DNA from: Coprinopsis marcescibilis
Taxonomy: Eukaryota; Basidiomycota; Agaricomycetes; Agaricales; Psathyrellaceae
Length of the DNA stretch: 64,000 nucleotides
Assembly (NCBI GenBank): GCA_004369085.1
Contig: ML210182.1
Coordinates: forward strand, 124,001 to 188,000
Direction of reading: 5' to 3'
Shown here: positions 1 through 64,000 of the stretch, piece after piece
How positions within the stretch are numbered: position 1 is the stretch's first letter
Layout: each line of letters opens with the position of its first letter
The notes under the pieces: generated by a model
Told to the model about the DNA's origin: nothing
The model's database searches: none
Seen by the model: only the letters and a program-made list of their open reading frames with translations
Translations under genes and position numbers: made by a program

Positions 1-1985
1 TGTGACAAAGGCGAATGGTCAGTGTGATCCCATAGTTTTGTTAGGGATAAGAGTTGGTTTAAGGGGTTGTTGATTGATCTTGAATTGTTGACAGGTAGTA
101 CATCCATCAATGTATTGTTTTACCACTCCCTTGAGTCCTGGAAACCAGTATGATTCTTTTACTTTCCAAAAGGTTTCTAGAACTCCAGGGTGTGCAGCAA
201 GGAGAGAGTTGTGATGTTGTTTGATGATTTACTGTTGTAGAGTTTGATTTTGGGGTATGTACATCTTTCCTTGATAGAAAAGAGATTGTTTCCCGTCTTT
301 TTCTTGAATTTCCCAATCGGTCATATCTTACTTCAATTGGGAGGGAAATTCCTTATGTTCAAGGAGATTGTGGAGTTTTTCTGCAATTCAGATATCGAAT
401 CATCCTTCTGGTCCATCAAGGATTTTCTGTTGAAGTTCTGTATCAAGGAGTCTGACCACTCTTTTGGGAAATAGTTCATTTGGTAGGAGAATCATATCCT
501 TGTTGTTGTGGTTGGCAGTTGGGCAGTGGTCAGGATGTCTAGAGAGTGCGTTGGATTGGATCATTTTCAATCCAGGGGTGTATTTGAACTGATAGTCAAA
601 TTCGCTTAGCAAGGTGTACCATCTTGCCTGTCGTCAGTTTAGTTTGTGCATTTCTTGGAAGTAAGATAGGTTTTTGTGGTCTGAGAGAATCTTCGTAGTG
701 TGTTGCACTCCCATAAGGTAGTGTCTCCATTTGGTGAAGGCTTGAATAAGGGCTAGGAGTTCTCGATTGTAAATCTTGTAGTTTCATTCAGCTGGGGATA
801 GGGGTTTCAATATGAAAGAGATAGGATGTCTGGCTCTGTTGACGTCCTGTTGGGTTAGGACGGCTCCAGTGGCATACTTTGATGCATCACATTCTACTTG
901 GAATGGTTTCTCCAAGTCTGGCATGATCAAGGTGGGTTGTTCAGTAAATCATTGTTTCAGGGTATCAAATGCAAGTTGTTGTTGTTGTTCTGTCCATTTG
1001 AAGGAAATTCCTTTTTGAAGAAGTTCATTCCTTGGTTTGGCTAATTTGGAGTATCCTCGGATGAATCGTCAATAGAAGTTTCCAAATCCCAGGAATGATC
1101 GGATTTGTTTTGTATTTGTTGGTTCTGGCCATTGTTTGAGTCCTTCTACTTCGGTTGGATCCATCGAGATCTTCCCTTCTTCAATGATCATGCCAAGGTA
1201 TTCAATCCTTTCTTGGCAGAATTGGCATTTTTCGGGTTTTAGGTAAAGGTTGTTTTCTTTCAAGACTTGAAGGACCTTGCAGGTTTCAGTGATCATTTGC
1301 CCTTTGGTGGTGGTGAAGATGAGGATGTCGTCCATGTAAATGATCACACATTGCCCTTCGTTCTTGACTTTCTCAAATATTTGATCCATCATGGCTTGGA
1401 AGGTGGCTGGGGAGTTGCACATTCCAAAGAACATGACAGTAGGTTTGTATAGTCCAATGTTTGTCTTGAAGGTGGCCTTCTATTGATCTCCATCTCTGAT
1501 CCAAATGTTGTTATATCCCCATTGAATGTCCAGTTTTGTGAAGTATTTGGCTCCTTTGAGTCGGTCTAACAGTTTGGTGATGAGGGGTAAGGGATATGCA
1601 TTTTTGATCAACCATTTGTTCAAATATCAGTAATCTTGGCAGGGTCTTAGTTTTCCATCCTTCTTTTTCATGAAGAATGGAGAAGCCATTGGTGATTGGG
1701 ATGGTTGAATGTAGTTTTTGCCTTGATTTTCTTGAATGAAGGTTTGAAGTCTGTGTTGTTCTTGTCCAGTGAGGTTGTACGTTTTGAAGGATTTCAGGAG
1801 GAAACCATCTTTCATCTCGATTTTGTGATCCCAAGGTTTTGATTCGGAAAATCAGTCAGATTTTTCCTTACTGAATACGTCAGGGTAGTCATGATATTTG
1901 GTTGGGATTTTCTCTTCAAGGGGTCTCTCTGGTTCTTTCTTTGATTTGAAGGCTAGTTCTTGGGCAATTGTGGATTTTGCCTGAG
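1..1985 (-). pseudogene. Decayed Ty3/gypsy retrotransposon pol fragment
   Basis: Read on the minus strand, this is a reverse transcriptase - RNase H - integrase N-terminus of a gypsy-type pol. The RT core is at 1069-1434, with the catalytic YMDD followed by ILIF and the SFLGFGNFY motif. The upstream RT part is at 1627-1815 (KKKDGKLRPCQDY). The RNase H end with its ALSRHPD motif is at 400-612. Reading continues toward an integrase zinc-finger region at the window edge, so the element runs off the left side. Several in-frame stops interrupt it (for example near 633, 786 and 1848). At the two easiest to read (RNase H region) the stop is TGA where CGA is expected. Gag, protease and the right LTR are absent; recognisable coding ends near 1985. 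It is a dead copy and differs from the gypsy element at 7201-13085. Confidence 0.85.
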
Positions 1986-1999
1986 TCCGAAGAGGGTCG

Positions 2000-2165
2000 T
2001 TCTGAGACCTCCAAGTGTGACATATTCAAGCTCCACCCTGAAGGCCTTTGCTGGCCAGTGGCAGAGAGTGACATGTGACAGGCGACCGTGCGCTTCAAGC
2101 TGTGGCCCCATGACAAAGCCGAGCAGAGTTGCGGTCGGCAGAGTGTGACAGGGTGTGACAAATTT
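2000..2165. repeat. TGTGACA-rich repeat block at the edge of the decayed gypsy fragment
   Basis: The block holds several copies of GTGACA/TGTGACA (around 2012, 2066, 2071, 2145, 2154) and begins where retroelement coding similarity ends. The same motif is clustered at 7117-7172 and 15558-15595, and the window itself begins with TGTGACAAA. It may be the terminus of a non-autonomous DNA transposon or a solo-LTR remnant. I could not define its ends. Confidence 0.4.
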
Positions 2166-3409
2166 ATAAAGACTACAGGATTTCGACTTCAAGACATTGG
2201 AATTCATCCGTTCGTAGTATATACCTCTTTATCACCTAACTAGGTAGAACTCAAGATTGGACAATTTCGTACCTACCCTGAACTCCCGGTAATATTCTAT
2301 GCCCTGGAACATGCTAAAAAACGTGCATCATTGAAATTTTTATAAACACACGGGCGCGATAGTATTGGTCGGAATTCGTTCGCACTTGAAATTGCGATCA
2401 CAAAAACAAGGCATTTACCGAGCCGCCGCAAAAGCCGGACACTTTCTCACACGACCACCCACTGGGACAGGTTGGGTTCAGCGCCCGCTATCGTGGGGGC
2501 CCCTTGGATCTACCGCCAAACAAGCTTTCGAACCCATCGGTGACCAATTCAATCCAATAGTGCGGCCCCAATGACTGAAGAGGGTTCAGTCCAGAAAGAG
2601 CCAGTTTCGAATGGATTGCTTTCGCCATTTACCCTTTCAGGATGAATGCAGGGCAACCTGGACCACACCCCATGGATCCGAATTCCAGACCAGGTCGACG
2701 GCGGTGTTGTCGTGAGTAGTGTGTTATGCATTAGATGAGAGTATACATTAGCTCTATTCTACATGGACCTTCTATGACCGATTATCTAGATTTTGAACCC
2801 GAGGCTGCGCATGCAAGCAAGGTGATCCTCGACTTGTGCTTTGCATTTTTCCGTTGCTTCAGCACTTTCGAACTTCAGGAAGCAATCGTCGCGAACTCGT
2901 TTCGTTGTCGGGCAAGCACAGCACCTAGAATTTGGCAAATGAGAAAGAATGGTCGAGTCTCCCATTAACCGAGTTTACTTACGGTTTCAATCCTTCGGGA
3001 TTCAATGGGTTCTGCTTCGGGTTGGTCGGGTCGAATGGTTTGCTGTCGTCCTTGTGTGATGGAGACCACCACGAGGAGATCTATTTCGTGGATAAGAGAG
3101 CTTCGTACTTCACAGGACAAAAAACATACCTTCCCGAGCATTGTCGACAGAATATCGACAGAATATGGTGCTGAGTAAAATAGAAAGCCGCTATTGGCAC
3201 CGAACCGAGGATAGAGCATGCTCCGGCCCGGTCCCCCGCTTAACCAACAAAGTGACATGATTTTGTTGCCCGCCTTGACAGGAGACCAGGCGATCATGGG
3301 GAAGTGGATTATCATCCTTGTACCACCACCACGTTCTTCTCAGAACTGCTTTTGAGCTCTTGCGTGCCGTCGAGCGCGACGAGGACTGACTAAACTCCAG
3401 GTCGACAGC
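2166..3409. other. Intergenic, no gene recognised
   Basis: Short open frames here lack ATG starts with coding character and show no family motif. The 3' part (about 3300-3409) is presumably promoter and 5' UTR of the ABC transporter. Confidence 0.6.
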
Positions 3410-6400
3410 ATGAAGGCCCTGCTTTGGATATCCCTCTCGCTCGCCACTACCATCTTCGCTCAAACTTGTGAAAATTACGGAATTGCCAACGGGGACACAT
3501 GTTCATGTCCGACAGGGTTTGGAGGTCCAAGCTGCTCAGAGGTAGGCTGCCAGGGCAATATCTTTGAGGGGAGGAAGCGCGAGTTTACAGAAACGAGCTC
3601 TGGGTTTGCCAACTTGACTGTGTCAGGATGTGGATGCGACGACGGATGGGGAGGGCTTGGGTGCAACGTGTGCCAAACTTCGGGCGCCTGCCAGAGTGGT
3701 CTGGCTGCGAATGGAGGTGTAACTCCAACCGCTGGTACTTTGGGTGACTTGCAGAACCACACAATGGTTTGCAGCACCGGTCCTCGCGTATGGGCAGCGG
3801 GCCAGATGAGCTGCGACGTGAATGTAAGGATATTCTGGTTCTCGATGACGGACTGAAACTGACCGCTCGGTAGAATCCAACGCTGCAATCGATATATCCT
3901 GGACGCTCAGTTCTCAATATTGAACGGACTCTCAACCCAGACTTGTCTCCCATCCCTGGGTCAACATCATTCGGGTCCGCAGGCTCTGCATTTGTGCAAC
4001 TCCTCTACGACGGCGTCGAGCAATTCTATTGCCAAGCAAATAGCTGTTTACAAACCGGCAAGGGCCTTGGAATTAATTGGAAATGTCAGAACCTCCAATG
4101 CACCTGCAGACCCAACACCTCGTTCTGTGGTGCAGTCGTCGCAACAAACCTTACTGCAACCATCAACGCACTAGATGGGACGCTGGAAATCGACTGCACC
4201 GAAGATAAAGAGACAGGAGAACGACCCTGCCACTTCGTCCAATCGACCCTTCAGAACTTGTTCGGCTTAAGTGGGCTGGCTCTGAACGGATGCACGTTTG
4301 GCGAATGTGTACGTCAAAGCGTTATCGACAGCGCTCCCGCGGTGTCGGGTTCTGAAGAGGCTCCGAAGAATGAACCGTTGGGCGGTGGCGTTATCGCAGG
4401 CCTTGCTGTGGTTGGTGGATTGGTGCTATTGGCCCTCCTGTTTTTGCTATGGGGCTTCCTCTCACAAAGAGCAGCCCGGAAAAAGGGTTATGTGGATGAA
4501 GGAAAGGCAAAGGTTGGCGTCTCATGGTCCAACCTCACTTACTACGTTCCCCACCAATCTGGATTCTTCAGTGGTTTCCGCAAGAAAGCTGAAGTCTCTA
4601 ACGGTGACAAGTTCATCCTGGACAACATCAGCGGTAACATCCCTGCTGGCCAGATGATGGCAATTCTCGGACCTAGCGGTGGGTCATTCTCTAGTTCTCT
4701 ATCCAACTGCATCTGACAAAGATTAGGTGCTGGAAAAACGACCTTGATTGAGATTCTTGCCGGGAAAAGCAAATCCGGCATCACGACTGGAGATGTCTCC
4801 TTCCCTTTCGAAAGAACAGACGACCAGGCGCCCCCAAGAATCGGGTTTGTACCTCAACAGGACATTCTCCCGTCAACCCTCACCGTTTTTGAAACGCTCT
4901 TGTTTGCCACTCGACTTCGACTTTCCGAGAGCATCTCTGATATCGAGAAAAAGTCTCGAGTCAACGATATCCTCGAGAAACTGGGAATCAGCCATATCAA
5001 GGATACCCGCATTGGCGATGTGACGGGTGGCAAGGCCAGAGGCATCAGTGGTGGCGAGATGAGGCGTGTCACGATCGGATTGGAGCTCATCTCGTCCCCG
5101 GATGTCCTCTTCCTCGACGAACCTACTTCTGGTAAGGAGCTCGATACAAGCCCCGTAGTACTCCACTGATGCTCTGCCTAGGTTTGGATTCGGTTTCTGC
5201 TGCTAGAATTGCCAATGTTCTGCATGCCATCGCACATGACCCTGTCAACCCAATCGCAGTCATCGCGTCAATTCATCAACCCAGGTAGGCAAACAGTTTG
5301 GCCTCCAACTAACATCGTGCTCAGTTATCTTGTAGCTCCATCCTGTATCAGAAGTTCGATTCAATATTGCTTCTGGCTCATGGCCGCGCTCTTTACTCAG
5401 GTCCAGGTGGCTTCGAACCTGTCACCTACTTCTCACGGACCGCTCCAGATGCTGTCCCAGCATATAACGAAGGTCACAACATCGCCGAATACCTGCTCGA
5501 GGTCGCCAGCGATCCGCCTGTAGCCCTCTTCACTCTGGCCAAGGACAACCTTGACTCGAGCGACAGCCGGACCACAGCCAACGAGACGTCGGAGAAGCCT
5601 TATACTGCGACGAATCGAACGACTACTTTTACAAGAAATGCTGTCTCCCAGGGTGGATTGGCTTATGCGACAACGTTCTTGACTCAATTGCAGTACCTCT
5701 GTGGACGGGAATGGAAGACCTTGAAGCGGGACAGGACATTGTTTTTGACGCATGTAATTGTTGCTGCTGTATTGGGTGTTTTCTGCGGCAAGTCTGTCTT
5801 GCCAAGTCTGTCGCGTGAGTTTTCTGATACAATTCTCATGCAGGTGGTCTCTACTACCAGACTGGCATTACTATCTCGGGTTTCCAGTCAAGGGTTGGAT
5901 GTCTGTTCTTTTTGGTAAGCTTATAGGGCTGGAACGGTCAATCAGTGCTGATCGTGATCTCAACAGGGTGCCCTAGTTGCTTTCTCCTCGTTGAGTGCCC
6001 TTTACAACATGGTCGAAATCAGACCGCTTTTCCTTCGCGAACGCTCCGGATTGTACTACAGGTATGAGACCGCCGACCACGCTGAATTGAAATCACTAAC
6101 GACGACATTTGCAGCCCTACCGCTTGGCTTCTTTCACGGTTCTTCTTTGACATGATACCCCTTCGCTTGATACCAACCATCGTCGTATCGACGATTACTT
6201 ACTGGATGGCCGGTCTCGCACCGGATGCCCCACATTTCTTCAAGTTCCTGTTCATCCTCGTCCTGTATAGCTTGGCCATGACACTTTTTGTACGTTTTTG
6301 TTCCTTCTAGTCTCTATTGAAGTGCTAACCAACAATATCTAGAACTTTTTGCTCGGTACATTCTTCCAGAACGGCGGAATCGCTATTCTGTTGTCAGCAC

Positions 6401-6784
6401 TGTCAGCTCTCTTCCAAATGACGTATGCTGGGTTTTTTGTCAACTTGAGTGACATTCCTCCAGTCCTTCGTTGGCTGCAATGGGTGGCCCCTTTAAAATA
6501 CATGTTAGAGGCGTTGGCTGTCAACGAAGTTGACTCTGGGTTGATGATAGAAGATACCCTACAGGGGGTGCCTGTTAGTGTTTCAGCTGCCCTGATCATG
6601 CAACTCGTAAGTCTATGTCCTTTTGTGACATATCAAAGATCAAGCTAATACCCCTCTTCTCTAGCTCTTCGGGTTTGGCTTGGACAACTACTATCGGGAT
6701 GTACTCATCCTTTTTGGATTCATTGCCGGCTTTGGTGTTGGAGTGATTGGGGTCGTGTGGTTCTTTGTGCGAGAAAGGAGATGA
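3410..6784 (+). CDS. ABCG-type half transporter with EGF-like N-terminal ectodomain (Adp1-like)
   Basis: Ten exons join to 967 residues: 3410-3823, 3874-4678, 4727-5131, 5182-5284, 5336-5787, 5844-5914, 5967-6061, 6115-6289, 6343-6606 and 6665-6784. The ATG opens a signal peptide (MKALLWISLSLATTIFAQ). A Cys-rich EGF-like region follows (CSCPTGFGGPSC, then CGCDDGWGGLGC), then a membrane segment near residue 330 and one nucleotide-binding domain. Visible NBD motifs are Walker A GPSGAGKTT (rebuilt across intron 2), signature ISGGEMRR, Walker B DVLFLDEPTSG and H-loop IASIHQP. The C-terminal half is an ABC2-type membrane domain. This order (ectodomain - NBD - TMD) matches yeast Adp1-like members of the White/ABCG family. 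Substrate is unknown. Intron 5 uses a GC donor. Confidence 0.93.
5788..5843 (+). other. GC-AG intron in the ABC transporter gene
   Basis: The donor reads G|GCAAGT and the acceptor ATGCAG. Using it joins FCG directly to GLYYQTG at the first membrane helix, as in ABCG relatives. The only in-frame GT donor (5815) would make a 29-nt intron and insert nine residues into the helix-loop junction. Confidence 0.75.
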
Positions 6785-7200
6785 GTAAATGGACTCCCCT
6801 TACCTTTATAATCTTATATCTGTCTGTCTTTCCTTTTCATGCTTCTGTCGGTTCGAATTTTGGGCAAATCCTGCCTTTCGTTTTGAAACGAACTTTATTT
6901 ACAGTTGTAGTACGGTCGTTTGTACACTTTTTTAGAGATTCCATTGTATCCCGCGCAAATATACATCTTTGGAGACAAAAATTACACAGAACTGTAGCTA
7001 CGTGCTTAGGGAATGTAAATGGTACAGTATTTAGAAAGGATATGATACTGTTGAAGTGCCATGCCAATTCCGCGTCGACAAGTCGATTTTTCGGTCAATT
7101 CGTGTCCTTTGTACAGGGTGACATGGTGTGACATGGGTGTGACATGCCATCGGATGTCACGCTGTCACACCCAAAAATACTCAGGATCGTATCAATCATC

Positions 7201-7436
7201 TGTTACGGGCAAGGTCGGGCTTAAGGTGGATGGGAAGCGAGAAGTTGCTCGAAGGGAGTATGCGCGTTGATATTACAAGGACAGAGAGGAACATACAACT
7301 GGTTAAATAGGTAATGCTAACAAGAAGGCATATGAGACACGAATAAACAAAGAGAGGAAAGAAATAAACAAAGATGAGACAAGAGTCGCGACGCGACAAG
7401 AGAACTAGAAGGCTCACGTGAGACGTGGCCGTGACA
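7201..7436 (-). repeat. 3' LTR of the gypsy element
   Basis: 236 bp, differing from the partner LTR at 12850-13085 at 10 positions. All ten are transitions inside CpG/TpG/CpA pairs. In element orientation this is the downstream LTR. Confidence 0.92.
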
Positions 7437-7454
7437 ATATCTCCCTTTTTAGGG
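7437..7454 (-). other. 3' polypurine tract of the gypsy element
   Basis: Directly inside the 3' LTR the minus strand reads CCCTAAAAAGGGAGATAT and then TGTCAC of the LTR. Its purine run and place fit the plus-strand primer of LTR elements. Confidence 0.75.
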
Positions 7455-9287
7455 GAGAGGGACGAACTACGAGAGGTGAGAATCGGTGCGAGCGGGAGGG
7501 CGAGCCACATGGCCAGAACGTAAGGTAGTGGAAGTGGGAGGGAAGTAAACAGTAGTCAAAGGGGAAGAAGAGTTGAGAGGAGGAGACAAGGGCCGAGCAT
7601 GAGCAGAGGCATGAGGAGGAGAAACAGATAACGGCGGACGTTGAGTATCAACAGAAACATCGTCAGTAGAAGAAATGATATCAGAGAATACGAACGAAGA
7701 TGGGAGCGATGCGATTTGTTTGATGGTAAGCGTGTGAGGTTTTGGAGCGCGGGGATGCCGGCGATGGAAGTGCTCGATGAGTTCGTTGGCGGTTGTTGGT
7801 AGATTGTTGAGCTGGACCCAAGAATCTTCCGAGTTGGGTTGATCCTTCCAGCGAGTGAGGTACTCATAGCGATGCCCAATCTTGCGGCAATCGAGTAGCT
7901 GGGCTACGGCGACAGCTGAGTCTTCGGCAAGTTGGAACTTGTCAGGAGTGGCATGGGTGTGAAACTCCGTAGGATCGGAGTATGGCTTGAGCAGGGAAGT
8001 ATGGAATACAGAATGGAGTCTCAAGAGGCAAGGGGGAAGCGTAAGTTGGTAAGAATCGTTGCCGATGAGGCGAACGACGGGGTAGGGGCCGAGGCGACGA
8101 TGATCGAGCTTGAGGGACGGGCGTGTGGTCCGAATGTTGCAGCGAAGGAGCCAAACCAATTGGCCTGGCTCGTACTGGGGCAAGGGCAAAACCTTCTTGT
8201 CATAGATCTTGCGTTGTCGTTCTTGAGCAAACTCAAGTTCAGCTTTGAGTTCGGCATGTATGAGGTCTAGTCGGGAGGAAAGGTCGTTGGCTGCCAGTAC
8301 CGTGGATATATCTGCGAGTTGAGGGGCGAAGGTGGGGTGATGCCCGAGATTGGCGAAGAAGGGGGTTTGTTTGGTGGACGCATTTTCGGAACTGTTGAAT
8401 ACAAACTCGGCCAAGGGTAAATAGTCTACCCAATCATCTTGCTGGTAGGAGCAGTAGGCGCGAATGTAAGTCTCGAGAGTTTGGTTGGTGCGTTCCGTGA
8501 GACCGTCAGTGCGGGGGTGATAAGCGGTCGAATGGCGGAGCTTGATGTCGAGGCGGGTGGTGAGAGATCTCCAGAAATTGGATATGAAGACGGACCCGCA
8601 ATCCGAGATGATGGAGTCTGGGAGTCCGTGGTAACGGAAGATGCGGTCAATGAAGAGCCAGGCAAGGTCTGCTGAAGTGAGGGTTTCGTTGCACAGGATG
8701 AAGTGGGCAGCACGAGTGAGACGATCACAAACGACCCAGATGGAGTCATAACCATGGGACTCGGGGAGTTTGACAATAAAATCCATGGAGATGGACTTCC
8801 AGGGACGGTTGGGGATGTCGAGCGGTTTGAGCAAACCATAGGGTTTGTGTCGGGGAATCTTGATATGGTGGCAAACATCGCAGGCTGCAACATATCGACG
8901 GACGTATGTGTGAATGCCGGGCCAAGAGTAGCCCAGCAGGAGTTTCTTGAGCGTCAGGGTGCGGCCAGGGTGTCCGCTAACGACGGCATCATGGAACTGT
9001 TTGAGGATTTCGTGGCGGAGTGGGTCAGGTACGAAAACACGGCCTTTGTGGAACACAATGTTGTCTTGCACAGTGAAATCTTCATTGCTTTTGAGCAGGG
9101 CTTCACGCCATTCGGTGTCGGTGTTGAATGCGTCTTGAAATCGTATGAGGAGTTCTGAGTTGTCGATGACGGATGATGTGAGTGCTGAAACTTTGATGGG
9201 TGCTGGGATGGCAGAGTCGGATTGGGGGTTGATGCGTTGGGTGTGATAGGGAGTTAATATGGCTTTGAATTGCTGGAGGAGGACATC

Positions 9288-9303
9288 ATCTCCCTTTTTA
9301 GGG
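9288..9303 (-). other. Internal copy of the polypurine tract (candidate central PPT)
   Basis: The 16-nt plus-strand string ATCTCCCTTTTTAGGG is identical to 7439-7454. It lies in pol between RNase H and integrase, encoding FPKKGD. Position in mid-pol resembles the central PPT of lentiviruses and Ty1; function here is inference. Confidence 0.45.
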
Positions 9304-11639
9304 AAGTAGTCCGGTCGTCAAGAGGGAGCGTCGGCCACATTCTGGGAACCCGGGGCCCAGGTGAGCTGAAAATCGAATTCGGTAAGAAACATAGCCCAGT
9401 GGGCTTGACGGCGGTTGAGAACCTTTGAAGACATGAAGTATTCAAGGTTTTTGTGGTCAGTGATAACGGAAATGGGCTGAGCAGTACCCATGAGCCAGGC
9501 ACGCATGTCGCGAAACGACTCGATGACACCTAGGAGTTCCTTGTCGTGTATGTCGTAGTTGATTTCTGCGGGTGAGAACTTGCGCGAGAAGTAAGCTACG
9601 GAACGGAGTGTCCCGTCATCATCAGGTTGCTGGAGAACACCGGACATGGCAAAGTCGGAAGCATCGGTGAACAGAGTGGCTGGCTTGGAAGGGTCATAGT
9701 GGCGGAGGATGGGGTAGGACGAGAAAGTAGTCTTGAATTTCTCGAAGGCTTGGTTTGCGTCATGGGACCAGATGAATGGAGTGTCTTTACAAGTTAGATG
9801 GTAGAGGGGAATGGCGATTTCTGCATAGTGGTCAACAAAACGGCGGTAAAAATTGCAGAAGCCCAAGAAGACCTGGATATCATGGGAAGAGCGGGGAGTT
9901 GGCCAGTCAGTGATGGTTGCCAACTTTTTGGGGTTCATCATAATGCCTTCAGCACCGACGAGGTAGCCAAGGTACTCGACCTGTGATTTGTCGAACTCGC
10001 ATTTCTTGGGGTTGGCGAAGAGGCGAGCATTTTTGAGGCGTTCGAGTACCAGTTTGACGTGGTTGTCGTGTTCTTCCTGATTCTTGGAGAAAATCAATAT
10101 GTCATCTAGATAGACAACACAGAAGATCCCAAGGTAGTCGCGGAGGGTGTCTTGGATGAAGGATTGGAAGGTGGCAGGTGCATTGGTTAGTCCGAATGGC
10201 ATGACGAGGTACTCATACAAACCGCGAGGAGTGCAGAAAGCAGTTTTCCACTCGTCGCCAGTGCGGATACGGATAAGGTTGAATGCGTTCTTGAGGTCGA
10301 TGACGGTAAATAAGTTGCAGCCTTGGGTAGAGTCAAGGAGGTCATTGATGTGGGGAATAGGGTATCGATTCTTCTTGGTGATGGAATTGAGGCCGCGATA
10401 ATCAACGCAAAGTCGAAGTTCACCCATTTTCTTTCGAATGAACAGTACAGGGGATGCAGCGGATGACGTGGAGCACCTAATGAAGCCTTTCTTGAGATTT
10501 TTGTCCAAGTATTCGCTTAGTTCCTTTTGTTCGTCTTGTGTGAGCCTGTAAAGGGGTCCAAATGGGGGGGATTTGCCATCTTCGAGCTCGATGGTACAGT
10601 TGTAGGGGCGGTGAGGGGGTAAATCATCAACGGCAGTGGGTGAAAAGACGGTTGACGCCCAAGGTTCGTATTTCGCTGGCAGCGTGGAAATAACAGAGGG
10701 AAGGGGATTGGAGGAATCTGGTTCCGCAATGTCGTTGGCAAGCAGGGATGGGGACAAGGATGTGATGTAAATTGGCGAGGTGTTGGAATGTATGTTGATC
10801 ATGCCAACTTGGTGGTTCTTCGAGTATTTGGTGAATTGTTTGATGTTGCAGATTGAAATCTTGGTGGGAAGTTTTGGCAGGGGGTTCTCAAGGGAAGAGC
10901 GACCGAAGCCAGCCCATTTGGCAAGAAAACTGAGGTAGGAGTTTTTTGGTTCGTCTGAGGAAGGTGAAACTGGAGAGGCGTCTGTAGAGGAGGGACCTGG
11001 TGGAGCAGGGGTTGGGTGAAGACCAAGGCCTATCCCAACTGTAGTAACAGCACAGGTGCTAATGGCATGGTTAGTGGTGGCTCCATCAAGACCGAAGCCT
11101 CTGGGCCGAATGCAAACAGGGTTGGATCGGGTGAGGTTGCAGCATGAGAGCGTGTCGGATGGGTCTGACCAATCGATAGTGGGGTTGTGTAGTCGCAGCC
11201 AGTCTAATCCAAGGATGACTGGGAAGGCGATGGAAACCACAGCCAATGGGAGGATTTCAGCATGACGATCAATGGTGATTCCGGCGATAACATCTTGAGT
11301 GACCAATCCGGAGGCGATAGGCCGGTTGTCGACTGCAAGGACAGGGACTGGGATGTCCTTTCGACGACGAGGAAGCGAGTGGCGAGTTGAAAACTGTTCG
11401 GAGATGCAGGATTGAGAAGCGCCGCAATCGATGAGCGCGTAAGTCTTGATGGGTTTTCGACCTGGGAAAGAGAGAGTGATGGATACCAGGAAGTGGTCGG
11501 GGAAAAGCTGGGTAGAAGAAGTGACGGCTAAGATATAATGGGGAGTGGGAATGTCGGAAGTCAGGTACCACTTCCCATTGGAGAAGCGGGTGAATGAGGG
11601 CACCGTAGTGGATGCTGGGGTCTGAACATCGGAGTCCGG

Positions 11640-11681
11640 TAGCCCTGAGACCAGGGTGGAGCTACTGGTTAAGCTTTTCCC
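11640..11681 (-). promoter_or_regulatory. -1 ribosomal frameshift signal between gag and pol
   Basis: In gag phase the minus strand reads TCG GGA AAA GCT TAA, so the heptamer G GGA AAA (11675-11681) lies in the X XXY YYZ arrangement one codon before the gag stop (11669-11671). About ten nt downstream is a potential hairpin at 11640-11664 (TAGC ... CCCTG-GTCT-CAGGG ... CTA). Slippage by -1 enters the pol frame (LGKSLTSSS). Confidence 0.75.
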
Positions 11682-12807
11682 GAGTGGCCAGGTTTGGTCT
11701 TCTTGTTGGGACAAGCAGAGGCGAAGTGATTAGCTTGGCTGCAGTACAGGCAGAGCTTGTTGGTACGTCGACGTTCCTTCTCTTCATTGGTGAGCGGTCC
11801 TCGATGCATGGCATCAATCTCCATCGGGACGACCGAGTTGCTGGCAGGAGGAGGATTGGGGGCAGCTGAGGTCAAAGAGGGATTGGCATAGGGTACGAAG
11901 GGACAGCGGTAATTGTTAGCAGAGGGGGCTGTGGTGTTGCGAGCCGTGTTGAGTGCAAGGTTATGTACTTCATTATCGATGTTGACACAGACCTTGGCAT
12001 ACTCTTCGAAATCTCTGGTGAAATAGCGACCTTTGCAGTTGCATAGCATGGTCTTGACCGAATCCTTGAGTCGATCGTAGTATTCTTGAATCTTGGTTTG
12101 ATTGGTCCAGTCGAGTTCAGCAAGAATTTCGATAAACTGAGCGGTGAAGGCAGCACAGGATCCGGTTTGCTTGAGTTTGCGGATTTTGCACATGGCCGAA
12201 GCATACTGGTCAGAGTCCTCGAAACGTTTCTTGAATGCGTTGATGAAGTCGTCATAGTCATTGAGGAGGAAGGATTTGGTAGCGTCAAGCTCGATGGAAT
12301 GATACCAGGAGGCTGGGGTACCGTTGCCTAGGTAGAAACTGAAGTACACGATTTTGTTGTAGTCCGTAGTGAGCGAACGGCGCTGGAGGTAGATGGTGTT
12401 GTTGATCTCCCGGAGGAAGATGTCAATCTGGTCAGAGCGACCACTGAAGACACGTGGTTCTCGGTGTTTGGGCGTGGGACCAGTACTGGCAGGTTTGTCG
12501 GCCAGTTTATTGACAAGGTCGGTGAGGGACTGACGCTGGTTGAAGCTTTCGATGTTGGAGTTATCGTAAGCGTGCCCAAGGGCAGCAACGGTGCACCAAA
12601 GAGTCATGCGCTCATGATCGTGGTCTGTGGGAAGTTGTGCTTGCTGCTAAGGGGCATCCGAGCCGGATTGAGCAGGCTGGAAAGAGTCTTGATGTTGAGC
12701 AGCTTGGGCTTGTTCGTAGGCTGCTTGCTGAGCTGCATAGTCGGCCTGTTGCTGTTGCTGTTGCTGAGCAGCAGCAAGTGCTGTGAGAGTATCGGTGTCG
12801 ATATTCA
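11669..12807 (-). pseudogene. gag: gypsy gag with one in-frame TAG
   Basis: The frame opens at ATG 12805-12807 with MNIDTDTLTALAAAQ and a Gln/Ala-rich stretch, meets a single TAG at 12644-12646, and stays open to TAA at 11669-11671. Downstream of the TAG an ATG at 12607 heads a 312-residue frame holding the capsid-like domain. The nucleocapsid zinc knuckle CLYCSQANHFASAC (CX2CX4HX4C) is near the end. The stop follows CCT and precedes CAG, so CAG-to-TAG is the simplest origin. It is unclear whether the internal ATG still gives functional Gag. Confidence 0.85.
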
Positions 12808-12849
12808 TGATGAAACAAGCTTGGGATCAAGAGGGTGGTAATATCAAAC

Positions 12850-13085
12850 TGTTACGGGCAAGGTCGGGCTTAAGGTGGATGGGAAGCAAGAAGTTGCTTG
12901 AAGGGAGTATGCGCGTTGATATTACAAGGACAGAGAGGAACGTACAACTGGTTAAATAGGTAATGCTAACAAGAAGGCATATGAGACACAAATAAACGAA
13001 GAGAGGAAAGAAATAAACGAAGATGAGACAAGAGTCGCAACGCGACAAGAGAACTAGAAGGCTCACATGAGACATGGCTGTGACA
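12850..13085 (-). repeat. 5' LTR of the gypsy element
   Basis: 236 bp, partner of 7201-7436. In element orientation this LTR would carry the promoter. It is followed by the TCATC target copy at 13086-13090. Confidence 0.92.
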
Positions 13086-15366
13086 TCATCATCATCGTCG
13101 TCATCGTCGCCATCATCTTCAATGCCATCAACATCGATAAACTCACCCTCTTCATCATTGTGGGAAACCGTGGTGACTTTGGGCCTCGGAATTCTTGGTA
13201 GAGCACAAAATTCAGCCTGTTTGCACTTTGGTTTTGGGTTCTGGACCTCCCAGTCCTTCACTTTTTGACCAGCAGCCTTTGCTGCCGCCTTCTCCCTGTT
13301 CCAGCTCTCCACAGCTTCCACCCACTTCTGGCGCCTTGCCTCATTCTCAGCATCCCGCTCCTCCACCTTCAGTTTCCACTCCTCAAGCTTTCTCCCATGA
13401 TCCATTTTGACAGCCCTCCGATCCGCTTTTTCTTTTGCAGTGTCTTCTTGGGCCTTTTCCACGGCGGCTGTACGCTCGATAATTTCAGGCATTGTCATGA
13501 GGCGGCCATGACCATCATTGGTGATTTTGAGGTTCGTTTTCTTCTTCTCCTTTTCCTCCTTGGCATTGAGTTGCTGACAGACCCGGCGTGAGTACAGGGT
13601 TAGAAGAACAAGCATAGCCTGTTGCCGAAGTGCAGTGCCCTTCCAGTAGTTGATGAGAGCCTGCTTCTCGGTAAGCATCACATCCACCTCTGCTTTCGTG
13701 TATCGACGGTCAGCAACTGCCTGTAACTTCTTTACTGGGGAAATTGCGATGGTCGGCATTTCGGGAATCAGGGATGCTGACTTTATAGGGGATGACGAGC
13801 AAAGATAGTTGGTGGATGACTGTTGAAGAAGGTCAACAGCAGCACAGATTGGGAAGGATGATTGGGCGTGTCTTTCAGGTGTGTTGTCTTTGTTTGCATC
13901 AGCTATGTTGGCGGGCATTACTAATGCTAGTTTCCGTTGCTCTAGCTTGTCAATCATGCAATCAGCAACAATCCGAATGGGAGTGGGAGGGTGAATTGGT
14001 GCAGCAACCTGGTTGGAGGTGTTTTGGCTTGGGGCCATTATTTCTGGTGTAATCACGTTGCGGTCGACAGGGATTATTCCTGTTTTTCGAAACACCTCCT
14101 TGATTAGTTCGGGTGTGAGTACATTGAGATGAGTTCATCCATACACCCCAAGGAATGTTTCCTTTGAGACATGAACTGCTTTCTCGCGATATAGAGCATC
14201 CCGTTGCTTGCCGTACTCGTGCTTCATTGGGCTGAAAACAACGACATCGAGACCTTGGTACACATGAGTTGCATGAGGAGGGTAGCAGAGAACCTTGATG
14301 TTGTGCTGCCGGCAGTGGTCAAGGAATGCGAATGTGAGGTGGGAGTTATGGCCATCAAGGTAGAGTGTGTGAGTACGGCTGTTTGCAACATCGTGTGTCT
14401 GCATTTCAAAATTCTTGGCATACTCGAGGCCAAGTACCTTGTCAGTCCAGCCTTTATTTGAGTAAGCAAGGCTGTAAAGCAATATGAGTCTGAAATTGTC
14501 TAAGATAAGTGTAGTGTTACTTACAAAACCTTTGCAGGGTCTTCTTGAATCCAACGTGACTGGAAACTCTTCCCTGAGTACAGTACCAGTGGATGCAAAG
14601 CCACACCATTTCCTCCAATGGTAATGAGAACAGTGATATTCTCGCATGTTCCACCTTGCTGCTTATACTGCAGCTTTTTCCCAGCAGGGCCAATGACATA
14701 CTCCAATCCTTCACTGCTGTTTGGCTGAAAACCCGTTTCGTCTATGGCGAAGGTGCATTCTGGTGCGATTGGCTTGCCATTATCACCTCGGAGTTGGACC
14801 TCTTCAACAAGATCAAACCACTGTCTATTGGTGTTCTCGTTAACTGCAGATGACCGAACGGTATCAAGAGAGCGAGAACGATAGAGGCGCAGTGTTTCTG
14901 AGTTTCGTCCCACAAAACGGTGTGCCCAACAATCGCCAATGCCACCAGGTGGGAACTTCTTTCCCAATCGAGCCCGAAGGATGGCATCAACCTGCTCCTT
15001 CAGTCGAGCATAGGAAAATGGTTGCCCCCACAAGGCAAATAGGATAACCGTGTTGATAACCTCCTGCTCCTCCTCCTTGGTAAGCCAGTGCTTTGTCGTT
15101 GCATTAAAATCTTGAATGGTAGTGCTGCCATTTACAAGATTCCGTAAGGTGTTGTGGTTTAATGCAATGTCCAAATTTGGTTTCTTGACCTCGGCGCGGT
15201 ACTCCTGTGTGACAATCTTGCAAATTGTTCGAAGCCCTTTCTTCTTGTTGGGGGTAGGCATCTCCTGCTCCTGTTCATAAAGAGTTACTGCCCGGGCATA
15301 GAGTTTCTCCTTGGTTTCGCGTGAGAGCTGCAAAGTCTTGGTCTTGGTCAATGGCTTTCGAGGCAT
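13086..15366 (-). pseudogene. pogo/Fot-like DDE transposase, one in-frame stop, gypsy inserted at last codon
   Basis: ATG at 15366 gives MPRKPLTKTKTLQL with a psq-like and CENP-B-type helix-turn-helix region, then a DDE_1 catalytic core. The catalytic acids appear in FAIDETGFQ, LYLDGHNSH and YQGLDVVVF, the last in the PPHATH context typical of pogo/Tigger/Fot proteins. A 53-nt intron (14472-14524) joins AKVF to LAYSNKGW. The frame then meets one TGA at 14132-14134 (after FLGVYG) and continues HLNVLTPELIKEVFRKTG to an acidic tail of repeated Asp. The gypsy LTR begins at the final Asp/stop codon, so in the present DNA the frame runs on into LTR sequence until 12827. Loss of activity probably comes from the internal TGA rather than from the insertion. 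Confidence 0.85.
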
Positions 15367-16991
15367 GACAAGCTGGGGCTAGAAATAAGGTGGGTGTCAA
15401 AGAAATGGTTCAAGCAGGTGCTGTCAACCAAGATTGGAACAGTAAGAGCCATGTCCTATTTTTGCTACCCCAAAAAATGTAGAGACTCTCTTTCAGTAAG
15501 CGGAACACAGGAGCATGAGCACGAAGTGCCCAACTTTTTATGTGCAGATGCTGATGTGGCTGTGACACGGCCGTGACATCAGTGGTGTCACGCTTTTCCA
15601 GTGGTTTCAAGTAAATCAACCATTTCCCCAGTACTGAGTCGCTTTCCTTCATTCTTTTTGCAAATTCAGTGTGCTCTCATCTCTTAGCACCGTACAAGCT
15701 ACTTATTTTGACAATAAACCCAACAGTTTTTTCCCCAGGCAGCTCAATCAAAATGAAAATAATGCATCAAAAATGGTATTTGCTTATTGTACGGGTAGAC
15801 ACCACAGGTAATATACAGGGTGTAGAGAGTGAAATGTAGAGCCAAAAACCTCCTACCGAACGCACCTGTTCTCGTATGAACAGTTTCAAAACTGGGCCCG
15901 GAATGCCATTTTCAGTCGGACTGTACAAAGGAGTGGCTGTGTACAAAGCAAGTCTTAATACTTACCACATGCTTCTAGTCTCCTGATTGCGTATCGTCGG
16001 TGTACATATGTCTATTGCACTCGAAGCTGATTAATAAACCGTTAGTCGGAGCTCAGCGCTCAAGGATAGCAGCCTGAGGGGCGCTCCTCGCTGTCAACTG
16101 AAAATGGTGATGGTGTTGACAGTCGTGGAGGAATGGTTAAACTCTATCAGTTTTACGTGTACCCTCGCTCTTGTTCAATCCTCGCTAAGTACTGCGTTCA
16201 GAGCATTGCTCAAAATTCACAATCAATAGTGGTCGTGCGAAGCCACGTTGCGTGTCGCATCACTATGTTGGCTTGTACCTTGACGTAGCCTGGAATGATG
16301 GAATCACGAAACCATAACTGCAATAAGCGCCCTCAAAATACAACAATTTCACTTGTGTACAAGTCCACAAGACACTTTCTCGAACGAACAACCCAGCAAA
16401 CAGCACACGGCGGCGAGACACTCGGAAGTTCCATAATGCCTGTTAACATAAACGGTATGTGTTATGCGGTGGAAATCAATTGCGGCGGATTTGGACACCT
16501 CTAAGCACGGAAAGGCGCAGTAGGTCCGAGCCTGGGCCAGGGTCTGATTGATTCAATCCCGTAACCCCGCTCGAGAACCTTATATGTACATAGAAGTGTT
16601 CAATCCCCAGGAAGGTGATGTGCGGTCGCTCAGTGAACTCGGCATGTAGCTCTTTACCTATCCCTTCTCCCTTCTCTGATGTTTGTTACACTTCTTTCAG
16701 GATTCGCGCTTCGTCTTACGCTTCTTCACTGGAAGGCTTCAACCGAGCTTCCAGATTGCTTCGATTGCTCTGCTGGCTTGCTGCTGGCAAACACGTTCTA
16801 AAAACTTGGCAAAATTTCAGATCCAAGCAGGATGAATGAACGCCATCAACAGGAACGATCTCATAAGTAACGGATGGCATGACAAGGGGAAATTTCTTAC
16901 TGTGTAAGGACATCAGAACAAGCCCGACACGTTTTTCTGTTATCCTTAACCTCATTTTGGAAGGTACCCGAAGGCCTGGGCTTGAGGGCGC
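15367..16991. other. Transposon flank and intergenic sequence
   Basis: 15558-15595 carries inverted GTGACAC/GTGTCAC motifs, probably transposon subterminal sequence. From about 15600 to 16990 no coding region, RNA gene or clear repeat was recognised. Confidence 0.55.
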
Positions 16992-17000
16992 TATATAAAG
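16992..17000 (+). promoter_or_regulatory. TATA box of the repeat-rich secreted protein gene
   Basis: TATATAAAG lies 112 bp upstream of the ATG, with a pyrimidine-rich stretch between. Confidence 0.6.
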
Positions 17001-17111
17001 TATACCGCCAACACCTAACGTTCCTCAGTGTCTCTGCCCTCCCCCAGGTCTAGTTTCCACGTTCTTTCTTCGTCAATCTCTGTAGGAGTATAACCGCATC
17101 CCATCTACACA

Positions 17112-18063
17112 ATGAAGTTCTCCACGCTCCTTACAGCTGCTTTGGCTGTCGGCGTCGCCGCTGTTGCCGCCGTTCCCCAGCGTGGCGGCGATAACGGAGG
17201 CGACAATGGACGAGGCGGAAACGATCGCGATGATGGGCGAGGCGGAAACGACCGCCACGATCATGGACGAGGTGGAAACGACCGTGACAATGGGCGAGGT
17301 GGAAATAACCACGACGATGACCGGGGCGGCAATGACCGCGACTTCGGTCGCGGCAACCACTACGGTGCAGGCCCAAGACGTCCATGGGAGCGCGACTCCG
17401 GCCCTGGTTGGTACTTTGGCAGGCACCCCAACAGAGCCCCGAGGGTCCCTTGCTTGAGAGACGAGGTACGTAACTCTCGCTTCTGTCTCCCTCACCTGTG
17501 GAGAGCTGATAGCGTTAAACTTTTGGCTACTCCAGAACCTTTGCAGGGAATTAAGGAGGAAGCCCAGAGACATTCAATGCCCGAACCCTCACCCTACTCC
17601 CTCTTCCAGTAGCAGCCCTGCGCCGACCTCTTCCTCTACTCCCAACCCTGGACCCAGCGACGGCTATACCCAAACATTCGCTAACCTGAGCGGTGCCACT
17701 CAGACTGGCAGCTACCTCACTTACGGTCTGGTCGATACAATTGATGGTACGTCACTTCCCCCACAATGTGTATTTAGACTAAACACTCCGGCAGACTGCA
17801 AGGCTATGTGTAATTCTGTAGAAGGATGCGCCTTCGCCAACAGTAAGTCAGGTTTCTACGTTAAATTTGGAACTGTTCTTTAACGCGCTTGTTCCTCAGC
17901 CTACCGCGACGTCAACGGAAAGGGCGGAAGTCTGCTATTGACCTGCTCTCTCTTTGGGGTTTGCCAAGGCCCCGAATCTGCCACCAACGTTGGCGGACAG
18001 AGCCAGCCTGACGGTAGCATCAACTACATCGCCAATAGCGATGGCTGGTGCAAGAGCGCTTAA
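17112..18063 (+). CDS. Secreted protein with Gly/Asp/Arg repeats and a C-terminal Cys-rich (PAN/apple-like) domain
   Basis: Four exons (17112-17465, 17536-17746, 17795-17842, 17900-18063) give 258 residues. The N-terminus is a clear signal peptide (MKFSTLLTAALAVGVAAVA). It is followed by about six imperfect copies of a ten-residue unit of the type GRGGNDRDDG, and then a Ser/Pro/Thr linker. The C-terminal domain (LTYGLVDTIDDCKAMCNSV, then EGCAFANTY, LTCSLFGVC, GWCKSA) has the six-cysteine look of agaric secreted proteins related to PAN/apple modules, some described as fruit-body proteins. A TATA box lies 112 bp upstream. The function is unknown; extracellular location is the only firm inference. 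Confidence 0.85.
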
Positions 18064-18929
18064 ACCACCCGATCACCCTCTCAAATTAGTTTGAGCGGTA
18101 AATGACTTCATGAACACTGTCACTATCTGGAAAAGCCCCGCATGCTTTTGTATACCTTCCTTGTGTCACCGTTCATTACTTGGACCATTATGTAGTATAA
18201 TTACTTGTTAGTTTTCTCAGCACGTAAATACTTCACTTTATCGGTGTTTCCGTGATAATGATTGTTCAGCCTTCACATTGCTATTGCTACACAGTCCGTC
18301 AGTCCTATCATCGCTCATAGATCCTGCAAGAGGGAACTAAGAGCGTGCGGTATGTATGCAGTACACCGTCCTCTCAGAGCGGAAAATTGCTTCATACACT
18401 CACTCCGAATTGAACTCTGACAGGTGTCTGAACCAATGAAGGTCCGAGCTTAGGACTGATTGCACCTCAGGCCTACGAACTAACGAGAAATCATGGTATT
18501 TGCCCCTTTTGTGCATCCTGGGAGAAAAATCTATTCTAGAAACAGTCTGAGGTAAGTTTTGAATTCATCAGTCAATTCATTGGTTATGTTCCATCCATCC
18601 ATCTTACAGCTTCAGTTCATGTCCACACTTGATGTCTGAAATAGTTGATGCCACCATGGTATGCGAGAGATAATGTTGCATTTAAATGGTAGAGATGATG
18701 GATGTCCTATTCCAATTCCAAGGCATGCTCCCCATGGAGTCCATGGCATCGGACCGTAAGTTTTTGCCATTCGGTCAAGAAGCCTGGCTGCTTGCTTCGA
18801 ATCTAGTCGACAGTCCCGCCTTTTGAAGGAGTTGCAGATGTGTATGTCTGCAGCTAGTAAGAGGTAAGCACACTGCGGATACAATACACCACGATCTCTG
18901 TTCTGGACAGGCCGCCATCAGTAAATGTC
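18064..18929. other. Intergenic, nothing recognised
   Basis: This holds the 3' UTR of the preceding gene and then AT-rich sequence. No gene with motif support was found. Confidence 0.5.
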
Positions 18930-19232
18930 GTTTTAGTTTCCGGGTTTCTGCTGATTTTTCGCTGTTTCAAGGTTTCCTGAAACCTATAAACCTGAGAAAT
19001 CTCGGAAACCTGGAAACCACTTCATACCTAGATGTATTCCCTTCTGCTTTTTTGTATACAAACCATTCAAAATTGATAAGTTTCCTACGGTGCCCAAGTC
19101 TCTACTCCGTAGGCCATACTCAGTTTCCGCGAAAATGGGCCTAGGTCTCTGAGTCACCGGGTGTCCAGGTGTCTAAATGTTTTTGAAGGTTTCCCAAGGT
19201 TTTCTGGGTCGAGAAACCCGTGGAAACTAAAA
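18930..19232. repeat. MITE-like inverted-repeat element
   Basis: The left end reads TTTTAGTTTCC followed by GGGTTTCT. The right end is its inverse (AGAAACCC then GGAAACTAAAA). Between them are further GGTTTCC/GGAAACC inverted motifs, so the roughly 303-bp unit could fold into a long hairpin. No transposase gene is inside. A target duplication was not identified with confidence. Confidence 0.6.
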
Positions 19233-19873
19233 TGCCCGCCATGCAGGACGTCAGAAAATATGGAGTTTAACAAGATGACGTTAAGTCGCGCTCATTTCCC
19301 AAGGCTGCAGTATGTCGCGGACTTCAAGCTTCAAGTCTGCTATCAATTCCAACATCCTTCGCTACTGTATAGAATACCGCGGAAGTTGCTTAACCGCAAT
19401 TATGACCTAATCGTGTTGGTGAGTACTATTGACATCTCAAAAGCACGAAACATACAAGGGTAATATCGTGCTGCGATCAGAGATTATGAACAGTTACCGG
19501 CCTTCAAACCAAACTGACTACCACTTTCCAACTCCGTACAGGCTCTGAAGAGGGTGTACAAGGTAGATTTGGCGACGTGCTGCCCATTGGACCTCCCTTT
19601 AACGGAAAGCTTTACGGTAAGCGCCCACATCGTATAGTCTCCATTACCTGTACTGCTACGCTGAACTGAGACAGCGCTCGCCAAGTGCACGAATATCACG
19701 TATGCCATCTCTATTTCTTTGTCTTGGGAGCTTGAAGCCAGACGGAAGCTTTATATCCGTGTATCCTCGGGAAAATGTATATAACGTGGAGAGCGATGAA
19801 GAGAATCCTCAGAGCGTTTGACACGTCCCTCACTTACTGGATAGCTGGTCCATTCATTGCAAACAAACACACC

Positions 19874-20741
19874 ATGAAGACATCTTCTATTGTCAACTTC
19901 TTCTTCGTTCTCTTCCTGTCTTGGTGGCTCTCCGCCGAAGTCCGAGCCCTCCCTGTCTCCGTCGGCAATGTATGACCATCCCGTCATAGTCTTGACGCAA
20001 CAATGCTCACCGTCTATACAGGATGAAGGGCCCAGTTTGGCAGTGCGAACAGAGAAACGATCTGTAGACGAGGTATATCCTTGATACTTACTCACAGTGT
20101 CAACGCTCGGCAAGACTAACCTAACCCTCTGTCGAGACGGAAGCTGAGGGAGCGATCCCCGTATATCGTACGTCCTTTCAGTTGCGCTATTGTGCAAGTC
20201 GCTTCGGATTCAAATTTTAATAGAATGAGGAAGAGTATGTATCGCAACGAGCGCTTAAGTTGAGCCCGTAAGTGAAACTCGCATCGGATGATGGCGGCCA
20301 GCCCCTTGGCTAACAATTTCATCAATGTAGAGGTGTTGCTCAATTCATCGAATACCTTGTCAAAAACACCGCCAAGCAGCCCGTGGTCTTCTACAGTGGC
20401 CAGACCAATGTCAAAGGGCAGGGTCTCAAAAGTGCACATTCACAACTTGCGGCGTTCGAGAAGAAATTTGGGGCATCTTCAATCGACATTGCTTAACAAG
20501 GCAAAAATTCCAAAGAAGGTTTATGACGGTTGGAAACAGAACCCTGACTGGGAGCTTGCTTCGAAGACTATGCTCAGAAAAGGTTTATGCTCTCGTTGGC
20601 AAGGACGTAAAGAAGGATAGCGTGTGGTTGAGAATCGAGTTGCCCACCATGCAGAAGGAGAACAAATTAGTTCAAATGATCGAGGAGCACACTCTTTTGG
20701 AGAACGGTCAGATCAGTGGTCCTAGAAAGCTCAAGGGCTAG
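19874..20741 (+). pseudogene. Small secreted protein gene, probably frameshifted
   Basis: ATG 19874 opens a signal peptide (MKTSSIVNFFFVLFLSWW ... EVRALP). Short exons follow, with GT-AG introns at 19970-20021 and further ones around 20073-20340. They join to a block reading GVAQFIEYLVKNTAKQPVVF then YSGQTNVKGQGL in frame 1. At 20494 this frame hits TAA. The coding character continues in the next frame (KAKIPKKVYDGWKQNPDWEL) and then in the third frame (YALVGKDVKKDSVWLRIELP) to TAG at 20739-20741. No intron explains either jump; each needs a net +1 shift. The family resembles fungal secreted proteins of unknown function. A decayed gene is favoured over sequencing error, but both fit. Confidence 0.55.
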
Positions 20742-21491
20742 AGTGTCCTCATCCTGCTGGTGTGGAGGAATATTATACTATACTGGCAGGTGTAGTTGTC
20801 AATTCCCAGCGTACTGTTGTAAAGAGTTCTAAAATTTAACTGCGTTCAGGTTCTCCGGGTGGCATGCACTCGTACTTAATTACTAGAGCAGCTTGAGAGC
20901 CGGCTCGTAGGCTCCCTCCACCATTCTCAATTACCCGAGTTTTGTCCTGAAGAAGTGACGTATCATATATCATATGCGGCTGCACTGGGAACCGGGCTGA
21001 TAGGACACGTTGGTGAAATGGGCGTTACGTAACTTTGCCACGGCAACCTACGATTCCTCAGGACCCCCCTAAGTAGGGGTCTTCGGAGGATGAAGATTGA
21101 ATTTATGCGTTTACTTATTCGTTTGGCTTCCAGTCAGCTCATTTTCGTGGTCGTAGACGCAGTTTCGACTCTTATTATCTCCGTTACCTTGGAATGTTTA
21201 TTTTACCCATTTTTAGACCTCATGTGGACGGAATACCTGCCTGAACAGCTTCGTTCAAACATGCGGACGGAGACCCCCCCAAGAACAAAAGTGCTGACAA
21301 ATTCGGTCCAAATTAGGCAGGGGTGATCTTTATGCGCCGCAAAAGGTCCGAAAAGTCCACGTCGAAAAAAGCCATTCGTCAGCATATAGGGGTCTTGATT
21401 CCTCTCGCATTCTTACCACGGCAACTCACACCCGCTTACGATTGCCACCACAACCCAGACCCTCTTGCGACAATATAGAGAACTTTTGACG
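20742..21491. other. Intergenic, nothing recognised
   Basis: No coding potential with motif support. The 3' part is presumably promoter of the downstream membrane-protein gene. Confidence 0.5.
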
Positions 21492-22762
21492 ATGTCGGGA
21501 CTAGGTCTAATTACCTGGGCGGCTTCTGGCCTTCAATTGTTGTCTTCAAAGCTCGTTCACCCAGTTTACTTTCCATATCCTTGGGCGCCCGTCCTTCATG
21601 CAGCCAGAATATCGCTCGTATTTCAGTCGCTCGGGAGGAAGAACGACGCCAACTGGAAGCAACTCCTCTGGGGTCCATACATCTTTGGCTATCTCGCAGC
21701 GTGCTGGGGAGGAGGAGTTATAACCCATTTGTTATTGGGATTACCTCCGCCACACTTCTATTCATTCCACCCATTTATCAATTATATCACTGTTCATTTG
21801 GTCCTGACGGCTGTTATCAACCGATACCCACAGGTAAGTAGACGTATATCTTTTGCCGTTGAAGATGAAGACATTAATGGATTACGTTCTTAGATTCTAG
21901 TACCAAAGATATTTGACACAGTGTTATTCCCGCTAGACGGTCTCCTCCGCGCCCATGCAGTCGTCTCCGCCATCTCCCTGCTCGCCTCGCCTTCCATCTC
22001 CACGCCTTTATCAGGACTTTCGCAGCCCAGCCCATTTAAAGCGATGGATACCCCCTTTGGGCATATGCTACTCGGGGCTCTTGCTTCAGCATTCGGTGGT
22101 ATAGCCCTCAACACGCTGTCCTTATGGTCCAACGATTGGAAATTCACCACCCCGCCGATTCTCAAAGCTAGTATTTGGGGAAGTGCCGACGTGTGGGGAG
22201 GAGCTTTAGCGGGTACGTCGATTTCTTGTTCCAATAGCCACACGCATGTTCGCTAAATCTGGGTCTAATCCCACCAGCCGTTGTATATTCCTCGTCCGTC
22301 CATGCGAACGCCTTCGCAGTACCCACTGTTCTCAGCGCCGCCTATTTCCCCCTCACTCTCCTCCCCTCCTGGGTGCTCAACATCTTCTTCAAACCTGGCT
22401 TCAGCTCGATCAACTTCGCAGAGGGCACCAAGCCATACATGCACTTCACCTTTCCTATCATCTACACGTTGCTTGGGCTCAAAAACACTGATATAGTCGC
22501 TGTTCCTGAGGACCCAACTGCGGAGGTGAATCTGGAGGAAATTCGAGCCCCACTTATGCAGGTCGTCGGGATCGATATTGGGACCATTCAGGCGAAGGCG
22601 CTAGCTGCGGTTGTTTTGGCGACGATATTTGGGCTGAGAGTGCTTGTGACGCACTGGCTTGTTGAACCACCGAGAGTCGGATCTAAACCCAAATCCCAGG
22701 ATTCTGGGTCAAGTACCAGCGTTGGAAAAGGAGACACGCAGAGTAGAGTCTCGAAAAGATAA
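21492..22762 (+). CDS. Multi-pass membrane protein resembling TRIC cation channels
   Basis: Three exons (21492-21833, 21894-22212, 22278-22762) give 381 residues from ATG MSGLGLITW. Several hydrophobic segments are visible. One contains CWGGGVITHLLLGLPPPHFY, and the following region ends in FPLDGLLRAHAVVSA. The GGG-x-x-T/S-x-LLG-PP pattern and the downstream alternating basic/hydrophobic pattern recall trimeric intracellular cation channels of the ER, which conduct counter-ions during Ca2+ release. The tail is Ser/Lys-rich and probably cytosolic. The gene model is firm; the family assignment rests on a short motif and could be wrong. Confidence 0.8.
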
Positions 22763-23208
22763 ATAGACTAAAATGGAGTTATTGTAAGGACAGTACTATC
22801 TTTAAATTATTATATTATGAACGTCCTTGCAGCGTGAGGGGACGAGACTGACCGGCAAAGTTGTGTGGCCATATGTTTCGGTAAACCCGTTTGGTCACCA
22901 AGGCGCCTCCTGTCAGACATCAGATGCTCAGATTAGGCGCTCGCTGGTTTGCTTCGTAAGACAATACGCTGGAACGACTCTAACCGATACAACAAACAAT
23001 CTATTCCTTTTATATACGGTGATAATAAACAAAAACTCATTTGTCCGGATAATTTATGCGGTGTTACATGCAAAGCAAATGATTTGGCATGGCGAATTGC
23101 ACATGCTCGTTTACATTAGTTATATAAATTACGGTGCGGATTATGGATGGTGGTAGCTGTAAAAGAGTGACTGCGATAGCAAAAGAGAGGAAATTCCTAT
23201 CGTCTTGG
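22763..23208. other. Convergent intergenic region
   Basis: This is 3' flank of two convergent genes (21492-22762 plus, 23209-24605 minus). It is AT-rich with nothing further recognised. Confidence 0.6.
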
Positions 23209-24605
23209 TTACACCGGGGAACCTTTGGTATCGTTGACGAGCGTCTGCCCCTGGTCAGACATGTATGATTGAGAGTGTTCAGTGCGTATTTTTGTCGGTG
23301 TCATGGTATCGAGGTGGTGCTGCTCGGTGACTGACTGGCTGATGGTGGCGATAATGGGCATGGTCGGTCGTCGGCCGTCCTCACTGTCGCCAGCCATCCA
23401 GGATGGGAAGACAGAGTTGGTGGGGTATTGGGTTCTGGCGGCATCGTTCTTGGCGACATGGGTCCGGATGGCGAGGAGGAGGAAGACGATACCTATGGAG
23501 AAAGGATTGGGTTATCAAAGAAAGACCGATGGATGAAGCGCAACTAACCCATGGTGGGAACAATCATGTGTTGGATGACGACCAGACCGGGGTGGGTCAT
23601 ATAGAACAAGATGATCATGATGAACACCTCAAACGTGTAAACCGCGGCGGATTCAACGACGATACGGGCAATGGTGAAAAGATCTACAGTCGAGGCCAGG
23701 ACCAATCCAGAAGCACGCGTCTCTCTGTGCTGCTTGTAGATTTTGTAAGCGATAAGACCGGTGGTGATCAAGTTCTGGGCCAAGTTGACGGGGAAGATGA
23801 CCTTCATGAAGGGCTCCATGGTCGAGTAGGGAATGCTGGTAGGATTTTGGAACCAGTACCAGTTGACAATAGTTGTTGCTGGGGAGATGGTCGGTAAGTC
23901 TATAACTTCAAAAACACAAAAAGTGCACATACCCACGCTAACTGCCAACAGGAAGGCTGGAAAGGCGATAACGTAGTAGTTCCTTCGCCAAATCAAGAAG
24001 CAACGGTAGATCTGAACCCAATATCAGAGGCGAAGGCGAAGAAATAAAAGCAGGAAGACACGCACAACCAAAACGTCGCCAATCCATGTCAACAAGCCTC
24101 CGATAACGGCGTGTATAAAATTGTCCCATTGGCTGAAATCCTGGAAGTAAACCACGGGAACACCGACTGGTGAATTGACATAAAGTGCGTAAGCCCGGAT
24201 CATCTTGTAGACAACGCTGACTTCGAGGGAGGATAGCAGGTAAGTTAAACCCTTCAAGAAGTCGGACGAGAGGACCCTTACTATTATGTATGACAATCAG
24301 GATAAACATCATGATGATTCCACTAAGGAAAACTCTGGAAGCGAAATGATCCAAAGACCGCTTTCGTGTCATTATCCGAATGGCAACAATAAACATGGCA
24401 AGGTAGATGCCAAAGAGAACGGTCTGGAACGTTCAATGTGGTCAGAGAATCACACGTCGCGAATGACTTCAGTGCTCACCTCCGCCCAGAAACCTGCCAA
24501 ATAATGCGTTTGATACCTCGCATCGAGAATGAAAGGTACAGATTCGCCATTTGAGTTATCTCCCAATACCACTCCTCCACCTGCATCTGTGCCTGTGGTC
24601 GCCAT
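23209..24605 (-). CDS. Agaricomycete-type seven-transmembrane protein
   Basis: Six exons (24605-24480, 24423-24282, 24220-24066, 24011-23933, 23878-23549, 23492-23209) join to 371 residues from ATG 24605. About seven hydrophobic helices are visible, including TVLFGIYLAMFIVAIRI, GIIMMFILIVIH, AVIGGLLTWIGDVLV and VFIMIILFYM. The block ARIVVESAAVYT in the sixth segment is typical of a large 7TM family in mushroom-forming fungi whose ligands are unknown. The C-terminal tail is hydrophilic and Thr/Ser-rich. It is not an STE3 pheromone receptor: the STE3 N-terminal helices and characteristic loops are missing. A GGGAA repeat (24627-24648, plus strand) lies in its 5' leader. Confidence 0.85.
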
Positions 24606-27099
24606 AGTGCTCTTAAGGGAGTAAGGGAAGGGAAGGGAAGGGAAGGAGCGTCGGGGGGAGGACGAGCCTACGGAGATGGAAGAAGTGATGGGGGGCAGAA
24701 CGCACTGGGAGAGCAAATTGAAATCGATTTCCTTAAAACCAAACGGCGGGTGCAAATTTGGTTCCTCATACCCCCAAAACCGTCATCCGCATGGCATCAC
24801 AGGGCATCACCTGGATAGACCCTGAGTGCTTAATGATGAGTTCCTGGAGCGAAAGATCCATTTTCCTTTCGTACCTCATTTCCACGCCCTTAAATTTCCT
24901 ATATGTAGAACTTAACTGCACTCTCACGTTGCAGCCACATAATATTCCGAATTCAAATTGTCAAAGGGCGGCGTCCACTGCGCCCCCTAGAAACCTCACA
25001 CCATCACTGTGTACTCGGTCACCTAACGGGGTCGTGTTACATAGGCTGAGTCCTGACTGAGTTCTCTTTCCTGTGGCTGATTTCGAAATCCGGCCGTCGT
25101 TGGCGGAAGAAGAAGATACCGGCGATCGAGTGGCAAATGAGATTGGCCGGCTGAGCGCTCGGTCCATTGCGCGTCTGCATGGGGGTGGTTTACGAGCTTA
25201 CCGGTGTTCACAACAAAAGGTACAGAAGGTAAGCTCTTTTAAGGCAAAGATGGTCTGAAATGTCTCATTCGCTTTTATTCCTCGCCCTAGCCAGTAGAAA
25301 GTGTCCCGAATGAACCAGCCAAGGTGGTTTCAAGGTGGATAGGGTCCCGACCGAAGCCTTGGCTGATGGCGGATCACAAACCAAGTGTGGCATTGGAGCA
25401 TCACGATAGCGAAAGCGAATTTTCTGAAGAGGCCCGGGAAGCTACATAGGGGCTTGTGTCCAGTTGCATTAGACTTTATTAGGCTGACCTCTGGCATTCG
25501 ATCAGAATATTCTATTGGAATTCACAGCACATAGTAAGTAGTGTGTAGTCGTCTCCTTGTTGCTAACACATCTTGTCATTTCAGTTTTGCGCAATGAAAT
25601 GCAGCCTCTCATCCATAGGCTATTAGGAGAAAACAATTTGGAAGCTGGTTCTCATTTATGTCTGGTATGCACCCCTTCGAAAAACAGGCGCCCTATTTAA
25701 GGTAGGCGGCTGAATCAGAGTGTTCTCGCGCTTTTGTTTAGCGTATTTCCAACAATTAATTATCATATGGTCACAGTTACGCTCAAACGCGCCCCTGAAC
25801 CTCCCTGAACCCCCCTTGGTTGATCGAGAATTGATTGTCCACAAGGAGGTATACTGTTTTTCCCGCTCAAAACACAGTGACTGCCGTCACGGGATATCGT
25901 ACTACTCACTATCGTGAATGGTACATTCCGAGCTGACTAGCGTGCATTAACTTGCACTTTGAAAGCACGCTGCTCGAAGATATGACTTAGCTTTACGAAA
26001 TCGATAAGCCTGGGTGCACTAACGATTGGCTATGATGTATTCCAGCGGCCTAACTTTCAACGGATTCAGAAGCCTTGGCGGTCTTTTTCCCGCACCCAAG
26101 AGCGCCCGAGGCCATCAATACTTGTCAATCTCGGGCATGGGAGGACATGAGAAAGTATTGATTAATTACTGGCACGCGAGGGTACTGCATGCACACATGG
26201 AGGCCACACCGCCAATGTGAATTGGCGGGTTACTTGCCAGTATTATGTTGCACATGCAACGCCCAGTAACCAAGGATATTAAAATTCGATATTGAGCAAA
26301 GAGGCACTTTCGCATTCTGATGGACCTTGAAATCAGGTGAAAACCCAATACATTCAGGATGGCGTTACTTGCGCGTCACACAAGTTACAACTATCAGCTG
26401 TAATACTCTCGGGGATAAGAGATTGCCTACTCTACGCAGTGCCGTTCCCGACTGTAGCTTTCAAGTCCTTCTACAGTCGGAGTCATCTTGACAGCCATAA
26501 ATAACAATCTAATGACTGGCTTTGGGCAATCCGCGCCCCCTCTCCGAAGCCACATACCGAACGGCCGAAGCACAGGTGGGCAACTTCACTTCTAATGCTT
26601 GATCCTGTGGGACGGACTCTGCTTTCTACTACTTCGCTACAACCTTCATTTGGACGCTTCACAAAATACGTACTGTCTTCAAATTTGATTTAATCTTGGC
26701 TTCCCAACCTCATCTTGAGGTTCGTCATTTTTTGGTACCTTCCATAAGTAGACATAGCTGCACTATTGTTTGGATCTGAACAGAGAAGCCCGAGAGAGAT
26801 GTATTATCGTAGAAAACAAAAGAGCAAGCCGTAACCCTTAATCTCTCTCCAGACTAAAATGGCCCGTGTCATCACCTTCTTCGTGAGTTCTGCGGTGGGC
26901 CCGGCAGTATATGTGAGCCAGTCAACGATTTATCTTTTAGCAGGTTTCATATTCTGACCATGTTTATGGTTATTTTTAGATACAATTGATGTGGCGTACC
27001 ACGAGGACCAGATCCTACACGAATGTCATTTTTTATTGTTGCAACTTCTCTTAGGCAGATTCCTGTTCAAATTGATACTCTCGGGCAGCTTCGAGGCGC
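24606..27099. other. 2.5-kb region without a supported gene
   Basis: Short open frames (for example 25073-25258) lack family motifs or consistent splicing. An ATG at 26858 (MARVITFF) is followed by GTGAGT and could be an upstream exon, but no continuation was found. No tRNA or clear repeat was seen. Confidence 0.45.
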
Positions 27100-27106
27100 T
27101 ATAAAG
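27100..27106 (+). promoter_or_regulatory. TATA box of the pheromone precursor gene
   Basis: TATAAAG lies about 100 bp upstream of ATG 27201, in a fitting place for a short intronless transcript. Confidence 0.5.
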
Positions 27107-27200
27107 AGGTTTGCCAAAGTTCTGTCGACTTCAGAGACCTCATTCCTCAGGAATCTCGACTCAAAGTCCAAGCACTCAGCATCGCTTTGCCCTCGCTCTA

Positions 27201-27320
27201 ATGGACTCCTTCTTCACTCTCTTTACCCACAGTGGCTCTGATTCTACCCTGGCAGATATCCCTGCAGACAACGAGACCGGAGGCGGCAGCGGCAGTACCT
27301 CTTACTGCACGATTGCATAA
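27201..27320 (+). CDS. Lipopeptide mating-pheromone-type precursor (CAAX peptide)
   Basis: A 39-residue intronless frame starts MDSFFTLFTH and ends SGSTSYCTIA-stop. The start MDSF/MDxF followed by LF is the usual opening of basidiomycete pheromone precursors. The last four residues CTIA form a CAAX box for farnesylation, AAX removal and carboxymethylation. Just inside, ADNET gives the charged pair expected at the N-terminal cleavage site, leaving a Gly/Ser-rich mature peptide of about 11-13 residues ending in Cys. Such peptides bind STE3-type receptors in mating or as non-mating paralogues. No STE3 gene lies in this window; the 7TM gene 2.6 kb upstream is of another family. The frame is short, so the call rests on the combined motifs. 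Confidence 0.75.
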   Translation: MDSFFTLFTHSGSDSTLADIPADNETGGGSGSTSYCTIA

Positions 27321-27961
27321 GCGCCCATTCACACTTCCAATCCCAGAACTCAGATCGTAGGTGTTATCTCTTCTTACCTACCCGAATAACGCTCATATTC
27401 GCCACAAAGTACAAACCAATCTCTGAAAGAACTCCCGGCCTTGCCGGCCCATGTATTAAAACCACTACACTATCATTCCCAACAACTGCATCCAGCGCAC
27501 AAGAGAAATAACATCGACATCATTCTCCAGCATTATCATTATTCCATCGCCACCCTAGATTACACTAGGGGAACACACCGCTTCGATCTTCCCGTGTTCC
27601 CCTTTGTTTTATTATCGCTTGTAACCACAAATAGGTGTTTTTCCACGAAATCGAATTTTATATCGCACAAAGTTGCACCAAACAACAAGAGCGATGCTCT
27701 CCGAGCACTTATGATTGCCATGTATTGTAAATCGTGAGCTGGCAGAGGAATAATAAAATTCACGACCTATGAAATGAAGATGAGGATGTGAGCGCCATTC
27801 AACTTCAACTTGTGATTTCAAATTTGTCAATGGCAAACGATATTGCCACCCTTCAGGAGAATCCACTGCTAAACAAGTCCAAGATATCTAAATGTCCTAA
27901 ATAAAGCGCACAGTCCGTTACTAATATGATAATTTCCAATGAACAGACAGAGATTCGGAGC
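27321..27961. other. Intergenic between pheromone precursor and cerato-platanin
   Basis: Presumed 3' UTR of the precursor and 3' flank of the convergent cerato-platanin. Nothing else recognised. Confidence 0.5.
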
Positions 27962-28114
27962 ACTAGGTAGTTGGGTAAAGTCGACAATTGTCTAGTCCAA
28001 GAATGTCAGAGTTCATATAATGTAAGAGCACCAGAGACTATTAAGTTCGTCATGGAAGTCGTGAAAAAGGAATCCATAGTCATATCGTGACGCCTATTAA
28101 GGCTTGCGATCCGC

Positions 28115-28711
28115 TTACAATCCACACACCGAAGCGGCCACAGCCCTCGCAACCGCGTTAACGCGACCGAGTTCCACCGCCCTTCCACCCGTCAGGGTGT
28201 TCAACGCAGCCGGTGCGACATTGAAAGAATTCACCGCCACATCCACAGCCAACACGTTAACCCTTCTCGTCGTACCATTGCTGGTGAAAGAAAGCTCCCA
28301 GCATGAGCCACACGCGGGGCTGTTCCATCCAGTCACCGCAAACGCGCCTCCGATGTTCGGGAAGCTGGGCAAAGAGCCAAAGGTCGTGAACCCCTTGGAT
28401 AAAAGACCGTTGGGACCGTCAGAGCAGGAGACAGTACGCAGAGATTGGCCTGCGTTCCCGTATGCTGGGTCATAGCTGACGGTGGTGTTGACAATGACTG
28501 GAGAAGGGGTAGGCTGAGGAACGATGGTTGACGAAGGGGGTGGAGGACTAGGGGTGGCGGACACAGTCGACGAAGGGGGTAGACTAGGGGTGGCAGACAC
28601 GCTCGTCGTTGGTACAGGCCCAACAGTCGTTCGGGTGATGGTAATGGTTATAACCTGCCCGAGAGCAAGGAGAGGGAGGGCCGAAAGCGAAAGAAGAGAG
28701 AGGTACTTCAT
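28115..28711 (-). CDS. Cerato-platanin family protein with Ser/Pro/Thr linker
   Basis: The intronless frame of 198 residues begins with a signal peptide (MKYLSLLSLSALPLLALGQ). A 50-residue Pro/Ser/Thr-rich linker follows, probably O-glycosylated, and then a complete cerato-platanin domain: VSYDPAYGNAGQSL, VSCSDGPNGL, GFTTFGSLPSFPNIGG, WNSPACGSCWEL, and the terminal VAASVCGL. The four conserved cysteines are present. Cerato-platanins are small secreted double-psi-beta-barrel, expansin-like proteins that bind chitin oligomers and self-assemble at surfaces; no catalytic role is assigned. A TATA box lies 64 bp upstream. The gene is the parent or sibling of the copy at 41576-42319. Confidence 0.95.
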   Translation of the reverse strand: MKYLSLLSLSALPLLALGQVITITITRTTVGPVPTTSVSATPSLPPSSTVSATPSPPPPSSTIVPQPTPSPVIVNTTVSYDPAYGNAGQSLRTVSCSDGPNGLLSKGFTTFGSLPSFPNIGGAFAVTGWNSPACGSCWELSFTSNGTTRRVNVLAVDVAVNSFNVAPAALNTLTGGRAVELGRVNAVARAVAASVCGL

Positions 28712-28774
28712 TTTGGCGGGGAAGTGAAATGGGTAAGAAATAAATTGACCATTCCTAATACCGTTAGATACCTG

Positions 28775-28782
28775 CTTTTATA
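28775..28782 (-). promoter_or_regulatory. TATA box of cerato-platanin gene 1
   Basis: TATAAAAG on the minus strand, 64 bp before the ATG; the same element precedes the duplicated gene. Confidence 0.6.
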
Positions 28783-29272
28783 TCCGAGAATATCGAGGCT
28801 GTTAGTGTGGATAAGGACACAGGATCTAAAGAATTCGAGAATATGGATGGTGGCAAGACCGAAGCACGATTTCACCGTATATTTTTCCTGTAAGGGAGAG
28901 CGTGACCATTTTCGACACAGCGGCACGAGATCAAAGAACAGTGATATTCATCTCTCCGACCCCTGATCATATTACAGGAAATGTGCACAACAAAGGCTCA
29001 AGAGCTGAGAAATTAAAAACGCGGGATAAAAAGGTCCCAAAACATGTCCAGGAGATAGTCCGAATGTGTATGTGAGGTAAGGAGTCCAACGGTTCGTAAG
29101 TAAGAGTACAATGACGTTGACAGTCCAAAGCAAATGAGTCATGGGTGTTCGTAAAAGTTCCATGAGGCGAGAAAGTTCAAGAATTTGTCCAGTGTCCTAT
29201 GTGTTCTTGGCATATGGAGTTCTATTAAAAGAGCTGAATTAACTTGGGAATTGATACCAGAATGCGAGCCAC

Positions 29273-29707
29273 TCACCAAAGCCCGCAAGCCGAGGCGGGG
29301 ACTTGTCTGGCGGCAACGTTCACGCGACCCAATTGAACGGCCTGACCGCTGGTAAGCTCGTTTAAAGCCCCTTGAGCGATGTTGTATCCGCCCCGACCAA
29401 CATCGACGGCGACAATATTAATAGTCCTTCGAGCTCCATTTGCGGGGGTGTACGCCAACTCCCAGCAGGTTCCACACGCAGGCGAGTTCCACCCAGTCAC
29501 AGCGGGAACACCACCAATTCTGGGAAACTGCGGCAAAGAACCAAAGGTGGTAAAACCACGGGTCAAGAGGCCGTTGGGACCGTCAGAACAAGCAACGGAG
29601 CCCAGGGATCCACCCCGGTTGTCATAAACAACGTCGTAGCTCGCAGTCTGTGCTGAAACGAACGTAAAAAGAAGAGCGGAGCACAGGGTTGCAAACGAAG
29701 TCTTCAT
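29273..29707 (-). CDS. Cerato-platanin family protein, short form
   Basis: 144 residues in one exon: a signal peptide (MKTSFATLCSALLFTFVSAQ) followed directly by the cerato-platanin domain. It has SYDVVYDNRGGSLGSV, CSDGPNGLLTRGFTTFGSLP, WNSPACGTCWEL and a C-terminal PASACGLW. Four conserved Cys are present and there is no linker, so this is the usual single-domain length of the family. It is tandem with and on the same strand as gene 1 (28115-28711) but clearly more diverged from it than the copy at 41576. The C-terminal Trp comes from reading TGG before TGA. A GTGAGT donor overlaps this point, and splicing would create a TGA after CGL, the normal family end. TATA box at 29774-29781. Confidence 0.95.
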   Translation of the reverse strand: MKTSFATLCSALLFTFVSAQTASYDVVYDNRGGSLGSVACSDGPNGLLTRGFTTFGSLPQFPRIGGVPAVTGWNSPACGTCWELAYTPANGARRTINIVAVDVGRGGYNIAQGALNELTSGQAVQLGRVNVAARQVPASACGLW

Positions 29708-29773
29708 CGTGGGCCTGCGAATGGGAGTTGGGATTGGAGCTTGTTGGAACAGAAGGAACCTGGCAATATACTG

Positions 29774-29781
29774 TTTATATA
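29774..29781 (-). promoter_or_regulatory. TATA box of cerato-platanin gene 2
   Basis: TATATAAA on the minus strand, 67 bp upstream of ATG 29707. Confidence 0.6.
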
Positions 29782-31107
29782 GCCAGACATTGTGATTCCG
29801 CCGAATGGATTCCCTAGGTTATGGCATATGGTGGCCGTCGAAAACTCCTTGTCAGCAGGTGATGCATATTCGTGACTATCCGTCGGCTTCGGAGGACGTA
29901 AAGGCAACTTCTTAGATAGGAGTTGGAGTCGGCACCTGTCACAGAAATGGACTTCCTAGGATGTTGCAAGGCGGAACTAATCTCCAACCGGACACATGAC
30001 GCATGCGACCAGAAAGGTACGCATCTAACGCCGTTCTTTTCTTGAATTAATCCGGTGGCCGTCTCGAAAGGTCTCGAAGGGGCGGGGTTCGTGGTCATCA
30101 TTAGCTTCCAAAGGGCTCGGCAGAAGAAGGTTCGCAGCATTGCCGTCGAGCGAACGGTCTGCGGTGACCGACACCATACGAGAATGCTAAACGGCCGGGG
30201 AAAGAAGCTCTGGGTAGCATGCTCCTGGTATGTTCCGTAGTAAGCTAGCTTGTTCTTCAAGCATTCTTGCGGTCAGCTGGTCTTTTGCTAGTGTTCTGAT
30301 AGACATTCAGAGATAGAGATCGCTGCAATACTTACATGTTGAAACTCCCGAACGAAGTCCGGGTTGTTCTAATTGTTGAGGTTGGCGAATGAATCAGAGT
30401 AGATTCTTGAAGCATGATTGAAGGTCAGCAACTTGAAGGGCAAAAGTCAATTCAAGCAACATGGGAAGCCTTTGGCCTTGAAAGCAAACACAGACAAACA
30501 GACTCTCAAACTTAAAGGCCGGACTGGGCCAAGTTTGCGAATCCGAGAGGTTGCCCCTGTATCGTAGTGGTGGGAGAGATATGTGTGTTGTATTAATGAC
30601 AGTAGAAGTACAGGTATTGTAGTGTGTATCAGTAGTACCTATAAATTGGTGGTGTCGTATTGTTATGTGGCTGAACCCGTTTGCGCCGCTCGCCCCGTGC
30701 CATGAGCACGGGCAATACTCTAGTGTACACTTGAGGCGAAACTAATTGGAGACTGTGCAAACTGTACGATTGCAACACAGACGCCCGGAGGCTACAAATC
30801 TCAGGCCGCGGCGGTCATAAATTGACTGCGACTTGATGGTGCTGATTGTTACATCCTTGGCCAAGTTACACTGTGAGATCACGACTACAGCGATATCTTC
30901 AAGAGCAAGGACGCCAGGATGGGACACAGGCGATTGAATGGAATTTAGTGAACTTCGGAACAATGGACTCGATTAAAGTTCCGCTTGAATAAAGGTAATA
31001 TAGGCGTGGGAACACTGCGGTCACTCATCGTCATGTACAACGGCGGCCTTGGTCCTCCTCGTACCTCACCAATCGATATCCTGGGGCTAACCCCATAGCC
31101 TCCATAT
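29782..31107. other. Divergent intergenic region
   Basis: Lies between the minus-strand cerato-platanin and the plus-strand FG-GAP gene. No gene or repeat recognised. Confidence 0.5.
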
Positions 31108-33758
31108 ATGCTTCAATCTCGTCAAGGGTGGCGAGAGCTGGCTCTGTCGGTCCTACTCGCTGCCCACTTCACGCAGGCCATCAAATTCTGGCCGTTTCCG
31201 CAGAAACGATTCACCGCCAACTCTCTGATAGATGCAGGGTCACTTGGTCTCACTGGAGATGTTCGAGTAGCAGCTTTTGGGGACTTTGACGGAGACCAGT
31301 CGTAAGTGCTGTTCATCCCATATGCCCTCGGGAACTTCTAAGTCGTGTTCTTGACAGGCTCGACGTATTGTCGATAGCAGAAGACGAACAAACATTATCA
31401 GTATATTACTGGAAGCATGGTCAGTGTTCGGATGAAGGACGCTACTGGTGTATCTTACAGATTTTTGACTAGATTCATTCTCGTTCGAAGCTTCAACACC
31501 CTTCAAACATCCACGCCGAATATTGAACGCGGTCCCTGGAGACTTCACGCACACCGGCAAGCTTGACCTGTTAGTCATGAGCGAAGGGACCTCAAAAGAC
31601 CAACTGGACCTGACCGTATACCCAGCTCTCTTAAGCGGTGGATTCGGTAAGTCCTCGTCCGAATTAGACGTGGGCGACACCTAACTAGGACCCAAGACGT
31701 CGACCATCCGCTAAAGCTCCCACCCTCTTCCCTACCGCAACCGATACCCATTGACATCGACGGAGACATGAAGATAGATCTGCTTGGGCACCCTCCGACC
31801 GGCGACGAACTTCAAGTCTGGCAAAACATCTGGAATGCTTCTGCTCCCAATCCCGAGCTATACGAAGTGTACGCATCTCGTCGAATTCACGCGTTTTAGA
31901 ACTCACGACAATATTCTAGAATTCCAGCTCCTTTCCATAACGCCCGCTGTAAACTTCTCAACCCTCACAGCAATGCCGTCGTCGACCTCAATGGCGACTG
32001 TCTCGCAGGTACCGCATTTCCTTCCCGGGGGCCATGCGGCAGTCCAAACTGACATATAGGCCAGATGTTTTCCTAGTTTGCGATGAAGGGAGTGGCAAGA
32101 AATCCTATCAGATATGGATCAACAACAAAGACGAAGGATTCTCGCTATCGCAGAACGGCGACCTCCCATCAGGAGTACAATCCATTACATTTACCGATGT
32201 CGGTATGTCATTAACCCTCGTGTTGTCGTCGCTCAATCCATTGAGCAACCCATTCAGACCGCGACGGCACCATCGACATGATCTTCCCAACGTGCTCCAG
32301 CGTATCTTCATCGACCGGTCTAGGAACAGATTGTTACCTCAACATCGCATTCAACCAGCAACTAAGCTTGTGCAGCTCAACCACTGATTCTGGACTAAAG
32401 AAGGGCATTCGGGTGTGCAGACCTCCAGACGACCTATGTACACCAGACTCCAATTTTAAATTCGACCTTACCGATGATCCCAGCAATCCAGTGCGTTGTT
32501 TCGTCATTTCACTCAAAACTATACCTCATTGCTTCGGTCCCTAGCTATTCGTCCGCTTCCCACTTACGAGTGTCTTACCCAAATCCGAATCTCTCTTGGT
32601 CATGGATACAACATACTCACCTTCCCTCCCATCATCATTGAAACTCGGAGACGCCAACCTTGACGGTTTCCCCGATATCCTCTTGATTGCAAGTCACGGC
32701 CAGGACCGCGTACCGCACATGCTCTGGTCCGTTCCTTGTGCCAAAGACCTACCTGGCTGTGGACCCGAGGGCAACGGCAGGCGAAGTTGGAAGCTCGCGG
32801 ATAAGGATGTCGAGTCACTCGAAGCAATCAAAGACGCACGGACGGTCTCATTTTTGGACTTGGATGAAGACGTACGCCTCACATCCGTTCCATAATGGTA
32901 GTGAATGTTGATAAATGCCTTTAGGGAACGCTGGATATCATGGTTCAGCGCACAGGGAGTGCGGGTCACGGAAAGGTCACATTCGTCCAGAACAACTTTT
33001 ATTATGACGCATTCTTCTTGAAAGCCATCGGTATGTGCGATCTTGCTTCCCTGCATCACCATTACTGAAATGTATTGAAGTGTTGAACGGTGCATGCGAT
33101 AATGGCATGTGCTATGGACCCAACGGAACCGCCAAATACCATGTATGTGTTCCTACCCGTACCATCCGCCTTGGCTCACAATTGTTACAGCCATTCGGCG
33201 TAAGCTACTCGGGGGCAACCTACAAATACACAGTCCTCGACACCGCTGGACACCGCTCCGCTGCCCAAGGCGAGTATGTCGCACACTATCCTGTCCCCTT
33301 ACTGACGGCTCTCGACCCATCCTCCAGTCGGCCAGCTCCCCCAAACATCATACCACTCGCTCCAGACGCCCTACTCATTCTTTGGCCTTGGCCGTACTAA
33401 CAACTATATCGAGAACCTGTTCGTCGGGACAACAGTGCACGCCAAGCAACATTGGATTGATATGGAAGGTGTCATCCCGAACTCTCGCGTTGTCATTCTC
33501 CCTTCTGCACAGGAGGGCGAAAGCTGGAGGCGGGAGCTGTTCTTACGGCCGGGCGAGTGGATCCCGTGGGTCACGGTCACCGTGATCGTTGGGACCGCTA
33601 TCCTAGCAATCATTGTGTTTGTGTTGCAGTTGAACGAAAAGGTGGGTTGTTCGGTCGTTTGTTGTGTGGGTTACAGGACGCTAACGTAATGCATACAGCG
33701 GGAAGACGAGTTGGAAAGGAGGAGAGCGTCCCATAATATCAACTTTGACGCGCTATGA
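31108..33758 (+). CDS. FG-GAP repeat type I membrane protein, TIP/ITFG1 (T-cell immunomodulatory protein) homologue
   Basis: Thirteen exons give 669 residues. Introns are 31302-31357, 31420-31472, 31647-31696, 31869-31919, 32009-32064, 32203-32257, 32491-32544, 32872-32924, 33031-33080, 33143-33190, 33270-33327 and 33642-33698. The N-terminus has a signal sequence (LALSVLLAAHFTQA). The ectodomain carries integrin-like FG-GAP calcium loops: FGDFDGDQSLDVLS, DIDGDMKIDLLG, DLNGDCLADVF, DVDRDGTIDMIF, DANLDGFPDIL and DLDEDGTLDIM. A conserved block follows (LPQTSYHSLQTPY, then FFGLGRTNNYIENL). One C-terminal helix (WVTVTVIVGTAILAIIVFVL) is followed by a short basic tail. Homologues are conserved from fungi to animals, probably acting at the endomembrane or cell surface with an unclear molecular role. 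Intron 11 uses a GC donor. Confidence 0.93.
33270..33327 (+). other. GC-AG intron in the FG-GAP protein gene
   Basis: The donor is AAG|GCGAGT and the acceptor CTCCAG. It is the only choice found that keeps frame and gives the conserved block SAAQ...QLPQTSYHSLQ. The nearby GT (GCGA|GTATGT) shifts the frame. Confidence 0.65.
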
Positions 33759-33998
33759 TGCTTACCAGCCCTATATCTAATGCATTGTTTGCTGTTTGTA
33801 GAGAGGAGACGACATGTGTATATTAGGAGTCCCGAGGACCATATTAATCATCGGATTTCACTAACAACACAGGGATATATAAAGGGTACGAAGTATGTGA
33901 AGATTGAATGCATGATAGGAAACATCAAGGAAACATTATCAAGTTAGCGCATTGGTTTACGAAGACAAGAAGATACGGTGATCATTTAGGTTATTCCA

Positions 33999-36533
33999 TC
34001 AAAACTTATCAGCGACACCGAACTTGAAGTACCATAGGACAGGACGGCCCTTTGGTTCTGTAGTATCGTGAATGTCGTCATCGGCAGGGTCGCTGATGCT
34101 GTGCCTGCAAGCAAGAAACCCTTTCAGCAAGCGTTTGAGTGCAAGGGGTGAATCAAAATACTTACTCTGTAGCCAAATGCTGCCGCATCAAGGTCCCAAT
34201 TCCTTCAAATCTGCAGCGCGTACAGACAAGCTTGTTAATATTATTATTTCGCTCGCGGCACTGCACCTCATCCATCCTCCTTCTGACGTAGACCTCAGTC
34301 TCAGGGTCGAGAGTCCTGTAATACTCTTGGCAGCTATGCGACATCTATATGGCGAAAGGTTAGATTGCCAGACAAGCCAAGAATGAGCACAAAACACACA
34401 TACCACCGACCGCCAGTCCATAATCAACCGGCCACAGGAGTAGCTTTTACATTTTACACATTCGACTATAGGGTCCAACTTGTCCAGTTCCTCTGGGGCC
34501 ATAGTCTTGGGGTCATGACCAAATAACACCAAGAACCTTGCTATTCGCGCTGAACAATCCTTTGCGAATTGAAAGGTCGACCACGGGTGCAAAGACGTGT
34601 TGCTGTAAAACTTTGACACTAGCGGAGAATTGGGGTAGTTGTATCTGCGGCAGGCATGTCCGATCGCCTGACGAGCATGCATTGCTTTGGAGCAGTGCTC
34701 GCATTTGAAGACCGAGGTTGCCAGATTTAAGGTCTCCATCGTGGGTACTGGTCCCGCGACCACTGGGTCGGACAATGTGATCATAGACTCAAGCAGCTTG
34801 CCCTTGCCCTCTTCTTCCCATCTCGCAGCGATGCCAGGCATCTCTTCAAGGATTCCGTCAAAATCGGAAAGGGTCATCTCCTGATCCATAGGTGTGTTGT
34901 TGAGGAGGTCTTGGACTTCGGAAGTGAGGAAGAGATTGGGTACAGGGATAATTGCTTCACCAATCGGTCGGGTGAGTCTGTACTTTTGATGCACTGGACC
35001 GATGAGTTGGTGTCGAGCTTTCATGGTCGCCATGTTCTCAATCTCAATCCGTTCCCTCTTTCGCCTATCGAGCGCCTGGATGACCACAGGCTCTGCAGCT
35101 ACCCACACTGCGGTATATATGAGGAAAGTGTTTGACGGGAAAAGCGAAACAAGCAATTACCGCGATCAGTGACATCTTTTCTCAGCAGCTGATGCAAGAC
35201 GGGCTCTAGCCACAGATTCTTCTTAATCTCCGTCTCATACCCCAGATCCCTAATCTTGTCAAGAATACTACGTGAAGTGCGTAAGAAATATGCGGACAAA
35301 GAAAAGAGAACGCCTTACATTTTTTTCCTCGCCTCTCTGATTGCATCTTGCGAATCCGCACGCTGTTTGTCTCGCTCATTTTGCCACCTTTCACACAACT
35401 TGCTATGCTAAAAAGAAATCAGAACACTGCAATGAAGTGGAGAAAACTGCACTGCATACCGCCAATTTCGCGCTGGATTCTTCAAGCTTCTTCTTAATCC
35501 AAGCTGCTTTCGCTTCGGGTTTGACACCACGACACTCTGCAGTCAACTGCTCGATGACGCTGGCTTGATATCTGTATCCGCGTTGAGCGCGAGGGCCTAT
35601 GAAAAGAGCAGTCAAGTTCTGCGAAACACAAGGAGCAGGCATGTTTGGTACATACCGATGTTTAAGATAAATCTAGGGATAATGGGGAGCAATTGTTCAA
35701 TTTCGCGGTTTTCGCGGTTTCCGTTGTCATAAGTGTATGTGAACCTGGGGACACGGTTGCTCGTATCGTCACATCAACGAATGAGAACAAACTCACTTGT
35801 TTTGCATGCACCTTGTACAACCTCTAAACCTCGCCATCCAAGCTGTAGTTTGGTGTGCCAAGCTCCGGCTACATTTCTACACCCTCAATCAGCCAAACAG
35901 CTCAATATATGCGCCACGGAGGACATGTCCACACACCTGGCAACTTTTTCCAAACAACAGATCAACCCACTGCGGCTCGGTTAGGTCCTCAGGACAAGGA
36001 GGCAACCCAGGAACGTTGCCCAAAGCTTCCTTCCAAATCATAATCGCAGACCTGCTCATCAGGATCGCGCGGAGCTCCTTAGTCGTTCGCGCCATTTGCA
36101 AAACATCGATCGGGTCCAGCTTGCCAAAAATCTAGATGGTATCCAACGTACACAATCAATCAATCAATATCGTCAACATAACAACGACGTTCATGGTCAC
36201 GCCTGCCAAAATGCAACCCACCTCGAACAACAAATCGAGGGGCATCTCCACCAGTCGCTGCAGCACTCCTCGTTTGCCCCTGGCCCTCTTCGCTGGTGGG
36301 CGCTGTCCTTGGGCAGTCTGAGCACTGGTAGTGTCTCCCGCACCAGCTGACGACGTCCCCGCTTTGGGCGGCCCTGCAGAAGTGGCCTTCACAACCCTCT
36401 TCCGCTTCCCAAGGTTGGATGTGTCAACCGCTGGTTTAACTTCGACCTCTTCATCCGATAGGTCGTCATCATCATAAACTGTAGTCTCTTTAGCCTTGAG
36501 GCGGGAGGATTTGCGGGTATGTTGGTCAGACAT
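33999..36533 (-). CDS. F-box-like protein with Cys-rich segments (paralogue of 60501-63496)
   Basis: ATG 36533 starts a basic, acidic-patched N-terminus (MSDQHTRKSSRLKAKE) with nuclear-signal-like GKRKR and KRARGKRG. Exon 1 (36222-36533) ends in the F-box-like start MPLDLLFE, and exon 2 (35937-36131) continues IFGKLDPIDVLQMARTTKEL then AILMSR. Later exons hold a CX2C ... HAC finger-like segment (FKCEHCSKAMHARQAIGHAC), a second Cys pair (VECVKCKS), and LVCTRCRFEG ... LMRQHLATE at 34166-34344. The last exon (33999-34104) ends WYFKFGVADKF. This layout is typical of the expanded agaricomycete F-box-like family, which may present substrates to SCF ubiquitin ligases. The splice sites between about 35700 and 35936 could not be fixed, so either a missed junction or a local defect is possible. 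Confidence 0.75.
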
Positions 36534-37440
36534 GGTTGTGGCGCCAGGACAAGAAGACTGCAGTGGCGGTTCCTGTTTAAGCTCTCACAGTGCGTCACGG
36601 TCACAGTCACGGTCGCGTCCGAGTCGCGAGAGTAATTAGTGCGCACCATAACAGGCCCAAATAAAGATTATCCCACCCTCGATGACTCACAAGCGCCAAA
36701 CGCGTCTAAATCACTCGTACATGACTCGATGTTGGACGCCTCCGGGAGCCTAACGACAGGAGAAGTGCAGAGAACGAACGTATATTGACTTTGCTTCCAT
36801 CAAATGACAGGGCTACATATATATCTACAATAATCCACCCAATACAATCTACCTTTATTTACCCTACTTCTAAACGTACACGATTAACCCAGTCATACTA
36901 TCTATTATTAGGGGAACGTACATGGAATTGCATGCGACATACAATAAAGAATATCAATACAACAGGTTCTCCGTACAGTTTTTGTTACAAAAGGAATACA
37001 ACGACATACACCCGTGATGGGGAGGATCGCAGCTTTTTCTACAGCCCAATGACCGAAACCCGACAATAAATAAACTATCACACACAAGCGGAATCGAGAC
37101 CAAAGGAATAGAGAAGGGTGAGGCCGAATCGAGACGCTGCAGAAAGGAGAGGAGTGAAATGATTAGGAGTAAATGAATAGGTAATGTATCGAATGCAGTG
37201 ATGAATGAGCAATAAATGCGGGAAACGAAAGTTGCAATATATCTAATGTAGCATAGTGAAACAACAGGGGAGATAGGAATAATCATACAAAGGGACCAGG
37301 GAATATGAAAAGATAATAGTACACGGAGATGAAAATCTTACTCCGTTCTTGACGTTTGAAGGTATGTGATAGCTCTGAGAGAAAGAGAGAAGAGTGAGCT
37401 GACGAACAAGAATTGGAGCAATACAAGGCAACTCACGTTA
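36534..37440. other. Intergenic, nothing recognised
   Basis: 5' flank of the F-box-like gene and 3' flank of the kinase gene; AT-rich with short open frames only. Confidence 0.55.
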
Positions 37441-40017
37441 TTAGACGACCTCCTGTCGCGCAATGCTTGCAATACTCTGCTCGTCCAACAACCAACCCTC
37501 ATCTTCGCCTTCCTCCTCATCGTCAAGCTCATCCCCTTCCTCAAGGGGTTCCCAATCTCCTGCACCAGGACTTTCTGGCTCCTGCTCCCCCAGCAGGTCG
37601 ATAGGATCTTCTTTCGTATCAGGCTTTACCTCCTCAGCCTCGTCAGAAAAAGCACCCGAATCCACTTCATCAGAAGGGTTCCTTTGTCCTTGAAGATCCT
37701 CCCAGACGCCCTCACCTATAATATCAGCCCGCATCCAAGGGTCATCCCACAAGTCCCCAATCCTCGCCCTCTTCTTCGGATCCCGCACCATCAACTTCCC
37801 AGCAATCCTCCTCACCCCTTCACTCGACGCCAACCGCACACCGACAAGCTCCGTCCCAGAATCACCATCCAATGAATGAGGAGCCTCCGGCCACTCATAC
37901 TCGCCCCTCGCGATCCTCATTAACCAATGTCGTCGCTCGACCGCCCGCCGCCGCCCACCAGCCTGCACCGCACGCTCCCCTCCAATATGACTGGTGTTGC
38001 CATGACCCCCATCCACACCAACACCCTCGCCAAACGGCAGTTTGCGCGCAACAAGAGCATACAGCATGACACCACAAGCCCACGCGTCCGTCTCCCTAGC
38101 ATCGTACACACCGCGTGGACCACCGCCCATGACAAGCTCAGGAGCAGCATACGCCTCGGATCCACACCGCGTGCTCAACAACTCGCCCTGTCCAGGCTCG
38201 CCATTCCCAATGTCGATGAATCGTGAAAGTCCAAAGTCGGTGAGCTTAACAAGAGGCGTAGGAAGGTCGGAAATCTCTATCGGGGTGCGAGGTATTGACC
38301 CCGAGTCCTGGGCACTTTCGCAGACCGACAACCCTTCCCAGGTTAACAGGACATTTTCGAGCTTGATGTCCCGATGCACTAATCCAACACTATGCATCCA
38401 TCCTACCGCTCGACAAATTTCACACCACATCCGCCTCAACACTCCCTCACTCAACCGTCCCCACGCGCCATCATCGTTGACCAACGACAACAGATCCCCA
38501 CCCTTCAAATGCGGCAGCACCAAAACGTGATGGGTCGGTGTCGAAAAGAACGAAAGCAGAGGTGTGATGTTGGGGTGAGATATATGCCGCAAAACTTCCA
38601 CTTCTCGTATGAAACCGACTCGCGTGCGTTCTTCAGCTTGAGATGAATAGGGTTTGGGCCGGCGAGGTGTCAATTTGACTGCAACGACTCGAGTGGGCGA
38701 GCTCCGCTTGCTGGCCGAGTTATTACGCGATAACGATGCTCCCAATCCAACTTCCGCAGGCTGATTAGGCGAGCCGTGTACCTGCATTGACGATGACGAA
38801 GGAAGTAGTCGTCCTGCTTCATCTATCCAAGTCGTTTCACGTCTAGGCGCCCCACCCCCATCCAACAAGCTGGCATCTACTGATGGGCGTGTTCCCCGTA
38901 AGCGGGCCCTGAGCCTTTTCAAGCTCGAATTCCGAGAAACGCCACCACTTGGCGTTGCTTTAACGCTCGAAGACCTGGAGAGATGGCCCTTGCCCTGTAT
39001 GCTTGCCTGTCGTTTGAAGTCCCGTACACTCTTTTTCGACGCAAGAGTGAGCGGCACGGTTGATAAATCCTGTGCTAGCCACACAGCCGAGAAAGCGCCT
39101 TGGCCAAGCGGTCGTATCAAGCGCAGTGAAGGCGATAGCACCACTGCCTCGGCTGTCCTGGAGTCAGCTATGACATCACCTTCCCGAAGCTCGGGATTTG
39201 GCGGTATGCTTTCTTCGTGTAAAGGTTGCGTTTCATTCTGTGAAATTCCTGGAGGTGGTTCGAGATCGCTCGGGCGTGGTGTAAATTCGCTGTGTGAGAA
39301 GGTCATTGAGCTGGCGGTGAGGAGAGGAGGGGGAGGCGGTGTGGGAAGACGAATCTCGACATGAGAGCTTGAGGAGGACACTGAAGACAGTGGTGACATC
39401 GACGAGTCCGACCTTGTGCGCTCGTGGGCCAATACAGGAGTCGGTAATGGGTGAAGTAAATCATTGAGATGGTGTTCTCTAGGGCTGTGAATTTGATCCG
39501 GTTCACTCGAATGTGCGTCAATGTCTATGAACAGAAAGTCTGGTTTCTTGCGCAATGAGTTGGAGGAAAATGCGTTTGCGAGGTCTATCTGTTCTGTCGA
39601 GTCGCGGCGTGCTCGCGTATATCGAGAAGGAAAGATCCGGGAGACGTTAAATCGTGAGGTTTTGGCCTGTGAGAACAGACTCGGAGTTGTTGCGGTTTCG
39701 CGGTCGCGGTCGTTGCGCTTGACAGACTCGGTGTCGTCGTTGCTCTCTGTACTGCTGCCGCTGCTGACTTTCTTTAGGGAGAGCGGTGGCCGGGGAGGAG
39801 GAGGGGTTGCGGCGAATGAAGAGGCGAAGAAGGCATTGGTCTTACTGGCGGGTGGTGAAGAGGCGGGGCTGAACGACGAAGAAGCGTCTGAAATGTCTGA
39901 GAACGTCGAGGACAGCGACGAAGAGGTCGAGCGCGTCGTCGAGAACGACGGGGACATAATGTGTGGAGGGAGGACTTGGAGGACTTGAATGGTCCTGGAA
40001 GGAGTCAAGAGATTCAT
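37441..40017 (-). CDS. Serine/threonine protein kinase, intronless
   Basis: A single 858-residue frame runs from ATG 40017 (a second ATG 20 codons on is also possible) to TAA at 37441. The first 330 residues are low-complexity Ser/Pro-rich with acidic and basic patches. The kinase domain follows: LGQGAFSAVW (glycine loop), VAVKLTPRRP (Lys), EVEVLRHISHPNI, VHRDIKLENVLL (catalytic loop), KLTDFGLSRF (DFG), CGSEAYAAPEL (APE), and ETDAWACGVMLYAL. A long insert between the glycine loop and the Lys block is rich in Ser and Arg. The end is acidic. All catalytic residues are present, so it should be active. The fold is CAMK-like; I do not assign a yeast orthologue. Lack of introns contrasts with its neighbours. 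Confidence 0.92.
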   Translation of the reverse strand: MNLLTPSRTIQVLQVLPPHIMSPSFSTTRSTSSSLSSTFSDISDASSSFSPASSPPASKTNAFFASSFAATPPPPRPPLSLKKVSSGSSTESNDDTESVKRNDRDRETATTPSLFSQAKTSRFNVSRIFPSRYTRARRDSTEQIDLANAFSSNSLRKKPDFLFIDIDAHSSEPDQIHSPREHHLNDLLHPLPTPVLAHERTRSDSSMSPLSSVSSSSSHVEIRLPTPPPPPLLTASSMTFSHSEFTPRPSDLEPPPGISQNETQPLHEESIPPNPELREGDVIADSRTAEAVVLSPSLRLIRPLGQGAFSAVWLAQDLSTVPLTLASKKSVRDFKRQASIQGKGHLSRSSSVKATPSGGVSRNSSLKRLRARLRGTRPSVDASLLDGGGAPRRETTWIDEAGRLLPSSSSMQVHGSPNQPAEVGLGASLSRNNSASKRSSPTRVVAVKLTPRRPKPYSSQAEERTRVGFIREVEVLRHISHPNITPLLSFFSTPTHHVLVLPHLKGGDLLSLVNDDGAWGRLSEGVLRRMWCEICRAVGWMHSVGLVHRDIKLENVLLTWEGLSVCESAQDSGSIPRTPIEISDLPTPLVKLTDFGLSRFIDIGNGEPGQGELLSTRCGSEAYAAPELVMGGGPRGVYDARETDAWACGVMLYALVARKLPFGEGVGVDGGHGNTSHIGGERAVQAGGRRRAVERRHWLMRIARGEYEWPEAPHSLDGDSGTELVGVRLASSEGVRRIAGKLMVRDPKKRARIGDLWDDPWMRADIIGEGVWEDLQGQRNPSDEVDSGAFSDEAEEVKPDTKEDPIDLLGEQEPESPGAGDWEPLEEGDELDDEEEGEDEGWLLDEQSIASIARQEVV

Positions 40018-40755
40018 ACTAGGATCCGCCCAAAATCAAAATGCGTGACGTGTTTGGTCAAACTTCGGATCTAAATCCATACCTCCCGCTAATTTAGCGC
40101 GCCTGTTTGTGCACGATTCTGGGGAAAAGAAATTTGGTCCCATCTCTCTCTGACGAGTGACTTACAGAAACAGAAAGGACAGCGATAACACCCGTGGTTT
40201 CTTCGTATCTTTCCGTGAAACGACAGCGAACTCCCAACAATATCACATTCGATGTCTTCATCACCTCCGAGTCCGAGATTTCTGCAGACCAATCATGCGA
40301 TTCCATTGATAGATCCCATGCCAGGACAATCTTGAACCAGCATGTCGAGCCCAACGCACCGTTTATGTGTAAAGACCGTTCTACCCCAGTCTCTCGGCAT
40401 CTTCTGTGGCTATCTGGGGGTAAGGGACATAGTCAAAGGTGTGTTGCGAGAAAGATGGTGGTGGTACGAGGGCAAGCTAGAACCCAGGCAATTCAAACAG
40501 CGTTCGCCATTTCTAAATCGCTTGCGGCATTCACGTGTTGCTACTCATCGTCAATCCAGCGCCTGAACAGAAATACTCGACGGCGGCTACTGTGGCAACC
40601 AATGGACAGAGAGCGGGGCTTGGTCAGCCAGGACCCAGGTTTTCCTGACATCCGAAAGAGATGACTACTCCACAGTCAGTCACATCTTCCCGGGCTAACC
40701 ACTATCGGTCTCCTCAAGAATTTCAGTATCCAGGCTGAAAGCCCCGAAGCGAACC
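40018..40755. other. Intergenic, nothing supported
   Basis: A 156-codon plus-strand frame at 40194-40664 starts with GTG, has no motif and is not considered a gene. Confidence 0.5.
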
Positions 40756-41094
40756 CTATTGCTCCCTATCTTGTACAGTATTCGTTATCAACGGAGTATT
40801 GCCTTTCAAGAACCCACCCCAACCAAGGAAAGTTCTCTTCAATCCTTTGTTAACGTGGGAATCTTCTAAAATACAACACAGCATGTCGGACAGACGGAAG
40901 GAACGTTCGTCATTCCGTCCTTCACAAAAATCCGCTCCATCAAGTACACAGTGCTTCTGCTGAAACGCAGTGTAGCAACACCTTTTGGTCCCAACGCCCG
41001 TCCCTTCCGGGAAACCCAAGCCCACACAAACGTTTTGCACAGCAAGCAACGCGCTCAGCCCATACTTTGCGATCCGAAAGCCACACTTACACAT
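40756..41094 (-). CDS. Small Cys-rich hypothetical protein (uncertain)
   Basis: ATG 41094 gives 112 residues starting MCKCGFRIAKYGLSALLAVQ. It has several cysteines (RCCYTAF, KHCVLDGADFC, MLCCILED) and a moderately hydrophobic N-terminus that could act as a signal or anchor. No family was recognised and no introns are evident. It lies alone between the kinase and the third cerato-platanin. It may be chance; size and Cys content are the only support. Confidence 0.3.
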   Translation of the reverse strand: MCKCGFRIAKYGLSALLAVQNVCVGLGFPEGTGVGTKRCCYTAFQQKHCVLDGADFCEGRNDERSFRLSDMLCCILEDSHVNKGLKRTFLGWGGFLKGNTPLITNTVQDREQ

Positions 41095-41575
41095 CAATCG
41101 TAATGGCTTGGATTTACTTTAGGCGACAACGTACCATGCGCACAAGGCGCGACAACCGCTGCGAACCTTCTCGCAGTTGGTAACGGCCCCGGTTAAAGGT
41201 TAATTTTTTTGGGTTCAATCGACGTCAACGCTTCTCCGATCGTACCTTGTGCCTGGTCCTTGGAGCCCAATATTCAAACACGCGCGCTACATGTACGTGG
41301 GCCCTGAGCCTGATGATCGTCGCTACAGCCGATCCCGTCAAGATGGCCTAATTCTGTGCTCGGGTCGGACAATGGAATTTTTTGATGGCACACATGGCTG
41401 CATCCGACGCAGAAGAATAACATAGGCAATACTATAGGTAGCTAGGTACGTCGACAATTGTCCAATCAAGAATGTCACGTCGATATGTGTACAAGAACAT
41501 CCGTCTAGTCTGACAAGCTCGTCGTGGCAGTCGTCAAAAGTTATATCGTGATGTCTCCTAGGACTTGCGGTCGGC

Positions 41576-42319
41576 TTACAACCCACACACCGAGGCGGCC
41601 ACCGCCCTTGCAACCGCATTAACGCGTCCAAGTTCCACCGCCCTTCCACCCGTCAAGGTGTTCAACGCAGCCGGTGCGACGTTGAAAGAATTCACTGCCA
41701 CATCCACAGCCAACACATTAACCCTTCTCGTCGTACCATTGTTGGTGAATGAGAGCTCCCAGCATGAGCCACACGCGGGGCTGTTCCATCCAGTTACCGC
41801 AAACGCGCCTCCGATGTTCGGGAAGCTGGGCAAGGAGCCAAATGTCGTGAATCCTTTGGCTAAAAGGCCGTTGGAACCGTCAGAGCAGGAGACAGAGCGC
41901 AGAGACTGGCCTGCGTTCCCGTATAGTGGGTCATAGCTAACGGTCGTGTTGACGATGACTGGAGATGGGGTAGGCTGAGGAACTATGGTCGACGGAGGGG
42001 ATGAAGACTCGCTCGTTGGCCAAGGGATGGGAGGCTCGCTCGTCGGCCAAGGGATGGAAGCCTCGCTTGTCGACGGGATGGGAGGCTCGCTCGTCGGCGG
42101 GATTGGAGGCTCGCTCGTCGGCCAAGGGGGTGGAGTACCACTAGTAATGGGAGGCTCGCTCGTCGGCCAAGGGAGTGAAGAAGTAGCGGGGTCAGGCGTT
42201 GAAGTTGGCATAGGCCCAACAACCGTTCGGGTGACGGTGACGGTGACGGTGACGGTAACCACTTGCCCAAGAGAAAGGAGAGGGAGGACCGAAAGCATAA
42301 GCAGCAAGAGGTATTTCAT
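41576..42319 (-). CDS. Cerato-platanin family protein with expanded PTSEPPIP repeat linker
   Basis: 247 residues in one exon from ATG 42319. Signal peptide MKYLLLLMLSVLPLLSLGQ, a Val/Thr stretch, then a linker of roughly eight units related to PTSEPPIPW, and the cerato-platanin domain (SYDPLYGNAGQSLRSVSCSD, KGFTTFGSLPSFPNIGG, WNSPACGSCWEL, end VAASVCGL). The domain is almost identical to that at 28115-28711; the linker is about 50 residues longer through 30-nt repeats. Repeat number is likely variable between strains. The secreted product probably displays its domain on a stalk. TATA box at 42392-42398. Confidence 0.95.
   Translation of the reverse strand: MKYLLLLMLSVLPLLSLGQVVTVTVTVTVTRTVVGPMPTSTPDPATSSLPWPTSEPPITSGTPPPWPTSEPPIPPTSEPPIPSTSEASIPWPTSEPPIPWPTSESSSPPSTIVPQPTPSPVIVNTTVSYDPLYGNAGQSLRSVSCSDGSNGLLAKGFTTFGSLPSFPNIGGAFAVTGWNSPACGSCWELSFTNNGTTRRVNVLAVDVAVNSFNVAPAALNTLTGGRAVELGRVNAVARAVAASVCGL
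42010..42180 (-). repeat. 30-nt imperfect tandem repeat in cerato-platanin linker
   Basis: Units around GGCTCGCTCGTCGGCCAAGG (plus strand) recur with small changes; each encodes a Pro/Ser/Glu-rich decapeptide. Confidence 0.8.
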
Positions 42320-42391
42320 GTTCGTGTTTAGCGGGAAAGTGGAATGGGCGAAGAAAGAAATTGTCCAATCCTATTGCCCATGGATACCTGC

Positions 42392-42398
42392 CTTTATA
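42392..42398 (-). promoter_or_regulatory. TATA box of cerato-platanin gene 3
   Basis: TATAAAG on the minus strand, 73 bp before ATG 42319, in the segment shared with copy A. Confidence 0.55.
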
Positions 42399-42612
42399 TC
42401 CGAGAATCAAGACTGCTAGTGTGAGGAATCTAAAGAATTTGAGAATATGGATGGCGAAGCGACATGAAGCTCGGTTTCGCCGTATGTTATTCCTATAGGG
42501 GAGAGTGTGACCATTTAGACCTTGGAACGATGGAATACCAGATGAACGGGATCACCTGCACAAAGAACAGTGATATTCATCTTCCCCGACCCCTGATCCT
42601 TTTTACAGTCGA

Positions 42613-42949
42613 GAAACGCAGGGATTCAAGAGCAGAGTGAAATCTGGAATGTCAAAACGCGGAGACCCGGCTTTTGACAGGGAAAACGAAACAAACTCCC
42701 CATCACCTGTAGTACGCACATCCCTGAGCCTAATGATCGTCGCTGCTGATCCATGTGTGCATTCGAAAGTCATTCACTCCAAGCACTACGACAATTAGCA
42801 TTATAACACGGGTCTAATTGTACAAACGAGAAACGACCGGGTATGTAAACCGAATAGCAAAAGCAGCAGACACACCTCCGTTGCCTGCGATATAGTCTAT
42901 AAAGTCGCGCCAGTGTCCTGGACACCTCAAAGTTCCACCTCAACCAAAT
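42613..42949. other. Intergenic, nothing recognised
   Basis: Carries the second copy of the CCCTGAGCC direct repeat (42722-42744) and the 3' flank of the phosphatase gene. Confidence 0.5.
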
Positions 42950-45604
42950 CTAAGGTTTCGGTGAATCACCAGTAACAGTCTGCCAACTATTTCCCTCGGG
43001 AACCTCCCAATCCCCGTGGCAGTCATACGCCCAATCAGTCTTCGCAATGATCTCCTTCTGCGCATCCACAAACGTGTCTACAGGACACATGCCGTCCTTT
43101 TGCTCGGGACATCCACGGATACCAGTCAGAGGAGCAACACCATCGTTGATGATCACCCGGATCTGCTCGCCTGGTGTCGAGGTGCATGACAAGACTGCAG
43201 GATAAAAGTTAGATTTGCGTCAGTCAGCCTGTAAATGCTGGCGGTAGGCATTGCAACGCACGTTGGAATTGCATGTTCGTCGCAAACGGTGCCAGTTCCG
43301 CAACGCGGAACGCTCGATTATGCGGGATATGTGTGTAGGGCAAAGGTCCGTCAGCGGCGAAGGTCGTCAAATTGAGAGCAGTGATGACTAGAAGCGACAA
43401 TATCAGTACAGCTCGTTCATCGCTAATTCAACTCACTGTTGAGAACAACAACTTCATGCGTCGCATCCACATACAATGACTGTCCCAGTGGGAACGTAAT
43501 ATCATTGTGAAGCGTTGCGTTGGTCGAAGTGTTGTGCTCCTTGATATGCGTCTTGGTAAGACGAGCAACCAATTCTTGGATCCAACCAATGCCTTGCACA
43601 CGTGCGACTGGGGATCCAAACGCAGAAACATACCTAACATAGACGCCTTATCAGTACACATACCGCCAAACCGCAAACTATACTCTCATACCAGAAATAG
43701 AGATCAAGGCTGTATTTGACCAATCTGAATCAGCACACAGCTGCGAAGCACCCGCCAAAACAACAAAACTCACGCGTAATCGAAGCCTTCCCATTCGTCC
43801 TCGGTAAATAGTTCGCAGAATTTGGAGTATCCGAGGGCAACAGTCTAATGAAGATCCATCAAGTGATGCTCAGCCTCTGATTAGTGCATGAGCTAACCAA
43901 CTGACCTCGTAAGAACAGGTTTGCTGCATGATGTAGACATCTTCGATGGTCAAATCGAAATCCTTGATCTCGCGTTGAAGCCTTTCCCTCGCATCCTTGA
44001 GGTAGATGTCAGCCCAACGACTGGTGTACCACTTGCCACGGTCAGCCTTGGATTTGACGTTGGCATTCGGGCAACTGCAGATGTGTGAGAAGTATGCAGA
44101 GGACCACGGAAATTGCCTTACGTCTTGTAAGGTGCAAGGGTGTTGTTGAACTGCAAAGCAAAGGGAGCGTTCAGAACAGATATAGCAATGAAAGGTCTAT
44201 ATGCGTACCCCGTCAGCCTCGATTGTGATGCTCTGTTGGTATTGACCATCGTAAGGGAAGCCAAAGAAGCCAACTGCGAAGTTGAGAGCCGAGGCGAGCA
44301 TTCGATCCCTGCAAACATATAAGGCAACTTGGAAGGGGACTTCAGACTCGAACGTACTGAGATTCCGTACGGAACACTGGGATCGTGTTGGATTCGGTAA
44401 AGTTCTAGACTGTGGTCAGACAGGGAGCGCTAAAGATGGCGACTGGTGCATACGTTGAGCAAGAATCCATATTTCATGCGAAGGGAAAACCCAAGATCGA
44501 CTATAAGCTCCGTGGTCAGGATCTTCGGTGCTTCTCAGCGCATAGAAAATTCTTACAGAGTTGCTTGCGTCCGAAGGGGGTGAGCACTGGGGCCATGTTA
44601 GTAAATAAGCTGTGCGAGGGCAACGAGGGCAACGTACGCTCTTCGCCGAGCTTGTAGGTCCTGGAGGATAAAAGTAGTCAGATAACGGGTAAGTATCGCT
44701 GCAAGCACTGGAATTACCATTGGTTCAAGAAGTCTAGGTCGCCTGTTGCAGTCCAATCCTTGGCGTACTTGTTCAACTTGGTGGCCAGTTTAGCAGGTCC
44801 ACCATACGACGCTGGGGTGGTATGAGTCAAGTTGTACACCACAGCAGCTGTGTGGTTCTACGTACCCCATGCTGTAGGATACCTAGCACCATGTCGGTGC
44901 AGGAAGTGCAGACCAGTGACCCTGCACGTCTCAGGAGGTTCGGGAGTTGCATCAATACCAAACTTGCCCCTCTCGACGCTGTACCACGGAGACAAGTTGC
45001 CCCACTTCGTGAACAGCTTGAATTCAGAGCTAGTGTGGTTCTTGACAGTCCCGACCTTCGCGATGGCCTGAGGAGGAATGAGCTGGTTGGAGCATTGTCC
45101 GCTCTGGTAGGGGTAAACAGGGGCGGTCGCGATCACGGCGGGTTCAGCGCCTGTAGGGGTACCGCCAGCATAGCCTACGTTGGTCGGGAACATAGAAGGG
45201 AAGGCATTGGTGGGGCTTGCTGGTGGGAACGGCTGCACCTCTGTCGATCCAACCCATGGAGGGGCGAGTGCTGTGAAGCGTTCCCTCTGGCTGCTCGTCT
45301 GCCTGTCATCCCTGGTAATGCCGTCGACCTTCTTGCTAAAGCAGCTCGGACCACATATCGCAAGCTGCATGAGCAAGCAGGCAATGATACCCGTCACGAA
45401 TGCAGCTGCTACGTGCGACGCTCGGACAGGAATGGCCAGTCGTTCGACCTGTGTTGGGCACTTCGGTTTGGCGGCTTTGGGTGAGTGTGATTCGTCTTCG
45501 AAGGCCTCCTGATGGCCAGAGAGCAGAGCTTCACGCTCTGTGGCTCCAGAGGCGCCATACTGGACCTCTGGGTCGTTGTTCACGCTGCTGAACGGCTTCG
45601 TCAT
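42950..45604 (-). CDS. Membrane-anchored histidine acid phosphatase (phytase-like), HE variant
   Basis: ATG 45604 (MTKPFSSVNNDPEV) is preferred; the frame is open back to another ATG at 45781. About 57 residues of cytosolic tail precede one hydrophobic segment (VAAAFVTGIIACLLMQLAI), giving a type II anchor. The catalytic domain begins FLHRHGARYPT, the phospho-accepting His motif. Many short introns follow (for example donor TGG|GTACGT after TAWG). Exons read LTPFGRKQLFDLGFSLRM, PVFRTESQYRMLASALNF, GFFGFP, IMQQTCSYE, and the second catalytic region YVDATHEVVVLNT. Classical fungal phytases have His-Asp here; this gene has His-Glu. The end is TDWAYDCHGDWEVPEG. The enzyme should hydrolyse phosphomonoesters outside the cell or in the secretory lumen; substrate unknown. 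Every exon reads open. Confidence 0.88.
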
Positions 45605-45970
45605 CGCTGAAAGCCCGCCTGTCAAGATCGAACGAACCTTGGGACATTTCAAATGCGCTATATTGCCCGTGGGAACGTCCATCAGTGTTGCCGTCATCGG
45701 GGGCGAACAAGAGAACTCGGACGGCGAGGACGGTTCTTTCCGAAAGTCTCGCGACGATCTCCTCGACTGCCAGAATACCATTTGTGCTGTATCTATGAAC
45801 CTCAGGTTGGCGTTGAATCGCTATTGTCAGCGCAACAGGCCCTGAAACAGGCGTGAGTCCGACAACACAGCACATGTACTACTGTCCCACACACACACAC
45901 GAATTTGTCAAGGTAATTCGTTCTTCGCTGCCCTCGTTGCTGTATCTTCTAACCGTCCTCAGTGGACATC

Positions 45971-46769
45971 ATGCCACCGTTGAAACTGTCGCCCTTGGCG
46001 CACAAACACTGTGAAAACTGCTTTGCTATCGATAAAGACCTCAAGGCGAAAGGAAGAACACTCATGCTCTGCGCAGGATGCAAACGGTCTCATTATTGTG
46101 TTGGTCAAATTCATCTGAATTGACATAGGCCTGTAATGAACTGACGCTTTGCCACGCAGGATCGAGAATGCCAAAAGAAACATTGGGCAGAGCATAAATC
46201 TATATGCCTGCACAACCAGTACTTTTCGGAGCATATGAAGCAATTTGCAACCCCAGGCTCAGGCGACCACCAGCCAGAAGAGATCGAAAAGTACCTCAAA
46301 GAGTGGGTCACAGTACGTTCTTTCCCTTACTTTTCACGCGCTGCCAATTGACATATTCCCCTAGTTCCAGCGAGATACTTTCGCCGTCATCTCAATCAGT
46401 GCTCTCGGTCTACACGAGAACCCAGACACCTTGTACTCTCACTTCCTCTTCATTCAGCTGTCCGCCAACTTCGCCCCGGCTCAGAAACGGGTAAACAAAA
46501 AGAAAGCATTCCAAGTCTTACACGCAAAGTCCACGTCTATGGACGAGTTTGCGAAAAAGTGGCCGGCGAATGTGACGCAGATGCGGCCGTTTGTGGAAAG
46601 GGGAAAGAAGAACCGCGAAACTGGGCTATCGGATGGGACTGTCATCATCTTCATCGCCGTAGCGCAAGCGCTATACATCTCGCACACCTTGGCCATTGGA
46701 CTCCTTCCCATCAGGAAATTTAAGTACGACAGCGACTGGGAAAACACCTTGTGCCGGCTGTGCAATTGA
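45971..46769 (+). CDS. MYND-type zinc finger protein 1
   Basis: Three exons (45971-46099, 46160-46312, 46365-46769) give 228 residues. The MYND finger is at residues 14-58: CENCFAI, LCAGCKRSHYC, then across intron 1 DRECQKKHWAEHKSIC, with all eight ligands. The remainder is a helical domain of about 170 residues (EEIEKYLKEWVT, FAVISISALGLHENPDTLYS) shared with the three following genes. MYND fingers bind short proline-rich peptides; the partner here is unknown. Intron positions are conserved across the array: after HYC and after the KYLKEW motif. Confidence 0.9.
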
Positions 46770-47354
46770 CGTCTTGGTCTTACCATTTGGCGGACAAATG
46801 TAGCGCCTTTGCCATGGAACTGCCTGCAATGGTCTTTTTCTATTCCCTTTGCACCAAAGTAGAAGCGCTACCTTTTCTTCACATCGACATCCCACTTCGA
46901 CCTGATCACTACGAATACTAGGCCAACCAACCGATATTTTCAAACTCAACGCATCCACAGCCCGTCTTAAATCCTCAGTACAAATCTGCAACTCTACCTT
47001 CGTTTCGTGCTTCCCAGTAAGCGGAACATGGTGGGGGGATATGAGGCAGCGAAACGGGTGAATCATGGGGGAGAGAGAGATTAGGACGTCCTCGCCTGGA
47101 TTTGGTGAACCATCCCCATCCCGCGCAAGAAGGATACCAATTCCTGACGTGTTGACTCGGCAATTGGGTCTTTCACGAATGGCGCTTTGGTGGACGAAAG
47201 TTTGTCCTTTGCAATGTACATAGGACGTGTTCTTAAAATAGACGCATGCTTTAGCTCATTCTCGTGCCAGGGGTAAGACATGTTCCAAAGGGTCAAGCAG
47301 GTAGGAATGATATCGATATCAGACCCTTTCTTAAATTATTTGCCACCATACACA
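46770..47354. other. Spacer between MYND genes 1 and 2
   Basis: 585 bp with no supported coding region. Confidence 0.55.
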
Positions 47355-48190
47355 ATGTCGCCTTCGATAAAACTCACCCCTGCAGCCGAAGCAATCAAAC
47401 AGTGTCAGCAGTGCTACGTTTCGGAAGCAGAACTCAAGACACAGGGAAGATCGCTGTTTACCTGCTCTGCATGCCATCGTGCACACTACTGCGTGCGTCC
47501 ACCTATCCCGGATAACGTACCATTCACTGACCAGCCATGGGCTTGTTCGCAGTCGCCAGTGCCAGAAACAACATTGGCCCGAACACAAGGGACCATGCAG
47601 ACACAACCAAGCCACTAAAGCGGACATGAAGAAATATTTCGTGCCCAGAACTGGAATTCACCAGCCAGTCGAGATCGAAAAATTTCTCAAACCCTGGCTT
47701 CAAGTGAGACAAATGCTATCTCATGTTGCTGAACGCACTTGACAGTAGTTTGGTGAACGAACCAGCTGGGCACTGCGGCGCCTGCGCCATCAGCATGGCG
47801 ACAAATCCAGACAATATCTTCACGAAATGACTTTACATCGAGGTTTCGCCCTGCTTCCAACCTGGACAGACCAAGGTCAACGTGAAGAAAGCCTTTAGGG
47901 TTGTACATGAAGCAGCGAGAACGATTGACTCTGTGACCGAGGGTAACCCTGGCTTACGACACAAGATAGATGCGCTCTTGGCCCAAAGCCGCGCATTGCA
48001 CGACATGAAACCGGGGAAAGGAGAAACAGACTGGCAAGGGTTCCTCATCGTCGTCGTAAAGGTCCCAGAAGTCGGCTTAGTGCATGCTATCCCGCTTGGA
48101 ATGGAGACGGGTTTCCATGAAGTGTTGGGTGACATTCGCCTTTGGAGAGACAACCTCCGCCGAGTTACTGCCTCTGGCGAGGGATTGTAG
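47355..48190 (+). pseudogene. MYND-type zinc finger gene 2, broken
   Basis: The start MSPSIKLTPAAEAIKQCQQC and first exon through CHRAHYC match the family, with the usual GTGCGT donor. After the expected acceptor (TTCGCAG) the sequence needs two more bases to enter the frame reading RQCQKQHWPEHKGPC. An alternative acceptor restores frame but removes three residues and a finger spacing. Further on, the frame NPDNIFTK meets TGA before LYIEVSPCFQPGQTKVNVKK, where siblings continue. The rest stays open to TAG at 48190 and resembles the siblings. Two independent defects make a recent pseudogene likely. Confidence 0.7.
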
Positions 48191-48363
48191 GACAGTTTGT
48201 GTCGTCGAAACAGCATCGTACGTCCCAAGGTTCGCAGGGCTTGGCGTTTGCTTGGCACTAAGAGACACATAGCCTTAAATTAATGACTGACGAACTCACA
48301 AATAGAGTAGACCCCGCTTGCACTGAAACCAACGTGCTCTCTTAAGAATTCTCTTCATCACTC

Positions 48364-49204
48364 ATGGACACTGAACCCACGACAACTTGGGGTAATGGCT
48401 ATCTCACAAGAAAGTTGGCCAAACAATGTCAGAACTGTTTCATCCCAGATAGTAAGCTCAAGGAAGTAGAAGGCAGGAGCATCAAGACTTGCTCAGGATG
48501 TAACAGAACTCACTATTGCGTACGTGTATATCAAAATGCCCCTACTCTTGCCATAGTGACCATCGTGCAGTCTAGGGAATGTCAGAAAGAGAACTGGAAA
48601 TGGCACAAGACAATGTGCAAGGCAAATCAGGCGGCGAAGGAGCTGATGAAGGAGAGTTTCGTCCCTGGAGCAACCACATATCAAGTTATCGAGGTTTCAA
48701 AGTATTTCAAGTCTTGGCTAGATGTAAGTCCATCTTGTCCCGTTGTCATAAGTAGTTGCCAATCAATCCTATACATGATATCAGTACCATCGACCGATCC
48801 TGGCAAAAGCCGTCATCAGTGCCTTGGAGATAAAGGCCAACAACGACAATTTATTCACTCATTACCTCCACCTCGAGGTATTGCCCAACTTTCTCCCAGG
48901 CAAGAAGCCCGCCGATATCAAAAGGGCGTTCACTTTTCGGAGTGCACGACGCCTTCCTATGGAATTACTGTTGGACTCAAACGCAGTCGGCGCGGAACAA
49001 ATTCACGAACTCTTGCAGAGGAGCAAAGAGGTTCGGAGAGAACTACGGCAGCCTGGATTTGCAATCACCCTGGTCAACATACCCCAGGTTCATTTGGCGA
49101 ATCAGATCGTGTACGGCCCCGACAAAAACTGCCTCGAATACGACGAAGACTGGGAGGCAACTCTTCAGTCGCACATTGATAACGGAAAGGTCTTCAAAGG
49201 CTAA
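48364..49204 (+). CDS. MYND-type zinc finger protein 3
   Basis: Three exons (48364-48519, 48571-48723, 48785-49204) give 242 residues. MYND finger: CQNCFIPDSKL, CSGCNRTHYC, then SRECQKENWKWHKTMC after intron 1. The second domain includes VIEVSKYFKSWLD and AKAVISALEIKANNDNLFTH, and ends YDEDWEATLQSHID. Exon 2 is 153 nt here and in genes 1 and 4, and intron phases match, so the array arose by tandem duplication. Function unknown beyond presumed protein binding by the finger. Confidence 0.9.
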
Positions 49205-50157
49205 ACTGCAGCAGAGTTAACGCACTCTACACACGCGTTCCGCACGACTTAGCTACTCTGTTGGATCGTTAGCTACGGAGACCAGGATTTCGTCTGCCAA
49301 ACGCTGAGGATTTCCAGATCAATTCCCCATGAATTTATTCCGAATGTAACTAATAAAGTACAGGTCATTTCCCCCAGAAGGCTGAAGATCCGGGTGGAGT
49401 TTATTTCGGCCTGCAGTATTGAGATGAGGGCAGGAAGGAAGTCAAATGTGAGAATATTTGGCATACCTTTTTATAACCTTATTCCCCCAATCACTCTACG
49501 CTATCTCAACCGTTCCCCCATCCTCGTCATCGTCCCCTGGATATATAATTGAATCGACAGTCCGGCAGTGGTATGAGAATCCAGTCAAACATAAAGCAAT
49601 TGAGGAAATGAGATGCAACGTCAGTCTTCGCACTAGCTCAGTCGTGGCATTTGAGTAAGTCATACTAACCGAGATAATACAATCATTGTTAGTGTTTCAA
49701 CTTTCCTGGGTCGGCGCTTGCGATTCGCCAGGAACTGGAGTCGCAGCAAGATGAAGTCCTTCCCCCCAATGCTGAGAACCTCAAGGTCTGCTCGATTATA
49801 CCGCACCGCATACCATACCATGTGTCTGCTACCCCAAACTCATCGCTAGGCTGCCCGGTAGCCCAGGTAGAGGTCGGTGTAGGTCATGTCCGGCGACTGC
49901 CGAAACGACTAGATCTCGACAAAGGAGACAAATGGGATTCGATGCTGCAAGGAATGCAGGACTTCGCTAATCTCCCAGGCCCCGTGTAGTCAACGTACGA
50001 ATTAATGACCTCACGAAACATGCGTCATCTATCGCTTAGATGGTTGGCGCTCCGGTTCGTACGAGACAATCATTCAGGCCTCAGGGGCGGCATCTGTCCG
50101 AGACAGTCCGTCTCCATTGTCTGACCATAGTTGTTTTGCATAAATCGCCGCTTTGAA
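49205..50157. other. Spacer between MYND genes 3 and 4 with an unexplained open stretch
   Basis: From about 49694 to TAG near 49989 one frame stays open and reads GSALAIRQELESQQDEVLPP and onward, but a splice from the upstream open segment (49608-49657, GTAAGT donor) lands in the wrong phase. It may be a gene remnant; no family was recognised. Confidence 0.35.
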
Positions 50158-51036
50158 ATGAACTTGGCCAGTACTCAAATGCCTAAGCACCACCACCACC
50201 GTCATCATCACGACTCGGACTCACCTGGCGCAGCATGGAAACAATGTCAGCACTGCTTCCTGTCCGAGGGCGAGGTTTGGAAGGGTCAGGGACGGCGATT
50301 GCTCTCGTGCGCTGGGTGCTTGAGGGCGTACTATTGCGTGTGTTTCGACCGCCTTCCTGTCGACAACTTGAACTCCTGACGCGAACCACTTTCAACAGTG
50401 CAAGTCGTGCCAGAAGCAGGATTGGCCGCAGCACAAGCAACTCTGTCAGCATAATCAGAGGATGAGGGAGCAGATGAAAGGATTGTTCAAACCGGGACTG
50501 GATTGTTACCAAGTCGTTGAGATCGACAAACATCTCAAGACGTGGTTAATCGTAAGTCACCTCGCGAGTCGCACCTTCACTGCGCGTTTTGAAGCTTCGC
50601 TTTGCAGCTCCACAGAACTTTACTGATCCAAGCAGCCGCGAGCGCTCTCCGCATCAGCCACAACCCCGACAGCATCTTCACCACCTGCCTTATGGTAATA
50701 CTCTCACCAAAGTTCAAGCCCAACGAGAAAAATGTCGACGACAGGCAGGCGTTTAGTGTTGAAACTGCTGAGCCCATCCTGCTAAAGGATGTGGCCGCAT
50801 CGGATCCGACAGGCAAACAGGGAGAATTGTTTGCAGATGCACTCAGGCAAAGCAGGGAGATGAGGAAGAGCGGGTTGACGGGAATTTGCTTCGTGTATGT
50901 TCAGGTTCCGCAAGTGCAATTGGGGCATATTTTGCCAACTGCGCTGCCAGGAGGGGTGCATGAGTGTGGGAAGCATTGGAGGAATTGGAGGAAGTACTTG
51001 CGCGAGTATACGGATAGAGGACAGATCCTTGAATGA
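50158..51036 (+). CDS. MYND-type zinc finger protein 4 with His-rich N-terminus
   Basis: Three exons (50158-50337, 50399-50551, 50608-51036) give 253 residues. A His-rich stretch (KHHHHRHHHD) precedes the finger CQHCFLSEGEV, CAGCLRAYYC, CKSCQKQDWPQHKQLC. The helical domain begins QVVEIDKHLKTWLI and LIQAAASALRISHNPDSIFT, and ends WRNWRKYLREYTDRG. The His run is not seen in the sibling genes and might bind metal. Exon structure equals that of genes 1 and 3. Confidence 0.9.
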
Positions 51037-51183
51037 TTCGAGTGCCCCTGAAATTTGTGCAGCGCATTAACTTGACTTCGATTTCAGTAATTGATATAAT
51101 ACAAGGGTAATTAGAAGGTTATTATGAAGCCAGTATCGGGTGGGCATATGTGAAGGCCTCGACAAAGGTACGCAACTTAGCAG

Positions 51184-51879
51184 TCATTGATCGACCGTGG
51201 CGGCTTCTTCATCGACATCGCTTCCTTCGACGTGCTCCGACTCGTCGATCACTTCCTTTCCATTTTTCGCAGGAGGCCTACTTCCCAGGACCGTGGCGTT
51301 GATACTAGAAGCAAAGAGGTTATGGGGTGAAAGCATTTTGAAATATTAAAACGCACTTTAGCATAACCTTGACCTTTTCTCCTTCCGCTCCCTCCAGCTC
51401 GATAGTAAGATGCTTGGCGCCCTTCCATCCATAGCTCCCGGTTGAGAATATGCTCGGCAATAGCGTCAGGCTTCCGATGAATCCTGGGTCAGTAGGGGCC
51501 CCAGGGTTGGTAGCCACGCCGGCAGACCCAATGTGCTCTGCAGCTTCATCTTCCTCGCCCTCTTTCTTCTTGGGCGTTTCAGCGATCGATGGAGGGGTGT
51601 TGGTGATGTGAACGTGAAGTGGCAGGGCCTTCTCTTTGAATTCGGTTCCTGAAATAGGAGGGGGCTGCTTAGGCTACAAAGGGGGTGAATGAGCTATGGG
51701 TACAGAGTATCTGCGAAGTAAAGCAACAAACCTTGGCTGATGCGGCCTTTTTCTTCCCATTGGCGGTCTTTTGGGCTTTGGTCGCCCGAGGCCCCTCTTC
51801 AGTTTCAGCTCCACGTTTCTTTGCTGTTTAGTCTTCAGAAAGTGCACTGACATACAGAATCCGAAAACTTACCAGGCAT
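51184..51879 (-). CDS. Conserved hypothetical basic/acidic protein, probably nuclear
   Basis: Four exons (51879-51873, 51823-51732, 51673-51357, 51304-51184) give 178 residues; the first exon is only 7 nt (ATG CCT G). The start reads MPAKKRGAETEEGPRATKAQ, then a Lys-rich stretch. The core is LPLHVHITNTPPSIAETPKK, FIGSLTLLPSIFSTGSYGWK and LTIELEGAEGEKVKVMLNIN, which looks like a small beta-sandwich. The tail is acidic. No domain name was recognised. It is convergent with MYND gene 4. Confidence 0.75.
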
Positions 51880-52216
51880 CTCGTGCTAGTTTGTGAAAGA
51901 AAAGGTGTGGTACGTTGGAGTTGGTGGTGAAAGAAAATGCGTTGGTGAGAAGTTTGAGCCGAAAATGTTGGATGGGTGGGTTCTTATAGGCCAGTCAAGC
52001 GTGGCCGAGTGGCCTGGATTTTGGATTTTACACACAAGAGGTGATGTGGGAGTCGGTGACCTTGACTACGACATATGACCATTGAGACTCCCACTCCCAT
52101 TGTCCGTGGAAACATGACGTCACGCGACGGAGGGCGCGTCCGAGCTTTGCGCGGCGGCCTGGCTTTGTCTTCTGTCGTTGAGAAACATCTTAACGATTGC
52201 ATTGTACGCATACCGA

Positions 52217-53195
52217 TTACAGGTCAAATTCAAAGTCCGAATCAGAGTTTCTACGCGCAGGGCCACGGATGTTTTTGGGAGCTCGTGCGTTGACGGATGT
52301 TGCAGCTGAGCGCATCCTGGAAGATGCGTCGGCGTCCCAGTCTTCTTCTTCATCGTCGCTTAGGCTTTCACTTTGTCGAGATTCTTCGACATAGATCGCT
52401 TCGGAAGGATGGATTGCTCCGCTGACGGCTAACATGGCCTCCAGATCTAGCGTGCATTTTAGCTTGGACCATGCATGTAATAAAGGCATTGATGGCTCAC
52501 CGCCTTGTGTTCGATCTCGATCGGAGCCCCAGGCAATGATCTGGTTCAGAATTTCGCCCTTTCGATAGATGATGATCATGGGGATTCGGACATCTGGAAG
52601 GTTTGGTACGCATTTGTCTCCGACAATCGAAACGAATTTGGTCCGGGGAAACTTGGCCGCCAACGCTCTTATGTGAGGGAATGCCTTGTCGCTCCGCGGA
52701 ACGCTAGAAAGAAGTTTGAATACCAGTCCTAGGCATAGCGTCACCGAGCTTACCCATCTTTGTACAGAAAGCACACGACTCCTGTGCCAGTTTCGTTGTC
52801 ATCGTCCTCCGCGTTCAGATTGCTAGCTTCCGTCACCTCTCGGGTATAGTCTTCCCTGCTGATCGGGATGACCTGGCCAAACCTAGCATCTCTCTGCTCC
52901 CTTCTGTCCTCGGCCAACAGCCTTCTCCTCTGAGCCTCCAATCTCCTGAACTCGTCGTCATCCTTCAGCCTTTGCCCTAATCTTTCGAGTTCAGCCGCCG
53001 TTGAGTCGTTGAGGAGATCGTCGAATGTCGGCGAGCCTGGGGGTGAAGGCGTCGGCGGTGTCTTCTCTCTCGGAGGAAGGATGCCATGTTTTCGAAGAGC
53101 ATCATTGCTGTTCAGAACTTCGTCAGCATGTAAATGCAAGACTTTATACACATTCCGACATACAATTCGGTGTCTTCGTTGGGGTTCACGGACAT
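52217..53195 (-). CDS. Phosducin-like protein (PLP2/PDCL3 type), thioredoxin fold
   Basis: Four exons (53195-53164, 53107-52754, 52703-52501, 52446-52217) give 272 residues. The N-terminus rebuilt across intron 1, NPNEDTEFNDALRKHGILPP, is the hallmark of PLP2/PDCL3 proteins. A charged coiled region follows (LKDDDEFRRLEAQRRRLLAE), then a thioredoxin-like domain (VVCFLYKDGVPRSDKAFPHI, KFVSIVGDKCVPNLPDVRIP, IIIYRKGEIL) and an acidic tail (SDDEEEDWD). Members act with the CCT chaperonin in folding of actin, tubulin or G-protein beta subunits. Intron 3 is a multiple of three and open, but removing it gives the family spacing GDLEAMLAVSGAI. Confidence 0.9.
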
Positions 53196-53552
53196 TATGA
53201 TTGTTTGGGTGCTCAAGACCGAATCACGTTTGCTTTATATGGCGCCCAGAGTGGCTGCGGTGTAGAAAACGCAGTACGCAGCGCCAATCCTGTGTCTGAC
53301 ATTGTAAATGCTGGATTTCTCGAGACGTTCTGCGGATGATCTTATCGCGCCAAGCCCAAACTAATCTACCCAGGATCATGTGTATGATTCAAACTCCGTT
53401 AGCTGCGGGGAATGTAGTAGGGCGCTTCCTCACCAGCGTTTCTTGTATTGCTTCCAGTCCGCCAGTGGTGTTGTTCCCGAAACCCCGCAAAAGGTCCTGG
53501 AACAACAATATACCCCTTGGACCTTACCCAGAATACCCTATGGTATACAAAA

Positions 53553-56500
53553 ATGACGATAACGACGAATGATACAGCGGCAAGTGGGAATGTGGTAGCC
53601 AATCCTGGCCAGGTTGCACGAAAGTACCAGGAGGAAATATTCAGACAGGCTCAGAAAGGTTCTTTCTTATATTCGCTTTAATTTGGCCTGTGTGCGAGCT
53701 GAATACTACAGCCAATGTCATTGCATACCTCAGAACCGGTCTTGGGAAGACCTTAATCAGTGTCTTGTTGATACGATGGATGTGCACCCAAGAGAAAGCC
53801 AGAGACAAGGCCATCTTCTTCTTGGTCCCGAAAGTGAGCCTTGTAGAGCAGCAGGCAAACTACATCCATAAGGAAACTGGTCTGCGGACGTGTCGGTTAC
53901 ATGGGGCACTATCGCTTGATTTTGGAAACAGACGAGCGTGGAACAAAAGATTCCAGGAGCATGACGTTTTCGTTATCACCCGTGAGGTCTTTTGGGCTCT
54001 TATTATCGCATGCTCTGACAAATCTACAGCCCAGCTTTTTATGGAGATGATTACTCATTCTGTCTGGAGCATCGACAAGTGTTCGTTGATTATCTTCGAT
54101 GAATGTCACCATGCACGCAAAAATCACCCATATAATAACATCATGCGGGAGTACTTTGAAGTGCAGCCGACGAAAGCCAGACCCAAGATATTTGGGATGA
54201 CAGCCTCTCCATATTGGAACCAGAAGAACCCTGCCCTCTCGCTGTCGACACTAGAAACAAATTTGGACTCGAAAATTATAGGCGTACACGAGCATGTTGA
54301 AGAACTGCAGAATCACTACGCCAGACTTAACGAGGTTGGCTGACTGAATGTTCTATGCGTCATGTCTTCGATACTAAGCTCTCATTCAGGTTATCCAGGA
54401 CTACCCATACCCCCCAGAGCGATATGAATTTCCGGAACCGACCCTCTTCCAATGCCTCAAGATATTCCAGGCGAACGATCCCTCCTTGTTTGATCATATG
54501 GACGTAACATGGAGCAAAGTCGAAATGCGGTATTATATGACGCTGAACAACATCGGGCCATACGGTGCCTCTTTATACCTCTTCACAGAAATGCAACACT
54601 ACGTCAACGAATTACTTTCCAAGGCGCAACGAATTCTCTCCACGGATACTCAACACAATGCCATGTCCATTGACGTCGATGCGACATCTACCCAGCCATT
54701 GAAATTGCCCCCAATCGCGATCTTCGATATTTTGGAAGTACTTGACGACTTCGAACCTTACTACTACTCTCTGGCCTCGCCTGATACACTCCCTGTTCCA
54801 GTCCCACTTGAATGGTGCACACCAAAGCTGCAGATATTGGTGCATACTGTCAAGGATCACTTAAAACAATCCGTACAGACCATCATATTCGTGGAGCAAA
54901 GGCAAATCGCTGCATGTCTTGCCAAGGTCCTCGAGGCGATTCCTGAACTCCAGGGTCTAGTAAGGTGTGGCTACCTCGTCGGTCTAGGGACGAGCGGCGC
55001 CGGGATCTCTAAAAGGATCGAGTCTTCGAAAGGCGATGTCATCAAGCTCTTCAGAGATAAAGAAATCAATGTCCGTGAGTGCCTTTATATGCTTATACAA
55101 GGACATGGAACTAAGTCCTTGCAGTGATTGCAACCTCGGTCGCGGAAGAAGGACTAGACTTCCCTGTGGGTCTTGCTTCATTGTCCCTTCTTTTGCTTGA
55201 ATCTCATTGCTGTTTTACAAGGCCTGCGAGCTGGTGATCAGATTCGACCCGCTACAGCACTTGGTAGGCTACGTCCAATCCCGAGGCCGCGCGAGAAGCG
55301 AGGTCTCGAAGTACATTATCATGATCCAACAAGACAACATCGCGCAACTGGAGCGGTATCGGTCTCTGCAGCGCGGAGAAACGGAGCTCAGCCAAACGTA
55401 TAATACGCGGCAGCTTATTCTTGAAGAGGAAGGCGAAGAACTGGAGATTGATCCACTGGGCCAAGATATACACCCGATCGACCTTGCTGAACGCGAGCGT
55501 TATGTTGTACCATCGACAGGGGCAATTCTCACATACGACAACGCCATGAGCCTCATCAATCATCTCTGCTCCATCATACCACGCGATGCATTTACACTCC
55601 CGCCCAAGCCAGTGTACTCCGGCCAGTTCCAGTCGAAGCTTCGCTTGCCCGCCGGCCTACCGCTAAGAGGTCGGGACATGGTCTATCTCGGTTATCCAAA
55701 GAGGACGAAGAAAGAAGCAAAGCGATCGGCAGCGTTCCAAGCAGTAAAGCGTCTTATGCGTCTGAATGTCTTCGACGAGTACTTGCTGCCGACTTCCAAG
55801 GATGTCGAGGATATAGAGGAGGGCGAACAACGACAAGCTGAGCTGCCATCCGAAACCCTGCAAGTGCAAGTCAAAGACCCTTGGTATATGGGCACGAAAC
55901 TCTGGCTACACCCTCTGCGCATAAATTCGGATGTTACAACCGCCATCGTTACCGGAACCGACTTACCGACCATCGACATGAAGATTAACGGGTTCGACGT
56001 ATCATTGGAACCAGGTATCCCACTCGATCTTTGCCCCGAGGACGAACTAGAGAAGATACGCCTCATGAACGACTTCACAAATTTTGGCGTCTGGTTGCGC
56101 AACACATCCAAACCTTTCGAGGGAAAGATGTCCTTCTTCCTTGTACCGCTAACGGACGATGCAGAAATTGCCATCGACTTTGATTTCATGCACTACGCGG
56201 TCGAGAATAAGAGGGGAACGCGCGACTGGAGCGGGGTTGACAAGGAAGACTATGGTCAGGTCTTGGTGTTCAACCGGAACCAATTTGGCCGAACATACAG
56301 GCTCGAATGCATCAGAAACGATCTTTCGATGCAATCCACTCCAGAACCCGGGACGAAAGAAAGCACGGAAGGCACGTACTACGAATTCTTTTCGAAGAGG
56401 TGGACACGGAAAAAGAGATTTGCCTTCATACCGAATGATGGTCCTTTGCTGGAGGCAACTATCTTGTTTCGCGCTGACGCAGGAACCTATAACGTCAGAA

Positions 56501-58237
56501 CTGGCGAAGCAGGCGCCATCACACACGGTCCTGCTGAACACCACCTGATCCCTCTCGGTTGCTGTCAATACCTTCATTTCCCCAAACATCTTTGCAATGC
56601 GTTCGGAATCCTTCCTGCTCTGTGTCATGCGGTTACAGGCCTGTACCGTGCCCAAATGGCACAGACGAGCTTACACCTTCCGGCAATCGCCGGCGCCCTT
56701 TTGACAGAAGCCCTCACGATCCCAGCAGCACAATTCTGCTTCAACAACCAACGGTTGGAAACGCTTGGTGACGCGGTTTTGAAACTGTTGACCACTGTAC
56801 ACCTGCTCAACGCATATCCCACCCGGCACGAAGGCCAGCTGTCTGATCTGCGCAAGCAATACGTATCTAACAATTTCTTACTTCGCCGGGCATTGGATGT
56901 CCAGTTGGAACGATATATCTCCTGCGAAGTCTCCTCTGTCAACAAATGGCGATATGTCCTGCCCGAATCAAAAGACCTTATATCGGATCAGCAGAATCGC
57001 CGATGTACAACGGCAGTTTACCCAAGGCGAAGTTTGCAGGATTGTATGGAAGCTTTGCTTGGTGCAAGCTTTTTGGAGGGCGGGACGGTCATGGCTCTCC
57101 AAGCAGGTACTGCGCTGGGAGTACTTTTTGGGGGTCCTCTTCCTTGGAACATCCGCTATCGGCGAAGCAACACATATGTTCCTGTTACACCACTATTCGA
57201 CACCTTGCAAGACCGATTAGGGTACGAGTTCCGGTCCAACGACCTCCTTGTGGAAGCGGTAACGCATCCGTCCTTTGCAGGGTCCTCCAATGGGCCCTCC
57301 TACCAGCGGCTAGAATTCCTCGGGGATGGTAAGAGCTTTTATCTTTCGGATGTGAAATGATGTTTCAGACTGACTGGAATTCTCTATTCATAGCAATCCT
57401 TGACCTGGTCGTTATGCACTACCTGTTCAACAAATTCCCTGACGCTACCTCGCACCAACTCTCCTTCCTACGTGCCAAGGTCATCTGTTCGCCCGCGCTC
57501 GCCTATCTCTCCGCAAAGAAGCTGAGTTTACACAAGATCCTGCTGGTGAACAATGTCGAGCTCTACCGGGCAATAGACATGTATGTCCCTGTCCTGGACG
57601 CGATCTCTGACGAAGAAATTGTTTCGCATGGTTGGAAATACGATCCACCCAAAGCAATCAGTGATGTCTTTGAAAGTCTCATCGGTGCTGTCTTCGTGGA
57701 TTCCGGGTACGACTACGAGAGGGTGTCGGTGCTCGTCGAGGATGTTATGGGCGGCGTGCTCGAACATTTAGCATTGTCGTTGGCAAAAGACCCTATTTCG
57801 GAGTTTACAGAATGGATGGCGAAGGAAGGGTGCAAACAGAAAGTTGTGTTCAAGTACGTTGTTCCGCTCTCTTGGGTATGATTTCACAGAAACTTATCAA
57901 ACTCACCTTTCTCAGAAAACACGTCAAACCTCAGCGAGACCTCACCGGCTTCGGACTCATTGTTCAAGTTCACGACATCGTTGTTGTTGGCCCAATCATT
58001 GCATCGACTCAGAACGTTGCCAAATTTATTGCATCCCAGCGTGCATTTTCTCTAGTATCTGATCCCGAAAGCGAATTCTCGCTCGACAAGATCTGCAACT
58101 GTGGTAAACAAATGGATGTCGACGGAATCAAAGAAACCCCGTCGCAGGTTACTGACAGCACGGTGATAGAGGTTAGCGAACCCGAGGAGAAGATTCAGCA
58201 AAATGGTGGCGTGTTGGAGGCGATTATTGCCATGTGA
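53553..58237 (+). CDS. Dicer-like endoribonuclease
   Basis: Seven exons (53553-53658, 53712-54334, 54390-55074, 55125-55165, 55222-57328, 57394-57853, 57916-58237) give 1,447 residues. The N-terminal helicase has RTGLGKTLIS (motif I), IIFDECHHAR (DECH box), FGMTASPYW (III), TSVAEEGLDFP (V) and QSRGRAR (VI). A Dicer dimerisation domain follows (KEAKRSAAFQAVKRL). RNase IIIa has QRLETLGDAVLKL and CMEALLGASFLEGG; RNase IIIb has YQRLEFLGDAILDL and DVFESLIGAVFVDSG, so all catalytic acids are present in both. No clear PAZ domain was recognised in the middle, as is common in fungi. It should cut double-stranded RNA into small RNAs for Argonaute-mediated silencing. The last 100 residues are acidic and variable. 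Confidence 0.95.
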
Positions 58238-58913
58238 AATATCACCCTGGCCGTTGCAACAGAAGAGCGTGCTGTCATTGAATAAGGGGATGACTGAGTC
58301 TGAGAACCTCTCGAGCTCGTGATGTTCTCAGTCTCCGCCATTTTCTTGTTGGATGAGATTTTATTAACCCTGGCTGGACACCGCGTGGTCGATGATCTAA
58401 TTCGGAATGTACCCCGCTAAGTATAACTAGTTACCAGTTGTGTGTGGAAATATTTTGTTTGAAAGTGCAAACCCCATCGACTTTCGATTTGTAAATCAAG
58501 TACCCCTGCATTTGGTAGGCATGTCTCTCTCGGTTGGCGTTTACAACGTGGCAATGTTCGCTGGACTATGTATGTGCATTATCATGGGCCACTAGCATAA
58601 TTTTCATCGCTTCCATCGTTGCAAGGCCGAATGACGGCACGTTCAAATTGAACGTGGGCCTTGAGGGACAATCCAGCTGCTGCTTCACCGCAGCACTAGT
58701 CAGTGCATGCACATTTCCGCTGGCGCGATCCAAGGACTTCGTAGAGACGGAGCAGCCTGCATAAAATTGGAAGAAGTTATGTAATAGGTAGGTAGAGAGT
58801 GGTGGACACACGGACACAGACGGATGCTTCGCATCAATGTGGAACGCATTAGATCGCGCCAGGCGAAGTTGGTCCGATATACCTGCTGGTGCTCTTGATA
58901 TTGTCACACATCC
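58238..58913. other. Intergenic, nothing recognised
   Basis: 3' flank of Dicer and promoter of the next gene. Two short opposing open frames here have no motif. Confidence 0.55.
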
Positions 58914-59962
58914 ATGGCCACAGTCGCAACATCGGTGTTCCTCAACCAGCTCAGGTCACTGTATCCAACGCGAACAGTGACACCTGGTTCATCTAGCGGT
59001 AAGGAGCCATTTGAACATCATTCCGAAGTAGAGCTGTCGACTGACATCCATCTATATACTCCATCGTACGCTTGAACCACAATAATCTCATATTAGCACT
59101 CTCCACTCCATGGTACATCATCGCTGCCGTGTCTTTCAGCGCAAGCAACAAACCGGAGGCAGTTCCTCGAGTGTTCGAGCACGTAATGCAGCAGTTCTCC
59201 TTGGACCCTGGTTCGCCTGCGTCGAATGTCGAGGAACAGCGTTTGCTTGCTCGCAAACTGCGAGAGGCACTGTTCAAATCTGGATTAATCAGTGGATACC
59301 CCAAGGTATGATCTACATATAGCTAATCCCCAGCAAAACGGAGGCTGATTGAACTTGAAATCTATAGGCGATCAATAGCTTGAGAGCCCTGCACGAGGTT
59401 ATGCCCGATGAGCTGAAGGAAACCGAAATCTTAAGGTGCATATCTCCAGAAAGGACAGTGTCAGCATTAACGCCACAGGGTTTACAGGGATGTAAACACA
59501 TCGTTATCTGAGTACCAGAAGAAAGGTACAGTCCTCTGGGACTCGGTATACGGGGAAACAGCCGATTCGGTGCAAGAATTGCTCAATTCAATATACCCAG
59601 ACATGGGTAAGTAGCTTCTTCCCCCATTCCAAAAATCCGAATTAACAGTTTTAAATGAACGAACACATAACGAATGGACTCACCTCGGACCCACTTGAAT
59701 AGGGTGGTTCTCCAAAACCATTGGCTACGGGCTGACATATAGTCCCCGACCAGACATTCTCTCCCAGCTCGAGACTTCCTTCACACTCGTAGCGGCGCTC
59801 ATAGCTGGAGACACCCCGCAGCAAATCGCATGGCATCTAAAGGGGGCCCACAGATGCGGAGCAACTCCAGACGAGGTACAAGCCGCTAGGAACATTGCCG
59901 TAGAGGTAGCCAAGCAGTCCGGTGTTCAATGGAAGAACCCTATCCCCGAAATCGAGTTGTAG
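58914..59962 (+). CDS. Carboxymuconolactone decarboxylase / AhpD-like family protein
   Basis: Five exons (58914-58998, 59097-59305, 59368-59435, 59488-59606, 59703-59962) give 246 residues from MATVATSVFLNQLRSLYPTR. The body is all-helical: WYIIAAVSFSASNKPEAVPR, RLLARKLREALFKSGLISGY, AINSLRALHEVMP. It ends in the conserved CMD-like block YGLTYSPRPDILSQLETSFT and LVAALIAGDTPQQIAWHLKG ... GATPDEVQAARNIAVEVAK. The CXXC of AhpD peroxidases is absent; only one Cys lies in the C-terminal block. Related fungal proteins are of unknown role, some mitochondrial or peroxisomal. A partial duplicate of the gene's 3' end follows at 60161. Confidence 0.8.
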
Positions 59963-60252
59963 GAACCCACAGGAGAGCACCATTGACATGACATTGACTG
60001 AAATGGTTTTATTACGACTGGACGATACATAAGTTGTATTATTCCCAATCCGCACCGTACACGTTCAAATTATGTGTAGAAGGAGAAAGCATTCGCATTG
60101 CAATGGTCCAGTACCATGGCGATTGATAACAAGTGCAGAGTGACCTGCAACGAGGAGCTCGAAGAACCCCACCCCCGAAATCGAGTCGTAGGAAGTTACA
60201 GAGGGGTCCAAGACATGGACTGAAATGGTTGTATTAGAACTGAATGATACGT
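59932..60252 (+). repeat. Tandem partial duplication of the CMD-like gene 3' end
   Basis: 59932-60029 (last codons, stop and 3' UTR) and 60161-60252 share CCCCGAAATCGAGT, GTAGGAA and GACTGAAATGGTT with gaps. The second copy carries no start and is not a gene. Confidence 0.6.
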
Positions 60253-60500
60253 GCGTATTGTCTCGGCATAGGAAGTCGTGAATAAGAGCGTAATTACGCT
60301 AATAGAATAATATGTCGTGGCCATTTATGAAAGGCATTAATGCGGATATTGTATGTGCTGCTGTTGAATGTTGATTCTCCTGGCATAGAGTAGACTTGTG
60401 ATAGTAAGTACGATCGTAGGAATGATTAATTAACTTTGTACCAAGTAAAGTATTAGCGACTCAAAAAGAGGGAATGGTGATAAGGTTTAATGAAGTGGTG

Positions 60501-63496
60501 TCAACAGTATCCCAATTTCGGCGCGCCATGGTGAGTTTTAAGGCCTGTTGTCGGATCTATGGCTTCTCCTGTGGGGTCTGGGGTTGATGCTGCGGCTATT
60601 GAATCATCTTCATTGGTGGTCGAGGATGGTCCTGCAATGGGGTCCGAAGGACCTTTCACACAATTGACGTCTGTTCCATTACTCGTCGGCGGGGCTTCGG
60701 ATGTAACGGATGGACCATCATGAACAGAGGAATTTTCATTCCCAGGCTCCAATTTGGAGTTTCCTGTCGTTGTTACGCTGAAGGCCATCGACGCAGTGGT
60801 TGAGGAATCCTCAGAAGCAGGGACATCGGTTGAGGTCGGTGGGGCTCCAGTAGACGATGATGAGGGGTCGTCGAGGGAAGTGTCACTCGATATGGGAGGT
60901 TGGGTTCCAGTAGATAATGATGTAGGATCAGAGCCAGATACTGTGTTTTGCTCAAGATTCGGGGCCGTAGCTGCAGGCTTGACGGAAGGCTTGGTGGATG
61001 ATTTGATAGAGACGAGTGGCGCACGTAGGTTGATTCGCGCGTCTAGATGAAAGGTATAGTCGATCCCAAACAGTGGAAGTACGATGCTGTGCCTGAAAAC
61101 AATGTCAATACCAACTTCAGATTCAAGCGGTCTGGACAGGACTTACTTTGTACGAAGATGATGTTCCACATTGTTACGAGTCTCTCTCATCTTGCAAGCG
61201 ATACAGCAGTAGCTTCGATATGAATAGTCGCCCCAGTCATGATCTCTCCGTAGTTTATTCCGTTCTATGGTTTCCACTTTCTCAACTTGAGCCTTGCGAC
61301 GATCGTCCACTGGGCGGAAGATTCGCGTTGTGGGGCTGGTATCATTGAACCTTGGGGTATGTTCCACCTGCAGAGAACGAGAATGAATTAAACTCCGGGC
61401 CAAATATGGATCAGAGGGGGAAAAACTTACCATCCTAATCCACCGAGCGAAAGATCTAACAGCTCCAGTAGCAGAGGGTTGAAAGCACGTGTTGCATTGA
61501 CATTCAACGAATGGGTTTGCTGCCATCATCTCTTCAAAAGTCGTGGTATAGGGGTCGCGTTTGAGAATCCTGAGTATGTACTTGGCGCGTTTGTGGGCAG
61601 CTTCGTGAAATGAGATGCGGTCCGAGCCCAGATTCCATGGTTCTGCCCTCAGACGCTCGAAGACACCTGCTGGGTCCGGAACGTTGCTCGTTCTCGAGGC
61701 GTTACAAGAGTGAACCAAGACTCGAGGATATGAGACAGCAGCAGAACAGCTCTTGCAGTGGAACAGCGTTGTCGCCCTGGACAGAATTTCCTTAGAAGCC
61801 TTGCCTCCAATAGAGCTTTGTCGGACGATATCTATCAGCTGCTTATCCCTCGCTTCTCTCCATTCTTGGGCAAATGTCACCATGCGTTCTTCTCCTATTT
61901 CAAAGTCGGCCAAAGTCACGGGTTGCTCGGAGTTTGGGTTTTCGAGTATGGCCTTGATTTCTGGAATGTTTGCGTAGTCTGCAACGCCCGGGAGAATGGA
62001 ATGGAGGGGCCGAGAAGTGACAAACTTGTCATACATTTCCCGCAGGAGCCTAATCCTGAGGTTGAGAGCCTGGCATCGCTCCTTCTCCAGGCGAGTTGCC
62101 CGTACATCTTCCATGAAGATGACCATTTCGTCCTTGATCTTCCTCCAGGCTGTTGACAGTGTGAGGAAGCAGTGCGAGTACGAAAGACAGGACTTACATC
62201 TATCGGTTAACTCTTTGGGAACCTTGACATGCTTATGATCGGCTAACAAATGGCTGGACATCTTGGTCATTTCGTCTACCCACCCTATTTCATGCGGATC
62301 AGTGGGAGATGGCTTGTCAATTGGATGAGGGCATACCAAGTTCTGCGAGTTTTTCAATGATTCTGGATAGGTGTTAGACGGGTATAAGTAATAGCAGAGT
62401 ATATGCGCACTGGAATGACCGTCTGAGGCGGATTTCATTGAGCTCTAAGCCACGTAGATCGTGCTGGCCGCGAAGCCATTCTCTACAAAGCTCTGCATGC
62501 TGCGCTAGGGATAAGAATGGAGCCGGAGCATCAAGGATGTAGACGAACCTCGACGCGTTGGTCATGTTGTTTCTTCTTATTCCAGAACCATAGAGGTCGT
62601 TCCTCTTCCGGAAGAGCGTTCATATCGTCCGCAAGAGATGTTGCCATTGCGATGCAGTATTTCTTTTCCGTATGGGGATGTATTGCTGGAGTGAAGCAAC
62701 ATCAGAAGCTGGGGGACTCGGAAAGGGCTTCATGGACTTACTTCCGGTAGAAAATTCGTGAGTGGACGGCACAATGGATTGTAAGATGTCTGGAGCATTT
62801 TCAATGTTGACCCAATAGTTGAATCTAGTGAGATTTTGGTTAACGAATGCAGGGACAGTAGTTCCCTTAAACTTACTGCAGCGGTCCGCAGCGCTTGCAG
62901 CACCGCACCCGCGCCTCCCAGACAACGGTCTGGACGTTGCAGGCAGCACAGTACTATACCATCCCATCAGTTGCGCAATCTACATTTACAAGTGCCGAGT
63001 AGCCACTCACTTGGCAAACATGTTCGAACATTAGGCTCGCATACTGCGGCTCGCTCAGATCAAATGGACAATCTGGGAGGTATCGCATACTGGATCTAGC
63101 TTTCATCCACACTGATAATGATGAACGACGCATAAGAATCCGCCGCAGCTCCTTGTTTGTCCGGGCAAGGTGCAGAAGGTCGAGTGGGCGTAAATGGCCA
63201 AAAATCTATAGTGGCAGCCTTTCAGATAGCCACGCTCGCGGACGTGCAACGACGCTCACCTCAAATGTGGCGTCCATTGGAAGAGTCCACATCCCCTGCA
63301 ATGCTCCCTGGAGTCCTCTACGCTTCTTGACCACGAATTCCTTTTTCTCCTGCTTCACGGCCTTCCTGCTAACGCGTGGGCGTTTGACCTGAGGCCTCGC
63401 GAGCTCAAAGTCACTGTCATCCTCGTCTGAGAAATCGGTATCGGTGAGGGGTGTAAGGTCCGATTCGTCGCTATCGAGCGTCGGGAGGCACGACAT
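60501..63496 (-). CDS. F-box-like protein with Cys-rich segments and Ser/Thr/Pro-rich tail (paralogue of 33999-36533)
   Basis: ATG 63496 opens an acidic then basic N-terminus (SDESDLTPLTDTDFSDEDDS; KRPRVSRKAVKQEKKE). Exon 1 (63260-63496) ends LPMDATFE; exon 2 from 63205 reads IFGHLRPLDLLHLARTNKEL, the F-box-like core. A Cys-rich segment follows (CAACNVQ ... VRCCKRCGPL). The main exon around 61430-62150 has LFHCKSCSAAVSYPRVLVHS, then CNAS and FVECQCNTCF. The segment YCCIACKMRETRNNVEHHLR precedes the last intron, and the last exon (60501-61092) starts HSIVLPLFG and runs into a 190-residue Ser/Thr/Pro-rich tail. Residues at the last splice (HLRTK-HSI) parallel HLATE-HSI in the paralogue. Possible SCF adaptor. 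The long tail is not present in the paralogue. Confidence 0.8.
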
Positions 63497-63497
63497 G

Positions 63498-63530
63498 GGC
63501 GGCGGCGGTGGTGGTGGTGGTGGTGGTTGG
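63498..63530. repeat. GGC/GGT trinucleotide run upstream of F-box-like gene 2
   Basis: A (GGC)n(GGT)n tract directly 5' of the minus-strand ATG, likely in the 5' UTR. Confidence 0.8.
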
Positions 63531-64000
63531 AGAGCAAACGGTCAGGGTTCAATGCCAACAAATCTGCAGCCGACTTTGTTTGGCACCTGATCGGGTCGTC
63601 ACACCGTTCCTGACGCCAGAGCCAACAATTCTTGACCGTCACGAATGGAAAGGCACAAAATACAACAGCGGGGCTATTGTACCAGAGATTATGCTGCAAC
63701 GGGCATACAGGCCCTAAGAGTCCTCAAAACGGTGGTCTATCCCCAGCCATGCGTTCTTAATTACAGGGTCGCCTGTCAAGCCCGCAAACAAATAAAAGCT
63801 GGGAAAACTCTGGACAATCTGCAATAATGCGGAGACCTTTTATACTGTACCTGAATGTTATTCAGTCCTCAAAGGACTACCAGAACGCAGGTCAGTGCAA
63901 ATTCGTTGCCGTAACCCTGTCAGTCAGGCTTTCGCTCTTTATGGATAGCCCCTATTGTCCGAGCGTGGAAATTGATGTCCACAACCGGCGTGTGCACAGC
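63531..64000. other. Right edge, nothing recognised
   Basis: Upstream flank of the F-box-like gene; no coding region with motif support before the window ends. Confidence 0.55.

What the first reader, a model, noticed from the sequence alone, without database searches (positions are those of the whole stretch)
27201..27320. Orphan lipopeptide pheromone precursor far from any STE3 receptor
The 39-codon frame combines the MDxF start, an ADNE processing-type site, a Gly/Ser-rich mature region and a terminal CTIA CAAX box, all in the sizes known for basidiomycete pheromones. A TATA box sits about 100 bp upstream. No pheromone receptor of the STE3 type is in the 64 kb. It may be a non-mating pheromone-like gene or mark a fragmented B locus. 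Such genes are routinely missed by gene finders.
Basis: partly seen in the sequence, partly recalled or inferred. Interest (0 to 1): 0.8.

Follow-up and report, generated by a model that had tools for sequence, protein, structure and literature searches.

The report
One of 26 mushroom lipopeptide-signal genes
The short gene looks real and would make the precursor of a small fat-tagged signal peptide, but it belongs to a known kind of scattered, non-mating pheromone-like genes in an inky-cap mushroom, and does not look like a lone or broken piece of the mating-type locus.

Summary
The 39-codon frame at 27201-27320 is as described and is very unlikely to be chance: 200 dinucleotide shuffles of the window gave no MDxF...CaaX frame of this size. 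The genome matches Coprinopsis marcescibilis. The gene is one of at least 26 intact precursors on 14 contigs (12 one-unit, 14 two-unit). None was found on the three contigs holding the six STE3-type receptor loci, where distinct precursors with ER sites lie. Its predicted mature peptide (TGGGSGSTSYC) recurs exactly in two two-unit precursors, with 5 and 6 of 11 codons changed silently. 25 of 26 members have a TATA box 64-129 bp before the ATG, and their upstream DNA is enriched in ACAATW. C. cinerea has a 39-residue relative, 51% identical. [quoted passage not shown] So the peptide reading holds; 'orphan' and 'fragmented B locus' do not. Most likely it is a farnesylated secreted lipopeptide sensed by a STE3-type receptor outside mate choice; maturation, receptor and role are inferred. 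Less expected: two-unit precursors with an internal CaaX box are common, 86 of 167 listed relatives.

The parts
27201..27320 (+). 39-codon precursor gene of a non-mating-type pheromone-like lipopeptide, with its TAA stop
   Evidence: Translation; 25 other intact family members; 20 of 39 residues identical to C. cinerea P0067; PF08015 Pheromone E=0.0014, 20.1 bits, just under the cut-off of 22
27201..27275 (+). Pro-region M1-E25: MDSF start and the P-A-D-N-E site after which N-terminal cleavage is inferred
   Evidence: M1, D2, F4, the P and the final E are invariant in A2 (17 sequences); the rest of the pro-region varies; cleavage itself not shown
27276..27308 (+). Predicted mature peptide TGGGSGSTSYC (T26-C36), Cys predicted to be farnesylated and carboxymethylated
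   Evidence: Identical to unit 1 of two two-unit precursors on C56, with 5 and 6 of 11 codons differing silently
27306..27317 (+). C-terminal CaaX box CTIA; TIA predicted to be removed
   Evidence: Cys invariant, final Ala invariant or nearly so; matches to prenyltransferase, ICMT and Ste24-N-terminal profiles in the genome
27100..27106 (+). TATA box (TATAAAG) at -101
   Evidence: 25 of 26 family members have TATA[AT][AG] starting at -130 to -60, against 83 of 2261 ATGs of the window
26982..26987 (+). ACAATT, candidate family promoter element (-219)
   Evidence: ACAATW upstream of the 12 one-unit genes: 2.08 per 400 bp against a mean of 0.54 (sd 0.22) in 200 shuffles; highest of 120 letter permutations
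27034..27039 (-). ACAATA on the minus strand (+ strand reads TATTGT), second candidate element (-167)

Best explanation
The gene encodes the precursor of a small farnesylated signal peptide. Inferred steps, from established a-factor-type maturation: farnesylation of Cys36, removal of TIA, carboxymethylation, N-terminal cleavage after the PADNE site to give about TGGGSGSTSYC-farnesyl-OMe, and export without a signal peptide. It is one locus of a family of at least 26 genes that makes a pool of related, partly identical peptides from divergent precursors, with shared promoter features. The peptides most likely act on one or more STE3-type receptors outside mate choice (hyphal self-sensing, growth or fruiting). 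Shown here: the frame, its family, the constraint on the peptide and the shared promoter features. Inferred: expression, maturation, secretion, receptor, role.
For: Frame not expected by chance. 26 intact family members on 14 contigs. The pattern for Y-C-a-a-A-stop occurs 27 times in the genome against 2 for the reversed pattern; 23 of the 27 are intact family members. Window mature peptide identical in two other genes with only silent codon changes; TGGSRGSTSYC is encoded 10 times in 6 genes. pN below pS in 65 of 66 one-unit pairs and 91 of 91 two-unit pairs. TATA in 25 of 26. ACAATW enrichment, with at least one site in 23 of 26 against 54 of 159 window stretches. C. cinerea relatives, P0067 closest in form. 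The A. [quoted passage not shown] Profiles of maturation enzymes match in the genome. Receptor-like genes in Schizophyllum commune with self-sensing phenotypes are called orphans (PMC8161036, passages).
Against: No transcript, peptide or receptor data here. The PF08015 score is just under its curated cut-off. The window gene lacks the 3'-UTR intron-like pattern seen in 14 of 26 members. The 26 genes are not independent (close copies on C47, C56, C176). Silent sites are near saturation between one-unit genes and distances are uncorrected, so pN/pS is a rough guide. Three of 26 members have no ACAATW site and one has no TATA box. The ICMT profile also matches 5 of 14 control genomes, so it is weak evidence for Ste14. 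No test links any receptor to the family.
Confidence: 0.75

Rival explanations
1. It is a mating pheromone gene left over from, or split off, the B mating-type locus, and still signals mating type.
For: Similar architecture (MDxF, CaaX) and the same Pfam family; three family members on C31, C71 and C418 carry an ER-type site.
Against: Precursors with ER sites lie near STE3 genes on C210 and C24; no family member found is on C24, C40 or C210; the same peptide is encoded at several loci, which does not suit mate discrimination; C. cinerea relatives lie on contigs of at least six different lengths; promoters differ from those of STE3 and B-type genes.
Confidence: 0.05
2. The peptide is made and prenylated but does not act on a STE3-type receptor: it is a membrane-anchored or secreted lipopeptide with another task (antagonism of other microbes, surface activity, or signalling through another receptor class).
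For: No STE3 match lies on any of the 14 contigs of the family; the peptide is Gly/Ser-rich and many near-identical units would suit a dose-dependent product; a gene 2.6 kb away encodes a multi-pass membrane protein of a family with 37 matches.
Against: Size, CaaX and family are those of receptor ligands; of the contigs with a match to the membrane-protein family only C37 carries a pheromone-family gene.
Confidence: 0.15
3. Decaying or unexpressed duplicate, or a chance frame.
For: One family copy (C56:23760) has lost its MDSF start region, so copies do decay; the window gene does not appear among the listed database proteins.
Against: Intact start, site, CaaX, TATA and two ACAATW sites; silent-only codon changes in the mature peptide; no such frame in 200 shuffles.
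Confidence: 0.05

Closest known systems
[quoted passage not shown] cinerea consensus GGGSGNGAYC, L. bicolor GGGSGNNAYC; A. bisporus peptides)
   Same: MDS/AF start, acidic processing site, G-rich mature peptide, YC-a-a-A end, dispersed away from the mating locus (PMC8305134 section 3.5 and passages; P0067, P0121, P0156)
   Different: Mature end STSYC instead of NGAYC or NNAYC; at least 26 genes, 14 of them two-unit, whereas the A. bisporus paper reports four genes of 44-54 residues
Mating-type-like pheromone precursors of the same genome (C210:313-510, C210:4046-4204, C24:3827-4072)
   Same: CaaX end, PF08015 over the cut-off; MDxF start in the two on C210
   Different: ER processing site, longer pro-region, unrelated mature peptides, near STE3; no TATA[AT][AG] at -130 to -60 and one ACAATW site among the three
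Rhodotorucine A precursors and hpp1 of Trichoderma reesei
   Same: Several CaaX-like units in one precursor, as in the two-unit paralogs (PMC3068285, passages)
   Different: The window gene has one unit; the agaric two-unit precursors have R or K in the four residues after the internal box in only 44 of 84

Membership tests
Fungal CaaX pheromone precursors (PF08015, Pheromone) | Match to the Pfam profile over the curated cut-off | tested here: inconclusive
   E=0.0014, 20.1 bits against a cut-off of 22; relative P0067 scores 27.2 and relative P0069 14.5
Fungal CaaX pheromone precursors (PF08015, Pheromone) | Short precursor with a C-terminal CaaX box | tested here: met
   39 residues ending CTIA
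Fungal CaaX pheromone precursors (PF08015, Pheromone) | Farnesylated, carboxymethylated, secreted mature peptide | not testable with these tools
   Only profile matches to the enzyme families were found in the genome
[quoted passage not shown]
   GGGSGSTSYC; 20 of 39 residues identical to C. cinerea P0067; A3 alignment
[quoted passage not shown]
   No STE3 match on C37, 220 kb; physical contigs only, no genetic map, so linkage beyond the contig is not excluded
[quoted passage not shown]
   Needs crosses or gene removal
B-locus mating pheromone | Acidic-basic (ER/EH type) processing pair | tested here: not met
   D-N-E in the window gene; PMC8305134 also lists EE and DE as possible sites for pheromone precursors
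B-locus mating pheromone | Adjacent STE3 receptor gene | tested here: not met
   Receptor matches only on C24, C40, C210

The most novel reading that the evidence does not exclude
Mushrooms run a second, separately regulated lipopeptide signalling system beside mating: a large gene family with its own promoter code (TATA plus ACAATW, possibly read by an HMG-box factor) makes a few shared peptides from one- and two-unit precursors whose internal CaaX box must be freed by an endoprotease before prenylation, and these are the missing ligands of the orphan non-mating STE3 receptors.
Probability: 0.3. Interest if true: 0.7.

Novelty: new member of a known kind. Interest (0 to 1): 0.42.

Why it matters
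It shows that genes of this size can be found and sorted from mating pheromones by family, promoter and peptide reuse. The expanded family, with one peptide encoded at several loci, gives concrete candidate ligands for non-mating STE3-like receptors, which are called orphans in S. commune (PMC8161036, passages). The two-unit precursors with an internal CaaX box raise a clear processing question.

Tried and rejected
Fragmented B locus: rejected, because receptors and ER-type precursors are on C24 and C210 and no family member found is there. Neighbouring membrane protein at 23.2-24.6 kb as a dedicated receptor: the two frames scanned have no Pfam hit over a cut-off (best E=0.021), and of the contigs of its 37 genome matches only C37 carries a pheromone-family gene, so its place is probably coincidence. 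3'-UTR intron, as reported for A. bisporus: a crude pattern fits 14 of 26 members against 26 of 490 control stretches, but not the window gene. ACAAAG and ACAAAGGG, words like the pheromone response element of U. maydis, are not enriched. C116:6974 (PF08015 at E=0.3): no pheromone-like frame in the 601 bases fetched, dropped. C1, C10 and C78 pattern hits have no precursor frame in front and were dropped. The receptor comparison by joined exon pieces is not used: the C210:20 kb piece was read on the wrong strand. Stop-to-stop frames printed for L015 and L016 are also wrong-strand and were replaced. The TATA offsets printed for control genes are miscounted; for the C210 genes one search is used. 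A looser count of two-unit relatives (90 of 167, 88 with the second box at the end) was replaced by a stricter one (86 and 84), whose rule misses P0004 and P0125, two-unit by eye. No paper describing two-unit precursors in Agaricomycetes showed up in search listings 18, 22, 27, 28, 32, 33, 51 and 52; most listed papers were not opened (one search had 88, 20 listed), and the library lacks most subscription journals, so this is not proof of absence.

Full report
What is there. The frame at 27201-27320 (+) reads MDSFFTLFTHSGSDSTLADIPADNETGGGSGSTSYCTIA and then TAA. TATAAAG lies at 27100, 101 bp upstream, and no ATG lies between it and the start. In the window it is the only frame of 25-75 codons with an MDxF start and a terminal C-aliphatic-aliphatic-X; 200 dinucleotide shuffles gave none.

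Where it is. The window is part of contig C37 of an unnamed 36.3-Mb assembly. Three database hits are named Coprinopsis marcescibilis. P0002 and P0003 are letter for letter frames on C176 and C56, P0004 shares its last 57 residues with a frame on C141, and the contig lengths given for them (65712, 166767, 82241) equal those of C176, C56 and C141. The organism is therefore C. marcescibilis (Agaricales, Psathyrellaceae). The window peptide itself is not among the listed hits, so it was probably not annotated.

Receptors. PF02076 (STE3) gives 18 exon matches in six places: three on C24, one on C40, two on C210; none on C37. Near the receptors on C210 and C24 are three precursors with ER processing sites and unrelated mature ends (52, 65 and up to 81 residues), all over the PF08015 cut-off. 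These look like the mating-type pheromones of this genome; that is an inference from position and form.

The family. Searching the genome with the peptide, with a DNA pattern for Y-C-a-a-A-stop (27 hits, 2 for the reversed pattern) and with two relatives gave 26 intact precursors on 14 contigs: 12 with one unit, 14 with two. Of the 27 pattern hits 23 are among the 26, three have no precursor frame (C1, C10, C78) and one belongs to a decayed copy at C56:23760. The count is a lower bound, since the genome searches score only their best candidates. None of the 26 is on C24, C40 or C210. Three of them (C31, C71, C418) have an ER-type site and a Pro/Trp-containing end, so the family is not uniform.

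Constraint. The predicted mature peptide of the window gene, TGGGSGSTSYC, is also unit 1 of two two-unit precursors on C56; 5 and 6 of the 11 codons differ, silently. TGGSRGSTSYC is encoded 10 times in six genes. pN is below pS in 65 of 66 one-unit pairs and 91 of 91 two-unit pairs. Between one-unit genes pN/pS is 0.51 from Pro21 to the end and 0.68 before it, with silent sites near saturation and no correction for multiple hits. Close copies are not independent events.

Promoter. 25 of 26 members have TATA[AT][AG] at -130 to -60, against 83 of 2261 ATGs of the window. The word ACAATW is the densest of 120 letter permutations upstream of both groups: 2.08 (one-unit) and 2.71 (two-unit) per 400 bp, against shuffle means of 0.54 and 0.48 and shuffle maxima of 1.17 and 1.14 in 200 shuffles each. 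23 of 26 have at least one site, against 54 of 159 window stretches. Nine upstream stretches of STE3 and mating-type-like genes together hold two sites (receptor starts are taken from profile matches and may be off by an exon). The window gene has two sites, at 26982 and 27034. That an HMG-box factor reads them is a guess from recall.

Relatives elsewhere. A search with an alignment that held 7 two-unit rows of 17 gave 113 proteins at E up to 1. One with an alignment without two-unit rows gave 133 at E up to 0.01, of which 120 were listed. They include 11 entries named C. cinerea okayama7 and one of another C. cinerea strain; P0067 is the same length as the window peptide, 20 of 39 residues identical, and shares PADNETGGGSG. 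Entries from Agaricus bisporus ('pheromone-like peptide'), Serpula lacrymans and Laccaria belong to the same set. Of 167 relatives held from both listings, 86 have two units under a strict rule, 84 of them with the second box at the very end; in the listing alone it is 64 of 120. Within one precursor the two 11-residue units agree at 9.6 positions on average, between precursors at 5.6 (84 precursors). The rule needs both boxes, so it cannot show how often the internal box is lost; P0081 lacks the internal Cys. Many hits come from metagenome sources without a name, so the spread over species is not measured.

What is known. The A. bisporus paper (PMC8305134; [quoted passage not shown] cinerea consensus GGGSGNGAYC and L. 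bicolor consensus GGGSGNNAYC, and at least three of its four genes are expressed. PMC4101180 (passages) reports four precursors resembling such peptides in Pycnoporus cinnabarinus. The window gene is a new member of that kind. Precursors with several CaaX-like units are known for rhodotorucine A and T. reesei hpp1 (PMC3068285, passages).

How it most likely works. A farnesylated secreted lipopeptide made by the general a-factor route. Profiles of prenyltransferases (three places), ICMT (five places; this profile also matches 5 of 14 control genomes) and the Ste24-type N-terminal domain (one place; 1 of 14 controls) match in the genome; none was tested further. The best candidate targets are STE3-type receptors not tied to a pheromone gene, such as that on C40: in the 10 kb examined there, one frame ends in a formal CaaX box but lacks the other pheromone features. 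In S. commune, receptor-like genes affect self-sensing and are called orphans (PMC8161036, passages). Expression, receptor, cleavage and role are inferred.

Verdict. Observation confirmed; peptide reading supported; orphan and B-fragment readings not. Ordinary in kind, moderately interesting through the size of the family, the reuse of one peptide by several loci and the two-unit precursors.

Noticed in passing
C47, C56, C132, C141, C176, C216 of the same genome (L017-L024): Fourteen two-unit precursors with an internal C-a-a-A/S box followed by QRP (QHP in one); the one on C141 carries two different peptides (TGGSRGSTSYC and ENRAKGAVSYC).
   Followed up: partly
window 23240-24600 (-): Probably multi-exon multi-pass membrane protein (by eye), no Pfam hit over a cut-off in the two frames scanned, about 2.6 kb upstream of the peptide gene; 37 matches in the genome including itself.
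   Followed up: partly
window 7467-12607 (-): Ty3/Gypsy-type element: reverse transcriptase, RNase H and protease by Pfam at 9318-11714; the flanking frames look integrase- and gag-like by eye only.
   Followed up: no
window 14135-14647 (-): DDE_1 transposase-like frame; the neighbouring frame 14521-15366 had no Pfam hit.
   Followed up: no
window 28115-28711 (-) and 41576-42319 (-): Two cerato-platanin genes with domains that look nearly identical by eye and Ser/Pro-rich linkers of different length.
   Followed up: no
window 53690-57360 (+): Dicer-like gene in several frames: helicase, dimerisation and RNase III domains.
   Followed up: no
L017, C56:23760-23822 (-): Decayed family copy that keeps the YCVIA end but has lost the MDSF start region.
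   Followed up: no
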